This document shows, piece by piece, positions 1-64,000 of a stretch of DNA of 64,000 nucleotides (its first letter is position 1; the number at the start of each line of letters is the position of its first letter). A program made the position numbers and the translations under genes. The stretch spans positions 1 through 64,000 of the forward strand of contig JAPLGM010000015.1 in NCBI GenBank assembly GCA_026390165.1, read 5' to 3'. This DNA comes from Campylobacterales bacterium (GTDB lineage: Bacteria; Campylobacterota; Campylobacteria; Campylobacterales; Sulfurimonadaceae). Below the pieces are notes generated by a model. It saw only the letters and a list, made by a program, of their open reading frames with translations, was not told the DNA's origin and did not search any database.

Positions 1-1
1 T

Positions 2-2410
2 ACCTTTGATGACTATGAAGTTGAACATGACTTTGCCACTATCGGCAGACGGATTATGCTTTTGAATGCAAGGCAGATTGAACAAGCCCGCGGAAAAGAG
101 CGGATTATCCTGTTGGCGATCGAGGACATTACAGAGCGTAGGGCGATAGAAGATGGACTCGCACATGTCAAAGAAGAAGCCGAAAAAGCAAATAGAGCAA
201 AATCAGAATTTATAGCCAATATGTCCCACGAGATACGAACACCGCTCAACGGAATTTTAGGGTTAACCGACTTGGTTTTAAAAACAAACCTTGATGAGAA
301 ACAAAGAGATTATCTCAAAAAAGCAAAAACTTCTTCAAAAGCACTGCTGCATATTATTAATGATATACTTGATTATTCTAAAATAGAAGCAGGAAAACTG
401 GATTTAGAGAATCGTGAATTTGAGCTTGAGAGTGTCATGATCAATATAAAAGATCTGTTTGAATATCAAGCAAATATAAAAGGGGTGTCGCTAAATATAG
501 AGGGGGATACCAAACTAACTCTTATTGGCGACGCACTTCGTTTGACTCAGATACTCACAAATATCGTAGGCAATGCCATTAAGTTTACCGAAAAAGGTTC
601 TATTGATATACGTGTTGAACTGATACATGAGGATGAAGAGTATAAAAAATTACGGTTCTCCATAAAAGATAGCGGTATGGGGATGAGTAAAGAAGTTCAA
701 GAGAGTCTCTTTCAAAAGTTTACTCAAGCAGACAGTTCAATAACACGCCAATATGGAGGAACCGGACTTGGTCTTGCTATATCGAAACATTTTGTTAAAA
801 TGATGAGCGGTGAAATTTGGGTTGAGAGCAAAGAGGGAGAGGGAAGCACATTTATATTTAATGTCACTTTTGAAAAAGTTACGGATAAAAAAAAGGAACC
901 ATTAATTGTAAAATTAAATGCCGATTTAATTAAAGGCTCACACATACTGCTAGTAGAAGATAATAAGATTAATCAAACCGTTGCCATGGGAATGTTAGAG
1001 AATTTAAATCTCACTGTTGAAGTCGCCAATAATGGTAAAGAAGCAGTTGAGATGATAGAATCTGGTAAAAAGTATGACTTAATACTTATGGATCTTCAGA
1101 TGCCAATCATGGATGGATTTAAAGCCAGTAAACAGATTAAAAAAATAGATAAAGATATTCCCATAGTTGCCCTCAGTGCTGCTGTCATGCAAGAAGATAT
1201 TATAAGAACAGACGAAGCTGAAATGTCTGCCCATTTGGCAAAACCAATAGATGAAGAGGAATTGGTTCGTACTCTGCTTCAATTTATAAAACCAAAAAAA
1301 AATAACGAAGAGGTTCTAAAAAAAGAGCTCAAAGCACTCTCCATTCAAAGTAGAACAAAGCACATTGATTTGGTTGCCGGCATAGAAGATTCTTCCACTC
1401 AAAACGACTATGCTGCGTCACTCTCTGGCAAACATGTTCTCCTTGCAGAAGACAATACAACCAATCAGATAGTAGCAGAAGGTTTCCTAGAACAGATGGG
1501 CATAAACGTAGATATAGCCAGCAACGGTCAAATTGCAGTGCAAATGGCTCAAAGCGGCGAATATGATCTGATCTTGATGGATTTGCAGATGCCTGTCATG
1601 GACGGCTTTGAAGCATCGAAAACACTAAGAAGTCAAGGATATAAAAAACCAATCATTGCCATGACTGCGGCGGTAATGCAAAGTGATAAAGACGCAAGCC
1701 TTAAAGCTGGAATGGATGCACACATTTCCAAACCGATCGATGAGGATCAGTTTGGCACAACATTGATGCGGTTCTTGGCACCACAAAGTAATAGCGAGAT
1801 CGCAATCAACAAGAAAATTTTAGCGCAACAAAAGTATGCCGATTTTAGCTATGAAGCGTTAAAAAACCATTTTTCAAACAATACAATAGTGATGGAAAAA
1901 GTGCTTAATGCCTTTGTGTATGACTTACAAAAGATGAGAACAGAACTCAAGAAAGCCCTTGAAAATAATGACAAAGATCGCCTTATTTTTTTGGCACATA
2001 CGCTGAAAGGAACCTCAGGTAATCTACAGGCAATCCGGTTGCATGAAGAGGCAAAAGAGTATGAAACCGCACTCAAATCATCCCAAGCGTATGACACACA
2101 AAAAATAATTGCTCTTTTAGATGAGACGCTCGCAAGGGCAGAAGAATATCTAAAACAGCAAGAGTCTTATATTAGCGCTTCAAAAAAGATTAATATCAAC
2201 GAACTAAGTACCTTGCTCTCTCAAATCGCCGTTGCTCTCAAAAACCACCGTCTTGTAAATGACACGCTTATGGAAGAGCTTTACATCAGCGGCGTAGAGG
2301 TAAAATTATATAAGCAAATTAAACAACAAATCGATGCTTTTGATTATGTTAAGGCAGAGAAAACATTGCATACGATAGTATCAAAATACGGAGCACATTA
2401 TGATGCATAA
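2..2410 (+). CDS. Hybrid sensor histidine kinase with two receiver domains and HPt (5'-truncated by window edge)
   Basis: Multi-step phosphorelay kinase. The reading frame is open to the first base and its first residues read as the end of a PAS/PAC domain, so the true start lies outside the window. Order: PAS end, coiled linker, HisKA ([10 protein letters not shown], His codon at 227), HATPase ([17 protein letters not shown]), receiver 1 (LILMDLQMP, Asp codon at 1091), receiver 2 (Asp codon at 1580), and a C-terminal HPt ([10 protein letters not shown], His codon at 1997). All phosphorylation residues are present. No membrane segment is visible, but the N-terminus is missing. It overlaps the next gene by 11 bases, so the REC-GGDEF protein is the likely output partner (inference). 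Confidence 0.93.
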
Positions 2411-3311
2411 CACCATTTTAATCGTCGATGACACTGCGGCAAATATCAGTATTTTGGCTAACATTCTCAAAGATGAGTACGATATCGCAGTTACCACTTC
2501 TGGAGCGGATGCTTTAAAGGTGGTCAAGCAGCAACATATCGATTTAATATTACTGGATGTAATGATGCCTCAAATGGATGGATTTGAGGTATGCAGACGC
2601 CTCAAAAATGATGAGATGACAAAAAATATTCCTATTATCTTTGTTACGGCGCTCAATAGTATTGATGACGAGGTAAAAGGGTTGGAATTGGGTGCTGTGG
2701 ATTTTATCACCAAACCTTTTGCTCCGATCATCATCAAAAAACGGGTGGAAACCCATATTAAACTTCATGAGTATTACACTCAGCTTGACGAACTCTCCCG
2801 ATTGGACGGACTCACCAATATACCTAATCGCAGGGAGTATGATAATATCATCAAGCAGGAGTTCAAACGAGCGCAAAGGAGTGGCCTGTCGCTCACTCTT
2901 TTGATGATGGATATTGACTACTTTAAGCGCTATAACGACACGTATGGACATGGAATGGGTGATGAGTGTCTTAAAAAGGTTGCTGCAGTATTTGCCGATG
3001 TCGTCAAACGAACCGGTGATATGGTCGCGCGATACGGAGGAGAAGAGTTCATAATAATCCTGCCACACACGGACACAAAAGGGGCTTCTCGTATCGCAGA
3101 TGAGATTCTAAATGAAGTAAGAGCTCTAAATATCCCTCATGAGCAATCTCTTGTTGCCAATATGGTCACATTAAGTATTGGTATTGCTGCAACTATCCCA
3201 AGCCAATCAGACAATTATCATAGCTTGGAAAAAAAAGCGGATGAGGCACTTTACCATGCAAAAGAATCGGGACGCAACCGATGGTGTATAGATGAAGAAG
3301 ATTGTGAATAA
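2400..3311 (+). CDS. Response regulator diguanylate cyclase (REC-GGDEF)
   Basis: Makes cyclic di-GMP when its receiver is phosphorylated. The receiver domain occupies about residues 4-120, with phospho-acceptor Asp in [14 protein letters not shown] and the conserved Lys in FITKPF. The GGDEF domain follows from about residue 135, with active-site GGEEF near residue 213. An RTGD motif five residues before it matches the RxxD inhibitory I-site, so product feedback is expected. The start overlaps the end of the upstream kinase (ATG at 2400 or 2403), which implies translational coupling and a kinase-cyclase pair. No DNA-binding domain is present. Confidence 0.93.
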
Positions 3312-3324
3312 TAGAGGAGAAAAA

Positions 3325-3975
3325 ATGGAAAAAATAATACTGTTTGATTTAGATGGGACGTTGATTGATTCGACAGAGGCGATTTTGGAGAGTTTTTATC
3401 ACTCGCTGAAGATGCATGGTGAAGTTAGTGATATAACGGAAGAGATGATAACTTCACAGATTGGGCATCCTTTGCAAACGATGTTTGCTGGGGTTGGGAT
3501 AGTTGAAGAGAATATTGAGGCGCATGTGGCTACGTATAAACTCCATTATCGTGAAATTTCACGCTTCAAAACATTTATGCTCCCCTACGCGATAGAGGCA
3601 ATAAAAGAGGCATCACAATTTGCACGGTTGGGAATTGTTACGACCAAAACAGGACACTATTCGCGTGAATTAATGGAGCATTTTGAGTTGATGCACTATT
3701 TTGAGGTACTTATCGGTTTTGAAAATGTTACGAATACAAAACCCCATCCAGAACCTATTTTGACGGCGTTAGAACAGATGAACTCAGGAACACAAAACGT
3801 ATGGATGATTGGTGATACGAGCTTAGATTTGGAGGCGTCGGTGCGTGCTGGAGTGGAAGGGGTAGGAGTTTTGAGTGGTTATCATACGGCAGAACAACTG
3901 TCACCATTTGCATTTACTATTCACAATAATGCCCTTGAAGCGGTTCGTCATATTGAAAAAGAGCGGTTAAAGTAA
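3325..3975 (+). CDS. HAD-family hydrolase, phosphoglycolate-phosphatase-like
   Basis: Haloacid dehalogenase superfamily phosphatase of 216 residues. Motif I DLDGTLIDS lies at about residues 8-16 with both catalytic Asp residues. Motif II is in the GIVTTKTG segment, the motif III Lys is in NTKPHPEP, and motif IV reads MIGDTSLDLEA. A helical cap sits between motifs I and II as in Gph/PGMB-type enzymes. An in-frame ATG at 3292 exists, but AGAGGAG about six bases before the ATG at 3325 decides for the later start, just after the upstream gene. The substrate cannot be read from the sequence; phosphoglycolate or another small phosphoester is likely. Confidence 0.85.
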   Translation: MEKIILFDLDGTLIDSTEAILESFYHSLKMHGEVSDITEEMITSQIGHPLQTMFAGVGIVEENIEAHVATYKLHYREISRFKTFMLPYAIEAIKEASQFARLGIVTTKTGHYSRELMEHFELMHYFEVLIGFENVTNTKPHPEPILTALEQMNSGTQNVWMIGDTSLDLEASVRAGVEGVGVLSGYHTAEQLSPFAFTIHNNALEAVRHIEKERLK

Positions 3976-4092
3976 CATTTACCCCTATGCTTTGGACACT
4001 ATCAAAAATGGAAAGCTACATTTAAGAGCAAGTTTCCTAAAATACAGCCACTGATAATGCAAGCTTAAAAATTTAAGTCAGAGGGAGAAGCC

Positions 4093-4650
4093 ATGCTCGA
4101 AATTCGATGGCATAGTCGCGCCGGTCAAGGTGCTGTAACAGGTGCAAAAGGTTTAGCGGATGTTGTATCCACTACGGGTAAGCATGTTCAAGCGTTTGCG
4201 TTTTACGGTTCAGCCAAACGGGGTGCTGCAATGACAGCGTACAATCGTGTTGATGATAAAGTAATTATGAATCACGAGAAATTTATGGCTCCAGATTACG
4301 TTCTTGTTATTGATCCTGCATTGGTGTATGTAGCCGATTTTACGGCATTTGAAAAGCCTGATACTGTTTATATTATTACTACCCATCTTACAACCGAAGA
4401 GCTTATTGCCTCTCAGCCGAAGCTTGAGGGTAAAAAAGTACACACCGTTGATTGTATTAAAATTTCGCAAGAGACAATCGGAAAAGCGATCCCTAATACA
4501 CCAATGCTCGGTGCATTGATGAAGGTCTCGGGAATGTATGAAATGGACTTTTTCAAAGAGAATATGATTCGTGTATTGAAAAAATTACCACAAAAAATAA
4601 TTGATGCCAACATGATCGCGATTCAACGCGCTTATGATGAAGTAAAGTAA
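4093..4650 (+). CDS. porG: Pyruvate:ferredoxin oxidoreductase, gamma subunit
   Basis: First gene of a four-gene operon for the four-subunit pyruvate:ferredoxin (or flavodoxin) oxidoreductase, which interconverts pyruvate and acetyl-CoA plus CO2 in the cytoplasm. The 185-residue protein starts with the typical gamma-subunit glycine loop WHSRAGQGAVTGAKGLA and contains the FAFYGSAKRGAAMTAY segment. AGAGGGAGAAG precedes the ATG. In Helicobacter the gamma, delta, alpha, beta order is the same. In an autotroph using the reductive TCA cycle the enzyme would run towards pyruvate synthesis; that direction is inference. Confidence 0.95.
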   Translation: MLEIRWHSRAGQGAVTGAKGLADVVSTTGKHVQAFAFYGSAKRGAAMTAYNRVDDKVIMNHEKFMAPDYVLVIDPALVYVADFTAFEKPDTVYIITTHLTTEELIASQPKLEGKKVHTVDCIKISQETIGKAIPNTPMLGALMKVSGMYEMDFFKENMIRVLKKLPQKIIDANMIAIQRAYDEVK

Positions 4651-4660
4651 GGAGCCTAGA

Positions 4661-5077
4661 ATGGAAAAAGCAGGATGGGATGGATTTGAAATCGGTGCAA
4701 TGCTTCGGACATTTGATGGGGCGATACAAAATATTGCAACGACATTGCCAGAAGACAGAGCCTATTCTCAATCAAGTTCGTTTACGGCAAGTGTAGCCGA
4801 CTGGCGTATTGAAAAACCGTTATTTAACAAAGACTATTGTATTGATTGCCAATTTTGTTGGGTTTTTTGTCCCGATATGTCAATCATTTCTCGTGATAAA
4901 AAGATGATTGGAATTGATTTTGATCATTGTAAAGGATGTGGAATTTGTGTGGAAGTATGTCCGACAAATCCAAAATCACTTTTGATGTTTCCTGAACAAA
5001 AAGATGAAGAGAGTGCGCTCGTTGAGTGGCCTAAAAAAGTGAAAAAAGAAAAAGAAGATGAAGTAGGGGAAGAATAA
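4661..5077 (+). CDS. porD: Pyruvate:ferredoxin oxidoreductase, delta (ferredoxin) subunit
   Basis: Small iron-sulfur subunit of 138 residues that carries electrons between the catalytic subunits and external ferredoxin or flavodoxin. Two classical cluster motifs are visible, CIDCQFCWVFCP and CKGCGICVEVCP, giving two [4Fe-4S] clusters. The N-terminal 60 residues form the extension usual in Campylobacterota PorD, and the C-terminus is a charged Lys/Glu tail. AAGGAG precedes the ATG. The stop overlaps the porA start by one base (TAATG). Confidence 0.95.
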   Translation: MEKAGWDGFEIGAMLRTFDGAIQNIATTLPEDRAYSQSSSFTASVADWRIEKPLFNKDYCIDCQFCWVFCPDMSIISRDKKMIGIDFDHCKGCGICVEVCPTNPKSLLMFPEQKDEESALVEWPKKVKKEKEDEVGEE

Positions 5078-6297
5078 TGGCTGATACTATGGAATTACGA
5101 GACATCGAAGTCTGGGATGGAAATATGGCAGCAGCGCAAGCGCTTCGCCAAGTGCAGGTAGATGTTGTAGCGGCATATCCGATTACTCCATCAACCCCTA
5201 TCGTTGAAGGGTATGCGACCTATAAAGCCAACGGCTATGTCGATGGTGAGTTTGTTATGGTTGAATCGGAACATGCGGCGATGTCTGGCTGTATCGGTGC
5301 AGCAGCAGCAGGCGGGCGTGTGGCAACGGCTACTTCGTCTCAAGGTTTTGCATTGATGGTTGAAACATTGTATTCAGCATCAGGAATGCGATTGCCAATT
5401 ATTCTTAACGTTGTTAACCGTGCTATTGGTGCGCCGTTGAATGTAAATGGGGATCACTCTGATATGTATATGGGGCGTGACAGCGGATGGATTCAACTCG
5501 ATGCATATAACCCTCAGCACGCGTACGATTTGAACTTTATTGCGTTCAAAGTTGCAGAAGATCACGATGTTCGTCTCCCAGCTATGGTTCACCAAGATGG
5601 ATTTATGACATCACATACCGCGCAAGGCGTTCACACGTTAACAGATGAAGCAGCGTATGGTTTTGTTGGTGAATTTCAACCGATGAATGATATGCTTGAT
5701 CTCGATCATCCCGTAACGCACGGAGTTCAAACGGAAGAAGATTGGCATTTTGAGCACAAAGCACGCCAACAACATGCTTTGATGACAGCCGTTATTCCAA
5801 AAATTGAAGCAGCATTCGCTGAATTCGAAAAATTGAGTGGACGTAAATACAACCTTGTTGAAACACACCAAATGGAAGACGCTGAAATGGCCGTTATTTG
5901 TATGGGTACATCGGTTGAAACAGCAATGGAAGTGGTTGATGAATTACGTGCTCAAGGGATCAAAGCGGGCGTTGTCGGAATCCGTGTTTTCCGTCCTTGG
6001 CCGTTAGAGCAATTAGCTGAAGTTCTTAAGAATGTAAAAGCAATCGGCACTTTGGATCGTTCAAGTCCTCACGGTACAGTGGGTATGCTTTACAATGAAA
6101 TCGCTGGAACGTTATTTAACTGCGATACGAAAGCGGTATTGAATAACTATATTTATGGTTTGGGTGGACGTGATTTAACCAAAGCACATGTAGTAGGGAT
6201 CTTCAATGATTTGAAAGCAAATGTGGATGCAGGAAAACTTACAACACCATTGCAGCAGTACATCGGTCTTCGTGGACCGAAGCTCTCGTTTTTCTAA
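5077..6297 (+). CDS. porA: Pyruvate:ferredoxin oxidoreductase, alpha subunit
   Basis: Alpha subunit of 406 residues carrying the pyrimidine-binding and transketolase C-terminal domains of the enzyme. Recognisable segments are AAYPITPSTPIVE near residue 30, VESEHAAMSG near residue 67 and the C-terminal region with VGIRVFRPWP that packs on the CoA-binding side. Length is normal for the family. It is one base overlapped with porD and nine bases from porB, so all four subunits are translated from one transcript. Confidence 0.95.
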   Translation: MADTMELRDIEVWDGNMAAAQALRQVQVDVVAAYPITPSTPIVEGYATYKANGYVDGEFVMVESEHAAMSGCIGAAAAGGRVATATSSQGFALMVETLYSASGMRLPIILNVVNRAIGAPLNVNGDHSDMYMGRDSGWIQLDAYNPQHAYDLNFIAFKVAEDHDVRLPAMVHQDGFMTSHTAQGVHTLTDEAAYGFVGEFQPMNDMLDLDHPVTHGVQTEEDWHFEHKARQQHALMTAVIPKIEAAFAEFEKLSGRKYNLVETHQMEDAEMAVICMGTSVETAMEVVDELRAQGIKAGVVGIRVFRPWPLEQLAEVLKNVKAIGTLDRSSPHGTVGMLYNEIAGTLFNCDTKAVLNNYIYGLGGRDLTKAHVVGIFNDLKANVDAGKLTTPLQQYIGLRGPKLSFF

Positions 6298-6306
6298 GGA
6301 GTCAAT

Positions 6307-7263
6307 ATGTCAGAAATTAAGAAAATTAAAAATCTAAAAGAGTTTTCAACCTCGGCAGATCGTTTTGAGGGTGCTAACCTTTTGTGCCCAGGATGTGCTC
6401 ACTCGATTATTGTACGTGAAGTTTTGAATGCTACGAATGATGATCTTATTCTTGCGGCATCAACGGGTTGTTTAGAAGTATGTACCGCCGTTTATCCGTA
6501 TACCTCATGGGATGCTTCATGGATTCATATCGGTTTTGAAAATGGTTCAACTGCCGTTGCAGGAGCTGAAGCGATGTACAAAGCGCTTAAAACCAAAGGT
6601 CGTCTAAAACAACCTGATCGTGTCCCTAAATTCGTCGCATTCGGCGGAGATGGTGCGACATACGACATCGGGTTCCAATGGATTTCTGGATGTTTTGAGC
6701 GTGGGCATAACATGATGTATGTGTGTTTGGATAATGAAGTGTATGCAAACACAGGTGGACAACGCTCAAGTTCAACTCCAATTGGAGCATCGGCTACGAC
6801 GACTCCTGCGGGAAGTGTCAGTTACGGTGAAAAGAAAAATAAAAAAGACATGGTTGCTATTATGGCAGCACATGGTGCTCCGTATGTTGCGCAAGTGGCT
6901 CCAAACAAATGGAAAGACATGGTAGCTAAAATCCAAAAAGGGTTCGCAGCAGAGGGTCCAGTGTTTATCAATGCTATGTCAGCATGTACGACAGAGTGGA
7001 AATTTGCTCCAGAAGATACGATTGCCATTTCTGATTTGGCAACGGATTCGTTGGTTTTTCCATTGTATGAGATCATCAATGGTACAGAGCTTAACATCAC
7101 CTATCGTCCGAAAAATATTATCCCAGTTCGTGATTATCTCGGTGCTCAAGGGCGTTTCAAACACTTGTTCAAAAAAGAGTATTCCTATCTTATCGATGAG
7201 TGGCAAACACGTGTCGATGCAAAATGGGAACAGCTCCAACGTCGTGAAGAAGCACGCGTATAA
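6307..7263 (+). CDS. porB: Pyruvate:ferredoxin oxidoreductase, beta (TPP-binding) subunit
   Basis: Catalytic beta subunit of 318 residues. The thiamine diphosphate/Mg site shows as GGDGATYDIG followed by DNEVYANTGGQRSSSTP. Cysteines for the proximal [4Fe-4S] cluster are in LCPGCAHS, STGCLEVCTAVYPYTSW and a later ACTTEW. AAGGAG stands directly before the ATG. It is the last gene of porGDAB and is followed within ten bases by a strong hairpin terminator. Confidence 0.95.
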   Translation: MSEIKKIKNLKEFSTSADRFEGANLLCPGCAHSIIVREVLNATNDDLILAASTGCLEVCTAVYPYTSWDASWIHIGFENGSTAVAGAEAMYKALKTKGRLKQPDRVPKFVAFGGDGATYDIGFQWISGCFERGHNMMYVCLDNEVYANTGGQRSSSTPIGASATTTPAGSVSYGEKKNKKDMVAIMAAHGAPYVAQVAPNKWKDMVAKIQKGFAAEGPVFINAMSACTTEWKFAPEDTIAISDLATDSLVFPLYEIINGTELNITYRPKNIIPVRDYLGAQGRFKHLFKKEYSYLIDEWQTRVDAKWEQLQRREEARV

Positions 7264-7271
7264 TCTCTTTC

Positions 7272-7295
7272 ATCCCCTTCGGGGATATTTTCTTC
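7272..7295 (+). terminator. Intrinsic terminator after porGDAB
   Basis: Perfect hairpin ATCCCC-TTC-GGGGAT followed by ATTTTCTTCTTT, ten bases after the porB stop. The UUCG-type tight loop and T-rich tail are classical for a Rho-independent terminator. Confidence 0.85.
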
Positions 7296-7489
7296 TTTCC
7301 CTTTTCTAATTGGGAACAATAATCTTTAAAATAGTCTGCGTGACCATTTTTCTAACTGATTCTCAAGATTAGCTAGAAGATTAAAATATTTTGCATGGAC
7401 TGCTCTTATCATAACCTACCTCAATTCAAAAAATGTATATTACTTATAAGCAAATATCATTCCACCCTCTGATTGTGCGTACTATTGAG

Positions 7490-9706
7490 TTAATCGAGTA
7501 AGGAGTCCCTTATTTCGAGAAATTGATCAAGATGGTTGAAGAAAATATCAATCAGCTCTGGATCGAAATGTTTCCCCCTCTCTTTTTGGAAGAGTTCAAG
7601 TATCTCTTCGAGTGGCCATGCTTTTTTGTAAATACGGTCATGCCCCAAGGCATCAAATACATCAGCAATGGCGGTAATACGACCAAAAATATGGATATCC
7701 CCCCCTTTTGTCTGATTGGGGTAGCCACTGCCATCCCATTTTTCATGATGGGTTGAGGCGACGAGGGCGGAAGTTTTGAGAATAGGGCGATCGGAATGGT
7801 TGAGCATCTCAAATCCCAGCTGAGCGTGTGTTTTCATAATTTCAAACTCTTCAAAAGTGAGTTTTCCCGGTTTATTCAAAATACTGTCAGGGATAGCGAC
7901 TTTGCCAATATCGTGCATCGGTGAAGCCTGCTTGAGCAGTGAAGCTTCTTCTTCACTTAATCCGATCAGCTTCGCGAGGAGATAGGAGTATTCGGCGACT
8001 CGTTTGACGTGCAGCCCTGTCTCTTTGGATCGGGTTTCTCCGATTGCCCCCATGGTAAAAACGACTTCCCTTTGTGTATTGACAATCTCTTCATTGAGGG
8101 AAATAATTTCGGTAATATCGTGCATTATCTGTAAATGTTCAACTAGCTCACCTTGAATATTAATGATGGGATAAAAAAGAGTGTTAACAATGTACTCTTG
8201 CCCATTTTTAGCGATATTGGTCATAACTTTGCGTACCTTTGAGCAAGCATTGTCAGATTTATGTTTTTCATGACTCATTGCCTTGCAATCCATCCCCACT
8301 AGCTCTTCTAGTGTGTATCCGCTTAAGTTACAAAATTTATCATTGGCATATTGGATAATATTGTGTGTATCCGTTTTCAAAATTGCTGTTGTCGAGTTGA
8401 TTGCATCTTCGTATTGGGTCATATAATGAAGATTCTCTTCTAAGCTTTTATTGGTCGTATCAAGCTCATGTTTTAAAAGCTGTTTGAACTCCTCTAGCTC
8501 ATCACTTGTTTTGGAAATAAGGGTCGTTAATGCTTTTAGGGTGACTTTGCTTTTCTCCTTACTCCTAGCATGAGAGACAAAATTTACTTTTTCATTCGGA
8601 ATAGTTTCATTCAGGGTGACAAAGGTTGTTGTGATATTAAGAAGGTTATTGTGGCACCCTTCTCGATTATGAAAGAACTCGCCATAGGTGATAAATCCTG
8701 ATGTGGGGCCGATTTGATTGATGTAGCTTAGCTCTTCATTCAGAAAATCGCCAAGTATCTGGCGTCTTGCCGCGCAACTGTAGATATAGATTGCTTTATT
8801 CTTGTGAGGGAATTGATGCGAGAGGATCTCTTTATTCTGATTTTCAATATGTTCAATATTTAGGTGACCAAATCGTACAAAAATCCCCTCTGGTATATCT
8901 CCTGCAAACGACATGAAACCGAGCTCTTTGTTAACCGCGACAGGTGATCTGGCAATTTCAACGCCACCAATATTAAAAATAAGGGGAAACTCAATTCCGT
9001 ATTCGAGAATATTATCAGCAATATCTTTTCCAAGATAGTGGGTATAAATATCGAGGGGGCTTTTATGGTCGATTTCAAATACTTCCCCACCTTGTGATTT
9101 AGTCACCAACATCTCCTGACCGATGGATTGACAATTAAGAAGGTATTTGGTGGAGATACGGAGTTGATGTGAATTGATAGCGGCAAAAACGATGTCGCAA
9201 TCCTCTTCTTCTTTGGAAAAAACAACACATCGTTGGAAATAGTAATCATCACCAGCATTGCCCCCTACTATGACAATATGGGGATATAGATTGGTTAATT
9301 TTTGGAGTAATTGTGCTGAGTTAAAGCGAAATGTATTGGCAAAAATAACGAGTAATTTTGTTGTATCATTGATTAGATTTACGGAAAGTTTTTCTATGAG
9401 GGTATCAATAGAGGTATTGGTATAGCCGACACAAGAAACCTTGGATGCCTCAAATACCGAACAAGAGATAAGAATAGTATCGTCGATCATTTCTCCATCA
9501 CTAATTGTGCCTGCGGTAGAGGTGGCAATGAGGGAACAATCGGGAAGGAGAGAAAGAATTTCGGATCGGACTTGATAAAGCTTCTCATCCTTTTGATTGG
9601 AGAAAAAGATTTGAATCAAGATAGAGGGATAGGTTTTCAGTCTATGAGAATCTATCCAATTAGAGAGGGAGCGTAAATTGTGATAAGTATGGTTTAGCAA
9701 CTTCAT
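7490..9706 (-). CDS. FIST-PAS-HD-GYP sensor, putative c-di-GMP phosphodiesterase
   Basis: Soluble signalling protein of 738 residues. FIST_N and FIST_C domains fill about residues 20-380 (FIST is a proposed small-ligand, possibly amino-acid, sensor). A PAS domain lies near 430-540 (NLSGYTLEELVG) and an HD-GYP domain near 555-730 with HDIGKVAIPD, THHEKWDGSGYP and ADVFDALGHDR, all key metal residues present. It should hydrolyse c-di-GMP under control of ligand and PAS signals. An upstream in-frame ATG at 9724 exists, but AGGGGA six bases before the ATG at 9706 favours that start. It stands alone between convergent porB and divergent lsrK-like genes. Confidence 0.88.
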   Translation of the reverse strand: MKLLNHTYHNLRSLSNWIDSHRLKTYPSILIQIFFSNQKDEKLYQVRSEILSLLPDCSLIATSTAGTISDGEMIDDTILISCSVFEASKVSCVGYTNTSIDTLIEKLSVNLINDTTKLLVIFANTFRFNSAQLLQKLTNLYPHIVIVGGNAGDDYYFQRCVVFSKEEEDCDIVFAAINSHQLRISTKYLLNCQSIGQEMLVTKSQGGEVFEIDHKSPLDIYTHYLGKDIADNILEYGIEFPLIFNIGGVEIARSPVAVNKELGFMSFAGDIPEGIFVRFGHLNIEHIENQNKEILSHQFPHKNKAIYIYSCAARRQILGDFLNEELSYINQIGPTSGFITYGEFFHNREGCHNNLLNITTTFVTLNETIPNEKVNFVSHARSKEKSKVTLKALTTLISKTSDELEEFKQLLKHELDTTNKSLEENLHYMTQYEDAINSTTAILKTDTHNIIQYANDKFCNLSGYTLEELVGMDCKAMSHEKHKSDNACSKVRKVMTNIAKNGQEYIVNTLFYPIINIQGELVEHLQIMHDITEIISLNEEIVNTQREVVFTMGAIGETRSKETGLHVKRVAEYSYLLAKLIGLSEEEASLLKQASPMHDIGKVAIPDSILNKPGKLTFEEFEIMKTHAQLGFEMLNHSDRPILKTSALVASTHHEKWDGSGYPNQTKGGDIHIFGRITAIADVFDALGHDRIYKKAWPLEEILELFQKERGKHFDPELIDIFFNHLDQFLEIRDSLLD

Positions 9707-9840
9707 CCAATTTCCCCTAACCATTTTAATGGGCGAATTTTAACATATAATTCACTATTATTACCCAAGATGAATACGACCGTAACGTGAGTGATCCAAA
9801 TGATTTACGCTACACTTATTAAAAATTACAGGGGAATACA

Positions 9841-11379
9841 ATGAACCATTATTTATGTGCCATTGATGCAGGGACGGGGAGTATTCGGGCAATTATTTTT
9901 GATACTAAGGGCAATCAATGCTCTATGGCACAATACGAATGGAACCATCTGACTCAAGAGGGGGTTGAGGGCTCTATGGAATTTGATTTTCTTCATGGAT
10001 GGGAGCTTACCAAGCGGTGTATTAAAGAGGCAATTGCTAAAGCAGGAATACATGCAAAAGAGATACTAGCGATATCGGCTTCGAGTATGCGTGAGGGGAT
10101 TATTGTTTATGATAAGGATAAAAAGGAACTTTGGGGTGTGGCGAATGTTGATAGCCGTGCAGGGGCAGAAGTCGCGTATCTTAAACGTCAATCTTCTACA
10201 ATGGAGTTGGAGTTTTACAAAAGCAGTGGTCAGACTTTTGCCCTCTCCGCGGCTCCACGCCTTTTATGGTTGAAAAATAATTGTCCCGATTTGTATGAAA
10301 AGGCGACCTATTTTACGATGATAAGTGATTGGATACTCTTCAAACTCAGCGGTGAATTGGCATCGGAACCCTCTAATGCAGGGACAGCAGGGGCATTTAA
10401 TCTAAAAACCCGCGATTGGGAAAAAAGTCAGTTTGAGAGATGCGGTTTAAAAGATCTGTTTGTCCCTGTATTGGAGAGCGGTGACGTATTGGGGAAAATA
10501 TCCGCGCAAGCGTGTGATGAGATAGGATTAAGTCGCGAAACACTTGTCGTAATGGGGGGCGGTGATGTTCAAATCGCAACGGCAGGTCTCGGAGCCTCCA
10601 AGCTCGGCGATGCGGTGATTCTAGGGGGGAGTTTTTGGCAACAGGTGGTCAATATCCCCTCCGATAGAGCCTTATCGGATGAAATGTTGCTTCGGGTCAA
10701 TCCGCATGTTGTCCGTGGTATGTCTCAAGCGGAGGGGATCACTTTTTTTACGGGATTGGTGATGCGATGGTTTCGAGAGTCTTTGGGCGGTGGGCGAAGC
10801 TACGAAGAGCTTGAAAAAATGGCAGCTTCGGTTCCCGTAGGCTCTTATGGGATACTCCCTATTTTCAGTGACAGTATGAACTATGGAGAGTGGATACACG
10901 CCTCCCCTTCGTTTGTCGGGCTTGGGTTGGACAGTAGCAAATACAATATTGGTTCCATGTTTCGTTCGTTGGAAGAGAATGCGTGTATCGTGAGTGGTAT
11001 CAATCTTGATAATATCAAGGCATTTAGCGGTGTCTCCCCCACCTCTCTCATTTTTGCCAGCGGTGCCTCTAACGGTACATTATGGTCACAGATCTTAGCG
11101 GATGTGACGGGATTGGAAGTTAATGTTCCTGTGGTGAAGGAGGCGACGGCGTTGGGTGTAGCGATGGCGTGCGGTATTGGTGCAGGGGTGTATAACAGTT
11201 TTGAAGAGGCAGGAAAAAATATTGTAAAAATAGAGAAAAGTTATGAACCGAATCATACATATTTCCAGACTTATCAAGAGGTTAAAGAGAGATGGCGTAA
11301 AGTTTACAGCAAACAGATGGAGTTGGTACGAGAGGGGAGCGTGGAGCCGATGTGGAAGGCTCCGGGGGTATTTGAATAA
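9841..11379 (+). CDS. lsrK: FGGY-family carbohydrate kinase, AI-2 kinase (LsrK)-like
   Basis: FGGY kinase of 512 residues resembling autoinducer-2 kinase LsrK more than xylulokinase or glycerol kinase. The N-terminus IDAGTGSIRAIIFD, then SMEFDF, SASSMREGIIVYD and ANVDSRAGAEV match LsrK segment by segment from memory. The ATPase C-terminal half shows VVMGGGDVQIATAGLG, LGGSFWQQV and ASGASNGTLWSQILADVTG. LsrK phosphorylates the open-chain AI-2 precursor DPD. luxS lies 8 kb away and an LsrG-like protein 6.5 kb away, which supports an AI-2-related role; there are no LsrACD transport genes here. ACAGGGGA precedes the ATG. Another pentulose-like substrate is possible. Confidence 0.75.
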   Translation: MNHYLCAIDAGTGSIRAIIFDTKGNQCSMAQYEWNHLTQEGVEGSMEFDFLHGWELTKRCIKEAIAKAGIHAKEILAISASSMREGIIVYDKDKKELWGVANVDSRAGAEVAYLKRQSSTMELEFYKSSGQTFALSAAPRLLWLKNNCPDLYEKATYFTMISDWILFKLSGELASEPSNAGTAGAFNLKTRDWEKSQFERCGLKDLFVPVLESGDVLGKISAQACDEIGLSRETLVVMGGGDVQIATAGLGASKLGDAVILGGSFWQQVVNIPSDRALSDEMLLRVNPHVVRGMSQAEGITFFTGLVMRWFRESLGGGRSYEELEKMAASVPVGSYGILPIFSDSMNYGEWIHASPSFVGLGLDSSKYNIGSMFRSLEENACIVSGINLDNIKAFSGVSPTSLIFASGASNGTLWSQILADVTGLEVNVPVVKEATALGVAMACGIGAGVYNSFEEAGKNIVKIEKSYEPNHTYFQTYQEVKERWRKVYSKQMELVREGSVEPMWKAPGVFE

Positions 11380-11385
11380 CATTTT

Positions 11386-11413
11386 AAGCCCACCTAATGA
11401 GGGCTTTGCTCTT
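11386..11413 (+). terminator. Probable terminator after the lsrK-like gene
   Basis: AAGCCC and GGGCTT arms around a nine-base loop, followed by TGCTCTT, seven bases after the stop codon. The stem is short but the position fits a Rho-independent terminator. Confidence 0.55.
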
Positions 11414-11479
11414 GACAAACAGTTTTATGGACGTGAAGCTGAATTAGCAAAGCTTCAGAAATAAACTTAGGGGTTAAAT

Positions 11480-12358
11480 TCATTCCACTATTTCGGTTGC
11501 AATAGATGAGATATCAGGGCTAAATTTCACTCCAATCAAGGCAGCTTCTTTTTTGTTAAAGATAATATTGGTTCCGGCTGGATATTGTATCTTTTCTATT
11601 TTCTCTTCATTGATATGACTCTCTATCATAGCGGCTATTTGTCTTCCGACTGTTGGATTGTCCATCGAAATCACTAACGTTGCGCCATATTTTATAAAGA
11701 GTTCGTGATAGGCGATCACCGGTTTTTTATACTTTTCTGAAACGATGAAGAGGTTCTTAATTGCTGTTGCATTATTGACAAATAGAGGATCGGGTATGAT
11801 CATCATAGCGTCACTCTCTTTTACGGTATCATCGAAGCTCTTATTTTTCAGAGACTCTTCTTCGATTTTTATAGGGAGTATCTTTATCCCTAGTTGTTTT
11901 GCATCGTGACTAAAATCATCCACGATATTCTGGGTATATTTGCTGTGTATTACCCCTATCGTTTTAATCGTACTCAATACTGTTTTAATAAGGGTGAGTT
12001 GCATACCGCTGTGCAGTTCATTGGAAACACCGTAACGTTTACCGTGGAGAGGAAATTTTTTCCAATCAACAATAGAGCTGAAATAGATCTTTTTTTCCGG
12101 TATATATTCATTGGCATACTGATAGGCTTTGGCACCGACCGCATACACGATATCCGGATATTCATCATAAAGAGACTGTTTTATTTCACTGCTGCTCATG
12201 GCTGATATATCTAACGTTTTAAAAGGTCGGTTAAAATTTTTACTAAACGCATCCACCGCTTCTGTGTACTTTTTAACGTCAGAATTAGAGTTCATGACCA
12301 AGATCGTTTCTCCTTGCAATAAAAGGCTAAAAAGAGATAGGAAAAATAGTAATTTCAT
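11480..12358 (-). CDS. Periplasmic ABC-type substrate-binding protein (ABC_sub_bind-like)
   Basis: 292 residues with an N-terminal signal peptide (MKLLFFLSLFSLLLQGE) and no lipobox. The body follows the ABC_sub_bind fold family (PF04392-like): a Rossmann-type first lobe with DEYPDIVYAVGAKAYQYA, a second lobe with TIGVIHSKYTQNIVDDF, and a late YGATLVISMDNPTVGRQIA segment typical of that family. It is the last gene of a five-gene reverse-strand operon and overlaps the preceding gene by four bases (ATGA). No permease or ATPase is nearby, so it may act as a sensor component or serve a transporter elsewhere (inference). The ligand is unknown. Confidence 0.75.
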   Translation of the reverse strand: MKLLFFLSLFSLLLQGETILVMNSNSDVKKYTEAVDAFSKNFNRPFKTLDISAMSSSEIKQSLYDEYPDIVYAVGAKAYQYANEYIPEKKIYFSSIVDWKKFPLHGKRYGVSNELHSGMQLTLIKTVLSTIKTIGVIHSKYTQNIVDDFSHDAKQLGIKILPIKIEEESLKNKSFDDTVKESDAMMIIPDPLFVNNATAIKNLFIVSEKYKKPVIAYHELFIKYGATLVISMDNPTVGRQIAAMIESHINEEKIEKIQYPAGTNIIFNKKEAALIGVKFSPDISSIATEIVE

Positions 12359-13113
12359 TTTACCTCTCCTCTATTTTTTAGATTCTGCATAGTGAAAACG
12401 ACCAATTTATCGACACCTATCATATTTAAAATATTTTTCCCGTTGTCGGATAGCCCCATGTTTTTGAAAATGTCTACCAGTTTATTCTCCTCTTTATCGA
12501 TCTCATTACATGCCAAAATGGTTCTGTACTCGGGATCGGACTCATAATATATTGTTAAATCTTTAGCTAAAATCGGATTGATATTTTGCAACAATATGAA
12601 ACTATCTTTGGATACAAGGGCAAAGCGGCTCATTCCAAAACCGACACTCATCAAAGCATCGATCTCTTTTGGAACTTTAAGAACAGATAGCTCTTTGGAT
12701 TTATTATTGGTTATGTTGCTTAACACGTCATTGGTATACTCTTTATCGTAAGCGGAGGTCACCACCCCTTTTAAGGTGATATTCTTTGCCCCGACAAGTA
12801 TTTTTTTATCAGTGATATACCCTTTTCTTTGGGCTACCAGCAACGCCTCAAGATTATATCTCTTTGCAATTTCACGATAATGCCAACTTGATAGAATCGC
12901 AATGGAATTTGTCTTTTTTAAATATTTTTCAAAAGTCTCTTTATCGTTGAAGGGTTGAAACTCATAATTTCCGAACGCACTTAAATACGCATCGAAGCTT
13001 GTTTTGAGTGATTTGAAATTATTGACATTTATTTCTGGTGTATACAAATATACTTTGACCGCATCGGAGAAAAGGATATTGGTAAATAGTAGAATTAAAA
13101 AGAGTATTTTCAC
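12355..13113 (-). CDS. Periplasmic PhnD-like solute-binding protein
   Basis: 252 residues with a signal peptide ending near ILFSDA. The segments IAILSSWHYREIAKRY, GYITDKKILVGAKNITLKGVV and VGFGMSRFALVSKDSF are laid out like PhnD/phosphate-phosphonate-type periplasmic binding proteins (PF12974-like), with the C-terminal helix LSDNGKNILNMIGVDKLV also typical. The start is a GTG preceded by GGAAAAAA. It lies 26 bases after the DUF917 gene and overlaps the next binding protein, so both are co-translated. Two different binding-protein folds side by side without a transporter is unusual. Confidence 0.65.
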   Translation of the reverse strand: MKILFLILLFTNILFSDAVKVYLYTPEINVNNFKSLKTSFDAYLSAFGNYEFQPFNDKETFEKYLKKTNSIAILSSWHYREIAKRYNLEALLVAQRKGYITDKKILVGAKNITLKGVVTSAYDKEYTNDVLSNITNNKSKELSVLKVPKEIDALMSVGFGMSRFALVSKDSFILLQNINPILAKDLTIYYESDPEYRTILACNEIDKEENKLVDIFKNMGLSDNGKNILNMIGVDKLVVFTMQNLKNRGEVK

Positions 13114-13139
13114 TTTTTTCCTAATTTATGCGTTTAATT

Positions 13140-14342
13140 TCATAACCATGGTTGAGTATAGTGCTCAGGTCCACCTAGCATTTGATTAATTTGACACCAG
13201 TTTGATATCAGAGTATTACACTTTTTTACATGTTCAGGTGCGTCAATCCCGATGACATGAAGTTTAATAACTTTTTTCATAGGACAGTTATAGAGTGCAT
13301 TTAGCCCTGTAACGTCTAATATCTTTAGAGTGGAGTCTTCCATCCCGATCACTTCAGGAAGAAAACATATAGAGTCAGGTCCCATAATATAGGGTTTTTC
13401 TACCCCATTTTTATCCACTATATTTGCAAAAATATTCTCATTCTCAGTTGCTACTTTTAACGTTTCACCCTCAAAAGTATTAATCCCCTTGATGATTAGT
13501 GTACCGACATCTGTTCCGTTGACAACGGTACTTTCAATGCTCTCTAATGTGCCGGAAAAAATCTCTTTAGTCAATCTTTTTTCTTTACTCTCATTGTTCA
13601 TATAGGATATGATTTTTTCAGCTCTGCTTGAGGCTGAATTTTCTTGGTTAATAATTTTGCCTATATTCAAAGCATCGAGCATGGTATTTTGTACCGTGAA
13701 TTTAGGCTTAAAATCTTTTTTGCTCATAGGATAGAGAGAAAAACCTCCGCTGTTTTTAAACGCACTCGACGTAAACATTTGTGAAAAACACTCTTGCACA
13801 TGATCTAAACTCTCAAGATTATAGGAAGAAAAAAGAGGCTTTTCACTGCCACTAGCGATAAAGTTAGGATAGAACGGACAGTTGTACCCTGCCAATAAGG
13901 TGAGCGGTAAGGTAGGGGTAGCTCTTCCTGATGGATCAGCATTAACAACTTTGAAATCCATTCCTTTCTCTTTGGCTAATTTAGCGGCGATAATGGGTAA
14001 AACAGAATTCACAGTACCGACTTCCATCGGAAAGATATACTTAAAATTCGTAAAGTCTTTTTTGTTTTGTTGACACCACTCCTGCATGATTTCGATGACG
14101 TTAAGCAGTGATCTATTAAGCTCTGAAGCATTGAATGTCCCACTTGGTAGCCCCATTCCCGAAGATGGAATGATCCACTCACTCTCATGAATATCATCGA
14201 AATCAACAACCTCTACGGTGTCCCCTTCTTTAAAGTCTGCATCAATACAGCTTTGCCCTAACTCGAGTGGTCCACCACCGCCTGAGGCCAAAAAACATGC
14301 TCCATAGAGTATCTGTTCCAGTTCTGCTTTACCGATTATCAT
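13140..14342 (-). CDS. DUF917-family protein
   Basis: 400 residues matching DUF917 (PF06032, also named for S-methyl-thiohydantoin desulfurase). The N-terminus has the glycine motif CFLASGGGGPLELGQ and the acidic-hydrophobic strand VVDFDDIHESEWIIPSSGMG; PMEVGTVNSVLPIIAAKLA and VVNADPSGRATPTLPLTLL follow. The C-terminal half ends with a second domain (KKVIKLHVIGIDAPEHVKK). Family members often sit beside hydantoinase-type enzymes; none is present here. It is the only enzyme-like gene of the operon, lying between a TonB receptor and two binding proteins. Function here is unknown; processing of the imported ligand is a guess. Confidence 0.75.
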   Translation of the reverse strand: MIIGKAELEQILYGACFLASGGGGPLELGQSCIDADFKEGDTVEVVDFDDIHESEWIIPSSGMGLPSGTFNASELNRSLLNVIEIMQEWCQQNKKDFTNFKYIFPMEVGTVNSVLPIIAAKLAKEKGMDFKVVNADPSGRATPTLPLTLLAGYNCPFYPNFIASGSEKPLFSSYNLESLDHVQECFSQMFTSSAFKNSGGFSLYPMSKKDFKPKFTVQNTMLDALNIGKIINQENSASSRAEKIISYMNNESKEKRLTKEIFSGTLESIESTVVNGTDVGTLIIKGINTFEGETLKVATENENIFANIVDKNGVEKPYIMGPDSICFLPEVIGMEDSTLKILDVTGLNALYNCPMKKVIKLHVIGIDAPEHVKKCNTLISNWCQINQMLGGPEHYTQPWL

Positions 14343-14356
14343 CTACTATCTCCTCT

Positions 14357-16345
14357 TTAAAATTTATAGGACAACTCAGCCATATACGATCTTCCGGCTA
14401 AGGGATAGTCATAAGGGGCATTTGAATCGTAACTTTTTTCGTCGAATATATTATAGAGCGAAAACTTCATTTGTAAATCTTTTAGTATCAAATCTTTTGC
14501 CAATAACGTTGCATTGCTTGTGATACTGCCCTCAACGACATTTCTTGTATCGGTTAAACCTCTTGTTTGTTTTCCCATATACTTCGCATCGGTATAAAGA
14601 TTAAAGGTGTTGTTAATTCTACAGTTAAGGGCTAAATAGCCTTGATTTTGGGATATATTATCCAATCTTCGTGATGTTTCTTCATTTCTCGGATTTTGAT
14701 AGGTGTAGTTTGCCACTATATATGAACCTCTGCGTAAGTTCTGTTTTAGCTCTGCTTCTAACCCTTGCGTGGTTGTTTTTCCCTGATTGAGATATGTACT
14801 ATTTGCAGTGGTGATAATATCATCTATAGTGCTTTTAAAAATACTCAAGGATGCTTTTAAATTATCTATAGAGGTATTTTGTACATTTAACTCAACCGTT
14901 CTTACCTTCTCGGGTTTTAGGTTTGGATTACCTACCAATGCCGGATTGTTTTTGTTATACAGCTCTGCAAACGTTGGCGCTCTAAATGCTTCTCCGTACA
15001 TCAGTTTAATAATGTTATGGTTGTTTACTTCCCATGCCGCGCCGAGTCTCGGGTTTAGAACACCATCAAAGTCACTGTAATGGTCATATCGTACACCGGC
15101 GGTAAGCCTTAGATCCTCTCTAACATCATAAAGAAGCTCACTGTATGCAGCCCAAAACTTTCTATTTGCTTCCGATACGAAGTTTGTGTTGGGAGCTGAT
15201 AAGTCTTGTAAACTACCCAGAGGAATTCCTGTTGCGGGGTTATAATTTGCTTTGTAGATAGGATCTTTGAGTTTTTGAGTTTCATAGGAGAGGCCGGATA
15301 CGACGGTATAGTTCTCTTTTTTGATCGTTAATAACGTTTCAAATCCTGATTTTAAGTTTGTATAACCGGTAATCGCCAACATACCATCGGTAAAAGCCGG
15401 TGCCGGAAAACTTGCAGGAAATATTCTCCAGCGATTGTCGGCTATGAAACTATCATGATATACACGTGAATCCAAGGTATAGTTATCATTGATGTTATAT
15501 TTATGTCCCAACTCTACAAAGTAGGCTTCTCTTTTGGACTTATCTTCATTATTGAGAGCATGTGCCGCACCGTAACGGGGACCGTCTTCGGTGGTGTTGT
15601 AGTTGGCTTTAGCGTAAAAGCCATTGGTGTGTTTTACCGATAAATTTGCATTGAGCCTCTCGGATGTAGGATTTGTATTTCCGCTATTACCTACGGCATC
15701 ATTCGCTACATATGCACTATATCCGTCGGTATTACGGTAGTTTATATTCGCCGTAATGTCAAAGTTTCTATACGTTTTGCCCAAAAGGAGATTCGCCGTT
15801 TTAGTATTATAACTGCCTGCTTTAGCACTGATTTGAACCCCATTGATATCCTGAGCCTTTTTGGTAATGATATTAATAAGTGCAGTAAAAGCATTTTCAC
15901 CATACAGTGCGGATGCAGGTCCTCGGATGATTTCAACTCTTTTGATATTTTCCAAAGGTAAGTTTGCAAACGTACCGGTTGCTCCTCCATTGAGTAAATC
16001 TGAATTTAAAGAGTGCCCGTCAAGAAGGATTAAAACTTTTTCGGAAAACCACGTTTGGATACCGCGCACGGCTATTTTGTCTACATAGATATTGCTTTGT
16101 GAAACACCAAGACCGGGGACGACTCGTAACACATCTAATAGGGTGTTGGCTCCCATTTTGTTTATCATCTCTTCATCAATAACACTAACGGAAGCCGAGG
16201 TTTTTTTGATGTTTTCTTTGACCCGTGATGCCGATATTACATACGTCTCATCTTTAAGCCACAAAGCTTCATCTTGCAGCGTTGCATCAAACGGATTTGC
16301 AAAAATAATAGCAGGAATACTCACGCAAAGAATTTTTTTTATCAC
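14357..16345 (-). CDS. TonB-dependent outer-membrane receptor
   Basis: 662-residue receptor of colicin I/BtuB type. A signal peptide precedes residue 17. A TonB-box-like stretch (ETYVISASR) is near residue 34. The plug domain spans about 45-155 (MGANTLLDVLRVVPGLGV, RVEIIRGPASALYGENAF), and a beta barrel follows with the terminal aromatic signature ending in YKF. The start is GTG preceded by AAGGG. It lies 15 bases after the diguanylate cyclase gene and 14 bases before the DUF917 gene. It should import a scarce ligand using TonB energy; siderophore, cobalamin or an organic molecule cannot be distinguished. Confidence 0.9.
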   Translation of the reverse strand: MIKKILCVSIPAIIFANPFDATLQDEALWLKDETYVISASRVKENIKKTSASVSVIDEEMINKMGANTLLDVLRVVPGLGVSQSNIYVDKIAVRGIQTWFSEKVLILLDGHSLNSDLLNGGATGTFANLPLENIKRVEIIRGPASALYGENAFTALINIITKKAQDINGVQISAKAGSYNTKTANLLLGKTYRNFDITANINYRNTDGYSAYVANDAVGNSGNTNPTSERLNANLSVKHTNGFYAKANYNTTEDGPRYGAAHALNNEDKSKREAYFVELGHKYNINDNYTLDSRVYHDSFIADNRWRIFPASFPAPAFTDGMLAITGYTNLKSGFETLLTIKKENYTVVSGLSYETQKLKDPIYKANYNPATGIPLGSLQDLSAPNTNFVSEANRKFWAAYSELLYDVREDLRLTAGVRYDHYSDFDGVLNPRLGAAWEVNNHNIIKLMYGEAFRAPTFAELYNKNNPALVGNPNLKPEKVRTVELNVQNTSIDNLKASLSIFKSTIDDIITTANSTYLNQGKTTTQGLEAELKQNLRRGSYIVANYTYQNPRNEETSRRLDNISQNQGYLALNCRINNTFNLYTDAKYMGKQTRGLTDTRNVVEGSITSNATLLAKDLILKDLQMKFSLYNIFDEKSYDSNAPYDYPLAGRSYMAELSYKF

Positions 16346-16360
16346 GAAAACCCTTTTCTC

Positions 16361-17707
16361 TTAATTTGGATTATAAACGACGCAGTTGCGTCCGCTACTT
16401 TTGCCCAAGTAAAGAGCACTGTCTGCACGGCTTAACATCGACACATCACTGTCTTTTTGTGAACAACTGCTTATCCCAATACTGATAGTTTGTTGCTGAT
16501 TGCTGCTAAAAGTGTAGCTCTCTACCGCTTTACGGAGTCTCTCTGCCAGTAACAGTGCCCGATCTTTGGTTGTTTCACGACAAATAACGAGAAACTCTTC
16601 GCCTCCCCAACGCCCTATGATATCTGTTTCACGTATTGTTGCAGAGAGTATATTAGCGATTTCCATAAGAACCTTATCTCCGATTAAGTGCCCAAAGGTA
16701 TCGTTTACGTTCTTAAAAAAATCGACATCGCATAAAAGGATGGAAAACGGGGTGTTGTATCGTCTGGCAATCTCTATTTGCTCAGAAAATACCTCTTCAA
16801 GTTTGAGTCGGTTATAAAGCTGGGTCAATTTGTCAGTGACGGAGAGCTTTTCCAGCTCCAGAGTACGCAACGATACCATCTGTTCCAATTGAGTGTTATA
16901 GTCTGCCAATTTTTTATAGGAGCTTTGTAAGTTTTCACTCATCTTATTAAAGGTTCTCTCCAGCGTTCCAAGTTCATCTTTTCTATTTTCCGCCTCATTC
17001 GATGCAGGGGTAAAGTTCCCTTCTGAGAGCTCTTCTGCACGCTTGGTTAAATTGATAATAGGTTTACTGATATGCAGTGCCATACTATAGGCGAAGGGGA
17101 GAAAAAGGATAAAAAAGATTGCCATGGTTAAGAGCGATTGAAATAAAGAGCGATGAATTTTTTCTTCCATCTGCTTGGAATAATTCAATACTTTTTTTTC
17201 AAGTTCTGCTTGTGTAAAGTAAAGTGTCAAGATGCCCCACGGCTCGCTTCCCAAATAAAGACTCTTTTGAATAATGAGGAGGGGATGATTATTGTAGATG
17301 CGCTCACTGACGTGAATGGCACTGTTATTGATGTCTTGAGGAGAAAAATGGCTTTTGGGCAGAGGAGCGTCTTGGGATTGAACGATGATATTACCATTTT
17401 TGTCAATAACATCAATATGCTTTATATTGTTACCTTTGGTGGCATCATTAAGGACTAACTCCGAAAATTTTGAAAAATTATAGGTAGCCAGTTCATTTTC
17501 AAGTTGTAGGACAAGCGAATCGGTATGCGTTTTGGCTCGAAGTACCATATTGTCTTTTAATAAGGTTTTTTGCTCGTAAAAGGTCTCTTGGAGGAGTGTT
17601 TTATAGGAGAGGATATGTTGTACGGTAAGGATAACAGAGATTCCAAAGAGTAAAAGGGAGAGAAGAAGAAGGAGCTTCCAATGGATTTGTTCTTTAAAAA
17701 TGTCCAT
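16361..17707 (-). CDS. Membrane diguanylate cyclase with periplasmic sensor, HAMP and GGDEF
   Basis: 448 residues. A first membrane segment lies near residues 12-32, a periplasmic sensor region of about 150 residues follows (VIDKNGNIIVQSQDA looks like a Cache-type fold), then a second membrane segment near 190-212, a HAMP linker (ISKPIINLTKRAEELSEGNF), a coiled coil and a GGDEF domain with GGEEF. RETD five residues before GGEEF fits the I-site. It is the first gene of the operon with the TonB receptor, DUF917 protein and two binding proteins, so it could report ligand status in the periplasm as c-di-GMP (inference). Confidence 0.9.
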   Translation of the reverse strand: MDIFKEQIHWKLLLLLSLLLFGISVILTVQHILSYKTLLQETFYEQKTLLKDNMVLRAKTHTDSLVLQLENELATYNFSKFSELVLNDATKGNNIKHIDVIDKNGNIIVQSQDAPLPKSHFSPQDINNSAIHVSERIYNNHPLLIIQKSLYLGSEPWGILTLYFTQAELEKKVLNYSKQMEEKIHRSLFQSLLTMAIFFILFLPFAYSMALHISKPIINLTKRAEELSEGNFTPASNEAENRKDELGTLERTFNKMSENLQSSYKKLADYNTQLEQMVSLRTLELEKLSVTDKLTQLYNRLKLEEVFSEQIEIARRYNTPFSILLCDVDFFKNVNDTFGHLIGDKVLMEIANILSATIRETDIIGRWGGEEFLVICRETTKDRALLLAERLRKAVESYTFSSNQQQTISIGISSCSQKDSDVSMLSRADSALYLGKSSGRNCVVYNPN

Positions 17708-17806
17708 TTTTTAACCTCCTTCAACTTTACATAATAATTAATAATTAAATGATTATACCTAAGATTTTAGCTATTTAACTCTTGCTCAATAAAAAACTTT
17801 ATGGAT

Positions 17807-18112
17807 TTAAACCCCATACGCCCCTTCATCCAATAGCTCCAACTCCTCGGTATATTTATCCTCCACGAACGGCTCATAATGCGATTTATAATAGGCATAG
17901 TGTGCGGTATGTTTATGCCCCTCTAATGATGCTTCATCTGCCCATGATTCGACGGCGAAGAATTTTTTCGGATTGCTGTGCGATTGGAAGATGTAGTAAA
18001 AAAGACATCCTGCTTCTTTGAGAGAGGGAGCTACCATATTTTCTAATAGTTTTTTAACGGTTTGTATGTGCTCCTCTTTGGCGATAAAGGTTACTTTTTT
18101 GGTGATTTTCAT
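17807..18112 (-). CDS. Antibiotic-biosynthesis-monooxygenase-fold protein, LsrG/YgiN-like
   Basis: 101-residue single-domain ABM-fold protein. The conserved His/Trp elements read ESWADEASLEGHKHTAHYAYY, with an N-terminal strand KVTFIAKEEHIQTVKKLLENM. LsrG, which isomerises phospho-DPD, and the quinol monooxygenase YgiN share this fold; sequence alone does not choose between them. The neighbourhood (class II aldolase and luxS just upstream, an LsrK-like kinase further along) makes an LsrG-type role worth testing. AAGGA precedes the ATG. Confidence 0.75.
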   Translation of the reverse strand: MKITKKVTFIAKEEHIQTVKKLLENMVAPSLKEAGCLFYYIFQSHSNPKKFFAVESWADEASLEGHKHTAHYAYYKSHYEPFVEDKYTEELELLDEGAYGV

Positions 18113-18180
18113 GTTTTTTCCTTATTATTTATTTTATACGCCATCGGAATGCATCTCGATTGGCTACGCTAACGCTAAGT

Positions 18181-18217
18181 TTCCCTCAGCGGGAAGCTCG
18201 CGCACAGTGAACCGTGC
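18181..18217 (-). other. Two small hairpins between the aldolase and ABM genes
   Basis: TTCCC-TCAGC-GGGAA at 18181-18195 and GCAC-AGTGAACC-GTGC at 18202-18217 lie between the two co-oriented genes. There is no T-tract, so they look more like mRNA stabilising or processing structures than a terminator. Confidence 0.35.
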
Positions 18218-18228
18218 TTATTTAATCA

Positions 18229-19404
18229 CTACTTTTTCTTTAATTTTGCTTGCTCTAATTCCCAATACTCCATTGCAAACATCTGTGCAAGACTGAGTGA
18301 CGTCCACGCTCCGAGTTGTTCGCTGCTTAAAATTGCCGTAATGGTATGTTCGACAATATCGGCGATAATGCGGGCTTCTTTTTCGTCTTTTCCTAGGGCA
18401 ACCGCGCCTAAGCCTTTGAGTATAGCATAACGGGGAGCGAGGTCGAGGCAAATGTGTGTTTCATTACGGTATTTATTAAAATAGCGTTGATAATCGTCTT
18501 GGAACTCGAGAATACCTGCTTCGATGTCGGTGTCAATCAGTGCAGGAAACGGTTTGATGCGTATAACATGCTCTGGAGTAAGTTCTCCTTGTTTCATTAC
18601 TCGTTTGAGATTCGGGAAAAGAGAGAGCTGTTTCGCTCTTTGGGAGTCTATTAGGATGGGGAAAATTGGACAGTTGCGTAGGGTTGCTACTTCATCGCAG
18701 AGCTTCTTAATACTATCTGTGTTGTTTTCTTTCGGAGATTCTAAACTTGGAAGCACAACATTTTTTTCGAGATAATTTTCAGCTATGGTCACAATAGCAA
18801 TCATCTTTTCGTAGGCGACTTTAGCATCATTATCAAAAGTAAAAACACCGTGATTGAGTAGGATAATCCCCTCTAAGGTTTCCCAATCAATTTCTTGCGT
18901 CACGGTATGGATATGTTTGGCAAGCTCAAATCCAGGCATAACGTAGTCAATGAGGAGCATATTTTTGCCATACAGCTCTTTCATGAGCTCTTTCCCGTTA
19001 GGGGTGTTGGTGAGGGTAACAACGGCATCGGCGTGGGTATGATCGACGTAGGTGAAGGGGAGTATAGCGTGGAGTATCGCTTCGATAGAGGGGTTGGGGA
19101 AGCTTTGATCGCTCATCGCGTCTCGTTGCTCCTTAACCATCTGCATGTCGCTGAGAGTATCACGCTTTGCCATTTCGATAAGGGTATTCAAATCGACAGG
19201 AGAAAATCCTTCTTTTTCGATGGTGTCGAGATTCCACCCTGACCCTTTGACGTACAATATCCCGTCGATTTTTACGGAGGTATTGCCGCCGCCATGGAGG
19301 ACTAAATCTTGGTTTTTACCCAAAAGCTGTGAGGTGTAGACCCGCATTGCTAAAGGATCATTTTCGTAGTTGGAGGCTTGTGTATCGTCAAAGAGACTTT
19401 TCAT
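18229..19404 (-). CDS. Class II aldolase/adducin-family protein (RhaD-type aldolase domain without dehydrogenase)
   Basis: 391 residues. LVLHGGGNTSVK near residue 37 and a zinc site made from HTHAD near residue 138 plus LNHGVFTF further on define a metal-dependent class II aldolase. PSIEAILHAI upstream of HTHAD is the usual catalytic-region helix. The closest architecture I know is the N-terminal aldolase half of the RhaD/YuxG-type fused rhamnulose-1-phosphate aldolase/dehydrogenases, but the short-chain dehydrogenase half is absent. It is divergent from luxS by 97 bases. Retro-aldol cleavage of a phosphorylated deoxy sugar, perhaps phospho-DPD or a related ketose phosphate, is inference. Confidence 0.8.
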   Translation of the reverse strand: MKSLFDDTQASNYENDPLAMRVYTSQLLGKNQDLVLHGGGNTSVKIDGILYVKGSGWNLDTIEKEGFSPVDLNTLIEMAKRDTLSDMQMVKEQRDAMSDQSFPNPSIEAILHAILPFTYVDHTHADAVVTLTNTPNGKELMKELYGKNMLLIDYVMPGFELAKHIHTVTQEIDWETLEGIILLNHGVFTFDNDAKVAYEKMIAIVTIAENYLEKNVVLPSLESPKENNTDSIKKLCDEVATLRNCPIFPILIDSQRAKQLSLFPNLKRVMKQGELTPEHVIRIKPFPALIDTDIEAGILEFQDDYQRYFNKYRNETHICLDLAPRYAILKGLGAVALGKDEKEARIIADIVEHTITAILSSEQLGAWTSLSLAQMFAMEYWELEQAKLKKK

Positions 19405-19501
19405 ATTTTGAGTTCCTCGGGTTAATAATCAAATTATAGCGATGCAAGGATGAAATATGTTACCATTGTCCCAACTAAAGAATGATTTTTAAGGATACCT
19501 A

Positions 19502-20008
19502 ATGCCATTACTCGACAGTTTTACCGTTGACCACACTATTATGCCCGCCCCTGCAGTGCGACGTGCCAAGGGGATGAAGACTCCTCATGGGGATGATATT
19601 ACCGTTTTTGATCTCCGTTTTTGCCGTCCGAATGAGGCGATTTTGTCCCAAGAAGGGATTCATACACTGGAGCATCTGTTCGCAGGATTTATGCGCAACC
19701 ATCTCAACTCGTCCGAAACCGAGGTGATTGATCTTTCTCCGATGGGGTGCCGGACGGGGTTTTATATGAGCGTTATCGGGTGTCCCAGTGAAGAAGAAGT
19801 AGTTAAAGCATGGGAAGCCTCGATGCACGATGTATTAGCCGTTGAGAGCCAAAATGATATTCCAGAACTTAACCTCTACCAATGCGGAACCTATAAGATG
19901 CACTCACTTGAAGATGCCAAGGCAATCGCCGCTGAAGTGTTGCGTAAAGATATCGACATTATGGATAACGACGCGTTGAAACTTGACCTCTCCAAGGTAG
20001 AGCACTAA
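19502..20008 (+). CDS. luxS: S-ribosylhomocysteine lyase LuxS
   Basis: 168 residues, normal length. LuxS cleaves S-ribosylhomocysteine to homocysteine and DPD, the AI-2 precursor, in the activated methyl cycle. The zinc motif [10 protein letters not shown] is near residue 58, the catalytic Cys is in [12 protein letters not shown], and the third zinc ligand Cys is in [17 protein letters not shown] precedes the ATG. The stop codon overlaps the next gene start by one base, and a third gene overlaps that one, so luxS leads a three-gene operon. Confidence 0.97.
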
Positions 20009-20310
20009 TGTTACTTCTGTTGCCAATGAATGGGGATGATACCCAAGAATCGGAGTTGGTCTCTATTAATGACGCTCTTTTTTGGGCAACGGTGGAGGTT
20101 GATGAGGGGAAAGTGGTCGAGATCAATTTTTATAAAGAGCGCAGTGAAATCGACGGGTGGCTCGATGCAATTATCGTGACGGGCAATTATGAACCTGTGA
20201 TGGAGTTTATTGATAATCAAATGATGGTTTTGGTTGCTCACACCCAACGGACGATTGATGATATTGTCGAAGCGTATCTTTTCAGAGAATTGCACGATTT
20301 GGCACTATGA
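20008..20310 (+). CDS. Small NifX/NafY-fold-like protein downstream of luxS
   Basis: 100 residues, no close match recognised with certainty. The pattern LLLPMNGDD, then ALFWATVEVDEGKVVEINFY, then LDAIIVTGNYEP and TIDDIVEAYL follows the dinitrogenase iron-molybdenum cofactor (NifX/NifB C-terminal) domain: strand, GDD loop, FxxxxVxxGKV strand pair, glycine turn and a final helix. It is translationally coupled to luxS (TAATG) and to the next gene (ATGA). Such domains bind or carry metal clusters, but there are no nitrogenase genes here. Confidence 0.6.
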   Translation: MLLLLPMNGDDTQESELVSINDALFWATVEVDEGKVVEINFYKERSEIDGWLDAIIVTGNYEPVMEFIDNQMMVLVAHTQRTIDDIVEAYLFRELHDLAL

Positions 20311-20786
20311 TTACATCGCTTCTCCATCCGACACCCCATATGAAAATCATGGTGGTGACAAGCCATTTGGACAGTATGACGGAGGAGTTGGGTGATTTTC
20401 TCATCTCTTATGAGGGGTTGATCGATTTTTCGCTTTTTCCGGGGGATCATCAGAGTCTAACCCATACCGCTTTTCATAAAACCTTTATGATCAAAGATTA
20501 TAAATCTTCCGCTGGGGGAATTCCACGCGATTACGCTTGCATCATTGTGCAGGATGTGTTGCATCTGCACGAATCTCCGCGCAAATTTTTAGAGCTTATT
20601 TACCGAACGTTACTTAACTCCTCTGAAATTATCATTGTTCAAAAAAACGGTTCTATGTCAATCGCTGAGGTCGAATCGCTCCTCGATCAGGTTGAATTTC
20701 GCGCGATCAATGCGATTTCCGATTTGATCGATGGGTATGAAGTGATTGTTGCTAAAAAGATGCACATGTGGGGAAATGGATTGTAA
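20307..20786 (+). CDS. Conserved protein with methyltransferase-like C-terminal pattern
   Basis: 159 residues, not confidently assigned. The middle segment DYACIIVQDVLHLHESPRKF resembles motif IV and V of class I SAM methyltransferases, and EIIIVQKNG fits the next strand, but the glycine-rich SAM loop is missing. It may therefore be a degenerate or regulatory relative. It is the third gene of the luxS operon, with a four-base overlap, and may have a role in the activated methyl cycle (inference). Confidence 0.55.
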   Translation: MITSLLHPTPHMKIMVVTSHLDSMTEELGDFLISYEGLIDFSLFPGDHQSLTHTAFHKTFMIKDYKSSAGGIPRDYACIIVQDVLHLHESPRKFLELIYRTLLNSSEIIIVQKNGSMSIAEVESLLDQVEFRAINAISDLIDGYEVIVAKKMHMWGNGL

Positions 20787-20854
20787 ATTAAATATAATAG
20801 ACTTGTTATTGTTAGTTAGATATACTTTTAATTAATAAGGAATAAGGAATCAAC

Positions 20855-22471
20855 ATGTCAACCATAAGAGCAAAGCTTTTAATCCTCGTTTCCGTTCTCT
20901 CTTTCGTTGCAATCATTGTCGCTTTGATGGGGGTGTCGGGGATGAGAGGGTGCAACAGTAATTTTAAAGATGTCTATGATAATCGTATTCTCCCTCTCAA
21001 TCAGCTCAAAGTGGTAGCGGATATGTATGCGGTCAACATTGTCGATACGACACACAAAGCACGAAATGGCAACCTTACCACACAAGAGGCCATTTCCAAT
21101 ATTCATCAAGCGCAAGAAAAAATTGCCAAAGAGTGGGGCGCATATGCGGCTACTAAATTGACTCCTGAAGAGGAAATACTTGCGAATGAGGCGAAAGAGC
21201 GGTTCGTAATTGCCGATAAAGGGGTTGAAAAATTGTTGGCTCTTCTTGAGTCGGGTAATTTAGACGGTGTCGCTGCATTTTCGATAAAAGAGCTTTATCC
21301 AACCATCGATCCAATCAGTGAAACGATTGGAAAACTCGTAACCCTTCAGCTCAAAGAAGCGGATAAAGGGTATAGAGCCTCTGAATCCGCCTACGATTCG
21401 GCATTTATTGTCAATATTATGATCCTTCTTATCGGATTGGGGGTGAGTGGAGTTTTGGCATGGATAATGGTCGGTTCTATCAACCATTCAACGAGTAGCT
21501 TTAGTAATACGATGAATATGATTTCCAGTAATAAAGATTTAACCCGTACCATCGATCATCGAACTGATGATGAACTTAAAGTGATTTCGCAAGCGTTCAA
21601 TGAATTGATGAGTTCGGTTCAAAAAGCGATGGGAGATGCAAAACGCTCTTCCAGTGAAAATGCTGCTGTTGCAGAAGAGCTGTTTGCTACTAGTACCCAA
21701 ATCGGCAGACGCAGCGAAGAGACGGCAAGAGCAATGGAACAGGCTCTAAAAGTCTCCAATGAGGTTTCTGAAATTCTGAAACAGGGAGAAGAGGGATCAC
21801 GCAAGACGGGTGAGACAATCAAAAATGCGTCACTTCAAGTTTCGAATGTTGCTCACGATGTATTGGAAGTCTCTGGATCACTTCAAAGGGTTGTTGAAGA
21901 ACAGATGGAGTTGGCACAAAGATTGGAACGCCTCTCTAATGAAGCTCAGCAGGTCAAAGTGGTTCTTGCTGTTATCAGTGATATTGCCGACCAAACAAAT
22001 CTGTTAGCATTAAATGCAGCAATCGAAGCAGCGCGGGCAGGGGAACATGGACGGGGATTTGCCGTTGTTGCCGATGAAGTGCGTAAACTGGCAGAACGTA
22101 CCCAAAAATCGTTGAGTGAAAGCAATGCGACGGTCTCTATTATCGTCCAATCGGTGACGGATGCAACTGAAATGATGTCCAACAGTGCTCAGGAGATTAA
22201 ACGACTGGGTGAGCATGCCCAAGGGGTAGAGCATGTTATGAGTCAAAGTGTAAGAGAAATTGCCCAAGCGGCAGAACTGGCCGTTCAAACAGCAAAAGAT
22301 GCGGGGATTGGAGTAGAAAAAACCAATGAGATGCGGGGACAAATGGGATCAATTACAGCATTGGCGGCTACTAATGCCCGCAGTGTTGAGGAGGTTGCGG
22401 CGGCTGTAGAACATTTGGCAAAACTCTCTGAAGGGCTTAATACTACGTTGGAAAAATTTAAAACGGCTTGA
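20855..22471 (+). CDS. Methyl-accepting chemotaxis protein
   Basis: 538 residues. TM1 lies near 8-28, a roughly 150-residue periplasmic four-helix-bundle type sensor follows (4HB_MCP-like), TM2 lies near 183-206, then HAMP and a long signalling coiled coil. The hairpin tip contains [20 protein letters not shown] and [11 protein letters not shown], the CheA/CheW contact region. No C-terminal pentapeptide for CheR tethering is visible. cheB and cheR follow directly, so adaptation enzymes are co-expressed. AATAAGGAAT precedes the ATG. Confidence 0.95.
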
Positions 22472-22473
22472 TA

Positions 22474-23049
22474 ATGCCTCATAAAATCATCCTTATCGGT
22501 GCCTCGACAGGGGGACCTGGACGACTTCATACCATTTTAGAAAACTTACCGCATAATTTTGACGCAACTATTATTATTGCGCAACATATGATCTCCCACT
22601 TTATTCCCAGTTTTGTCAAACAACTCTCTTCTATTACACCTCTTGAAGTAAAAGGGGTGTTTGATGGAATGGAGATTCTCCCTTCCTCTGTCTATATTTG
22701 TTCAGGGGAATGTCAACTTATAGAGAAAAGAGGGGGTATCCAGTTTGTACACAATGACCCTTCCTCTCTATTGTATTCCCCCGATGTGAATACGCTCTTT
22801 TTATCAGTGGCTAAACTCTCTGGATCGATTCAGAAAATGGGGATAATCTTGACAGGTATCGGGGATGATGGTGCACTGGGTTCGAAAGCCCTTTTTGAAG
22901 CGGGTGGGAGATGTATGTTTGAGAGTGAGGAGAGTGCTGCTGTTTATGGGATGCCGCGATGTGCGATCGAGTTAGTTCCGCAAGCCGATGTAGGGTCGAT
23001 GCCGCAAATTATTCAGGCAATCCGCCGTTTTGGAGAGAACCGTGTTTAG
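22474..23049 (+). CDS. cheB: Chemotaxis methylesterase CheB (receiver-less)
   Basis: 191-residue CheB catalytic domain alone. The serine nucleophile is in GASTGGPG, the His in IIAQHM and the Asp in LTGIGDDGALGSKA, giving the complete triad. The N-terminal phosphoreceiver found in enterobacterial CheB is missing, as in Campylobacter. The track frame would allow a TTG start six bases earlier inside the MCP stop; ATG at 22474 is preferred. It removes methyl groups from MCPs; regulation must come from elsewhere. Confidence 0.92.
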   Translation: MPHKIILIGASTGGPGRLHTILENLPHNFDATIIIAQHMISHFIPSFVKQLSSITPLEVKGVFDGMEILPSSVYICSGECQLIEKRGGIQFVHNDPSSLLYSPDVNTLFLSVAKLSGSIQKMGIILTGIGDDGALGSKALFEAGGRCMFESEESAAVYGMPRCAIELVPQADVGSMPQIIQAIRRFGENRV

Positions 23050-23881
23050 CTGGTTTAAACGTAAAAGAGAATCATTAGCTCCAATCGAACGCATACGTAC
23101 AGAAGATTTTACGAAGACGACAGAGCTTTATCACTATTTTACGAATTTAACGGGGATCCATTTTGATCAAAAAGAGTCAATTACAACCCCAAAATTGATC
23201 CGTTTTGCCCAAGGGCAGGGGTGCAACTCTTTTGGTGAATTGATGGAAAAATTAAGGTCGGATTCAAGCGTGAGGGAAGCGTTGATCAATCTTCTGACCG
23301 TGAATGAAACCTATTTTTTTCGGGAAAAAGGGCAGCTTGATTTTTTGGCGCATCATAGTTGCATGGTATCAACTCCGTTACGTATTTTATGTGCTCCCGG
23401 ATCGAGCGGGGAAGAGGCATATTCGATTGCCATTATTTTAGCCGAGAGTGATTTCCCTCTCTCCCATGTGCAGATTGTCTCTATCGATATTAATACGGAA
23501 GCCACAAACCGTGCGCGTGCAGGGGTTTATACTAACAGAGCATTGCATCGTCTCCCCGCCCCTCTCAAAGAGCGCTACTTTGTCGCGGAGGGAACTTCTT
23601 ATCGTGTGGATGAGACGATCAAAAAAGTCGTTGATTTCCGCTCCTGTAATATTTTTGAGGCGGAATTTCTGGAGCTGGGTTTTTTTGATACTATTTTTTC
23701 GAGAAATATGCTCATTTATTTCGATCTGCCTACGATAGAAAAAGCGGTTAATCAGTTAAAAAAAGCTGCTCGTAACGATCAAACCCTCTTTTTCTTCGGA
23801 CACGCAGACCTCCTTACTACTCCATCGGGTTTAGAGAGCCGTGTTGAAGAGGGGATCAAATATTATACGTTAAAAAAATAA
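23042..23881 (+). CDS. cheR: Chemotaxis methyltransferase CheR
   Basis: 279 residues. The N-terminal helical domain contains LLTVNETYFFRE, a hallmark of CheR, and the SAM domain shows ILCAPGSSGEEAYSIA, SIDINTEATNRARAGVY and FSRNMLIYFD. It methylates glutamates of chemoreceptors using SAM. I choose the GTG at 23042 because GGAGAG lies four bases upstream; a TTG at 23030 is less likely. It overlaps the end of cheB by eight bases, giving tight coupling. Confidence 0.93.
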   Translation: MFSWFKRKRESLAPIERIRTEDFTKTTELYHYFTNLTGIHFDQKESITTPKLIRFAQGQGCNSFGELMEKLRSDSSVREALINLLTVNETYFFREKGQLDFLAHHSCMVSTPLRILCAPGSSGEEAYSIAIILAESDFPLSHVQIVSIDINTEATNRARAGVYTNRALHRLPAPLKERYFVAEGTSYRVDETIKKVVDFRSCNIFEAEFLELGFFDTIFSRNMLIYFDLPTIEKAVNQLKKAARNDQTLFFFGHADLLTTPSGLESRVEEGIKYYTLKK

Positions 23882-23902
23882 CGACGACAAGGGATAGATG
23901 AT

Positions 23903-24634
23903 ATGCAATGGATAAAAAGTAATGATGGAAGCTACACAGCTTTTAGTGCTGAATATAATGAACACTACCATTCGACCAAAGACGGCGCATTGAATGAATC
24001 ATTGAAAAAACATATCGAACCCGCTTTTGCATTGCATGAGAATAGAGATCATCTCAAAATCATTGATATTTGTTTTGGGCTTGGATGGAATACGTTAGCG
24101 ACTCTCTATTATCGGGACACCTATTGTCCCGATACAACGCTGGAGATAGTTTCCCCTGAACTCGATGGAGAGTTGGTGGCTTCGTTGGTTGATTTTCCCT
24201 ATCCGGATATTTTTGAACCGTATAAAACTATCATAAAGGCTCTTTCGCAAGAAGGGGAATACAAAGACGATCGAACCTCGATTCGGGTTGAAATTACCGA
24301 TGCTCGAATTGCGATGCGTGAGTTGAGCGGAGAGTGGGATGTTTGTTATCAAGATGCGTTTAGTCCACAATCAAATCCTGCATTGTGGACGAGAGAATAT
24401 TTTGCCGATGTGAGACGGCTGATGGGGGATGAGGGGATTGTCACGACCTATTCGACGGCATTGGCAACACGGCTTGCCCTTTATGAAAATGGGTTTAATC
24501 TTTATCTCAATGCAGGTGAGGGGTATCGCAATGCAACGGTTGCCTCACGCCGAGAGTTAGAGAAGTTTGAAAAAGTGGATATGGAACATAAGAAGAGGTG
24601 TAATCCTGATGCGGCGAGTTTGAGGGATGCGTGA
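23903..24634 (+). CDS. MnmC-like tRNA 5-methylaminomethyl-2-thiouridine methyltransferase domain protein
   Basis: 243 residues matching the MnmC2/DUF752 methyltransferase domain without the FAD oxidase half. SAM-binding IDICFGLGWNTLATLYY is near residue 53, and YQDAFSPQSNPALWT is the family signature (DxFxPxxNPxxW). The N-terminus reads TAFSAEYNEHYHSTKDGAL, matching the MnmC start SxxFDDVYFS.. with its histidine-rich turn. It probably completes the mnm5 wobble-uridine modification begun by MnmE/MnmG; mnmG is 20 kb away in this window. Confidence 0.82.
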   Translation: MQWIKSNDGSYTAFSAEYNEHYHSTKDGALNESLKKHIEPAFALHENRDHLKIIDICFGLGWNTLATLYYRDTYCPDTTLEIVSPELDGELVASLVDFPYPDIFEPYKTIIKALSQEGEYKDDRTSIRVEITDARIAMRELSGEWDVCYQDAFSPQSNPALWTREYFADVRRLMGDEGIVTTYSTALATRLALYENGFNLYLNAGEGYRNATVASRRELEKFEKVDMEHKKRCNPDAASLRDA

Positions 24635-24642
24635 AAATTAAC

Positions 24643-24674
24643 TTATCATAATAATAGTTATGATAATAACTATT
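24643..24674. promoter_or_regulatory. Overlapping palindromes, probable MarR operator
   Basis: Two interlocked inverted repeats precede marR: TTATCATAA...TTATGATAA (24643-24666, six-base spacer) and AATAGTTAT-GATA-ATAACTATT (24653-24674). Nine-base arms with AT-rich centres fit a winged-helix MarR dimer site, about 50 bases before the start codon, so autorepression of the efflux operon is likely. Confidence 0.65.
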
Positions 24675-24722
24675 TAAGCTCACCTGCTCTACAATTCCTG
24701 AAATTTTTTACAAAGGATTGTT

Positions 24723-25169
24723 ATGAGTTTCGAATCTGACAAGTCGATAGCCTTTCTCATCGCCAAAGCGCGAAACATTCTCAAAAATGAGTTCGAGAAG
24801 GAGCTGAAATCCTATAAGCTCTCCTATGCCCATCGTGTTATTCTTATCCGGTTATCTGAAAAAGAGGGGTTGACCCAAAAAGAACTGGCACAAGATACCT
24901 ATTTTGAACAATCCAACCTTACCCTTATGCTTGATAAACTTGAGCTAAAAGGGTTAGTAAAACGCTCTGCCAAAGAGAATGATCGAAGAGCCTACATCGT
25001 CACAATAACCCCTGAGGGTAAAAAGCTCGTAGATCTCCTTGTTCAAATGGGTGAAGATGTGATGGAGAAGGCATTAAATGGATTAAATAGTGAGCAAAAA
25101 GAGGGACTTTCCCAAATGCTCCAAATGATCTATGAAAATTTGAAAACACAAAAGGAAGTCGAATTATGA
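24723..25169 (+). CDS. MarR-family transcriptional regulator
   Basis: 148 residues with the winged helix-turn-helix of MarR: EKEGLTQKELAQDTYFEQSNLTLMLDKLELKGLVKR as helix-turn-helix region, followed by the wing NDRRAYIVTITPEG with the conserved DRR. It is the first gene of an efflux operon and is preceded by palindromes suited to a MarR dimer. It should release DNA on binding a phenolic or other lipophilic ligand. The stop overlaps the next start (ATGA). Confidence 0.92.
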   Translation: MSFESDKSIAFLIAKARNILKNEFEKELKSYKLSYAHRVILIRLSEKEGLTQKELAQDTYFEQSNLTLMLDKLELKGLVKRSAKENDRRAYIVTITPEGKKLVDLLVQMGEDVMEKALNGLNSEQKEGLSQMLQMIYENLKTQKEVEL

Positions 25170-25468
25170 TAAAGCTGTCTACTGTTATTGTCCCTATTAT
25201 GGTTGTGGTTTCATCCTGTTTTGCCGATGCGTATCAAGATGGTCAAAAAGCGTTGGAGAATAAAATCTCTTCTGAAGCAGCGGCACTCTTTGAAAAAGCA
25301 TGTGATAGTGGCAATGCTAAAGGGTGTTTTGAACTGGGGCTACTGTATGAAAAAGGGGATGGCGTCGTACAAAATAAGTACAAAGCTGTTTCGCTCTATA
25401 CGCAAGCGTGTCGTGGCGGTGAAGCATACGGATGCAGTAATATTAGTTTGATGTATGACACGCCATAA
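25166..25468 (+). CDS. Short secreted Sel1/Hcp-like repeat protein
   Basis: 100 residues with a signal peptide (MIKLSTVIVPIMVVVSSCFA). Two Sel1-like repeats carry paired cysteines, ACDSGNAKGCFELGLLY and ACRGGEAYGCSNISLMY, the disulfide spacing of Helicobacter cysteine-rich proteins. Normal Hcp proteins have four or more repeats, so this one is minimal or shortened at the C-terminus, where it stops just as the next gene begins. It is translationally coupled between marR and the efflux channel gene, an unexpected position for it. Confidence 0.75.
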   Translation: MIKLSTVIVPIMVVVSSCFADAYQDGQKALENKISSEAAALFEKACDSGNAKGCFELGLLYEKGDGVVQNKYKAVSLYTQACRGGEAYGCSNISLMYDTP

Positions 25469-25478
25469 AGGATGTATT

Positions 25479-26909
25479 GTGTACTCTAAAATAGTGGCGA
25501 CAGTCTGTTTGCCCCTTTTACTATTAAGCGGATGTGTCCCCAAGATTGATAAGGTTATCCCGATTTCTGAAGCATCCGTACAAAGCGATTTGGAAAAAAA
25601 TCTTGTTGAATTTGATGATACAAAGCTTGTAAAAGAGTGGTGGAGAGGATACGGCGATGAGCAGTTGAATACCATCATCGACGAAGCTCTGGGAAGTGCT
25701 CCTGCCCTTAAAAGCATTGAATCACGATACGCACAAGCCAGCACCATCATCGAGTCGGTACAATCCCATAATCTCCCCCATATTGGTACGAATGCAAGCG
25801 TACTCCATCAACGCTTTAGTGAAAACCACATTTTCCCGCCACCGTTGGGAGGAGGCACTTATAATCAATACCAACCCTCATTGACACTGGATTACGATTT
25901 TGACTTTTGGAATGAACGGGGTTCTCGTATTCTTGCGGCTACAAACAGTGCTTTTGCCCAAAGAGCCTCCATAGAAGCAACCAAAATAGCCCTCTCAAGT
26001 GCACTTTGCGAAACCTACCTCTCGTGGAACATTGATGAGGAGAAGCTAAGAGTATTAAACGCTTTGGAGCAAACCACCCTAGAAGAGCAAAAAATCATTA
26101 CAAAGCAGTATCGGTTGGGGTTGATTGATGCGGTTGCCATCAACGACACAAAAAGCTCTCTTTCGAAAATTGCCCAACGCAGTGAGGAGCTGAAACGTTC
26201 TATAGAGGGGAAGAAAGAGGCTCTTTGTGTTCTTGCGGGATTTCTCCCCTCTCGTGCCAATGCGCTAAAAACTCCCCATATCGATGAGACGTTTACTCTC
26301 CCACTGCCCAAAGAGGTTATGCTGGGTCTCATAGCCCACCGTCCCGACGTTGCCATAGCAAAATATACAGCGCTGAGTAAAAGCCATACGATAGAGGAGA
26401 AAAAAGGGCAGTTTTATCCCAATATCAGCCTCTCGGGACTCATTGGATTTACCTCATTTAGCTGGACTAAACTTTTCGATCACTCCTCTTTTACCCCTTC
26501 TGCAGGGATTGCCCTCTCCTTGCCGTTACTCGATTGGGGAGAGAGAAAGGCGAATTTGCAAAACAGCGTCAGTGATTATAACGCTTCGGTTTATGAGTAC
26601 AACGCAGTGGTTATCAAAGCGGCAAATGAGGTGGTAATGCTTCTTAAACAATCCAAACATTTAGAGTCTCAACGACAACTCCACAACGATGAGATGATCG
26701 CTAAAAAAGGGAATGTGGAAATTGCACGCAAAAAACGGTTAAAAGGATTAAGTAATAAAATTCCCTATCTCTTGGCACAAAAAGTCGTACAGGAAGGGGA
26801 GATTGAAACCCTATCGTTGAAAGAGATGAAATCATCGCTTCAAGTCGATTTGATCAAAGCGCTCGGGGGTGGATACACCGATAAAGAGGATACCAATGCG
26901 AGCCGATAA
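25479..26909 (+). CDS. Outer-membrane efflux channel lipoprotein (NodT/OprM family)
   Basis: 476 residues. A lipobox LLLLSGC sits near residue 16 and the body has two outer-membrane-efflux-protein repeats of long helices (SALCETYLSWNIDEEKLRVL; AVVIKAANEVVMLLKQSKH). NISLSGLIGF and GIALSLPLLDWGERKANL are typical TolC/NodT landmarks. I choose GTG at 25479 with AAAGGA six bases upstream over an ATG at 25455 inside the previous gene. It forms the outer-membrane exit for the FUSC pump encoded next. Confidence 0.88.
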   Translation: MYSKIVATVCLPLLLLSGCVPKIDKVIPISEASVQSDLEKNLVEFDDTKLVKEWWRGYGDEQLNTIIDEALGSAPALKSIESRYAQASTIIESVQSHNLPHIGTNASVLHQRFSENHIFPPPLGGGTYNQYQPSLTLDYDFDFWNERGSRILAATNSAFAQRASIEATKIALSSALCETYLSWNIDEEKLRVLNALEQTTLEEQKIITKQYRLGLIDAVAINDTKSSLSKIAQRSEELKRSIEGKKEALCVLAGFLPSRANALKTPHIDETFTLPLPKEVMLGLIAHRPDVAIAKYTALSKSHTIEEKKGQFYPNISLSGLIGFTSFSWTKLFDHSSFTPSAGIALSLPLLDWGERKANLQNSVSDYNASVYEYNAVVIKAANEVVMLLKQSKHLESQRQLHNDEMIAKKGNVEIARKKRLKGLSNKIPYLLAQKVVQEGEIETLSLKEMKSSLQVDLIKALGGGYTDKEDTNASR

Positions 26910-29040
26910 CGCGCTTCTTATCTGGATTAAAACCTTTCCGTGGCAACGGACACTGCACGAGTGGTTCACAGTCGATGCTCCGGTTCTTATTTATATGGCA
27001 AAAGCTATCCTTGCCGCTTTATTAGCGCTATGGATTTCCATGAAACTGAACTTACCTGATCCAAGAACGGCGATATTCACCGTCTTCATCGTGATGCAAC
27101 CTCAAAGCGGTTTGGTTTTTTCCAAAAGCTATTACCGTGTTTTGGGGACGATGGCAGGGGTTGGGATGTCGCTGGTGATTATGGGGATGTTTGCTCAGGA
27201 TCCGATGTGGTTTATCGCTTTTTTTGCCCTTTGGATTGGATTGACTACCGCAGCGGGATTCAAATATCGTAATTTCCAGTTTTACGGGTTTGTGTTGGCC
27301 GGATATACCTTGTGTATTGTAGCTCTTCCCGTTATTGAGACACCGTTGGAAATCTTTGACATCGCAGTATCACGCTTTTCCGAAGTGATTGTGGGGATTA
27401 TGTCTGCGACAGTGATCAGCGATGTCATTTTTCCCCGCCATCTTTTGGATTCGTTAATCGCGAGTGAGCAAGAACGGTTTGAGAATGTCCTCTCCACCCT
27501 CTGTGATCCCAAAGCGGTATTTGCAAATTTTGATGAATCGAACCCTGCGGTGTCACGGTTTTCAAGCGGGGTGGTAGGGCTTGATGCCGTTCGGATAAAC
27601 AGCAGTTTCGAGAGTGGAAGTGACCAGAAAGAGCGTCAGCATTACGCCCACCTCAATCATGAGTATATGAATCTCTCTACAACGTTTCACTCCCTCAAAA
27701 GTATCGTTGCCGCGATCAAAGAGAATGAAAAAAATCAGCTGTTAGAGGCATTGGAACGGTTGTATAGACCCATTGCATCGGCATTAAAAAATCGTCCTGA
27801 TACGGTATTGACGTCGGAGGATTTGACTCATCTTTTATCCAAACTTTTAGAGGCAAAAGCCCATGTTCAGGAGCAGTATGAGAAGGAACGGCTCTTATTT
27901 GTAGACCAAGATGAATTTACCTCAGCGGCGTATCTCATCCTCCGTTTACTCAATGAGTTGCACAACCATTGCAGCACCTACCTTTCGCTTTTAAAACACC
28001 GAATATCGGGTTTGGCATCTCGTGAGCTGAGTCGCGTTGTGCGGTTTTCGACCCATACCGATAACGTTTTGGTTGCGTTGGCAGCACTTCGGGGAAGCGG
28101 TGTGTTGCTTTTGACCATGCTGTTTTGGATCTTAACCGGATGGCCTTACGCTACGGTGACCATTACGATGGCGGTTGTTATCGGATTGTTGCTTGGAACA
28201 TTACCCAGTCCTCTCGATGGGGTTAAAGACTTTTTTAAAGGCTCACTCATCGCCTTGATCGTTGCCGCACTGTATGATTTTTATCTCATACCGGCGTATA
28301 CCTCCGATCTTTTGACCCTCGGACTCCTCTTGGCTCCCACCCTAGCCTTTATCGGATGGATGACGACACGACCGAAACTGGCTATTTTTTCTTTCGGCTT
28401 TGTTTTTATGTTTATGAGTCAATGTGCCCTTGACCCCTATTATAAGATCGATCCTACCAAGTTTTTGGAGAGTTCGTTGGCGGCATTGATCGGGGTCATT
28501 TTTGGCGGTCTTGCCTATTTATTGGTCAATTTTTGGTCGTGTTCATTGACACAGCAACGAGTCGCAAAAATATTGCGCGCTCAAATACTCAGAGTGTGCG
28601 AAGGGAAATTAACGGTAGAGCGCAGTGCTTTGGAGAGTACGGGGCGCGATCTCGTTCAGCAGTTTTCGACACAGGGGCGTCTGAATATGCGTTCTAGCCG
28701 TCTTGTGTTTGAGTGGCTTCTTGCAACGCTTGAGATCGGACGCTCTATTTTGACGATCCGACGGAGTATTCAGCGCCTCTATACGCACTATCGGCATCCC
28801 CATATCGATAGTGCGTTGGAATCGATTCAACACTATTTTAAGACTCCGTCTGAAGCAAGTAAAGAATCATTGATGATTGCGTTAAAAGAGACGATTAGCA
28901 CTCTTCGAAGTGCGAAGCGTCCGAGTGAAACGGTACAGTTAAAACGGTTTGAGAACCTTATCGTCGAATTATCTTTGATACGTACCATATTACATAACTC
29001 CACAACCTTTCCCATCATAAAGGAGGATTCATGCCATTAG
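26896..29040 (+). CDS. FUSC-family inner-membrane exporter (AaeB-like)
   Basis: 714 residues with the two-halves layout of AaeB/YdhK (PF04632): an N-terminal block of about six membrane helices, a large cytoplasmic helical region (about 180-380) and a second block of helices (about 395-540) followed by a cytoplasmic tail. ILAALLALWISMKLNLPDPR and TVFIVMQPQSGLVFSKS are characteristic. AaeB exports aromatic carboxylic acids. The ATG at 26896 has AGAGGA five bases upstream and overlaps the channel gene by 14 bases. With the DUF1656 and HlyD genes it makes a complete tripartite pump. Confidence 0.9.
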   Translation: MRADNALLIWIKTFPWQRTLHEWFTVDAPVLIYMAKAILAALLALWISMKLNLPDPRTAIFTVFIVMQPQSGLVFSKSYYRVLGTMAGVGMSLVIMGMFAQDPMWFIAFFALWIGLTTAAGFKYRNFQFYGFVLAGYTLCIVALPVIETPLEIFDIAVSRFSEVIVGIMSATVISDVIFPRHLLDSLIASEQERFENVLSTLCDPKAVFANFDESNPAVSRFSSGVVGLDAVRINSSFESGSDQKERQHYAHLNHEYMNLSTTFHSLKSIVAAIKENEKNQLLEALERLYRPIASALKNRPDTVLTSEDLTHLLSKLLEAKAHVQEQYEKERLLFVDQDEFTSAAYLILRLLNELHNHCSTYLSLLKHRISGLASRELSRVVRFSTHTDNVLVALAALRGSGVLLLTMLFWILTGWPYATVTITMAVVIGLLLGTLPSPLDGVKDFFKGSLIALIVAALYDFYLIPAYTSDLLTLGLLLAPTLAFIGWMTTRPKLAIFSFGFVFMFMSQCALDPYYKIDPTKFLESSLAALIGVIFGGLAYLLVNFWSCSLTQQRVAKILRAQILRVCEGKLTVERSALESTGRDLVQQFSTQGRLNMRSSRLVFEWLLATLEIGRSILTIRRSIQRLYTHYRHPHIDSALESIQHYFKTPSEASKESLMIALKETISTLRSAKRPSETVQLKRFENLIVELSLIRTILHNSTTFPIIKEDSCH

Positions 29041-29231
29041 ATATAACCTTGGCAGGGATTCAGATGCCAACACTCCTCCCCATATTTGTGGCAACAGCGG
29101 TTATACAGATTTTAGTGGATCGTTTGATGTCGGATGGCGGAATTTACAATCATGTTTGGCATCCGGGGCTGTTTCGTACGGCTATCTTTGTTTGTCTTTT
29201 CACACTCCCTTGTTTACTCATTTATCGCTAA
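29031..29231 (+). CDS. DUF1656 (AaeX-like) small membrane protein
   Basis: 66 residues with two hydrophobic segments (PTLLPIFVATAVIQILV and TAIFVCLFTLPCLLIY) and the conserved WHPGLFRTAIFV motif of the AaeX/YdhI family. Genes of this family almost always lie between the FUSC pump and the HlyD adaptor, as here. Its biochemical role is not established. AAAGGAGG precedes the ATG, and it overlaps the FUSC gene end. Confidence 0.85.
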   Translation: MPLDITLAGIQMPTLLPIFVATAVIQILVDRLMSDGGIYNHVWHPGLFRTAIFVCLFTLPCLLIYR

Positions 29232-29241
29232 GGATCAAAAA

Positions 29242-30147
29242 ATGGATAAAAATACCAAACTAGCGAAGTTTTTACGCTTCGCCATTACCTTGTCCGTCGT
29301 TTCATTGGCACTCTTCTTAGGGCTTATGCTATGGGACAACTACATGAACAGTGCATGGACGCGAGACGGTCGTGTCCGTGCCGATGTCGTGATGGTTGCC
29401 CCCGACGTCGGGGGACTTGTAAGCCGTGTCGCTGTCGTTGATAATCAGTACGTTAAACGTGGAGAGCTTCTTTACAAAATCGATGAAGAGCGTTTTCATC
29501 ACGCCTTGCATGAAGCACAGGCGATTGCACAGACATGCAAAGCCCAATACGAGATGAACAAACACCAATCGGCTCGTCGTAATGCGGCAGATGATGAGAC
29601 GGTATCGGCGGAAAGCCGCGATGATGCGTTGTATGATGCGCAAATCTCCCATGCCAAGTATGAAGAGGCAATGACACACGTAGAGACAGCCAAGCTCGAT
29701 CTTGAACGCGCCTCCGTCTATGCCCCCGTTGATGGATGGGTATCCAACCTACTGCTTCGCAAAGGGGACTATGTTCAAGCAGGTGAAAAGCGCATGGCAC
29801 TCATTAGCGGAGGATCATTCTGGGTTTACGGCTATTTTGAGGAGCAAAAACTCTCTCTTATTCATATCGGAGATACAGCGCAGATGAAGATGCTAGGAAC
29901 CAAATACACCCTCAAAGGGCATGTTGAAAGTATCGCTAGAGGGATCAGCGACCGTGATAATGTAACCGACGGACGGCTATTGGCGAATGTCAATCCGATC
30001 TTCACATGGGTTCGGCTTGCTCAGCGTATCCCCGTACGTATCCATATCGATGAAATCCCCAAAGGGATAAACCTAAGTGCGGGGATGACCTGCTCCGTGA
30101 GTATTATTCCGACTAAGTCTGATAAGAGGAGTGCCCTAACAAAGTAG
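29242..30147 (+). CDS. HlyD-family membrane fusion protein (AaeA-like)
   Basis: 301 residues. One N-terminal membrane helix (about 12-34), then a lipoyl half-motif VMVAPDVGGLVSRVAVVDNQYVK, a helical hairpin and the second half-motif VYAPVDGWVSNLLLRKGDYV, then a beta barrel. It links the inner-membrane FUSC pump to the outer-membrane channel. An earlier ATG at 29134 lies inside the DUF1656 gene and is rejected because AAGGA precedes the ATG at 29242. Last gene of the marR efflux operon. Confidence 0.92.
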   Translation: MDKNTKLAKFLRFAITLSVVSLALFLGLMLWDNYMNSAWTRDGRVRADVVMVAPDVGGLVSRVAVVDNQYVKRGELLYKIDEERFHHALHEAQAIAQTCKAQYEMNKHQSARRNAADDETVSAESRDDALYDAQISHAKYEEAMTHVETAKLDLERASVYAPVDGWVSNLLLRKGDYVQAGEKRMALISGGSFWVYGYFEEQKLSLIHIGDTAQMKMLGTKYTLKGHVESIARGISDRDNVTDGRLLANVNPIFTWVRLAQRIPVRIHIDEIPKGINLSAGMTCSVSIIPTKSDKRSALTK

Positions 30148-30186
30148 GGTTAAAGACGAAAATCAGGCTTGACTTACTAACTGATG

Positions 30187-31668
30187 TTACGATGGATCAA
30201 ACCAAACTTGATTACGCCCATTTTCTTTTGCTTTATAGAGAGCATTGTCAGCAACTTCTAGCAGATACTCTGGCGATATCCCCTTTGTACTACTTGCCAC
30301 GCCTATACTAATTGTCAAATGGATTGCAGTATCGTTAGATAAATTAAACTCATTCTTCTCAATCGTCTCCTTGATTCTTTCTGCCAATACAATCGCTTCT
30401 GTCGTGTTTGTCTCGGGTAGGATGACGATAAATTCTTCCCCCCCGTATCGTGCGCCATAATCATTGTTACGAATAGAAGTTAAAATAATAGTTGCAATGG
30501 ATTTTAGAACTTCATCCCCTGCTTGATGACCGTAGGTATCATTGATATTTTTAAAAAAATCGATATCGAGCATCAAAAGGGAAAGACTTGTTTCATAACG
30601 AAGAGCGCGATTGAGTTCTTCTTGCAATTTCTTATCAAAATCTCCACGGTTATACAACCCTGTAAGGGCATCATGGAAAGCCAGTTTTTCCAAATGATTT
30701 TTGACAGTAAGATCTTCAAATACAATAACGACCCCCTTACTTTCGATGCCATCTTTTGAGTGAATAGGGGCGGCTGTTAAAGAGACAGAAAAGAGTGTTC
30801 CGTCTTTACGTTTAAATTGCTGATTGGAGACACGTAACGTTTCGCCATACACCAGTACTTTCTGTATCAAATGCTTTTTCATATCCAGACCATTTTCCTG
30901 AGAATGAATTTTGTAGCATATTTCTTGTTTGTCTTCGAGCAGCTCTTGCAAAGACCATCCCAACAGACGTTCTCCTTCAGCGTTGAGAAATATTAACTCT
31001 CCTGAAGTATCAAAAACAAATAGACCTTCTCCCATACTGTTGGTAATATCTTTCATTTGCTGTTCGGAAATTTGAAGTTCATCGTATGACGCCCTCAGCA
31101 TTTGAAGCATTTTATATTTTTCAAATTGAAGCTTCCGAAAGCCAATAGCGGAAGACAACATAATGATGGTAAAGATAATGATAGCTGTTGCCATTAGTAG
31201 ATGTGGTGTATCATTTTGATAAAAATCAAAACAAGCCAGTGATAAGAGCATTGGCAGTATAAATGCTGGGTAGTTCCAGCGTATGGAGCTACTGGTTACA
31301 ATCCCTGCGGCAGCCAATCCTCCCACAATGAAAGCGATAAATCCTTGATAAATAGCAGGTGCGTAGAGTTCTACAATAATGGCGGCAATACCCCAAAATA
31401 GTCCTGTCAAGAAAGAGGCAATAATGAAATATCTTTGCCATTGCGTTAGAGTTTCAGGTGTGGCTTTTTGATAAGTTAACATCAGTGCAACACGTAGTAA
31501 GAGAGGAAGAATAAGAAGTAATACCCATCCTGTAAGCAATATTGGGGGTAGAGCATTCCCTATAACAATCAATATGCATAGACCAAGGATAAGATTACCA
31601 AAAAGAGTAAGATGAATTTTACGACCTGCTTCAAGAAGCTGCTCAAGCTCAATAGTACCTTCTTGCAT
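30187..31668 (-). CDS. Membrane PAS-GGDEF diguanylate cyclase
   Basis: 493 residues. Six or so membrane helices occupy about residues 20-185 in a MASE-type arrangement, then a PAS domain (about 200-315; GLFVFDTSGELIFLNAEG) and a GGDEF domain with GGEEF near residue 415. RNND five residues before it fits the I-site, so feedback inhibition is expected. AAAGGA precedes the ATG. It ends convergent with the efflux operon and is monocistronic. Confidence 0.9.
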   Translation of the reverse strand: MQEGTIELEQLLEAGRKIHLTLFGNLILGLCILIVIGNALPPILLTGWVLLLILPLLLRVALMLTYQKATPETLTQWQRYFIIASFLTGLFWGIAAIIVELYAPAIYQGFIAFIVGGLAAAGIVTSSSIRWNYPAFILPMLLSLACFDFYQNDTPHLLMATAIIIFTIIMLSSAIGFRKLQFEKYKMLQMLRASYDELQISEQQMKDITNSMGEGLFVFDTSGELIFLNAEGERLLGWSLQELLEDKQEICYKIHSQENGLDMKKHLIQKVLVYGETLRVSNQQFKRKDGTLFSVSLTAAPIHSKDGIESKGVVIVFEDLTVKNHLEKLAFHDALTGLYNRGDFDKKLQEELNRALRYETSLSLLMLDIDFFKNINDTYGHQAGDEVLKSIATIILTSIRNNDYGARYGGEEFIVILPETNTTEAIVLAERIKETIEKNEFNLSNDTAIHLTISIGVASSTKGISPEYLLEVADNALYKAKENGRNQVWFDPS

Positions 31669-31752
31669 AAAAATCCTTTTATAACGTATTAAGTTTATAT
31701 AGATTAAAAAGCTTTTTAGTTCTATTGTATTATAAAAAAGTGGTATTGTTGC

Positions 31753-32184
31753 TTATTTTGTCAATTTTAGTGTCTCTCTAAAAATTAAAATCCACACCCA
31801 TAAAAGTGCAATCTGAAATCCGACAAATGCAATGATTTTAATAACGGCAAAAAATTCCAGACCAAGAGTGATGAACAGCGGGCTGAGCTGATCGAGGAAA
31901 AAGAGGGTAAAGAGGAGATAGATAGCTCTTTTTTTGGTTCGGGAATCAATCGTTTGGATAAACGCCAAAAAATGGAGCACCGCCATAAGAGCTATGGAGA
32001 TAAAGAGGGTGTGGGGGAGGATCACTTCCAACAATCCATGCAGTGATTTATCGCCATAATAGAGGTTCACGTCATGAGGGGTAAATCCGACCAATCGTGT
32101 GAAAAGCAATGCTCCTAAAGAGGCTTGCAGTATCACGAGGGTGCTAAACGCCAAGGTTACAAACTGTAAAATCTTAAAATTCAT
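31753..32184 (-). CDS. Four-helix membrane protein in the flavinylated-protein operon
   Basis: 143 residues, family not recognised. Four hydrophobic segments are visible at about 8-30, 50-72, 85-105 and 113-135. His residues in LHGLLEVILPHTLF and AVLHFLAF lie within or beside helices and could bind heme, but this is speculative. It starts one base inside the stop of the upstream membrane protein, so the two are likely partners and could pass electrons to or from the FMN-binding protein. Confidence 0.7.
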   Translation of the reverse strand: MNFKILQFVTLAFSTLVILQASLGALLFTRLVGFTPHDVNLYYGDKSLHGLLEVILPHTLFISIALMAVLHFLAFIQTIDSRTKKRAIYLLFTLFFLDQLSPLFITLGLEFFAVIKIIAFVGFQIALLWVWILIFRETLKLTK

Positions 32185-32663
32185 CAGAACTTTTTCCGTA
32201 ATAGTCCTATGAGAGAATCCAATCCCCCCATAATCATCAACAGATGAAACACGATAAATCCACCTAAAGAGAGAATGACTCCACTACTGCCGATCATCGA
32301 CGAGAAAAGCATCCCGATAGGGTAAGTCAAGAGTGAGAGGAGTGAAAGGGTTAAGAAGCCAATCATCACTACACGGCTGCGTCCTCTGCGTGCAGTAACG
32401 GAGGCGATGAGGATAAAGGTAATGATAAGGCCAAAAAGATCGGTATGAATCCCCAAAAGGAGATCATTAAAACTCATCGGATCTATAAATTCGGCTTCAT
32501 TGCCCAATACCGTAGCGCTCCATTCGTTTGGGGATACTCCATAATCAATCGCTTTTGCGCTTAGACTCAGCACCATAGCGAGGATAAGAGAGAGGAGCAT
32601 TCCGATAACGATAGAGCGCATCACACTATTATCCGAGAGTTTTTTAGAGGCGAGGAATTTCAT
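32184..32663 (-). CDS. Membrane protein of unknown function, operon partner of the FMN-binding protein
   Basis: 159 residues, not recognised. About four membrane helices: near 17-37, 73-92, 97-120 and 125-148. A periplasmic loop after helix 1 (GVSPNEWSATVLGNEAEF) contains a Trp and acidic residues. The gene begins two bases after the FMN-binding protein and overlaps the next membrane gene by one base. The conserved tight packing suggests a complex that anchors or reduces the flavoprotein (inference). Confidence 0.7.
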   Translation of the reverse strand: MKFLASKKLSDNSVMRSIVIGMLLSLILAMVLSLSAKAIDYGVSPNEWSATVLGNEAEFIDPMSFNDLLLGIHTDLFGLIITFILIASVTARRGRSRVVMIGFLTLSLLSLLTYPIGMLFSSMIGSSGVILSLGGFIVFHLLMIMGGLDSLIGLLRKKF

Positions 32664-32665
32664 TG

Positions 32666-33178
32666 TTAAGGCTTTGCAATATCGATCAGAGAGAGGGCAA
32701 TACGTGCTCCGTCAGTAATCGCCCGTGCGGACAATGTTGCCCCTGTCGTGGTGGGGATGTCTTGATTGAGTTTGAGGGTATTGGCACTGCTTTTGTTGTC
32801 AAATCCATCCAGCCATGTTTTGCTAGGAAGATACTCAATCGGTTCATTGAAGGCGACGATTTCGATCGATTTGATTTTACCGCTCATATCGATGAGGTAG
32901 AGGGCTATCGCTGTTTTCGTACGTACTTTTTTATTCAAAAGCACCCCGTATCCCACCGTTTTGGAGTCATTTTTAGCACTATAGAGACGATAAATCTTCG
33001 TCTCTATCGGTTGTTGTGACGCTTTCATGAGCTGCTGCACTTGGGCTTCGCTGAGGATGATGTTTTGTTGCTCCACCGCTTTGGCACCAAACGCCCGCTG
33101 TGTCAATGCAACGGGATCACCCAAAACCTGAGCGAACGCCAAAAGAGGGAATACTAAAAGAGATAAAACGGTTTTCAT
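32666..33178 (-). CDS. Periplasmic FMN-binding domain protein (covalent flavin, RnfG/NqrC-like domain)
   Basis: 170 residues. A signal peptide (MKTVLSLLVFPLLAFA) is followed by a single FMN_bind domain (PF04205-like). DIPTTTGATLSARAITDGA near the C-terminus contains the S/T-G-A-T motif whose Thr receives FMN through a phosphoester bond, and an apbE gene lies nearby, divergently transcribed. The ATG at 33178 overlaps the porin stop (TGATG); a TTG one codon earlier is not favoured. It should be an extracytoplasmic one- or two-electron carrier. Confidence 0.85.
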   Translation of the reverse strand: MKTVLSLLVFPLLAFAQVLGDPVALTQRAFGAKAVEQQNIILSEAQVQQLMKASQQPIETKIYRLYSAKNDSKTVGYGVLLNKKVRTKTAIALYLIDMSGKIKSIEIVAFNEPIEYLPSKTWLDGFDNKSSANTLKLNQDIPTTTGATLSARAITDGARIALSLIDIAKP

Positions 33179-34518
33179 CAAAAGATAAATCCTAATCCAA
33201 GCGAGTAGATACCTTCATTACTATAGTTGGCTGAATCGGCATCATTTTTGTTATGACGCACTTTATACTCTCCCTTCAAGACTACTTGTTCATGGGGGAA
33301 GTAATTCAGACCATAAGTAAAGCTTTCTGTATTCCCAAACGCACTTCCATTGACCATTGAGGTAGCCAAATTGTAGTTCTCGTATTGAAAAAAGATCGGT
33401 AATCGTCCATTCGCTTGCGTAAAATATGGTAAGACATTATACTCTAAATTTACATAGCCTCCCCGTGAGGATTCGGGATGAAAGGGGAAATCGAGGGTTG
33501 TGTCACCAACGGTATGTAAACCAAGATACGAATTGGCATGGCTCAAATGGGCTTGGGTATAGAGCCCTTTGATTTTAAACCCTTCCTTTTGGTATTGGGC
33601 ATGAAGATCGGCAAGAGTTAAGCGTCCCACTTGTTTACCGTTAGTCGAGGGTCCCGCTTCTGCTGTATAGAAGCTTGCCCCGACGAGGAGACCATTTATC
33701 CCTGTGTAATCGAGACGGGCAACGGCGGCTAAATTGGAGATGGCGTTATTCGTTTCATTGCTTCCTCGTCGTCCGTCACGAATCCAACCTGCTCCATAAG
33801 TACCAGTTTCTGGTGCTCCATCATGATTGGCAAGTCCCATATCAAGTGCTGCCACTGCCCCTATAGCATAGTTGAACGACTCTGTTTTACCATGAACCGT
33901 TAGACCGTTTTCGTGCCATGTAGAGGGTATAAGGTATTGTTCAACATCAGGACGTTTCACCGTATTAAAAAGAACAGGCTCGTGATTGAGGTTGATTAGC
34001 CCCATCGGGACAACCTGATGCCCAAGACGGATATTAAGGGCTGGATTGAGTAAGAAATCAATATAAAGTTGCTCAATAGCGATCTCTTCCCCTCCGTGTT
34101 CAAATTCAATTTCAGAGTTAAGGATAATGTTATCGCTGAATTTGTATCCGATATAAGGGACAAAACGGTACGTTTCACTCTCATGAAGACCGCTGTGGGT
34201 TTGATGCGAATAGTGGAGCTCTCCATAACCGCCAATAGAGAGGGGATTTTTGGAGTAATAAACTTTGGAAGCTGCTGCACCCAGACCTGCCTCGGTTTTA
34301 GACATATCAACGGTGCTAAACGAAGTCGCATTTTGGGTATTGATCACTTCATCGGCGAGTGCTTGTGTCTGTTCGGCTTGTTTTTTATTACTGGCTTCGA
34401 TGTTTTCTAAACGCTCAGTGAGGGCTTTGAGCTGTACTTTGAGATCGTTCACTTCATCGGCACTTAGTACGGTTGTAATGACCATAGCGGCAACACTACT
34501 TAGGAGAAGGGTTTTCAT
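33178..34518 (-). CDS. Outer-membrane porin-like beta barrel
   Basis: 446 residues. After a signal peptide (to about residue 20), a coiled-coil segment (NDLKVQLKALTERLENIEAS) leads into a beta barrel with repeated amphipathic strands and a C-terminal Phe (LGLGFIF). The layout resembles coiled-coil-plus-porin proteins of the phosphate/zinc-responsive porin type. It is the first gene of the operon with the FMN-binding protein. A Fur-box-like site sits upstream, so iron-controlled uptake of a metal complex or another solute is plausible but unproven. Confidence 0.85.
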   Translation of the reverse strand: MKTLLLSSVAAMVITTVLSADEVNDLKVQLKALTERLENIEASNKKQAEQTQALADEVINTQNATSFSTVDMSKTEAGLGAAASKVYYSKNPLSIGGYGELHYSHQTHSGLHESETYRFVPYIGYKFSDNIILNSEIEFEHGGEEIAIEQLYIDFLLNPALNIRLGHQVVPMGLINLNHEPVLFNTVKRPDVEQYLIPSTWHENGLTVHGKTESFNYAIGAVAALDMGLANHDGAPETGTYGAGWIRDGRRGSNETNNAISNLAAVARLDYTGINGLLVGASFYTAEAGPSTNGKQVGRLTLADLHAQYQKEGFKIKGLYTQAHLSHANSYLGLHTVGDTTLDFPFHPESSRGGYVNLEYNVLPYFTQANGRLPIFFQYENYNLATSMVNGSAFGNTESFTYGLNYFPHEQVVLKGEYKVRHNKNDADSANYSNEGIYSLGLGFIF

Positions 34519-34533
34519 TGGAGATCCTTTTAT

Positions 34534-34552
34534 GATAGTGATTATTAATTAC
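34534..34552. promoter_or_regulatory. Fur-box-like site upstream of the porin operon
   Basis: GATAGTGATTATTAATTAC agrees at 13 of 19 positions with the GATAATGATAATCATTATC Fur consensus, counted by eye. It lies 16 bases before the porin start. The background is AT-rich, so chance matching must be considered. Confidence 0.45.
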
Positions 34553-34591
34553 GAAAGTATAGATCAAAAAGCTGAAGATAATATTAATATT

Positions 34592-34610
34592 GAAAATAAC
34601 TATCATTTAC
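34592..34610. promoter_or_regulatory. Fur-box-like site upstream of apbE
   Basis: GAAAATAACTATCATTTAC agrees at 13 of 19 positions with the Fur consensus, counted by eye, and lies 34 bases before the apbE start. With the site at 34534 it would place both divergent transcripts under iron control. Confidence 0.45.
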
Positions 34611-34643
34611 CGAAAGATAATTTTCAAATGGTACACTTTGGGT

Positions 34644-35576
34644 ATGAAAACATTATTTATTTTTTTATCCCTCACCCTTTTTCTTTTGGGAGATGAACGG
34701 GTTCAGATGCACATGGGAACCCTTATCCATGTTACGGTAGAGGAGGAGAATCTCAGTGATGCCGTATTTCGTGAGTTTGCCACTTTGGATCAAACCCTCT
34801 CTACCTATAAAAGCGATTCAGAAATCTCGCGCCTCAATCGTGATTTTGAGGTGAACGCTTCACAGGTAACACGGGAAATCTTAGAACGCTCTTTGGAGAT
34901 GTATCGTTTAAGTGATGGGGCATTTGATGTAACGATTGGTTCGTTGACGCATCAGGGATATCGGTTCGGTTATGAAAATGAACATATTCCGACTTTCAAA
35001 GAGGTCGAGCGTTTGGGCAAATTGGTCGAAAGTAGCCGTATTCATATAGAGGGGAAGCGAATACAAATTGATCCGTACACGATTATTGATTTGGGGGGAA
35101 TCGGCAAAGGGTATGCGGTCGATCGTGCTATTGGAATCTTAGAACGTAGAGGGGTTGATAAAGGGGTGATTGCCGCATCGGGAGACATCGGCTGTTTGGG
35201 AGAGTGTGACGTTAGTATCCAAGACCCCTTTCATCCCGATGGAACCATCGCCGTCGTCTCCTCGTCCTTAAAACGCTTTGCGATCAGTACCAGCGGAAAC
35301 TATGAGCGGTACATCAAAACCAAAGCCAATAACCATCTCATCAATCCCAAAACCCATCAACCACAGCAACGGTATGCGTCGGTGACACTAATGGATGTCG
35401 GAGATAATACCCGCCTTGATGCGTTGGCGACAGCCGTATCGGTGATGGAGGAGAAAAAAGCTATTAAGATGTTGGAGATGCTTCATATAGGGTATGTATT
35501 GATTCATAATGATGGGAGAATGGTGAAAAATATTCGTTTGTTGGGGGTTAAGGTAGACTTTACAGCTAGCGAGTGA
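34644..35576 (+). CDS. apbE: FAD:protein FMN transferase ApbE
   Basis: 310 residues with a signal peptide (MKTLFIFLSLTLFLLGD). It transfers FMN from FAD to a Thr/Ser of target proteins in the periplasm. Recognisable segments are LDQTLSTYKSDSEISRLN, GAFDVTIGSLT, DLGGIGKGYAVDRA and the Mg/FAD region with TSGNYERY and DNTRLDALATAVSVM. An ATG 54 bases upstream would destroy the signal peptide and is rejected. It is divergent from the porin/FMN-binding operon, whose TTGAT-type motif is its obvious substrate. Confidence 0.93.
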   Translation: MKTLFIFLSLTLFLLGDERVQMHMGTLIHVTVEEENLSDAVFREFATLDQTLSTYKSDSEISRLNRDFEVNASQVTREILERSLEMYRLSDGAFDVTIGSLTHQGYRFGYENEHIPTFKEVERLGKLVESSRIHIEGKRIQIDPYTIIDLGGIGKGYAVDRAIGILERRGVDKGVIAASGDIGCLGECDVSIQDPFHPDGTIAVVSSSLKRFAISTSGNYERYIKTKANNHLINPKTHQPQQRYASVTLMDVGDNTRLDALATAVSVMEEKKAIKMLEMLHIGYVLIHNDGRMVKNIRLLGVKVDFTASE

Positions 35577-35591
35577 GACAGCATTGCTTTA

Positions 35592-35639
35592 TAATAACAA
35601 TTATCACTATTGACATACACGCACCTATTTAGATATAGT
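35592..35639 (+). promoter_or_regulatory. Promoter with overlapping Fur-box-like site, upstream of a cytochrome c peroxidase
   Basis: TTGACA at 35610-35615 and TATAGT at 35634-35639 are 18 bases apart. The -35 box is preceded by TAATAACAATTATCACTA, a Fur-like element. The 24 bases 35592-35615 match the hemP promoter module at 21 positions. A second Fur-like stretch lies at 35643-35661, just before the ribosome site. Confidence 0.6.
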
Positions 35640-35670
35640 TTTGAAAATTATTATCATAAAGGAGTGTGCG

Positions 35671-36795
35671 ATGAACTTTTCTGCATCTCTCACGCTAGCA
35701 CTTTCCACAACGGCGATTTTTCTTTTGAGTGGATGCAATGAAGGTTCATCCTCAAATGTTCCTACCACAGCCGAAACCGATTTGGCAACGCTGGGAGAGG
35801 CGCTGTTTTTTGATACGAACCTCTCTGAACCCACGGGTCAATCGTGTGCATCGTGTCATGCTCCCCAAAGCGGTTTTGCGGATCCTGATAGTAACTTTTC
35901 TACCTCGGAGGGGATTATTGCGGGACAATTTGGAACACGAAATACCCCAACAGCTGCATACGCGGCCTTCGTCCCTGCGTTTGCTTATGATATCGTCGAA
36001 GGGTTGTATACAGGGGGGCAGTTTTTAGATGGTCGCGCCTCACTCCTTGAAGATCAAGCCAAAGGTCCCCCTCTCAATCTTGTAGAGATGCACAATCCCA
36101 ATAAAGCGTCGTATGTTGCCAAAGTTGCCGCCGCATCGTATGCCCCTTTGGTCAAAAAAGTTTTTGGATTAAATGTATTTGAGGATCCTGAAGCGGGCTA
36201 TGAGAAAATTGCACGCGCCATTGCTGCATACGAGCGGACAAAAGTGTTTTCCCCTTTTAGCTCAAAATTTGATCTCTATATCAAAGGAAAAGCGACATTG
36301 AGCCCCCAAGAGATGGAAGGATTGACTCTTTTTGAAGGAAAAGGGCAATGTGTCGCCTGTCACCCAACACGACCAACGAGTGACGGTACACCTGGATTGT
36401 TCACCGATTTTACCTATGATAATTTAGGGGTTCCGAAAAATAGAGAAATTCCTGCTTATGCTGCCGATGCCAATTTCATTGATATTGGTCTTGCGGGAAA
36501 CAGTAGAGTTATTGCCGATGGACGAGTGGCTGAAAATCGAGGGAAATTTAAAGTGTCAACGTTACGTAATATTGCACTAACAGGGCCGTATATGCACAAT
36601 GGAGTGTTTAAAACCCTCAAAGAGGTGGTGTCGTTTTATAATACCCGTGATACGAATCTAAGTCGATGGGATGTTGCGGAAATTCCTGAAACGGTGAATC
36701 ATACCGAACTTGGAAATTTAGGTCTCAGTGATGTGCAAGAGGATGCTATTGTTGCTTTTCTTCAGACCCTTACCGATGGCTATGGAGCCAAATAA
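35671..36795 (+). CDS. Di-heme cytochrome c peroxidase/MauG-family lipoprotein
   Basis: 374 residues. A lipobox LLSGC is at about residue 22, so it is membrane-anchored in the periplasm. Two heme-attachment motifs, CASCH and CVACH, and the peroxidase landmarks LFFDTNLSEPTGQSCASCH and MHNGVFKTLKEVVSFYN are present. It reduces H2O2 with electrons from small cytochromes; MauG-like oxidation of other targets is possible. The ATG at 35671 has AAAGGAG six bases upstream; an earlier in-frame ATG would remove the lipobox from its usual place. It follows apbE on the same strand with its own promoter. Confidence 0.9.
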   Translation: MNFSASLTLALSTTAIFLLSGCNEGSSSNVPTTAETDLATLGEALFFDTNLSEPTGQSCASCHAPQSGFADPDSNFSTSEGIIAGQFGTRNTPTAAYAAFVPAFAYDIVEGLYTGGQFLDGRASLLEDQAKGPPLNLVEMHNPNKASYVAKVAAASYAPLVKKVFGLNVFEDPEAGYEKIARAIAAYERTKVFSPFSSKFDLYIKGKATLSPQEMEGLTLFEGKGQCVACHPTRPTSDGTPGLFTDFTYDNLGVPKNREIPAYAADANFIDIGLAGNSRVIADGRVAENRGKFKVSTLRNIALTGPYMHNGVFKTLKEVVSFYNTRDTNLSRWDVAEIPETVNHTELGNLGLSDVQEDAIVAFLQTLTDGYGAK

Positions 36796-36810
36796 GGGTA
36801 GAAAAGCAAA

Positions 36811-36829
36811 TTCCTCCATTACGGAGGAA
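36811..36829. terminator. Convergent hairpin terminator
   Basis: TTCCTCC-ATTAC-GGAGGAA forms a perfect seven-base stem between two convergent genes, with A-rich sequence on the left and GTTTATTTTTT on the right. It can end both transcripts. Confidence 0.75.
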
Positions 36830-36834
36830 GAAGT

Positions 36835-37719
36835 TTATTTTTTAAAAGTTTCGTAGCGGTATTGCGTTATCGGAGTATCTTCACGATTTCCCCACTCTTT
36901 CATCGAGGCATCGTACAAACGGACATTTTTATATCCAAGTACTCCGTTGAGGACGAAATAGTTAAAAGAGGTTTCAAGTCCTCCCGTACAATAGACAAGC
37001 ACTTCTTTGTTTTTATCCAAACTATATCCCTCTTTAAAGAGACTTTCCAACATCTTTTTATCTTTTAGTACGTACTCTTTATCGACCGAATAGTTCCAAG
37101 AGTAACTCATACCGCCTTTAATATGACCATTACGTTTGACCGTAGCAGTAGGAGTAACACCCAAATACATATCGCTTGGTCGTGCATCGATCATCGGAAG
37201 TTTACCGAGATGATTTTTGACGTAGGTCATATCGGCAATTTTAGAGGCATCGACTTTTGCCTTATATGTACTTGGTGTGATGTGTGGATTCTCTTGGGTA
37301 AGGGAAAGTTTATTGTTTTTCCACCCTTTTAGCCCGCCATCGAGGAGTGCCACATTTTTGATTCCGTGATAGTTCAATGCCCAGTAAATATAGCTAGCTT
37401 TGAGAAGATCTTTGGGTTCATTGATTGGAGCATAAAGGACTACATCACTTTTTTCATCAATTCCCAAGGCACTGATCTCTTTTTCAATCTCAACGATAGG
37501 ACGAACAGAAAGAAATGTACCGTTATCAAAACGCCACTTACCGATTGTCGTATGCGCAGCACCTGCAATATGTTCGAACTCATAGCCTTCTCCCTCTGAC
37601 ACTTCGATGATTTTAAGCTGTGAATCATTCTGATGCTCATTGAGCCACTGTGGACTCACGAGAGGTTCAATTGCCAGTAAAGATAAAGCCGTTGAGCATA
37701 AAGTAACCACTATTTTCAT
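36835..37719 (-). CDS. Periplasmic tandem rhodanese (thiosulfate sulfurtransferase type)
   Basis: 294 residues with signal peptide MKIVVTLCSTALSLLAIE. Two rhodanese domains: the first (about 25-140) lacks an active Cys, and the second (about 165-290) has the catalytic loop YCTGGLETS. This is the SseA/Rhd architecture. It transfers sulfane sulfur from thiosulfate or another donor, fitting a sulfur-oxidising lifestyle. It is divergent from a cytochrome c peroxidase, with a PerR-like palindrome between them. Confidence 0.88.
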   Translation of the reverse strand: MKIVVTLCSTALSLLAIEPLVSPQWLNEHQNDSQLKIIEVSEGEGYEFEHIAGAAHTTIGKWRFDNGTFLSVRPIVEIEKEISALGIDEKSDVVLYAPINEPKDLLKASYIYWALNYHGIKNVALLDGGLKGWKNNKLSLTQENPHITPSTYKAKVDASKIADMTYVKNHLGKLPMIDARPSDMYLGVTPTATVKRNGHIKGGMSYSWNYSVDKEYVLKDKKMLESLFKEGYSLDKNKEVLVYCTGGLETSFNYFVLNGVLGYKNVRLYDASMKEWGNREDTPITQYRYETFKK

Positions 37720-37754
37720 ATTTTTCCTTTTAAGAAGTTTGATTAATTGTATAG

Positions 37755-37773
37755 TATTATTTATTAAATAATA
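37755..37773. promoter_or_regulatory. Perfect 9-1-9 palindrome, PerR-box-like
   Basis: TATTATTTA-T-TAAATAATA is a perfect inverted repeat with one central base, in the divergent region between the rhodanese and peroxidase genes. Its core TTATTTATTAAATAA has the 7-1-7 form of PerR boxes. A Fur/PerR-family gene lies 1.1 kb downstream. Confidence 0.5.
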
Positions 37774-37854
37774 TATTTTTCTAAATGATAATATTTAACT
37801 TTTATAATAACTGTGTTATTATTCCACAAGAAAAATTATTTCAAGGATATCTGC

Positions 37855-38868
37855 ATGAAAGCATTAATGATTTCTGCCCTCGTTGCCTCAACTGTAATGG
37901 GTGCAACACTTGCTGACGAAGCCAAAACAGCAGGTTTAAAACCGATTCCATCCAACGCCAAAGCCCTCGACAAACTCACCTCTAATCCTAAAAATCCGAC
38001 AACATCGGCAAAAGTTGAATTGGGAAAAATGCTCTATTTTGATCCGCGTCTTTCAAAAAGCGGACTCATCAGCTGTAACACCTGTCATAACCTTGCCATC
38101 GGTGGCGTGGATGGGATGTCTGCCGGTATCGGACATAAATGGACGGCCAATCCGCATCATTTAAGTTCACCGACTGTTTATAACGCTGTCTTTTATAGCC
38201 AACAATTTTGGGACGGACGCTCTCCCCACCTCGAAGATCAAGCCCAAGGACCAATCCAAGCAGGACCTGAAATGGCAGCACCCAAAGAGTTTGTAGTAGG
38301 TGTCGTGAACTCTATTCCAACCTACGTGAATAAATTCCAAAAAGCATACGGTAAAGAGGTCAAAATTACCTTTGAAAAAGTGGCGGATACCATCGCTGTC
38401 TATGAGCGTACCTTGGTCACCCCATCACGCTATGATGATTTCCTCAATGGTAAGAAAAATGCTTTGACTTCAACAGAGCAAAAAGGGCTTAAAACGTTTA
38501 TCGATAAAGGGTGCACAACGTGTCACAACGATATAGCTCTCGGCGGAACTATGCAAGCCTTCGGTGTTGTTTCCCCGTACAAACACCTCGAAGTGGGTGA
38601 TTTCCGTGGGGATAAGAATGGGATGGTACGTGTACCCACCTTGCGCAATATTACGCAAACGGCTCCCTACTTTCACAACGGTCAAATCGCAACTCTTAGT
38701 GAAGCAATCAAAGAGATGGGACGTATTCAGCTCGGCGTTGATTTGAATGATCAAGAGACAACAGAGATAGAAACGTTCTTAAAAGCGTTAGAGGGTAAGA
38801 AACCAATGGTTGTTTATCCAATGCTTCCTGCTGCTACGACTAAAACGCCTAAAGTGGATGTTAATTAA
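37855..38868 (+). CDS. Di-heme cytochrome c peroxidase
   Basis: 337 residues with signal peptide MKALMISALVASTVMGATLA. Heme motifs CNTCH (N-terminal domain) and CTTCH (C-terminal domain) and the typical LGKMLYFDPRLSKSG and FHNGQIATLSEAIKEM segments identify a soluble periplasmic peroxidase, shorter than the upstream lipoprotein paralogue and without its lipobox. The ATG at 37855 has AAGGA upstream. The palindrome before it and a PerR-type gene directly downstream suggest peroxide or iron control. Confidence 0.93.
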   Translation: MKALMISALVASTVMGATLADEAKTAGLKPIPSNAKALDKLTSNPKNPTTSAKVELGKMLYFDPRLSKSGLISCNTCHNLAIGGVDGMSAGIGHKWTANPHHLSSPTVYNAVFYSQQFWDGRSPHLEDQAQGPIQAGPEMAAPKEFVVGVVNSIPTYVNKFQKAYGKEVKITFEKVADTIAVYERTLVTPSRYDDFLNGKKNALTSTEQKGLKTFIDKGCTTCHNDIALGGTMQAFGVVSPYKHLEVGDFRGDKNGMVRVPTLRNITQTAPYFHNGQIATLSEAIKEMGRIQLGVDLNDQETTEIETFLKALEGKKPMVVYPMLPAATTKTPKVDVN

Positions 38869-38877
38869 GCGGGAGTA

Positions 38878-39303
38878 TCAACCTTCTTCTTTATCAGTGG
38901 TAGGAAAAGTACTACAATTTTGACAAATTCCGTGAAGCATAATTGACACGGAATGCGTTGAGTAGGAGCAGGCATGCTTGGCAATAGTAACAATCTCATT
39001 CATTGCAACATGTAAATCTTCCAATTGTCCGCATTGTTCACATAAAAAATGGGGATGATCCCCTTTTGCTATCTCGTAGCGTGTTTTTTGACTTGATAAG
39101 GTAACTGTATGTAAAATACCAACGGAAGAGAGTTCACCTAGAATACGATAAAGAGTTGCAAGGGGAATTTTCATTCCTGAATTGTTGAAATTTTCAAACA
39201 ATTGATCAATATCAATATGCCCCTTTTCTTCGATTATTTTAAGTGCCATCAAGCGTTGTGGTGTACATTTCAACCCTTTTGATTTTAAAAGTTGCACATG
39301 CAT
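38878..39303 (-). CDS. perR: Fur-family regulator, PerR-type
   Basis: 141 residues. The winged helix has LKCTPQRLMALKIIEEKGH and PLATLYRILGELSSVGIL, and the dimer domain carries HPHFLCEQCGQLEDLH plus a second CxxC pair in GICQNC, giving the structural zinc site. The neighbours (rubrerythrin, ferritin, peroxidase) suggest PerR rather than Fur, but sequence alone is not decisive. A TTG start six codons upstream is possible; the ATG at 39303 has AAAGG six bases before it and is preferred. It is divergent from the desulforubrerythrin gene. Confidence 0.82.
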   Translation of the reverse strand: MHVQLLKSKGLKCTPQRLMALKIIEEKGHIDIDQLFENFNNSGMKIPLATLYRILGELSSVGILHTVTLSSQKTRYEIAKGDHPHFLCEQCGQLEDLHVAMNEIVTIAKHACSYSTHSVSIMLHGICQNCSTFPTTDKEEG

Positions 39304-39442
39304 CTTTGACCTTTTTCTCAATTTTAATGCAATTATACTCTACTAGATATTTTTTTATAGATATGATTAATTCATATTTAATATTTATTTCTCTATAGTA
39401 GTCGTTATATAAATAAATACTACCTATCTAAGGAGTGTCACC

Positions 39443-40090
39443 ATGCGTCAATATGAAACCTATCACTGTAATACTTGTGGAAACGAAATCGAAGTACAAA
39501 ACGTCGGAGGGGGAACTCTTGTTTGCTGTGGTAACGAGATGGAAATGATTACCACTGATCTCACTGCCGTGAATTTAATGAAAGCATTTGGCGGAGAGAG
39601 TATGGCACGGAACAAATACGAGTTATTTGCCGATATAGCCCATGATGAGGGGTGGCATACGGTAGAACGTCATTTCCGTGAAGCAGCATTTAATGAAATG
39701 TACCATGCCCGTGCCGAATACAAAGCGTATCACAAACTGATTCATGGGTGTGAAGTGGATGCAACACTCGCCAATCTTGACAGTGCGATGAGCGGAGAGA
39801 ACTACGAACATACCGTGATGTATCCTGGATTTGCCGAAATTGCAATCGCAGAGGGGCATAAAGATTTAGCACGCTTGTTTAACGCTATTGGTAAAGTCGA
39901 AGTGGAGCATGAACGTGAATATGCTGCTCTCAAAGAAGCGCTCATTGCCGATGGATTCTTTGCGAGTGACGAAGATGAAATTTGGGTTTGCGAAGTGTGC
40001 GGTCATATCCATCGAGGGAAAAAAGCACCCGTTGCTTGTCCGTTGTGTAAGGTGGGACGTGAATATTTCAAACGGGAACACTTGGATTAA
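39443..40090 (+). CDS. rrc: Desulforubrerythrin (desulforedoxin-rubrerythrin-rubredoxin fusion)
   Basis: 215 residues in three parts: an N-terminal desulforedoxin-like Fe site (CNTCG...VCCGNEM), a ferritin-like di-iron domain with repeated Glu/ExxH (GGESMARNKYE; EVEHEREY), and a C-terminal rubredoxin Fe site (CEVCGHIH...CPLCK). This is the Campylobacter Rrc architecture. It reduces hydrogen peroxide in the cytoplasm with electrons from NAD(P)H systems. TAAGGAG precedes the ATG. It is divergent from the PerR-type regulator, which probably controls it. Confidence 0.94.
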   Translation: MRQYETYHCNTCGNEIEVQNVGGGTLVCCGNEMEMITTDLTAVNLMKAFGGESMARNKYELFADIAHDEGWHTVERHFREAAFNEMYHARAEYKAYHKLIHGCEVDATLANLDSAMSGENYEHTVMYPGFAEIAIAEGHKDLARLFNAIGKVEVEHEREYAALKEALIADGFFASDEDEIWVCEVCGHIHRGKKAPVACPLCKVGREYFKREHLD

Positions 40091-40108
40091 AATTTAGAAG
40101 TATTTTAT

Positions 40109-40124
40109 CGGGGTTATTTCCCCG
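40109..40124. terminator. Hairpin between convergent rrc and ferritin genes
   Basis: CGGGG-TTATTT-CCCCG with AAAAA on its right flank. Neither strand has an ideal U-tract, so termination is plausible by position only. Confidence 0.4.
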
Positions 40125-40134
40125 AAAAAGGCTT

Positions 40135-40632
40135 TTACGCCATTTGAGACATTTTTCCGATCTCTTTATCGATGAGAAATAGTCCACGTCCATCAAGTCC
40201 AATAATTTCTATCATATCCATAATAGAACGGAATAAATGTTCCTCTTCATGCTGTTCTGCAACATACCATTGAAGAAAATTAAACGTTGAATAGTCTTTT
40301 TCTGCCAAACACGCCTCAACCAAAGCATTGATTTTAGATGTAATGAATTTTTCATGTTCAAATGTTTTTTCAAATACATCTTTGATTGAATCAAATTCGC
40401 ATGGAGGCTCACCCAATGCACCGATACGTGCCATTGCCCCTGTCTCGTTGACATAGGTAAAAAGCTTACGCATATGAGAGTGTTCATCGTCGCTGTGCGC
40501 TTCGAGAAATTTAGCAGAACCGCTGAGTTTTTGGTGTCCGCACCATGAGCTCATTGCGAGATAAAGATTAGCAGAATAATCTTCAAGGGCAATTTGTTCG
40601 TTAAGCAGTTTGAGAATGTTAGGCTTTAACAT
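40135..40632 (-). CDS. ftn: Bacterial non-heme ferritin
   Basis: 165 residues, standard length. The ferroxidase ligands are visible in NEQIALEDYSANLYLAM, EAHSDDEHSHM and QWYVAEQHEEEHLF. It stores iron as a 24-mer in the cytoplasm. CAGGAG precedes the ATG. It lies between rrc and the small hemP operon, making an iron and peroxide block. Confidence 0.94.
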   Translation of the reverse strand: MLKPNILKLLNEQIALEDYSANLYLAMSSWCGHQKLSGSAKFLEAHSDDEHSHMRKLFTYVNETGAMARIGALGEPPCEFDSIKDVFEKTFEHEKFITSKINALVEACLAEKDYSTFNFLQWYVAEQHEEEHLFRSIMDMIEIIGLDGRGLFLIDKEIGKMSQMA

Positions 40633-40714
40633 TGACAGCTCCTGAATTCAAGATGTGCTGGCTAATGGCTAAAAGCGTTGGCTTGCGTAAAAAGTATAAC
40701 ATATTTTTTGTCTT

Positions 40715-40873
40715 TTATTTCGTGAGAATCAGCTTGTTAGTTTTAGTGATTCGTAAAATATAAACATCATTACCGTGACGAATACGGATGGATATTCCCT
40801 CTTTAAAGAGTTCTTTGCTGTCAATAGTGGGCGTGATAGCATCATTGACTTTATCCAATATTTTTTCTAACAT
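40715..40873 (-). CDS. hemP: HemP-like hemin-uptake small protein
   Basis: 52 residues: ATG at 40873, C-terminal part ISIRIRHGNDVYILRITKTN then KLILTK. This is the HemP (PF10636) pattern of DELFxxG, IxIxHxGxxYxLRxTKxxKLILTK. HemP genes accompany heme and iron uptake systems and are typically Fur-repressed; the molecular role is not settled. The ATG lies inside the stop region of a 24-codon leader (ATGTTAG), implying coupled translation. A start two codons earlier (40879) is possible. Confidence 0.8.
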   Translation of the reverse strand: MLEKILDKVNDAITPTIDSKELFKEGISIRIRHGNDVYILRITKTNKLILTK

Positions 40874-40941
40874 GCACATCCCGATCGGATAAGACGATTT
40901 ATTTTCTTTTCTAATGACGATGAAGAGTCAACTTTTTCCAT
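40867..40941 (-). CDS. 24-codon leader ORF ending Cys-Ala-Cys, coupled to hemP
   Basis: The peptide begins MEKVDSSSS and ends RLIRSGCAC. AAGGA lies seven bases before the ATG, the best ribosome site in this operon; hemP itself has only a weak one. Its last seven bases overlap the hemP start, so ribosomes translating the leader would deliver hemP expression. The CAC end could sense iron-sulfur or cysteine status, or the peptide may simply be a coupling device; both are inference. Confidence 0.6.
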   Translation of the reverse strand: MEKVDSSSSLEKKINRLIRSGCAC

Positions 40942-40971
40942 TTGATATTCCTTATTGATAATTATTCGCAA

Positions 40972-41018
40972 AGTTTAACTAACTTTAGACTCTTTGTCAA
41001 TAGTGATAAGCATTATTA
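40972..41018 (-). promoter_or_regulatory. hemP promoter with overlapping Fur box
   Basis: On the reverse strand TTGACA (40995-41000) and TAAACT (40972-40977) are separated by 17 bases. AATAATGCTTATCACTATT (40999-41017) overlaps the -35 box and agrees with the Fur consensus at 14 of 19 positions by eye. Repression by Fur-iron would block RNA polymerase binding. Confidence 0.7.
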
Positions 41019-41040
41019 ATTAGATTGACTACTCTGTAGA

Positions 41041-41655
41041 TTAATACAACGCACTAATATGCTCTACATCATTCCAACTCAAATCTTTTTGACGAGACGT
41101 TGTGAGAATATGGCGCATATAACGGGCGAACATATCGGTCTCGATATTGACCCTCGTCCCTTTTTTGTAGGTTCCAAAAAGGGTTTCACGCATCGTAATG
41201 GGGATGATGGTGAGACGAAACGCATCTTTCATCACTTCATTTACTGTCAGACTGACCCCGTCAATGGCAATGGAACCTTTTGGGGGGATGAGGGGGATAA
41301 ATTCGGGGTCGATGGAGATGATCACATCATAGCTGTTGCCATTATTGGTGATAGAGGTGACCGTTCCGATGGTGTCGATATGCCCTTGGACAATATGCCC
41401 CTCGAAACGATCTCCCATCATCATCGCGGGTTCGATGTGGACATTTCCCGTGAGCTTTTCAGTGGCGATATGCTTAAGGGTTTCGGGTGAGAGTTCGACT
41501 GTGAATCCGTCACTTTCGATACTCACTACCGAGAGACACGTCCCATTGATGGCAATAGAATCTCCAAGTTTTGCTTTATACGCTACTTTAAGCGATAAAC
41601 GATTTCCACCAAAACTTTTAACACTCCCCATCTCACGAATTAGTCCTGTAAACAT
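41041..41655 (-). CDS. ribE: Riboflavin synthase alpha chain
   Basis: 204 residues with two homologous lumazine-binding halves: MFTGLIREMGSVKS at the N-terminus and HIVQGHIDTIGTVTSI beginning the second half. LGDSIAINGTCLSVVSI and KGSIAIDGVSLTVNEV are the paired substrate-binding loops. It dismutates two 6,7-dimethyl-8-ribityllumazine molecules into riboflavin and a pyrimidine. It supplies flavin for enzymes such as the ApbE-modified protein, though this proximity may be coincidental. No FMN riboswitch was seen upstream. Confidence 0.95.
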   Translation of the reverse strand: MFTGLIREMGSVKSFGGNRLSLKVAYKAKLGDSIAINGTCLSVVSIESDGFTVELSPETLKHIATEKLTGNVHIEPAMMMGDRFEGHIVQGHIDTIGTVTSITNNGNSYDVIISIDPEFIPLIPPKGSIAIDGVSLTVNEVMKDAFRLTIIPITMRETLFGTYKKGTRVNIETDMFARYMRHILTTSRQKDLSWNDVEHISALY

Positions 41656-41667
41656 TGTATCCCTTTA

Positions 41668-42351
41668 TTAAAAAACAATTTTACCCTCTTCTTGCAAAGA
41701 ACGGATAATCTCTTTCGCTTTCGCATGACCGTTATACGCCGCTTTTCGACACCACTCCAGTGCGACATCGTGATTCGCATCACACCCTAGCCCTTGATCG
41801 TAGAGTAATCCAAGATTGTATTGCCCCTCAGGAAGATTCATTGCTGCGGCGCGGGAGAAACAGATGAAGGCTTTGGGATAATTTTGTTCTACCCCATGCC
41901 CCTCTTTGAGAAGAACACCGAGGTTGTTAAACGCTCCTGCATGTCCACGCTTCGCCGATTCTTCGTACCAAAATGCTGCTTCGGAGAAATTTTGGACACA
42001 TCCCAACCCCTTTTCAAGGCTGATCGCCACTTCGTATTGGGCTTGAGGAAATTCCAACACAGCCGAGCGGATCAAAAACTCATGTGATTTAAACTGATCG
42101 TGTCCGACAACCACCCCATCGGCATAGAGTAATCCGAGATTAAAAAGGGCAGTCGGTTCATCCAAATCGGCTGCCCGAACATAAAGGTGATACGCATTTT
42201 CAAGTGATTTCTCAACCCCAAACCCCTGCTGAAACATAAATCCCAGTGAGGAGAGGGCAATAGGGTGATTTTGTTGCGCTAAAGCAGTGAACAATTCATA
42301 CGCTTTGGAATAATCTTTTGTATTAAAAGCATTGTAGGCATCTTGAAGCAT
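41668..42351 (-). CDS. Sel1-repeat protein
   Basis: 227 residues made of six Sel1-like repeats of about 36 residues (for example ALSSLGFMFQQGFGVEKSLE and AFNNLGVLLKEGHGVEQNYP). There is no signal peptide and almost no Cys, so unlike the secreted Hcp type it is probably cytoplasmic. Such solenoids mediate protein contacts. It lies 12 bases after ribE in the same direction of transcription order (this gene is upstream) and may be co-transcribed with it. Confidence 0.88.
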   Translation of the reverse strand: MLQDAYNAFNTKDYSKAYELFTALAQQNHPIALSSLGFMFQQGFGVEKSLENAYHLYVRAADLDEPTALFNLGLLYADGVVVGHDQFKSHEFLIRSAVLEFPQAQYEVAISLEKGLGCVQNFSEAAFWYEESAKRGHAGAFNNLGVLLKEGHGVEQNYPKAFICFSRAAAMNLPEGQYNLGLLYDQGLGCDANHDVALEWCRKAAYNGHAKAKEIIRSLQEEGKIVF

Positions 42352-42393
42352 TTTGATATATCTCTTTTTTGGGAAATTATAACGTGCGTAACT

Positions 42394-42585
42394 TTAACGC
42401 CTGACTTTTCGATCTCCCCGATTTTTTTCTTTAAGCTTCGTAATAACATCTTTGAGACGCTCTTTTTCCGATAAAAGATCATCACGGATAAGGTGTTCTT
42501 CATCTCCATCGACAGCAGGGTCAAATTCGAGAGGAGTAGGGTCATAATTTTTTAGAAGTTCCTCAAGGGTTGGTTGTGTGTTCAT
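42394..42585 (-). CDS. Small hydrophilic hypothetical protein
   Basis: 63 residues, not recognised. The N-terminal half is acidic (NYDPTPLEFDPAVDGDEEHL) and the C-terminal half is a basic helix (SEKERLKDVITKLKEKNRG), suggesting an adaptor or nucleic-acid-associated peptide. It is co-directional with the Sel1 gene, 42 bases upstream. Coding status rests on composition and position only. Confidence 0.55.
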   Translation of the reverse strand: MNTQPTLEELLKNYDPTPLEFDPAVDGDEEHLIRDDLLSEKERLKDVITKLKEKNRGDRKVRR

Positions 42586-42601
42586 TAATCATCTCAGTAC
42601 T

Positions 42602-42650
42602 AAAGATTTTGCTTAATTGTAAGACACTTTTGCTTTGTCTTTTTATAAGT
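42602..42650 (+). repeat. 49-bp direct repeat, copy A (flanks DUF445 gene)
   Basis: Matches 44068-44116 at 48 of 49 bases. It contains a hairpin AAGACA-CTTTTGCTT-TGTCTT followed by TTTATAAG on the + strand, terminator-like, yet no + strand gene precedes it here. Confidence 0.9.
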
Positions 42651-42701
42651 GGCGCATTCAAAAAAGCTCATCCAAAAATCCAAGGGGCTTTTTATCCATT
42701 T

Positions 42702-43937
42702 TTAGAATAATTTCGATAAGAAAAACAATATTATTCCGATAAATCCACCGACCAGCGTCCCGTTAAGTCGGATAAACTGTAAATCTTTACCAATTTCCAG
42801 CTCCAATTTTTCAGATACCTCTTTGCCATCCCAGCTTTTGACGGTCGATGCTATAAAATGACTGATAACACCCTTGTATTCAATCAATTTTTCGACGATG
42901 ATCGTTTTTAGAAATCCGTTTATTTTATTTTTTAGCGGTTCGTCTTGCTTGAGTTTGCTACCAAAATCTTGGAATATATTAGCTAAACCATTTTTTATTT
43001 TTGACTCTTCTTTTCGAGACAAATCGTTAAGAATCCATGTTTTTATTTCATTCCAAATACCATTAATATATTCGTTTACCTCGTGATTATGGGAGAGCTT
43101 GTAGATGAAATCATTGCTATTGTTTTGCATTTCCGGCGATGTTTTGAGTTTTTCTATCATATCTACGATGTAGAGATTCACTTTTTTCCGAACGTCACTG
43201 GAGGGGCGTTTTGCATCACGTAAAAAGGCATCGATTCCGTCGATGATTCCGTTTGCGATTTTTTTATCCGCTAAACCAAACGTCCAAATAGGGGTTTCTT
43301 CGGATACTTGTGTGTGAATATGATTTGCGTAAGCATGAAATTCAGCGTGCAGTTTTTCGAGTATGGTTGTGAATAACTCCTGATGGCGTCCATCTTTGGT
43401 GAGGGTATCCAATCCTGCACCGAGTAATTTACCGAAATTGATCGATTCGAGTTTGTTTTTGAACTGTTCGTGGATAAATCGTTTGACATCGTCGTCATTG
43501 ACAACGTTTAGAATTCCGGGGATCACGTCTTTGACGATGAGATCGGATATTTTGAGAGCATTTGATTTTTCGGCTAACCAATGCGATGCTTTTTCAGCAA
43601 AATCAAATTCGTTAATTTTCGGTTCCAGTCTCTCCCGTGTTAAAAATTCTCCGGCGACGAATTGACCGAGGTTTTCTCCGATGCTGTCTTTATTATTGGA
43701 AATCAATGCTGTATGTGGGATAGGTAGACCCATGGGACGACGAAAGAGTGCTACTACTGCGAACCAGTCGGCTAGCCCCCCGACCATTGCCGCTTCGCTA
43801 AATGCTTTTAGGACTCCGATATGGAAGTATATCCCCATCACATAACCTGCAAAAGCGACTGCAAGCACCGCCAATGCGAAAGTCTTCATCCGTTGTAACT
43901 CTTTGTTTTTATCAACTGTAATGTTTACTTTATGCAT
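42702..43937 (-). CDS. DUF445 membrane protein
   Basis: 411 residues. Two N-terminal membrane segments (TFALAVLAVAFAGYVMGIYF; AMVGGLADWFAVVALF) with the family motif GGLADWFAVVALFRRPMGLPIPHTALI define DUF445 (YjiN-like). A long soluble helical region follows, and a C-terminal membrane segment (VGGFIGIILFFLSKLF) closes the chain. Function is unknown. The gene is bracketed by a 49-bp direct repeat, so it may have been inserted or duplicated here together with one repeat copy. Confidence 0.88.
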   Translation of the reverse strand: MHKVNITVDKNKELQRMKTFALAVLAVAFAGYVMGIYFHIGVLKAFSEAAMVGGLADWFAVVALFRRPMGLPIPHTALISNNKDSIGENLGQFVAGEFLTRERLEPKINEFDFAEKASHWLAEKSNALKISDLIVKDVIPGILNVVNDDDVKRFIHEQFKNKLESINFGKLLGAGLDTLTKDGRHQELFTTILEKLHAEFHAYANHIHTQVSEETPIWTFGLADKKIANGIIDGIDAFLRDAKRPSSDVRKKVNLYIVDMIEKLKTSPEMQNNSNDFIYKLSHNHEVNEYINGIWNEIKTWILNDLSRKEESKIKNGLANIFQDFGSKLKQDEPLKNKINGFLKTIIVEKLIEYKGVISHFIASTVKSWDGKEVSEKLELEIGKDLQFIRLNGTLVGGFIGIILFFLSKLF

Positions 43938-44067
43938 TTATAAACCTCGTGAGCACGCATTGAAATTAATTGACTCAAATACCTCAATGACACTTTGTAA
44001 CCATTCAGTGCCCGCTTGCCAATGGAGGCAAAAAGGGTTTTCCATCTAACACATTGAAAAGTTCTTC

Positions 44068-44116
44068 AAAGATTTTTCTTAATTGTAAGACACTTTTGCT
44101 TTGTCTTTTTATAAGT
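44068..44116 (+). repeat. 49-bp direct repeat, copy B (upstream of mnmG)
   Basis: One mismatch to 42602-42650 (T for G at the tenth base). It ends 16 bases before the mnmG -10 box, so it covers the region where a -35 element would sit. Confidence 0.9.
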
Positions 44117-44131
44117 TTCAATAACCCTCGT

Positions 44132-44137
44132 TATAAT
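44132..44137 (+). promoter_or_regulatory. Probable -10 box of mnmG
   Basis: TATAAT 33 bases before the mnmG ATG, in the context GTTATAATTGC, which recurs before trxA. No good -35 is seen, as is common in Campylobacterota sigma-70 promoters. Confidence 0.5.
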
Positions 44138-44169
44138 TGCGTTAATAATTTACATAAAAGAAGCACACT

Positions 44170-46041
44170 ATGGAATATGATGTTATCGTAGTCGGTGGCG
44201 GACACGCAGGAATCGAAGCCGCACTCGCCTCTGCCCGTATGGGACACAATACCTTGATGGTCTCGATGTTAGCCGAGCAAGTGGGGGCGACAAGCTGTAA
44301 TCCTGCTGTCGGCGGTTTAGCAAAAGGGCATTTGGTTCGTGAACTCGATGCCCTCGGCGGTGAAATGGGACTGCTCACCGATGAAGCAGGAATTCAATTT
44401 CGGATTCTCAATATCACCAAAGGGCCAGCCGTGCGGGGAAGCCGTGCGCAAATTGATATGGATCGTTACCGCATGATTGCCCGTAACACCATTTTGACCA
44501 CTCCCAATATGTCTCTTGTTCAAGAGACCGTTACGTCATTGATTATTGAAGAGAATATGGTGGTTGGGGTACAAACCCATTTGCTCAACGAGTATCGCGC
44601 ACAGCGTGTTATTTTAACGACAGGAACGTTTCTAAACGGGATGATTCATATTGGAGAAATCCGCCAAGAAGCGGGACGTTTCGGTGAGTTTGCGGCTAAA
44701 GGTTTGACCGATTCGTTGCGTGAAGCAGGGATTGCTGTCGGACGGCTAAAAACGGGAACCTGCCCGCGCGTCGATAGCTCTTCTATTGATTTTAGTGTGA
44801 TGGAGATTCAAGACGGTGATACGCTCCCCAATCCGTTTAGTTTTCGTACCGATAGAGTGAAATTTACGCAAGAGAAGAAACAGCTCCCGTGTTATATCGC
44901 CTACACGAACGAAGATACCCATAGCCTCATCGAGGGAAATTTCCACCGTGCGCCTCTCTTTACGGGACAAATCGAAGGGGTAGGCCCACGCTATTGCCCC
45001 AGTATCGAAGACAAAGTGAACCGTTTTCGTGACAAAGAGCGCCACCATCTCTTTATCGAACCCCAAACGGCGGAGAATACCGAGTGCTATATTAACGGTA
45101 TGTCCACCTCTCTCCCCCCTGATGTCCAGCGTTCGATGATCCATTCGGTGATTGGGATGGAAAATGCAAAAATTGTCCGTTACGGCTATGCGATTGAGTA
45201 TGATTACGTCGATCCGACGGAACTCAAACACACATTAGAGACGAAAAAAGTCAAGCATCTCTATTGTGCAGGACAGATCAACGGGACGACAGGATACGAA
45301 GAGGCAGCAGCGCAGGGGTTGATGGCGGGTATTAATGCCGCGTTATCCCTAAGTGGTAAAGAGCCTCTTGTTTTACGTCGTGATGAAGCCTATATTGGTG
45401 TTTTAATCGATGATTTGGTGACCAAAGGGACGAAAGAGCCGTACCGTATGTTTACCTCTCGTGCCGAATATCGCCTTCTTCTTCGGGAAGAGACGGCGGA
45501 TTTGCGTTTGGGGAAATACGGTCACGCATTGGGGCTAATTAGTGATGAAGAGATGGAGCGAATCGAGACCAAACAAAGTCAAATCAATGAGGGAACCGCC
45601 CTTTTGGAAACAACAATTTTTACCCCGACAAAAGAGTTCTTAGCCTTTTTGGACTCTATCGATGAAGAGCGAATCAATGACCGAATCACGGGGACACAAC
45701 TTGTCTCTCGTAAAAGTTTTGAGTTGGAAAAACTCCCAAAACTGATCCCAAGTTTCGGTGAACTTGACCCCTATATTCAAGAGCAAATTTTGATCGAAGC
45801 CAAATACGCCCGTTATGTCGAAAAACAAAGTGAAGACATCGAAAAAATGTCACGAATGCTTCACATCGCCATCCCTGAAAACTTTGATTTTAAATCGGTT
45901 TCGGGACTCTCCAATGAGATTGTCGATAAACTCGGACGGTTTAATCCTCCGACCTTGCAAGCCGCCTCTCAAATTAGTGGTATAACCCCAGCTGCGTTGG
46001 ATATATTGCAGATTTATATTAAGATGGCGGGGAAGAGATAG
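44170..46041 (+). CDS. mnmG: tRNA uridine 5-carboxymethylaminomethyl modification enzyme MnmG (GidA)
   Basis: 623 residues, normal length. FAD-binding [19 protein letters not shown] is at the N-terminus, [22 protein letters not shown] and LKTGTCPR follow, and the second signature is [22 protein letters not shown]. The C-terminal helical domain binds MnmE. With MnmE it installs the cmnm5 group at wobble U34 of several tRNAs using FAD and folate. Immediately downstream is the first copy of a 46-bp repeat and a REP/RAYT island. Confidence 0.97.
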
Positions 46042-46044
46042 TGT

Positions 46045-46090
46045 AAACGGTAACAATTTAGCTTGATAAATTTCAAGAGTTATTACTAAT
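46045..46090 (+). repeat. 46-bp direct repeat, left boundary of REP/RAYT island
   Basis: Identical to 47630-47675 at 45 of 46 bases. Starts four bases after the mnmG stop. The unit has an imperfect inverted repeat at its ends (GTAACAA and TTRTTAC). Its two copies mark the limits of a 1.54-kb insertion. Confidence 0.92.
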
Positions 46091-46124
46091 CCCTCGTTCC
46101 CACTCTCCGAGTGGGAATGCATAG
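46091..46124 (+). repeat. REP palindrome 1
   Basis: TTCCCACTC-TCC-GAGTGGGAA (46097-46117), a perfect nine-base stem, framed by CTCG on the left and TGCATA on the right. Forward orientation relative to RAYT. It directly abuts the left 46-bp repeat. Confidence 0.88.
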
Positions 46125-46191
46125 ACATAGCCAATGAATATATCCACGCCAACTCAGGCGGGTAGAGAACGATAATATGCTATAATACCTC

Positions 46192-46725
46192 ATGGGTAGA
46201 AGCAGATATAAAATACACGAATCGACTTATCCTCATTTCATTACCTGTACCGTTTTACATTGGATACCGATTTTTACTCGCATTGAAACGACTGATATTA
46301 TCTTTGATTCTCTGAAATATCTTCAAAAAACTGACAACCTCAAACTCTACGCTTATGTCATTCTCGAAAATCATTTACATTTAGTAGTACAAAGCGACGA
46401 TCTTTCTAAAAGCATGGAAAATTTTAAAAAATATACCGCCCGACAGATTATCGACCTCCTCAAAAAACGAAACGTTAGCACTATCCTTGATCAGCTTGCG
46501 TTTTATAAAAAAGTACATAAAGAAGATCGAGAGTATCAGTTGTGGCAAGAGGGGATCGCACCAAAACTGATACAAAACGATGCAATGATGGTGGAGCGGA
46601 TCAACTACATTCATCAAAACCCGATCAAACGGGGATACGTTGATGAAGCGAAGCATTGGCGATACAGCAGTGCGAGAGATTATGAAGGAAAGATAGGATT
46701 GATCGAAGTGGAGAGGTTTTGGTAG
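46192..46725 (+). mobile_element. REP-associated tyrosine transposase (RAYT)
   Basis: 177-residue Y1 HUH transposase, domesticated IS200/IS605-like. The HUH metal motif is ENHLHLVVQ near residue 64 and the catalytic-Tyr helix region is YIHQNPIKRGYVDEAKHWRY. The N-terminus MGRSRYKIHESTYPHFITCT is the typical RAYT opening. It is enclosed by REP 1 and an inverted REP 2, the normal target sequences of such enzymes. No ribosome site is visible before the ATG, and a TATAAT ends six bases upstream, so translation could be leaderless. Confidence 0.9.
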
Positions 46726-46738
46726 GTTAGTATGTGTA

Positions 46739-46767
46739 TGCATTCCCACTCAGAGAGTGGGAACGAG
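46739..46767 (-). repeat. REP palindrome 2 (inverted)
   Basis: TTCCCACTC-AGA-GAGTGGGAA (46743-46763) framed by TGCA and CGAG, i.e. the reverse complement of REP 1 apart from one loop base. REP 1 and REP 2 face each other around the RAYT gene, 13 bases after its stop. Confidence 0.88.
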
Positions 46768-47137
46768 AAAAAAAATTCAGAATGACGACTTGACAACACA
46801 AGATGATGATAAAGGGATGCAAGAGCAATATCAAGAAAAAACAAAGCCAATGGAAAATATTAGCCCTACTGCTCAGTCAAGTAAGATCGACCAACCTTCT
46901 CGCCAAGAAGATTCTGTCCACAAAGATCCAGCACCGACTGGATCGCACTCTGAGATATCTAAAGAAAGTAAAGAGTCGAAATCTGATACAAATATGCAAT
47001 CACCAGCACCAATTCTTCCCGACATGACACCGGATCACACTGGGAAAATTACCAGCAAGCTCCCTCGTTCCCACTCTCCGAGTGGGAATGCATACCCACA
47101 GTATGAGTTATGTTATAATTTCCAAAATAAGGGGTGA
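46757..47137 (+). other. Polar low-complexity ORF between REP 2 and REP 3, doubtful
   Basis: An open frame of 126 codons opens on GTG inside REP 2 and runs through REP 3. The product would be Ser/Lys/Gln/Asp-rich and disordered, with no hydrophobic core, so it looks like a decayed C-terminal coding fragment carried with the island rather than a gene. The 387 bases between RAYT-REP 2 and the DUF4160 gene hold nothing else recognisable. Confidence 0.3.
47062..47096 (+). repeat. REP palindrome 3
   Basis: TTCCCACTC-TCC-GAGTGGGAA (47068-47088), identical to REP 1 over the stem-loop and its CTCG/TGCATA flanks. It lies 57 bases before the DUF4160 gene. Confidence 0.88.
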
Positions 47138-47144
47138 AGTAAAT

Positions 47145-47378
47145 ATGCCAACACTATTGAGAGAGAATGGCTATAGATTTTTCTTTTTTAGTGATGAACA
47201 TTTGCCTAAGCATGTGCATATTGAAAAATCAGACAAGTATATGAGAGTAGAGTTAGAGAATTTAAAGGTTACCGATAACTACCACATGACATCAAAAGAG
47301 ATTCGTGAAGTTATACGGATGATTGAAAAACACAAACAGCTTTTTTTGGAGGGATGGGATGGATACTTTAATCAGTAA
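47145..47378 (+). CDS. DUF4160-family protein
   Basis: 77 residues. RENGYRFFFFSDEHLPKHVH is the DUF4160 signature (YrFfFySnDHxPpHVHV), followed by a C-terminal helix (SKEIREVIRMIEKHKQLFLE). Always small and usually paired with DUF2442, as here, with a 20-base overlap. The pair is often proposed as a toxin-antitoxin-like module; I know of no settled activity. AAGGGGTG precedes the ATG, and the earlier in-frame ATG at 47082 lies inside REP 3 and is rejected. Confidence 0.82.
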   Translation: MPTLLRENGYRFFFFSDEHLPKHVHIEKSDKYMRVELENLKVTDNYHMTSKEIREVIRMIEKHKQLFLEGWDGYFNQ

Positions 47379-47610
47379 AATCGAGATAAACAGTAAAATC
47401 TTGGTTTATTTAACAAGTGGTGATATTCTAAGTTTACCTTATTCGTATACTAAACGTATTGAGCAAAGTGATGTGTCACAGCTTCTAAATTATCACTTAA
47501 TTGGTGGTGGAAGAGGTATCCATTTCGATGATATAGACGAGGACATATCATTAGGCGGGATTATTGAGTACAAGTTAAAGCATGAGCTTGGCTTTCCCCG
47601 TTGTGCATAA
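47359..47610 (+). CDS. DUF2442-family protein
   Basis: 83 residues. LVYLTSGDILSLPYSYTKRI and GRGIHFDDIDEDISLGGII follow the DUF2442 pattern (a small fold proposed to bind nucleic acid or protein). GGAGGG stands just before the ATG at 47359, so the 13 residues added by an ATG at 47323 are not needed. It overlaps DUF4160 and is the last gene of the island before the right 46-bp repeat. Confidence 0.82.
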   Translation: MDTLISKIEINSKILVYLTSGDILSLPYSYTKRIEQSDVSQLLNYHLIGGGRGIHFDDIDEDISLGGIIEYKLKHELGFPRCA

Positions 47611-47629
47611 ATTTTTTTGAAATACATTA

Positions 47630-47675
47630 AAACGGTAACAATTTAGCTTGATAAATTTCAAGAGTTGTTACTAAT
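47630..47675 (+). repeat. 46-bp direct repeat, right boundary of REP/RAYT island
   Basis: 45 of 46 bases equal 46045-46090 (A/G difference). It ends 24 bases before the TATAAT of trxA, so the island lies cleanly between mnmG and the trxA promoter. Confidence 0.92.
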
Positions 47676-47699
47676 AAGACGTTTTAAAGAAAGGGGCGT

Positions 47700-47705
47700 T
47701 ATAAT
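47700..47705 (+). promoter_or_regulatory. Probable -10 box of trxA
   Basis: TATAAT in the context CGTTATAATTGC, the same as before mnmG, 35 bases before the trxA ATG. Confidence 0.5.
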
Positions 47706-47739
47706 TGCCCATTATTATAAAAACCAAAAGGGGCTAAAC

Positions 47740-48057
47740 ATGGGTAAATACATCGAATTAACGGCATCAAACTTTGCGGATACAATCAACGAGGGTGTTG
47801 CACTCGTAGACTTTTGGGCTCCATGGTGTGGACCATGTCGTATGATCGCTCCTGTTATCGAGGAGTTGGCAAATGATTTCGAAGGGAAAGCAAAAATCTG
47901 TAAAGTAAATACAGATGAAGAGCAAGATATCGCGGTTAAATACGGTATCCGTTCTATCCCTACTATCCTTTTCTTCAAAAATGGTGAAATGGTTGATACA
48001 ATGGTAGGGGCTGCTTCTAAGCAAGCATTTGCGGATAAAATCAATTCACTTTTATAA
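47740..48057 (+). CDS. trxA: Thioredoxin
   Basis: 105 residues with active site WAPWCGPCRMIAP and the cis-Pro loop GIRSIPTILFF. It reduces protein disulfides in the cytoplasm, with TrxB at 52410 regenerating it. An upstream ATG would add 25 residues with no homology; AAAAGGGG before the ATG at 47740 decides the start. Confidence 0.97.
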   Translation: MGKYIELTASNFADTINEGVALVDFWAPWCGPCRMIAPVIEELANDFEGKAKICKVNTDEEQDIAVKYGIRSIPTILFFKNGEMVDTMVGAASKQAFADKINSLL

Positions 48058-48355
48058 TCACTATTGCAGGGTTTACCTGCGATAATCTTCTTCTTTAATT
48101 CATTAACTATTTTTTCATCAATCTATTTTCTATAAGTTTATGGAAAAATATTTGTGTGTCCTGTTATAGCCTCCTATCTCACTCGGTTCTGCTAAAATAC
48201 CACCCCGCGCAAACCCTATACAGAAGGGTTTAGATACAAAAAATTCTACAAAAAAAATGAACTTTTTCAACCTAAAGTTTGAGCAAAAGTAACATAATTA
48301 TGTTGAGAAAGTGCTTATCGGATATGGGACAAAATATGAGATTAATTTTGAGTGA
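48058..48355. other. Intergenic region with two short hairpins
   Basis: 298 bases after trxA, convergent with the next gene. GCAGG-GTTTA-CCTGC (48066-48080) just after the trxA stop is followed by a pyrimidine-rich run and may terminate it. AAACCCT-ATACAGA-AGGGTTT (48211-48231) is a second seven-base stem. No small gene or RNA family is recognised. Confidence 0.4.
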
Positions 48356-49579
48356 CTATTTACAAAACCTTATAAAGCTCTCTATCTCATCTTTGATAGC
48401 CTTGTATTCTATAAGTCCTGTTTTTAGCGACTCTGGAATTTGCTTTGATGACGCACCGGATAATAAACCTAAAATCATCCCTCTGTGTACATTGTCACCT
48501 CCTGCATTTGCATTGTCAAAAAGTGAAGATGTAAAATCAAAATGGTTTTTATGTAAAAAGTAAAATATGAGTGGTACACCTTGTTCTGGATAACAAGAAG
48601 TTGCAAAGCGTTTAGTAATCATATTTTCATCTGTAGCGTTTGGAAGTATTTCATTTAAGAACTCATCTGAATACTCTGTATGAATTTTCCACATTTGCTC
48701 TTTTGGAATATTTCCAGGTCCTTGAAAATCGTGGTAAATTTTTGAGAGTTCTTCGCCATGTATTTTTATGAGAGGGATTTTTTTTGCAAATTCTTTAAGT
48801 AGCTTGAGTGGTTCATTCCTAGATAACAGCTCATTTAAAAATGGAACCAGAACTCCGAGTGATGAGGATATATTTTGTGAACGGTGAGTAAGCTCTTGAT
48901 GGCTTATAGCAACACCAAGACCTTCATAAGAACTCTTTGTAGTTAGAGATAAGAGAAGTGGACGGATGATTCCGCCATGCGAGCCTATAGACCATCTCTC
49001 TCTTTGCGAATTTGCACATAACTCAGGAGCTATTCCTTTGGAGTAGTTCTCAAACCAATCACGAATATAAATCTCTAAATAGGGGTCATTGTTTGTATCT
49101 TCACACGTCATATACGTTATGAAATCTTCTAAAAATACCTTTTGTTCATAGCCGCCATTTTTAATGATGGAGCGCATTAAAACTCTTACAAGATTTGCTC
49201 CAAGTGTATTTTCTCCGGCCTTTAATCCGTGATGATAATGGTATCGCTCCTCGAGTTCTGGCATTGCATTTCCATGCTCTCCTGCGTGTACTTTTGCACT
49301 TATGCTTAAGTGATTGTATGGAGTGTTGTAAAAGCGGATATGTCGGTGTAAAATATCATAACGACGACCAAGTTTGTTGGCAGTGTCTATGTCTGGAAAG
49401 TATTGGTTACCTACCATAAAAGACTCTGGATGTGGATGCGTGGCATCATTGTAGCCTTTAATCTCTCCAAAATCTTTTTTCAAATATTCCAGTTTATAGT
49501 ACCAATGTGCAGGCATACAAATAGCATCGGAGATAAATAAACCCCAAAGTGCATTTTCAATTTTGAGTATATCTTTCAT
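48356..49579 (-). CDS. ADP-ribosylglycohydrolase-family protein
   Basis: 407 residues. The N-terminal segment ALWGLFISDAICMPAHWYY and the C-terminal NANAGGDNVHRGMILGLLSGA match the two metal-binding regions of the ADP-ribosylglycohydrolase/DraG fold (PF03747), with the paired Asp residues partly replaced (GGDN). It may remove ADP-ribose or hydrolyse a related N-glycosidic bond. No DraT or ADP-ribosyltransferase is nearby. Codon usage looks more AT-rich than the surrounding genes, as it does up to 51327. Confidence 0.78.
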   Translation of the reverse strand: MKDILKIENALWGLFISDAICMPAHWYYKLEYLKKDFGEIKGYNDATHPHPESFMVGNQYFPDIDTANKLGRRYDILHRHIRFYNTPYNHLSISAKVHAGEHGNAMPELEERYHYHHGLKAGENTLGANLVRVLMRSIIKNGGYEQKVFLEDFITYMTCEDTNNDPYLEIYIRDWFENYSKGIAPELCANSQRERWSIGSHGGIIRPLLLSLTTKSSYEGLGVAISHQELTHRSQNISSSLGVLVPFLNELLSRNEPLKLLKEFAKKIPLIKIHGEELSKIYHDFQGPGNIPKEQMWKIHTEYSDEFLNEILPNATDENMITKRFATSCYPEQGVPLIFYFLHKNHFDFTSSLFDNANAGGDNVHRGMILGLLSGASSKQIPESLKTGLIEYKAIKDEIESFIRFCK

Positions 49580-49595
49580 AATGGAGCCTTTTTTT

Positions 49596-49802
49596 TTAAT
49601 TCTCTTTAAGTGCTTTTATGAATTTTTTAATACTTTTCTTTTTGATTTTTTTGCCATCTACATTAGCTGTTGGCTGTTTCTTACAATACGTGCACATACT
49701 GATGCACGATTTAATTTTAATCTCAGCATCAGGAAAAAATGAAGAGAGTTTTTTTTCAAATTTATTTTTTTTAGAGTAGTTTTTACAAATTTTAATTAGC
49801 AT
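49596..49802 (-). CDS. Small Cys-rich protein, ferredoxin-like
   Basis: 68 residues. CISMCTYCKKQPTANVDGKK gives a Cx3CxxC cluster followed by a P-x-A-x-VDG turn, a pattern of DUF1450/YuzB-like or thioredoxin-fold [2Fe-2S] proteins; a first Cys is near the N-terminus (LIKICKNY). The rest is very Lys-rich. It sits between MsrQ and the ADP-ribosylglycohydrolase-like gene in the same direction. Confidence 0.6.
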   Translation of the reverse strand: MLIKICKNYSKKNKFEKKLSSFFPDAEIKIKSCISMCTYCKKQPTANVDGKKIKKKSIKKFIKALKEN

Positions 49803-49819
49803 TGTTTCTAACTCCCTGC

Positions 49820-50371
49820 TTAGATATTTAATATCTTTGAACGCTGTAAAAATTTAAATATAACTATTATGCCCATTATCAGAAGATAAATCCACTGATC
49901 AACACTTAGTGCTTTTTGTGCCATCACAAAGTGTATACTTGTCAGCAAAATAGCTACATATATGACTTTATGGTATTTGTAAAATTTTGAGAATAGTGAT
50001 TTTTGTGATGTTATTGCCATAAAAAGTAATATCAAAAATGCGATATTCCCAAGATAGATAAATGGTTTTTCAAGTGTCTCCTCAATCGCCAATGCTAAAT
50101 CTAACTCCATATCTAAAATGACAAAATTAAGCATATGTAAACAAGCGTAAAAAAAGCTAAACCAACCAACCGTACGACGATACTTAATAAAGTTGACAGC
50201 TCTTTTTAACATCGAGATAGATGTTGTTAGATACAGCAGTGTCAAAGCAGTAGCACCGGTTATACTGTAGATATATTTGATAGGGTCTTCTACTTCTGTT
50301 ACAAACAACATGTACAGTAAATATACGAGAGGTAAGAGCAGAACCAATACTAAATACAGCTGTTTATTCAA
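49820..50371 (-). CDS. msrQ: Heme-binding membrane subunit of methionine sulfoxide reductase, MsrQ-like
   Basis: 183 residues with about five membrane helices of the ferric-reductase-like family. RRTVGWFSFFYACLHMLNFV and YHKVIYVAILLTSIHFVMAQK place the heme His residues where MsrQ/YedZ has them. It passes electrons from the quinone pool or cytoplasm to MsrP. It overlaps the msrP stop by four bases. Confidence 0.88.
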   Translation of the reverse strand: MNKQLYLVLVLLLPLVYLLYMLFVTEVEDPIKYIYSITGATALTLLYLTTSISMLKRAVNFIKYRRTVGWFSFFYACLHMLNFVILDMELDLALAIEETLEKPFIYLGNIAFLILLFMAITSQKSLFSKFYKYHKVIYVAILLTSIHFVMAQKALSVDQWIYLLIMGIIVIFKFLQRSKILNI

Positions 50372-51327
50372 AACAACTTCCTTAAATCCATACCTTTATA
50401 CATGTGTGCAACGTCATTTTCATAACCGTTAAACATAAGTGTATTTTGTTTTAAAAACTTACCAAGAACTCTCTCTCTGGCTTGTGACCAACGGGGATGA
50501 TCTACATGTGGATTTACATTCGCATAGAAACCATACTCTTTAGGAGCCATTTTTTGCCATGTGTTTAGCGGTTGGGAGTCAGTAAAAGTGATTCTTACGA
50601 TTGATTTTATACTTTTAAAACCATACTTCCATGGCAGAGTAAGTCTAATTGGTGCGCCATTTTGCGGTGGCAGTGTGTGACCGTAAAGACCTGTAGCCAT
50701 AAACGCAAGTGGATTCATTGCTTCATCCATGCGCAGAGCTTCTATGTAAGGGTACTCAAGCGCCACAAATGAACTGCGTTTTTGGTCTGGAAACTGTTCT
50801 GGATCGTAGAGTGTAACAAAACGTACATACTTTGCACCAGAGAGTGGTTTGACATGTTTGATTAAGTGCGATAACTCAAATCCGACCCAAGGAACGACCA
50901 TGGACCAACCCTCCACACATCTAAAACGATAAATACGTTCCTCTAGTGGAAACTTTTTCATAAGCTTTTCCATGTCAATCTGAATAGGTCTTTCTACAAG
51001 CCCATCTATGGTGATTCTCCATGGTGCAGACTTGAAGTTTTGAGCTAAAGGTTTAACATCTTTTTTATTTGTAGAGAACTCATAGAAATTGTTATAAGAG
51101 CTTATCTGCTCATAAGAGTTTAGTGTGAGCTTCTGTAAGTTAGGCTCTTTTAGATACTCTAAGTTCGGAGATGGAACAAACTCTTTAGCTGCCAAGTCCA
51201 TCACACCTGCAGTACTTACAGCCAGTGCCGCTCCAAGTTTTAAAAACTTTCTTCTCTCATTAAAGAGTCTTTCATCAGTAACGAAATTTTCTGGAAGTTC
51301 CCAATCTTTACTTTTTATATAGTTCAT
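50368..51327 (-). CDS. msrP: Periplasmic methionine sulfoxide reductase, molybdoenzyme MsrP
   Basis: 319 residues. The Tat-type N-terminus NERRKFLKLGAALAVS leads the folded molybdoenzyme to the periplasm. RFRCVEGWSMVVPWVGF carries the Cys that binds Mo, and the C-terminal half has SQPLNTWQKMAPKEYGFYANV and HPRWSQARER. It repairs oxidised methionines of periplasmic proteins. The pair msrPQ is reported in other Campylobacterota. Molybdenum cofactor synthesis genes are not in the window. Confidence 0.93.
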   Translation of the reverse strand: MNYIKSKDWELPENFVTDERLFNERRKFLKLGAALAVSTAGVMDLAAKEFVPSPNLEYLKEPNLQKLTLNSYEQISSYNNFYEFSTNKKDVKPLAQNFKSAPWRITIDGLVERPIQIDMEKLMKKFPLEERIYRFRCVEGWSMVVPWVGFELSHLIKHVKPLSGAKYVRFVTLYDPEQFPDQKRSSFVALEYPYIEALRMDEAMNPLAFMATGLYGHTLPPQNGAPIRLTLPWKYGFKSIKSIVRITFTDSQPLNTWQKMAPKEYGFYANVNPHVDHPRWSQARERVLGKFLKQNTLMFNGYENDVAHMYKGMDLRKLF

Positions 51328-51427
51328 GGGATATCCTTTTTCGCGGTAATACTATATTTATCTATCATTTGTTTGATACTCTTCGATCTTCCACCGTTTC
51401 AAAAAAATCTGCTATACCCTCATAGAC

Positions 51428-52108
51428 TCAAGAGGGAGTCTGCTCATTTTTTTGCATCTGATCGACATAGTCACATACTTGATTAAGGTCGTTGCACGAT
51501 TGATTATAGCCGGAGATAGGGTCACTTTCAAAATGTGCTAAATTATCGGAAACAAAATTCCAATTGACCAATTTCCACCAGTTGGCAAGATAATCGGGAC
51601 GTATGTTTCGATAATCGATGTAATAGGCATGTTCCCAGACATCGCACGTCAATAACGGTGTATCGCCGTGGCGCAGTGGCGTATCCGCATTGCTGGTCAT
51701 TGTAATCTCCAATTTCCCTTTTTTCGTAATAACAAGCCATATCCAACCTGAACCGAAGAATCCTGCGGCAGCAGCTAAAAAAGCTTCTTCAAACGCTTTC
51801 ATTGAATCAAAATCACGTTCGATCAATTCTGAAAGCGCTACTGAAGGGGTTGTTGGGCTGTTGAGTAACCCTTTCCAGTAAAAATCGTGGTTGTAAACCT
51901 GCGCGGCATTATTGAAAATGGCGTTGTAGGCGTATTTGATAATATGTTCCAGCGGCTTATCCACAAATTCTGTCCCCTCTATTAGGGCATTAAGTTTGTT
52001 GACATATCCAGCATGGTGTTTACCGTAATGGTAAGAGACTGTTTCGGTAGAAATGTAAGGCTCCAAGGCTGATTGCTCATACGGCAATTCCATAAGTACA
52101 TGTTTCAT
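51428..52108 (-). CDS. sodB: Iron/manganese superoxide dismutase
   Basis: 226 residues. Metal ligands appear as the His in VSYHYGKHHAGYVNKL, the His in NHDFYW and the Asp/His in CDVWEHAYYIDYRN. AGSGWIWL is the dimer-region segment with FFGSGW preceding it. Iron or manganese use cannot be read with certainty, although Campylobacterota usually have the iron form. It has an unusually long C-terminal tail after the last helix (NDLNQVCDYVDQMQKNEQ). AGGAGG precedes the ATG. Confidence 0.92.
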   Translation of the reverse strand: MKHVLMELPYEQSALEPYISTETVSYHYGKHHAGYVNKLNALIEGTEFVDKPLEHIIKYAYNAIFNNAAQVYNHDFYWKGLLNSPTTPSVALSELIERDFDSMKAFEEAFLAAAAGFFGSGWIWLVITKKGKLEITMTSNADTPLRHGDTPLLTCDVWEHAYYIDYRNIRPDYLANWWKLVNWNFVSDNLAHFESDPISGYNQSCNDLNQVCDYVDQMQKNEQTPS

Positions 52109-52409
52109 AATCTATCCTCCTGACTTGTAATACTCTGCTATAATATTAACTTATAAAAATAAAATATTACAAAAAGAATATGAACTATAATCCTATTTCA
52201 GCAACAATTCAGAATATTATTAAATAAAAATTATTTAAGTATCTAAAATAGCAATATATAAAAGCCTATATGCTTCTTTTTTAACATCAAATTCCTTACC
52301 CTAAAACTTTTCTAAAACGATTTTTTATCTACTACAACTGTGGTCGAATTTAACACCAAAAGAGTATTATTCTTTCAATTTAAAACTAACCATTAATGGG
52401 AGATATACT
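52109..52409. other. Divergent intergenic region between sodB and trxB
   Basis: 301 AT-rich bases with no coding signal on either strand. It must contain the promoters of both genes. GGGAG lies just before the trxB start. No convincing operator palindrome was found. Confidence 0.5.
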
Positions 52410-53354
52410 ATGTTGGATTGTGCAATTATCGGAGGAGGTCCTGCGGGTTTGACGGCAGGTCTCTATACGACTCGTGGTGGATTAGATAACGTGGTGATGT
52501 TTGAAAAAGGGATGCCAGGTGGTCAAATCACTATGAGTTCCGAGATTGAGAACTATCCAGGAGCAACAGCTCATAATCTAAGCGGAATGGATTTTATGAC
52601 TCCATGGCCGGAGCAGTGTCAGCGTTTTGGGCTCAAACATGAGATGTCGGAAGTGACGCGTGTATCTCGCAATGAAGATGGGACGTTTACGATCCATAAA
52701 TCAGACGGGAAAAGTGATAGTGCGAAGAGTGTCATTGTCGGGACGGGTTCGACCCCTAAACGGGCAGGATTTATTGGTGAAGATACCTATTTTGGTCGTG
52801 GTGTCAGTACGTGCGCAACGTGCGATGGCTTTTTCTATAAAGGAAAAGAGGTTGTGGTGATCGGGGGTGGCGATACGGCTCTCGAAGAGGCTCTTTATTT
52901 GGCAAAAATTTGTTCAAAAGTGACTCTTATTCACCGTCGTGATACATTTCGTTCAGCACCAAGCACGATTGAGCGGATCAAAAATACCCCGAATATCGAG
53001 CTTCTCCTCAATGCTTCTCCTGAAGAGGTGCTGGGTGATACGATGGGTGTGACAGGAATTCGGGTTGCGTTTAAAGATGGTTCCACGCGTCAAATAGATG
53101 TTCCAGGAGTATTTGTCTTTATCGGAAATAATGTCAACAACCAAGTACTTATTCAAGAAGATGGGAGTTTCTTGTGCGATATGACTCCATCTGGTGAAGT
53201 GATTGTGGACTTGAGTATGAAAACATCGGTTGCTGGACTCTATGCTACTGGTGATATGCGTATTCAAGCACCCAAGCAAGTGGTAAGTGCGGCAGGAGAT
53301 GGTGCAGTAGCAGCTCTTCAGGCAATTTCGTATGTGGATGAACATTTTCATTGA
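52410..53354 (+). CDS. trxB: Thioredoxin reductase
   Basis: 314 residues. FAD motif [18 protein letters not shown], redox-active CATC in [16 protein letters not shown] motif [19 protein letters not shown] and the late FAD segment GLYATGDMR are present. It uses NADPH to reduce thioredoxin (trxA at 47740). GGGAG precedes the ATG. It is followed by a large palindrome. Confidence 0.96.
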
Positions 53355-53360
53355 TTGACG

Positions 53361-53420
53361 CCGTTCGCCTTGAGCCTGTCGAAGGGTATGTTCATAGTTC
53401 GAGAAGCTCACCACGAACGG
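53361..53420. repeat. 60-bp imperfect palindrome
   Basis: CCGTTCG at the left end and CGAACGG at the right end, with TGAGC/GCTCA inside and a central GGGTATGTTCAT. Sequences of this GAGC-TGTCGAAG type recur as dispersed intergenic repeats in many bacteria. Here it follows trxB and is followed by AGATTTTTTC, so it may also terminate that gene. Confidence 0.75.
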
Positions 53421-53488
53421 AGATTTTTTCGTCCTTTTAAAGTCTAAGGCGATACAATACGTTACCAATTGAGAGTGAGGAGTTTAAC

Positions 53489-54262
53489 ATGATTAAAGTA
53501 GGTGTGTTTGGTGCGGGTGGACGTGTCGGAAAATTGATTATTGGGGATTTGCATCACGAGAGCGAAATTTCATTGGGTGCGGTGTATGTACGTAATGAAC
53601 TTAATTTTTCGATTGATCCCTCTATTCTTGTGACCAACGATATGAATGTGCTTCTCAAAGGCTCGGATGTTATCATCGATTTTTCACTTCCTGAAGCGAC
53701 GCAAACATTGCTTGAGTGTGCACTCAATAATCCTCGTCCCCTTGTGATTGGGACGACGGGGATGGATACCCATCAGTTGAATCTTCTCAAATCTGCGAGT
53801 GAATTGATGCCGATTTTGTACGCAACGAATATGTCACTGGGCGTTGCGCTCTTAAATAAATTAGTCTACACCGCGTCAAAAACCCTTAAAGATTTTGATA
53901 TTGAGATCGTTGAACAACACCATCGCCACAAAAAAGATGCCCCAAGCGGTACGGCATTGACATTGGCTCATTCAGCGGCAGTAGCGCGTGAATTAGATTT
54001 GGATGTCGTGCGCGTGAGTGGACGGGATGGTAATATCGGGGAGCGAACCAAAGATGAGATTGCTGTTATGGCATTGCGTGGTGGAGACATTGTCGGACGC
54101 CACACGGTTGGTTTTTACAACGAGGGGGAGTTTGTTGAGCTTCATCACACCGCAACCAGTCGTAATACCTTTTCTAAGGGTGCGATTCGCGCGGCAAAAT
54201 GGCTCGTAGGTAAAGAGAACGGATTGTATAATATCAGCGATTGTTTGGAATTAGGAGTATAA
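53489..54262 (+). CDS. dapB: 4-hydroxy-tetrahydrodipicolinate reductase
   Basis: 257 residues. NAD(P)H motif [14 protein letters not shown] at the N-terminus, [10 protein letters not shown] and the catalytic/substrate stretch [16 protein letters not shown] with its HHxxKxDxPSGTA signature. It acts in lysine and diaminopimelate synthesis. GAGGAG precedes the ATG. The stop is directly followed by purF. Confidence 0.96.
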
Positions 54263-55612
54263 ATGCGTAGTATGAATGAAAAATGTGCAGTTGTTGGAAT
54301 TTTTGACCATCCTGAGGCGTCCAAGTTAGCCTATTTTTCGCTCCATGCGCAACAGCATCGGGGTCAAGAGGCAGCAGGCATCAGTACTAGTAATGGAGAA
54401 AAGCTTTTTACGATTAAAGATCGGGGATTAGTAACTCAAGTATTTGATAACCAAAAATTGGCAACCCTAAAGGGAGACATGGCAATTGGACACACCCGTT
54501 ATTCAACAGCAGGGGATGATTCAATTCTCGATGCCCAACCCGTATTTGCCCGCTATGATTTGGGAGAGATGGCTATTGTTCACAATGGGAATCTTACCAA
54601 TGCCAAAGAGGTACGGGATGCCCTCATCAAAAAAGGGGCGATCTTTCAAACCTTTATGGACACTGAAAATCTTATTCACCTAATCGCCAAAAGCGATCAG
54701 CAACACCTTACCGATCGTATTATTGATGCTGTCAAAAAGATAGAGGGGGCGTATTCCCTTGTCTTTTTGAGCCGTTCTAAAATGTTCGCGATGCGGGATC
54801 GTTTTGGATTCCGCCCTTTGAGCCTTGGGCGATTGGGTGATGGCTATGTCGTTGCATCGGAGACATGTGCTTTTGACCTTATCGGTGCTGAGTATATTCG
54901 TGATGTACAGCCAGGGGAACTGTTGATTTTTGAAAAAGGGAAAGCCCCTCAATCGATCAAAGTATTCGAGCCTACCCCTAAGCACTGTATTTTTGAATAC
55001 GTCTATTTTTCCCGTCCTGATTCGAATATTTACGGACAAAACGTCTATGAAATGCGTAAAGCAATGGGTAAAAAGCTCGCGCAAGAGCAACCTATGATGG
55101 CCGACATGATTGTTCCTGTTCCTGATGGTGGCGTTCCTGCCGCGATAGGCTATTCACAAGAGAGCGGAATCCCTTTTGAAATGGCGATTATGCGTAACCA
55201 TTACATCGGGCGTACATTCATCGAGCCAACACAAGAGATGCGCGATTTGAAAGTAAAAATGAAACTCTCTCCGATAGCGCATCTTATTAAGGGTAAACGG
55301 TTAATTGTTGTCGATGACTCGATTGTACGCGGTACAACAAGTCGTCGAATTGTCCGTATGCTTAAAGAAGCGGGTGCGCTTGAGGTGCATATGCGTATTT
55401 CGAGCCCACCAACCACTGACCCGTGTTTTTATGGGGTAGATACACCAGATAAAGATAAACTGATTGCAGCAAATATGACCAATGCAGAAATTTGCGCCTT
55501 TATCGAAGCCGATTCGTTGGGTTACCTCAGTAATGATGGGCTATTACTGAGTGTCAACGGTAAAGAAGAGACTTATTGTACCGCGTGTTTCACCGGTAAG
55601 TATATTATTTAA
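54263..55612 (+). CDS. purF: Amidophosphoribosyltransferase
   Basis: 449 residues. The catalytic Cys is at residue 8 (EKCAVVGIFDH), exposed after removal of a short propeptide; GHTRYSTAGDD and HNGNLTNA belong to the glutaminase domain. The PRPP motif is VVDDSIVRGTTSRRIV. It makes 5-phosphoribosylamine, the first step of purine synthesis. AGGAG lies six bases before the ATG at 54263, overlapping the end of dapB. Confidence 0.96.
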   Translation: MRSMNEKCAVVGIFDHPEASKLAYFSLHAQQHRGQEAAGISTSNGEKLFTIKDRGLVTQVFDNQKLATLKGDMAIGHTRYSTAGDDSILDAQPVFARYDLGEMAIVHNGNLTNAKEVRDALIKKGAIFQTFMDTENLIHLIAKSDQQHLTDRIIDAVKKIEGAYSLVFLSRSKMFAMRDRFGFRPLSLGRLGDGYVVASETCAFDLIGAEYIRDVQPGELLIFEKGKAPQSIKVFEPTPKHCIFEYVYFSRPDSNIYGQNVYEMRKAMGKKLAQEQPMMADMIVPVPDGGVPAAIGYSQESGIPFEMAIMRNHYIGRTFIEPTQEMRDLKVKMKLSPIAHLIKGKRLIVVDDSIVRGTTSRRIVRMLKEAGALEVHMRISSPPTTDPCFYGVDTPDKDKLIAANMTNAEICAFIEADSLGYLSNDGLLLSVNGKEETYCTACFTGKYII

Positions 55613-55622
55613 ATCGATTTTG

Positions 55623-56585
55623 ATGCGCGAACAAATTTTTACCTACGGGCAATATCTGAGTGAAAAATTTGGATGCAAAGTCTCGAAAGTCCCCGTCTCT
55701 ATCTCTGGATTCACCTGCCCAAATATTGACGGAAGTGTTGCAAAAGGGGGGTGTACCTTTTGTGAAAATGACTCTTTTAGCCCCAGTTTGGATAAGGTAA
55801 AACCTCTTAAGGGTTTTTTTCTTAATCTTGACTCTCTCGAAAATCCTTATTTAGACAAACAACTCCAACAGCTTGAATGGCAGTTCACCGCTCTGTCACA
55901 GAAGTTGAGCAAAGACAATGGTACTCAAAAATATCTCGTCTATTTTCAAAGCTTTACCAACACATACGCCCCCCTCTCGACCTTAAAAGCCCTCTACGAA
56001 AAAGCGTTAACATTTGAGAATGTTGTGGGACTTAGTATCGGAACCCGCTCTGACAGCATTAGCGAGGAAGCATTTGAATATCTCGCGGAGCTTGCCAAGA
56101 GAACAGAGGTATGGATAGAGTTTGGGATTCAGTCGATTTTTGATGAGACACTCGAGAGGGTCAATCGGGGACATGATAGCCAAAGTGTCAAGAATGCGAT
56201 TGTTAAAGCCAAAGAATATGGGTTAAATGTATGTGGTCACTTGATTTTCGGACTCCCTGGAGAAGATAAAAAGATGATGCTCGAAACGGCTAAAGCTGCC
56301 TATGAATTAGGGGTAGATTCATTAAAATATCACCCTCTTTATGTGGTGAAGCGTACCGCATTGGCAAATGAGTATGGACGTGGTGAGTTTAACCCAATAG
56401 GGGAAGAACTCTATTTGGAAGTGCTGACGGAAGCGCTGAAGCTAAAGCCAGCACATATCAGCGTTCAGCGTCTCAGCGCAGGGGTTGATGATGATTCCCT
56501 TATTGCTCCCCAGTGGTGTCGTGATAAAAATAGTCAAATCCGTGCGATCAACAATGCCCTTAAAAGTGTGGGGCTGAAGTATTAG
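55623..56585 (+). CDS. YhcC-like radical SAM protein (TIGR01212 type)
   Basis: 320 residues. The cluster motif is spread as CPNIDGSVAKGGCTFC, the variant found in the YhcC/TIGR01212 family rather than CxxxCxxC. FGIQSIFDETLERVNRGHD and HLIFGLPGEDKKMMLETA are typical of this class. Function is not firmly known; roles near glutamate synthase and tRNA metabolism have been suggested. The ATG at 55623 follows purF by ten bases; an ATG inside purF (55551) is rejected. Confidence 0.85.
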   Translation: MREQIFTYGQYLSEKFGCKVSKVPVSISGFTCPNIDGSVAKGGCTFCENDSFSPSLDKVKPLKGFFLNLDSLENPYLDKQLQQLEWQFTALSQKLSKDNGTQKYLVYFQSFTNTYAPLSTLKALYEKALTFENVVGLSIGTRSDSISEEAFEYLAELAKRTEVWIEFGIQSIFDETLERVNRGHDSQSVKNAIVKAKEYGLNVCGHLIFGLPGEDKKMMLETAKAAYELGVDSLKYHPLYVVKRTALANEYGRGEFNPIGEELYLEVLTEALKLKPAHISVQRLSAGVDDDSLIAPQWCRDKNSQIRAINNALKSVGLKY

Positions 56586-57121
56586 CGTCCATAGACCTTG
56601 ACATCTTCACTATGCCCTTTGAAATAGGGGGGATAGGGCATAGCAATCCAAAACTTTTTGATTTGCCCTGGTTTAAGATTGGTTGCGACTACTTCGGTGT
56701 GAATCGTAAATGAGGGCTTTTTTTCAAGCCCTTTATCTCCCAGTAATTCTGCAAAAGCGTTGGATTGATAGGTAGGATTCTTGCTTCTTACCCCTGTATC
56801 TTTGTTGATCAGCTTAATCTCGACGTTCACTTCCCCTATCGTGTAATCGCCTGAATTTCGAATTCTCCCTGTAAAAATGATCTTCTCTTTGGGGAGAAAA
56901 CGATGATGATCAATATTCATTAAAGTAGGATGTTTAGTACTATTATCAATCATTAAAATAGCGATGAAGAGCAATCCGGCAGCACTTAGAAAATAGACAA
57001 AAATAATCGATCCCTTAAAGCGAAGATTCCTTTGAAGAAGGGTTAGAAGTGTGGCAGTGATAAGAGAGAGTGTAATTACAATAGTAAAAATATAGTGCCA
57101 AACGGTAAAATAGGTAGTCAT
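56582..57121 (-). CDS. DUF2393-family membrane protein (second of a tandem pair)
   Basis: 179 residues. Two N-terminal membrane helices are followed by a periplasmic beta-rich domain (IIFTGRIRNSGDYTIGEVNVEI) and a short hydrophobic tail. It resembles DUF2393 of Helicobacter and Campylobacter. The ATG at 57121 overlaps the stop of the upstream paralogue (ATGA). It is convergent with the radical SAM gene, overlapping its stop by four bases. Confidence 0.75.
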   Translation of the reverse strand: MTTYFTVWHYIFTIVITLSLITATLLTLLQRNLRFKGSIIFVYFLSAAGLLFIAILMIDNSTKHPTLMNIDHHRFLPKEKIIFTGRIRNSGDYTIGEVNVEIKLINKDTGVRSKNPTYQSNAFAELLGDKGLEKKPSFTIHTEVVATNLKPGQIKKFWIAMPYPPYFKGHSEDVKVYGR

Positions 57122-57630
57122 CGACAGATCCCCCATGCCATTACAGTGAAATTTTTAGGATACGAAAATGGCTCAACTAAGAGTTTGAAGCTCTCCCCTT
57201 CATGAGGTTTGATTGTTTTTGAGATCACGAGAGTATCTCTGCGAAAGGGGAGATAGGGATAGAGTTTATTGAGAGGCTTAATACTGGAAACTTTGGATAT
57301 GCCAAACATAAGGGTACACTCTTTAAAGGTTTGTTTGGAGGTGTTGTTAATATCTCCACGAATGAGTAATGCATCGGTAAACTCTAAGTCTTGAACGGTG
57401 GTAAGCGTTACTACATGCTTATAAAAGTAGGTGTGCATCCCTATATAGGCAAGAGGTGCACTGATAAGGAGGATAAAGGCCGTTACGATGAGGGTAACCG
57501 CAACACCAAGTTTTCGATGAAATAAAATCGCTAAAATGAGAAATAGTAAGAAAAAAAAGAGAATCCCCCCGAAGAGGAGATAGTCATAAAGGGAGAGGGT
57601 GTTGATAAAATGGAGTATTTTATTTTTCAT
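57118..57630 (-). CDS. DUF2393-family membrane protein (first of a tandem pair)
   Basis: 170 residues with two membrane helices (about 17-39 and 45-68) and a periplasmic domain (LTTVQDLEFTDALLIRGDIN). Paralogue of the next gene by layout. Its ATG overlaps the hisIE stop (ATGA), so all three are one transcript. Role unknown; a FxIxVxNxSxxxxxxC-like immunoglobulin-type fold in the periplasm is likely. Confidence 0.75.
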   Translation of the reverse strand: MKNKILHFINTLSLYDYLLFGGILFFFLLFLILAILFHRKLGVAVTLIVTAFILLISAPLAYIGMHTYFYKHVVTLTTVQDLEFTDALLIRGDINNTSKQTFKECTLMFGISKVSSIKPLNKLYPYLPFRRDTLVISKTIKPHEGESFKLLVEPFSYPKNFTVMAWGICR

Positions 57631-58301
57631 TTTGTCCTAGAATTCTTCTCCGCGATTCCACTCACTCCTACTCGTCTGGCAAGCTCTTGTTTGATACGAT
57701 CGGGCGAAATGTTTTTGTGTCCCAATGCAACTAAGACATGATAGACCAAATCGGCACATTCGTAAATAATTTCATCTTCATTGTCATCTTTGACGGCAAA
57801 TGCAAACTCACCTGCCTCTTCCACCACTTTTTTGAGGATAGCGTTATCCCCTTTGGAGAGCAGTTTGGCTGTCCAAGAGGTATTGGGGTCACTGTTTTTG
57901 CGTTCCAATATCGTGTGATAGAGATCATCAATAATCCCATACGTAGCAACGGTGTCGATTTGCGGTTCACTGATCGTTTCCCCCGATTCAATATCGGTAA
58001 AGAAGCACGACTTCCGACCTGTATGGCACGCAACACCCTCTTGACGTACCATAAGCAGGAGTGTGTCGTTATCGCAATCCAGCAAGAAGCGCTCAATATG
58101 CTGAAGATGTCCGCTCGATTCCCCTTTTTTCCATAATCGCTGTTTGGAGCGCGAAAAATAGTGAGCTACTTTCGTAGAGAGGGAGAGCTCTAATGATTCA
58201 CGGTTCATATACGCCATCATCAAGACCTCTAATGTTGTAGAGTCTTGGACGATAACGGGAAGTAGTTCGGACTTTTGCCAGTTTATTTGATCGATATTCA
58301 T
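57627..58301 (-). CDS. hisIE: Bifunctional phosphoribosyl-AMP cyclohydrolase / phosphoribosyl-ATP pyrophosphatase
   Basis: 224 residues. The HisI domain (about 1-110) has LLMVRQEGVACHTGRKSCFF with the zinc Cys residues and MMAYMNRESLELSL. The HisE domain (about 125-215) has WTAKLLSKGDNAILKKVVEE and DEIIYECADLVYHVLV with the acidic residues for Mg-pyrophosphate. It catalyses steps two and three of histidine synthesis. Three bases separate it from the SPFH gene. Confidence 0.95.
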   Translation of the reverse strand: MNIDQINWQKSELLPVIVQDSTTLEVLMMAYMNRESLELSLSTKVAHYFSRSKQRLWKKGESSGHLQHIERFLLDCDNDTLLLMVRQEGVACHTGRKSCFFTDIESGETISEPQIDTVATYGIIDDLYHTILERKNSDPNTSWTAKLLSKGDNAILKKVVEEAGEFAFAVKDDNEDEIIYECADLVYHVLVALGHKNISPDRIKQELARRVGVSGIAEKNSRTK

Positions 58302-58304
58302 GGA

Positions 58305-59351
58305 TTACTTACCTGTAGAGGTGATTTTCTGATTATCACCGCTTTTGGTATCCAACCAAATATTAGGAGTTGAACCTCCCGGAGTTAGGAAAATTTTTGC
58401 ATCTTTATTCTCTTTGAGAGCATCATTAAATTTCCCTTGCACTTTGATTTGCTCTAGCTTGAGCAATCCGGGGGTGAGGGATTGGGCGACAAGATTATTG
58501 GCTTGTGCTTGAGCTCGTGCTTCGATGGTGAGGGCATTTGCTGTCCCCTGCGCTTCAGTTTCTTTTTTGAACGCCTCTTGTTTGGCACGCTCTACATCTT
58601 GCTGTGCTTTTTCAACCTCTTGTTTGGCGACTTGAACCCGCTCAATTTGATCTTTTACTTTTTGAGGGAGTCCAATTTCGCGTAACTGAATCGATTCAAG
58701 ATCAGCAGGACCGTTTTTTTGACGATTTACGTTTGCCCGTATTCCTGCTTCGATTTTCGAAGCGATAGCATTGCGCATAATAGGGAGGGTTTCCGCATCG
58801 TATTGACCAATAACGTTACGAACCACATCGCGAGCAACAGGATCGATGATTTTATCTTCCCAGCTAAAGCCCCAGTTGGAGATTGTTTTTGCTGCAAGCT
58901 GTGCGTTGAGACGATACTGAACCGTCATATCAATCGTAACGGGGAGACCGCGTTTATCCAAAACCGTAATAGCCGGTTTGAGGAGTATCCCATCACCTGC
59001 GGTGGAAGCACGATCGACTTTATCGGCATAGTTGATGATACGTACTTTGGTATCGACTACGTAAATTTGTTGAATAATAGGGAGTAGAAAGTGCAATCCT
59101 GGCATGAGTGATTCATCACTGTATTTACCGTTAGTGGAGAGGATACCGCGCTCCCCTTCATTAATGATAATAAACGGTTTTGCCAAAATAAGAAGTAAAA
59201 TAAACCCTCCAATAAGCCAAAATAGTCCTGTTTTTTGAGGGTTCATATTAAAATCGAATTTTGGAGGCTTGGGGGCATTTGCACCACCTCCACCACTCTT
59301 TTTCTCTTCACTCTTTTTTTTGTTAAAATAATCGTTCATATCGCTTGCCAT
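58305..59351 (-). CDS. SPFH/stomatin-prohibitin family membrane protein (HflK/HflC-like)
   Basis: 348 residues. A Gly/Lys-rich N-terminus, one membrane helix (GLFWLIGGFILLLILAKPF, about 37-57), an SPFH domain (residues about 65-230) and a long Ala/Glu/Gln coiled coil with VAKQEVEKAQQDVERAKQEA and SLTPGLLKLEQIKVQGK. It resembles prohibitin-like scaffold proteins and HflK, which hold the FtsH protease; no hflC partner is adjacent. AAGGG precedes the ATG. Confidence 0.9.
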   Translation of the reverse strand: MASDMNDYFNKKKSEEKKSGGGGANAPKPPKFDFNMNPQKTGLFWLIGGFILLLILAKPFIIINEGERGILSTNGKYSDESLMPGLHFLLPIIQQIYVVDTKVRIINYADKVDRASTAGDGILLKPAITVLDKRGLPVTIDMTVQYRLNAQLAAKTISNWGFSWEDKIIDPVARDVVRNVIGQYDAETLPIMRNAIASKIEAGIRANVNRQKNGPADLESIQLREIGLPQKVKDQIERVQVAKQEVEKAQQDVERAKQEAFKKETEAQGTANALTIEARAQAQANNLVAQSLTPGLLKLEQIKVQGKFNDALKENKDAKIFLTPGGSTPNIWLDTKSGDNQKITSTGK

Positions 59352-59362
59352 AAAATGAGCCC

Positions 59363-60283
59363 TTAATTGATGTAAGTTAAGTAGTGATCGTAATCGGGAT
59401 TTCGTCCGTATACGATGTCGAAATAACTGCTTTGTAATTTTTCAGTAATGGGACCACGTCCGCCTGCCCCTAAAACGCGTGCATCTACTTCGCGAACAGG
59501 GGTGAGCTCTGCTGCCGTTCCTGTGAGAAATGCTTCGTCAGCGGTATAAATTTCTTCACGGGTAATACGGCGACGCATTACTTTCATCCCCATTTTTTCT
59601 GCCATTTCAATAACCGTTTTTTGAGTGATTGAAGCGAGTGAATTATCATTTGGAGGGGTGATAAGCTCACCGTCTTTTACCATGAAGAATGAGGCTCCGC
59701 TCGCTTCGGCAACATAGCCCTCATCATCCAAAAGAAGTGCTTCATCGTATCCTGCTTCAACTGCTTCAAATTTTGCCATTTGAGAGTTGAGATAGTTCCC
59801 GACTGCTTTGGCTTTACCCATATTAGATTTATTGTTAGGACGGCTGAAAGAGGATATTTTGAGACGAATACCACGTTTCATCCCCTCTTCACCCAAATAA
59901 GCGCCCCATTCCCATGCAGCGATAGAGACTTCAACGGGAGCTTCTTTGTGATAAATACCCATTACACCGTATCCAAGATAAACAATAGGGCGAAGATAGA
60001 CATTCTCACCCGTAAAATCGTTGGATTTAATGAGATCAATTTGCGCTTGATTGAGTTCTTCAATCGTATAAGGAACGGTAATCAAGGTCATTTTTGCCGA
60101 TTCGATCAAACGTTTTGTATGGTCGTTGAGACGAAAAATTGCATACCCTTTGGGGGTCTTATAGACTTTTGTTCCCTCAATAGCACCGTTACCATAGTGG
60201 AGTGTGTGAGAAAGGACGTGAATCTTTGCGTCATTCCAAGGTACTAAATTGCCGTTCATCCAAATAGTTTTGGCTTCGTTCAT
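59363..60283 (-). CDS. ilvE: Branched-chain amino acid aminotransferase
   Basis: 306 residues, fold-type IV PLP enzyme. IWMNGNLVPWNDAKIHVLSH and HYGNGAIEGTKVY begin it, the PLP Lys lies in the NNKSNMGKAKAVGNYLNSQMAK region, and EASGASFFMVKDGELITPP and FLTGTAAELTPVREVD are family signatures. It makes leucine, isoleucine and valine from their keto acids with glutamate. It lies 11 bases from the SPFH gene in the same direction. Confidence 0.95.
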   Translation of the reverse strand: MNEAKTIWMNGNLVPWNDAKIHVLSHTLHYGNGAIEGTKVYKTPKGYAIFRLNDHTKRLIESAKMTLITVPYTIEELNQAQIDLIKSNDFTGENVYLRPIVYLGYGVMGIYHKEAPVEVSIAAWEWGAYLGEEGMKRGIRLKISSFSRPNNKSNMGKAKAVGNYLNSQMAKFEAVEAGYDEALLLDDEGYVAEASGASFFMVKDGELITPPNDNSLASITQKTVIEMAEKMGMKVMRRRITREEIYTADEAFLTGTAAELTPVREVDARVLGAGGRGPITEKLQSSYFDIVYGRNPDYDHYLTYIN

Positions 60284-60341
60284 GGGAAGATCTCCAAAAT
60301 AAAAATTAGGTGATTCTAGCGTAGATGCTATTTAACATTGA

Positions 60342-60674
60342 TTAAAGCGTGATGTTCTCTATCCACTCTATCTCATCTTCTACCACAATTAATGCGTCAA
60401 TACAATAATCCAATGAAAACTTTTTTTGTTGGAGGTAGGTTTGGATGGCGCGGTTTAATTTTTGGAGTTTCGAACGGGTAATATTATTTACCGCTTGCTC
60501 ATAACTCATAGCACTTTTTACTTCGACGAAATGAAGTACGTTATCTTTTAGGGCGATAATATCAATTTCACCAAAGCGGTTATAAACATTTCGGTCGATG
60601 ATTTTATAACCGCGTGAGTACAGATACTCACATCCACGCTCTTCCGCAATATCCCCTTTGGCTTTCGTATGCAC
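60342..60674 (-). CDS. yraN: UPF0102 protein YraN, endonuclease-like fold
   Basis: 110 residues. GDIAEERGCEYLYSRGYKII, RFGEIDIIALKDNVLHFVEVKS shows the Glu, Asp and ExK metal-binding pattern of the restriction-endonuclease-like fold. Its role in DNA processing is predicted only. The start is a GTG. It begins four bases after the formate dehydrogenase gene. Confidence 0.9.
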   Translation of the reverse strand: MHTKAKGDIAEERGCEYLYSRGYKIIDRNVYNRFGEIDIIALKDNVLHFVEVKSAMSYEQAVNNITRSKLQKLNRAIQTYLQQKKFSLDYCIDALIVVEDEIEWIENITL

Positions 60675-60677
60675 CCA

Positions 60678-62750
60678 TCAATCCAAATAGTCGGGTTTGA
60701 GTATCTCAACTTTGATCGATTTGAAACGGGCTGTTTTTATCAGCTCATCATGCTCATCACCGAACAAAAAGTTGATACGGCTTTTGGCATGGTGAAACGT
60801 CGTAAAGATGGTCCCTTTTTTCACGGTGCTGCTTACTTTGACACGCAAAGGGGCACTTTGACCGTATTGGCTTTTAAGGACGACGAAATCTTTGTACTCG
60901 AAGAATTCCTCATCCTCGACGCTGACCAGCAATGTATCCTCCGTATGACTGCGGCTCAGTTTTTCGCAACTATTCGTTTGAGCTGCGTTGTTGTAGTGGA
61001 CTAATATCCGTCCTGTCGTGAGGTAATATCCCTCGTGCGTAGGGGCGCGTAAAAGCTCCTCTACTTGACCGCGCGGTTCATATTGTCGGTAATGAAACGA
61101 AGCGATACCGTCTTTGGTTCTGAAGTCATGAAGATGCAATACAGGGGTGTCTTCTTCTTGAACCGGCCATTGTAATCCGCGCAAACGATTGGCTTCAAGT
61201 TTTTCATAGCTTGCACCGCCGAAACGATTAGGAGCATCGATCCTCACCGCTTCCCAAACATCGTGAGAGTTTTTAAAACCAAAGTCGGTACCGTAACGTT
61301 TGGAAATCTCCGCAATCACTTCCCAATCATCGGGCATTGTTACCGTAATAAGCGGTTGAGAGAGGTGAAGCCGTCTCTCCGCATTAACATAGACCCCCGT
61401 CTTTTCATAAGCGCTTTTGACCCCGAAAATAATGTCGGCAAATTTCGTAATCTCATTATCAAACAGCTCATTGACAATCAATAAATCAAGATTTTTTAAT
61501 GCCGTATGGATTTTGTTTTGATTGGGATGGATATGGGCGATGTCTTCACCGATGTTAAACAGTGCTTTGATTTTCCCATCGACCATTGCATTAATTAAAT
61601 CAGGGGTCATCATCCCTATCTCTTTGGGCGGTTGATAATCGGGGGCGTAGTACGGAAGCATCCCAACATCACACGTCCCTTGAACGTTATTTTGACCCCG
61701 AAGCGGCATCAATCCAGCCCCCCGTTTGCCGATATTCCCTGTAATGAGAGCCAAATGGGTAATCGCCATCACGGCATACGAACCATCCAGATGTTCGGTA
61801 ATCCCAAGCCCCCAGAAAAAGAGACTTTTACGGGTCGCGTATTTGCGTGCCACAATACGAATTTCATCACTAAGGGACTCATATCCCGGTATTTGAAGAA
61901 GATAGTCAGGATTTGCGTAAGGGTCATTGAGAATCGAGTTTTTGTACTCTTCATACCCTTTGGTACGTGTAGCGATAAAATCAACGTTGACCAAATTCTC
62001 AGTGATAATGACGTACGCCATCATGTTGAGCAGCATAAGATTGGCTTCGTAGGGGATACTGAGATGATGCGTAGCCGATTTCGAGAGCTGAATCCGACGC
62101 ACATCGAGGATGGCGAGTTCTACCCCTTTTTTAATGACATCAAGCATACGGTTAGCAACGATAGGGTGCCCCTCCGTCGTATTAGAGCCCATAACGATCA
62201 TAAATTCAGTCTCATAAATATCATCGAAGGGGTTGGTAGCTGCCCCCTCACCAATCGTTGTTCGCATCCCCTTTAGTGAGGGGGAGTGACACACACGGGC
62301 ACAGTTGTCAACGTGAGGAGAACCGACAACATTACGGGTGAAATGTTGAAACAAATACGAGCTCTCACAACTTGTACGTGCTCCGCCAATGGAGGCAAAA
62401 CTGTGTGAACCGTGAGTATCAGTGATAGATTTGAGTTTTCTCGCGGCAAGTTCGTATGCACTCTCATAACTAATCTCATAAAAATCGTGATCAACGGGTT
62501 CGAGATAATCCATATCTAAATCGGCGAATAAAGCAGCATTGGCACTAAGAAATGATTTACGGACACGTGCATTGCGTAACCGCTTGGGATGGGTTACAAA
62601 ATCCCACCCTTGTTTCCCTTTAATGCAGAGTTTTCCTTGTGAGACAACACCTTCTTCTTTGGCAAAAATCTTTTGGATCTTGTTGTCTTCGACTTCGGCG
62701 GCAATATCACACCCCACGCCACAATAAGTACAAACGCTGTCGATGATCAT
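60678..62750 (-). CDS. Formate dehydrogenase-like molybdopterin oxidoreductase alpha subunit (Cys form)
   Basis: 690 residues, cytoplasmic with no Tat signal. One [4Fe-4S] motif (CTYCGVGCDIAAEV...GKLCIKG) leads the chain. VDNCARVCHSPSLKGM places Cys at the Mo/W-ligand position where selenocysteine enzymes have Sec; the usual HGPS is HSPS. The remainder has TGNIGKRGAGLMPLRGQNNVQG and a C-terminal MoCo-binding domain. It has no adjacent NAD, ferredoxin or membrane subunit, so its partner is elsewhere or it is a soluble single-subunit reductase or dehydrogenase. Confidence 0.85.
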   Translation of the reverse strand: MIIDSVCTYCGVGCDIAAEVEDNKIQKIFAKEEGVVSQGKLCIKGKQGWDFVTHPKRLRNARVRKSFLSANAALFADLDMDYLEPVDHDFYEISYESAYELAARKLKSITDTHGSHSFASIGGARTSCESSYLFQHFTRNVVGSPHVDNCARVCHSPSLKGMRTTIGEGAATNPFDDIYETEFMIVMGSNTTEGHPIVANRMLDVIKKGVELAILDVRRIQLSKSATHHLSIPYEANLMLLNMMAYVIITENLVNVDFIATRTKGYEEYKNSILNDPYANPDYLLQIPGYESLSDEIRIVARKYATRKSLFFWGLGITEHLDGSYAVMAITHLALITGNIGKRGAGLMPLRGQNNVQGTCDVGMLPYYAPDYQPPKEIGMMTPDLINAMVDGKIKALFNIGEDIAHIHPNQNKIHTALKNLDLLIVNELFDNEITKFADIIFGVKSAYEKTGVYVNAERRLHLSQPLITVTMPDDWEVIAEISKRYGTDFGFKNSHDVWEAVRIDAPNRFGGASYEKLEANRLRGLQWPVQEEDTPVLHLHDFRTKDGIASFHYRQYEPRGQVEELLRAPTHEGYYLTTGRILVHYNNAAQTNSCEKLSRSHTEDTLLVSVEDEEFFEYKDFVVLKSQYGQSAPLRVKVSSTVKKGTIFTTFHHAKSRINFLFGDEHDELIKTARFKSIKVEILKPDYLD

Positions 62751-62765
62751 AAAATATCCTTGGGG

Positions 62766-63518
62766 TTAACTACCCTTTTTAAAATTAGTGAAGTATATTA
62801 TTTTGTCTCTTAAGGGGTGTGGAAGAAGCTGTATAAACCGAATCATTAAGTAAAATCTCAACGGAAACGGATAAAAGTGTTTTTTCTTTGCGATGGCGTT
62901 GGTAATTCTTTTGACTCCTTGCTCTGTACTCAAGAAAAAAGGCATCGTAAAATTATTTTTTTGGGTCATTTCCGAATCGATAAACCCCGGTAAAATTGTC
63001 ATCACATCGACACCGTACGGTTTTAGTTGATACCGCAATCCCTCTGCGTAGGCGTTGAGTGCCCGTTTGGAACTGCTGTAGGCAATCGATGTGGGCATAG
63101 ATAATAATGAGGCGAGAGAGGAGATAAAAACGATCTCTCCCGATTTTTGCTCTATGAGTTTGGGGATAATCGGCTCCAAAAGTGCGTGAAGACTCAAAAA
63201 ATTGGTTTGAAACAATCGATGAAAATCGTCAAAAGGGGTAACACCGCCCGAATGACCGACAGAAACCCCTGCATTGAGAATGATACGGTCAACTTTCTCA
63301 CTCGCGAGCCGCTCTCCAATGCTGTTCATAAGGGTAAAATCATTCACATCGGCAATAATGATTTCAACCGTTGCCCCCAGTGCCAAGCACTCCTCAGCCA
63401 CTTTTTGCAGCTTCTTTTCCCGACGGGCAATAAGAACAAGATCATTTTTTTCGCGTGCATAGTGCAATGCCAACGCTTCACCCAATCCGCTACTGGCACC
63501 TGTGATGATTATACGCAA
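62766..63518 (-). CDS. Short-chain dehydrogenase/reductase
   Basis: 250 residues, classical SDR. ITGASSGLGEALALHYA binds NAD(P)H, LNAGVS is the NNAG-type motif, and the catalytic Ser plus YxxxK appear in SSLASLL...AYSSSKRALNAY. A C-terminal hydrophobic, basic tail (FYLMIRFIQLLPHPLRDKI) hints at membrane contact. The likely start is TTG at 63518 with AAAGGAG five bases before it; an ATG overlapping it is out of frame. The substrate is unknown. Confidence 0.85.
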   Translation of the reverse strand: MRIIITGASSGLGEALALHYAREKNDLVLIARREKKLQKVAEECLALGATVEIIIADVNDFTLMNSIGERLASEKVDRIILNAGVSVGHSGGVTPFDDFHRLFQTNFLSLHALLEPIIPKLIEQKSGEIVFISSLASLLSMPTSIAYSSSKRALNAYAEGLRYQLKPYGVDVMTILPGFIDSEMTQKNNFTMPFFLSTEQGVKRITNAIAKKKHFYPFPLRFYLMIRFIQLLPHPLRDKIIYFTNFKKGS

Positions 63519-63529
63519 TTCATCTCCTT

Positions 63530-64000
63530 TTACACCGTCCTAGGATTCACAAACATCTCCCCTTTTTTGACTTTTTCCCAAAGTTTCGGATCATTCCAAC
63601 TACTACGCACCTCGTCACTAAAGAGGATTTTATCCAATTCAATGCGTCCCATAATCTCGGAATAGGCATCTTCAGCGAACGCTTGGGCATATCCCGTATC
63701 GGTTTCATGTACGATGATGCTGTGAAGTTTTACCCCTCGTTCACCGTTGATACTTTTGGTACATCCCAAAAGGGTATCAATCATTACAAAGATGACACGG
63801 CTAAATTGTTCTGCTGAGGGGGAGATAGGAAGTTGTACCCACCGTTGGGAGTGTTTTTTCATATCGGCAATATACTCACTATCATCTCCATCCCAAAGGG
63901 CAATCGCATGATCGAAACTGTCGATAAGCTCTTTCATCCCCTGTTTCATCAATCCAAAATCGTAGACCATCTGACCGTGGTCGAGATATTGGGATTCAAA
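63530..64000 (-). CDS. 6-carboxytetrahydropterin synthase (QueD)-like protein (5'-truncated by window edge)
   Basis: The frame stays open to the last base of the window (FESQYLDHG upstream of the internal Met at 63970), so the start is beyond the edge. HGQMVYDFGLMKQGMKELID and SFDHAIAL match the GMVxDFxxLK and LDHxxL motifs of the PTPS/QueD family, and SAEQFSRVIFVMID plus SIIVHETDTGYAQAF the active-site Glu region. It probably acts in queuosine or folate-type pterin synthesis. The zinc His motif should be in the missing N-terminal part. Confidence 0.8.
   Translation of the reverse strand, partial: FESQYLDHGQMVYDFGLMKQGMKELIDSFDHAIALWDGDDSEYIADMKKHSQRWVQLPISPSAEQFSRVIFVMIDTLLGCTKSINGERGVKLHSIIVHETDTGYAQAFAEDAYSEIMGRIELDKILFSDEVRSSWNDPKLWEKVKKGEMFVNPRTV

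Follow-up and report, generated by a model that had tools for sequence, protein, structure and literature searches.

A putative binding-protein-gated c-di-GMP sensing cassette with a variable enzyme slot in Sulfuricurvum

What is the function of an operon which encodes an outer-membrane receptor, two periplasmic binding proteins and a diguanylate cyclase, and which is devoid of any transporter? This question is raised by a stretch of 64,000 nucleotides (hereafter, the window) from a genome assigned to the genus Sulfuricurvum (phylum Campylobacterota), which was compared with a sample of 200 genomes of the family Sulfurimonadaceae. The original prediction described a five-gene operon with spacings of 26 bases or less and a four-base overlap, and all five open reading frames are indeed found at the predicted places, intact and on the minus strand, with 15, 14 and 26 bases between them and then the 4-base overlap. 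In the direction of transcription, they encode a membrane diguanylate cyclase (DGC; 16361–17707), for which the open reading frame, Pfam and a structural model indicate a transmembrane segment, a periplasmic single-Cache-like sensor, a second transmembrane segment, a HAMP domain and a GGDEF domain; a TonB-dependent outer-membrane receptor (14357–16345); a type A DUF917 or S-Me-THD-like protein occupying a variable slot (13140–14342); a PhnD-like periplasmic binding protein (12355–13113); and a periplasmic binding protein of the ABC_sub_bind (TrpX-like) family (11480–12358). The absence of a transporter is likewise borne out, Pfam identifying neither a permease nor an ATPase among these genes. 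As judged from sequence comparisons, this locus is probably a c-di-GMP sensing cassette gated by binding proteins and not an uptake system.

A clear orthologue of the PhnD-like protein is encoded in seven of the 200 genomes (the window genome, G104, G112, G098, G099, G138 and G172), and a sensor search added an eighth carrier, G194, in which the contig starts within the ABC_sub_bind gene. The seven genomes other than that of the window, one of them partial, share the order TonB receptor, variable gene, PhnD-like protein, ABC_sub_bind protein and sensor histidine kinase (HK), and in each of the seven the end of the ABC_sub_bind gene and the start of the kinase gene share a 4-bp overlap. The search for this order in other genomes, which had been proposed as a check, therefore indicates that the arrangement is not peculiar to the window genome. 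Downstream, the sister genus g2 (G099, G138, G172 and G194) encodes a response regulator with a GGDEF domain (REC-GGDEF) after the HK, and its cassettes have no DGC; the HK and REC-GGDEF domains were confirmed by Pfam in G099 and G172, and the regulators of G138 and G194 were assigned by similarity. The G104 cassette contains an HK and an HD-GYP gene, and no DGC. Finally, the Sulfuricurvum genomes G112 and G098 possess both the HK and, upstream of the TonB receptor, a window-type DGC, each cassette extending over two contigs; the G112 orthologue is 70% identical (L078), and that of G098 is itself split over contigs L081 and L023.

What became of the kinase in the window can be read directly after the ABC_sub_bind gene, where the ATGA overlap and eight codons, MNLTPKFI (11460–11483), are kept and are followed by unrelated codons up to a stop at 11394 (remnant 11394–11483, minus strand). 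At the equivalent point, the G112 kinase starts with MNLTNKFI, encoded by DNA nearly identical to the remnant. Among the 2416 Met-initiated octamers of the window read in six frames, MNLTPKFI is the only one matching MNLTNKFI at six or more positions. When the G112 kinase was searched against the whole window genome (99.99% complete), only the cassette DGC aligned to its sensor half. The remnant, along with the lack of another sensor copy in the genome, thus identifies the window operon as the ancestral module minus its kinase, which has been deleted, and the DGC as the only sensor of its type left in this genome.

This DGC matches HAMP and GGDEF in Pfam and, weakly, dCache_1, and both its active-site motif (GGEEF) and its I-site (RETD, RxxD) are intact. 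Its sensor part (residues 1–208; 17084–17707, minus strand) is homologous to the sensors of the cassette kinases, albeit at a low identity (22–29%), with E values of 5e-14 against the G172 kinase and 1e-10 against the G104 kinase. Used as a query over the 200 genomes, the sensor matched only cassette DGCs and HKs, plus one weakly similar and unrelated protein from G085 (E 2.6e-4). An AlphaFold2 model computed on the joint sensor alignment (pLDDT 76) shows a PAS-like sheet flanked by two long helices, and its nearest solved folds, the WalK extracellular domain and chemoreceptor sensory domains such as Tlp3, point to a fold of the Cache type. The main argument for a putative action of the binding proteins on the DGC is this common sensor, which the DGC shares with kinases whose genes are translationally coupled to those of the binding proteins. 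In addition, the gene immediately upstream of the cassette DGC in G098 (L081 585–2561) encodes a PhnD-PAS-GGDEF fusion, and PhnD-type input to GGDEF output thus exists in the same gene cluster.

A cassette whose kinase is down to eight codons might conversely be a decaying remnant which has stopped signaling and is being lost, as an internal deletion of the DUF917 gene in G172 and an interruption of the PhnD-like gene in G098 could also suggest. We regard such decay as unlikely, since the five window genes are intact, the catalytic and I-site motifs of the DGC are kept and, as seen in G112 and G098, the DGC is part of the operon irrespective of the kinase.

The data instead lend support to the original proposal of ligand-gated c-di-GMP signaling, the gene order being conserved, the DGC sensor being shared with kinases coupled to the binding proteins and most copies ending in c-di-GMP. 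This output is reached by two routes, an HK with a REC-GGDEF regulator in the sister genus and a direct DGC in the window. In the mechanism which can be proposed, the TonB receptor would pass a scarce ligand through the outer membrane and the two periplasmic proteins would capture this ligand or a product of it. By homology to the coupled kinases, their target would then be the Cache-like sensor of the DGC in the inner membrane, an enzyme which would make c-di-GMP in response. In the ancestral cassette, the binding proteins would have signaled to the HK, associated in one genus with the REC-GGDEF regulator and accompanied in two other Sulfuricurvum genomes by the DGC. The slot gene, DUF917 in the window and a cyclodipeptide synthase (CDPS) elsewhere, is taken to handle the ligand, which would also be the role of DUF917 in the cassette.

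The import components were examined in the same manner. According to Pfam, the TonB receptor is composed of a Plug and a barrel only and has no STN signaling domain, which sets it apart from TonB-dependent transducers; its copies in the cassettes of six relatives are 57–79% identical, and ExbD, with which a TonB receptor could be energized, is present in the window genome. The ABC_sub_bind protein, assigned by Pfam, is a distant relative of TrpX, and this second binding protein is present in every cassette copy. PF06541, the CmpB-type permease which pairs with ABC_sub_bind proteins, is absent from the window genome (one control genome matched), and none of the eight cassette copies contains an ABC permease or ATPase, so that the cassette does not have the composition of an ABC_sub_bind/CmpB importer. 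Of the import-and-sensing cassette originally predicted, the sensing part is supported, and import finds no support beyond the outer membrane. These results also weigh against a reading in which the receptor and the binding proteins feed an unlinked permease, DUF917 degrades the nutrient in the cytoplasm and the DGC reports supply. In favor of such catabolism, DUF917 lacks an evident signal peptide, so that a cytoplasmic location is expected, and at 91% identity between the window and G104 it is more conserved than the TonB receptor (78%) or the binding proteins; however, three copies have lost DUF917 or carry it in broken form and still keep the binding proteins and sensors, and we consider uptake and catabolism a possible but rather improbable explanation.

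The PhnD-like protein has a sub-threshold Phosphonate-bd match in Pfam, and its family has no PDB match by sequence. Its structural model, of modest quality (pLDDT 68), has ArrX and AioX as best fold matches, followed by PtxB, with an identity of 11–17% in these matches. In arsenic-sensing signal transduction, ArrX and AioX act as first components (PMC5908839). An oxyanion sensor of this type, with arsenic, phosphite or thiosulfate-like ligands, might accordingly be envisaged. This is a quite unlikely alternative, given the low identity of these matches, the fact that small anions need no TonB receptor, the constant presence of the second, TrpX-like binding protein and the lack of any oxyanion metabolism gene noticed beside a cassette. 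A block of the PhnD-like protein, VPKEIDALMSVGFGMS, is invariant across six aligned copies and is a candidate ligand or contact site. In G098, the PhnD-like gene is interrupted (L023 13847–14607), possibly by an assembly error.

If the cassette is a sensor, the gene in its variable slot may tell what is sensed. The window DUF917 protein belongs to the S-Me-THD family, as DUF917 is now called, with 91.7 and 78.7 bits for the S-Me-THD_N and S-Me-THD_C domains (cut-off 27), and has a solved homologue, 2o3i; against the NCBIfam equivalog of thiohydantoin desulfurase, it scored 27.7 bits for a cut-off of 440 and is thus not assigned to that enzyme. To our knowledge, DUF917 has no settled chemistry. 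Type A DUF917 is shared with G104. The slot of G112 and G098 is occupied by a type B protein, 28–31% identical to type A, with the other cassette proteins being 63–79% identical to those of the window. No gene fills the slot in G099, and in G172 type A is split between two frames and lacks a stretch (L025 9041–10146), an internal deletion which may be an assembly error. In G138, the slot contains a CDPS (PF16715, 88 bits), whose closest solved relative is a cyclo(Leu-Leu) synthase. DUF917 is therefore not a fixed part of the cassette, being swapped, absent or replaced by a CDPS.

Among the 200 Sulfurimonadaceae genomes, only two CDPS were found, both at a cassette: one in G172 (L025 16746–17465), 2.3 kb downstream of its regulator, and the other at L024 5772–6488. 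DUF917 occurs in five and CDPS in two of the 200 genomes, all of which are among the eight cassette carriers (Fisher p 2e-8 and 1.4e-3, respectively, values which treat related genomes as independent and serve as guides only). The window genome has no CDPS; in 337 other Campylobacterota genomes a search for CDPS gave no match, no control having matched in that search either. According to a published survey, DUF917 is enriched in cyclodipeptide-oxidase-like clusters which also carry hydantoin enzymes (PMC11055893), and TonB receptors near CDPS genes have been noted in a review (PMC4159871). With CDPS or DUF917 in a slot whose gene is taken to handle the ligand, the leading candidate for this ligand would be a cyclic dipeptide or a hydantoin-like cyclic amide, an assignment which we put forward tentatively. 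Being without CDPS, the window organism would sense what others make. One may speculate further, with less assurance, that cyclic-dipeptide signaling controls c-di-GMP in this family: some Sulfurimonadaceae, with the CDPS in the receptor operon, would make the signal, while others, including the window organism, would keep the receptor, binding proteins and sensor along with a DUF917 which alters or destroys the signal, and would thereby listen in on their neighbors or quench them.

The neighborhood of the cassette offers another candidate signal, autoinducer-2 (AI-2). The flanking genes encode LsrK, an LsrG-like ABM protein, a class II aldolase and LuxS; neither these flanks nor the kinase remnant figured in the original prediction. 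LsrK scored 739.8 bits against its equivalog (cut-off 528) and is thereby assigned as autoinducer-2 kinase; the ABM protein scored 32.8 against LsrG (cut-off 135), below what is required of the LsrG isomerase; and the aldolase is a relative of the aldolase portion of RhaD-type fusions. This compact AI-2 locus, in two parts in the window (9841–11379 and 17807–20008), is found in many Sulfuricurvum genomes. No Lsr transporter gene lies beside lsrK, the ABM gene, the aldolase gene and luxS, and this compact locus thus suggests that self-made DPD is handled inside the cell, where it would be phosphorylated and cleaved. A FIST-PAS-HD-GYP protein is encoded between the 6307–7263 gene and lsrK (7490–9724); it is absent from loci L046–L051, and G120 (L044) has an 80% identical copy flanking lsrK on the same side.

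In six other Sulfuricurvum genomes (L046–L051), lsrK is convergent with the ABM and aldolase genes, luxS is divergent and the cassette is absent; lsrK and the ABM gene mostly overlap at their stop codons, and lsrK stands in another setting in L044 and L045. Overall, 32 of the 41 genomes of the genus have lsrK. Since lsrK and the ABM gene abut in relatives without the cassette, the latter most likely entered between them, as a block (11380–17806) with a G+C content of 37.9%, versus 46.3% for lsrK and 43.4% for the ABM and aldolase genes. Its ends show no convincing repeats or target-site duplication, the longest shared word being 8 bases, and promoter and terminator scans stayed near chance level. 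Its position between lsrK and the ABM gene, adjoining class II aldolase and LuxS, could suggest binding proteins which detect AI-2. This link was rejected because the AI-2 locus occurs in the genus without the cassette; moreover, in the stretches read, the cassettes of the relatives have no AI-2 genes next to them, and G104 and G098 have the cassette and lsrK on different contigs, which makes an AI-2 sensor highly improbable. Most likely, the cassette was inserted into a genus-wide AI-2 locus and its AI-2 neighborhood is incidental.

Regarding its age, the window and G104 cassettes are 73–91% identical and their LsrK proteins 76%, a similar divergence, consistent with a cassette long established in the genus which has undergone losses and relocation, and not with a very recent arrival from outside. 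Carriage on plasmids was rejected after searches of plasmid records, in which the PhnD-like protein had no match among 72,556 records and the TonB receptor matched below 60% identity throughout (25–27% among the matches listed). Phylum-wide profile searches with the PhnD-like and ABC_sub_bind proteins found close members only in Sulfurimonadaceae. Distant ABC_sub_bind matches (G531, G530 and G544) have genes resembling a permease and an ATPase beside them, which is the arrangement of ordinary importers; distant PhnD matches belong to PhnD-[TolC-like]-HK-regulator clusters, with no recognized TonB receptor in the loci read. Several clusters in Campylobacterota (L026–L029 and L057–L060) start with at least one gene for a PhnD-like protein, in some cases followed by one for a TolC-like protein, and continue with genes for a sensor kinase and response regulators.

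Few DGCs have a known outside ligand, and the module discussed here connects c-di-GMP with a receptor, a pair of binding proteins and a sensor. It appears as an example of one input domain rewired by evolution between an HK and a direct DGC, in which the first codons of the deleted kinase can still be read. Furthermore, the signaling role of cyclodipeptides is not settled and the slot enzyme points to a chemical class, while the cassette gives DUF917 a testable context.

A literature search found no description of a cassette combining a TonB receptor, PhnD-like and ABC_sub_bind proteins and an HK or DGC, and its parts are best appreciated against known systems. Among TonB-dependent receptors encoded with a signaling system, transducers of the FecA-FecIR type differ from it, as the cassette receptor lacks STN and there is no sigma/anti-sigma pair. 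TrpX-type ABC importers, which associate an ABC_sub_bind protein with a CmpB permease, share this binding protein, but the cassette has neither permease nor ATPase, its window genome lacks PF06541 and, in relatives, the protein is encoded with an HK. CDPS clusters with TonB receptors resemble the cassettes which have a CDPS in the operon slot (G138) or just downstream (G172); in contrast, the CDPS here accompanies a sensing module, no oxidase or other tailoring gene was seen, and a CDPS is missing from the window genome. In AioX-AioS-AioR and ArrXSR, a binding protein of the PhnD fold is the first component, with an adjacent sensor HK (PMC5908839). This pairing is found in the relatives; the window cassette falls outside AioXSR because its kinase is gone, and it further differs by a second binding protein, a TonB receptor, a c-di-GMP output and the absence of noticed arsenic genes. 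In NspS-MbaA, the polyamine-sensing system of Vibrio cholerae, how active a c-di-GMP enzyme of the inner membrane is depends on the ligand occupancy of a periplasmic binding protein (PMC8967002), as is predicted for the cassette, which likewise encodes a membrane c-di-GMP enzyme with a periplasmic sensor together with solute-binding proteins. While NspS-MbaA relies on one binding protein and a GGDEF-EAL enzyme and has no TonB receptor, the cassette includes such a receptor as well as a variable ligand enzyme, its c-di-GMP enzyme is GGDEF-only and its two binding proteins come from other families. By analogy, the cassette would thus work like NspS-MbaA and AioXSR, being in the window a member neither of AioXSR nor of ABC importers or TonB transducers.
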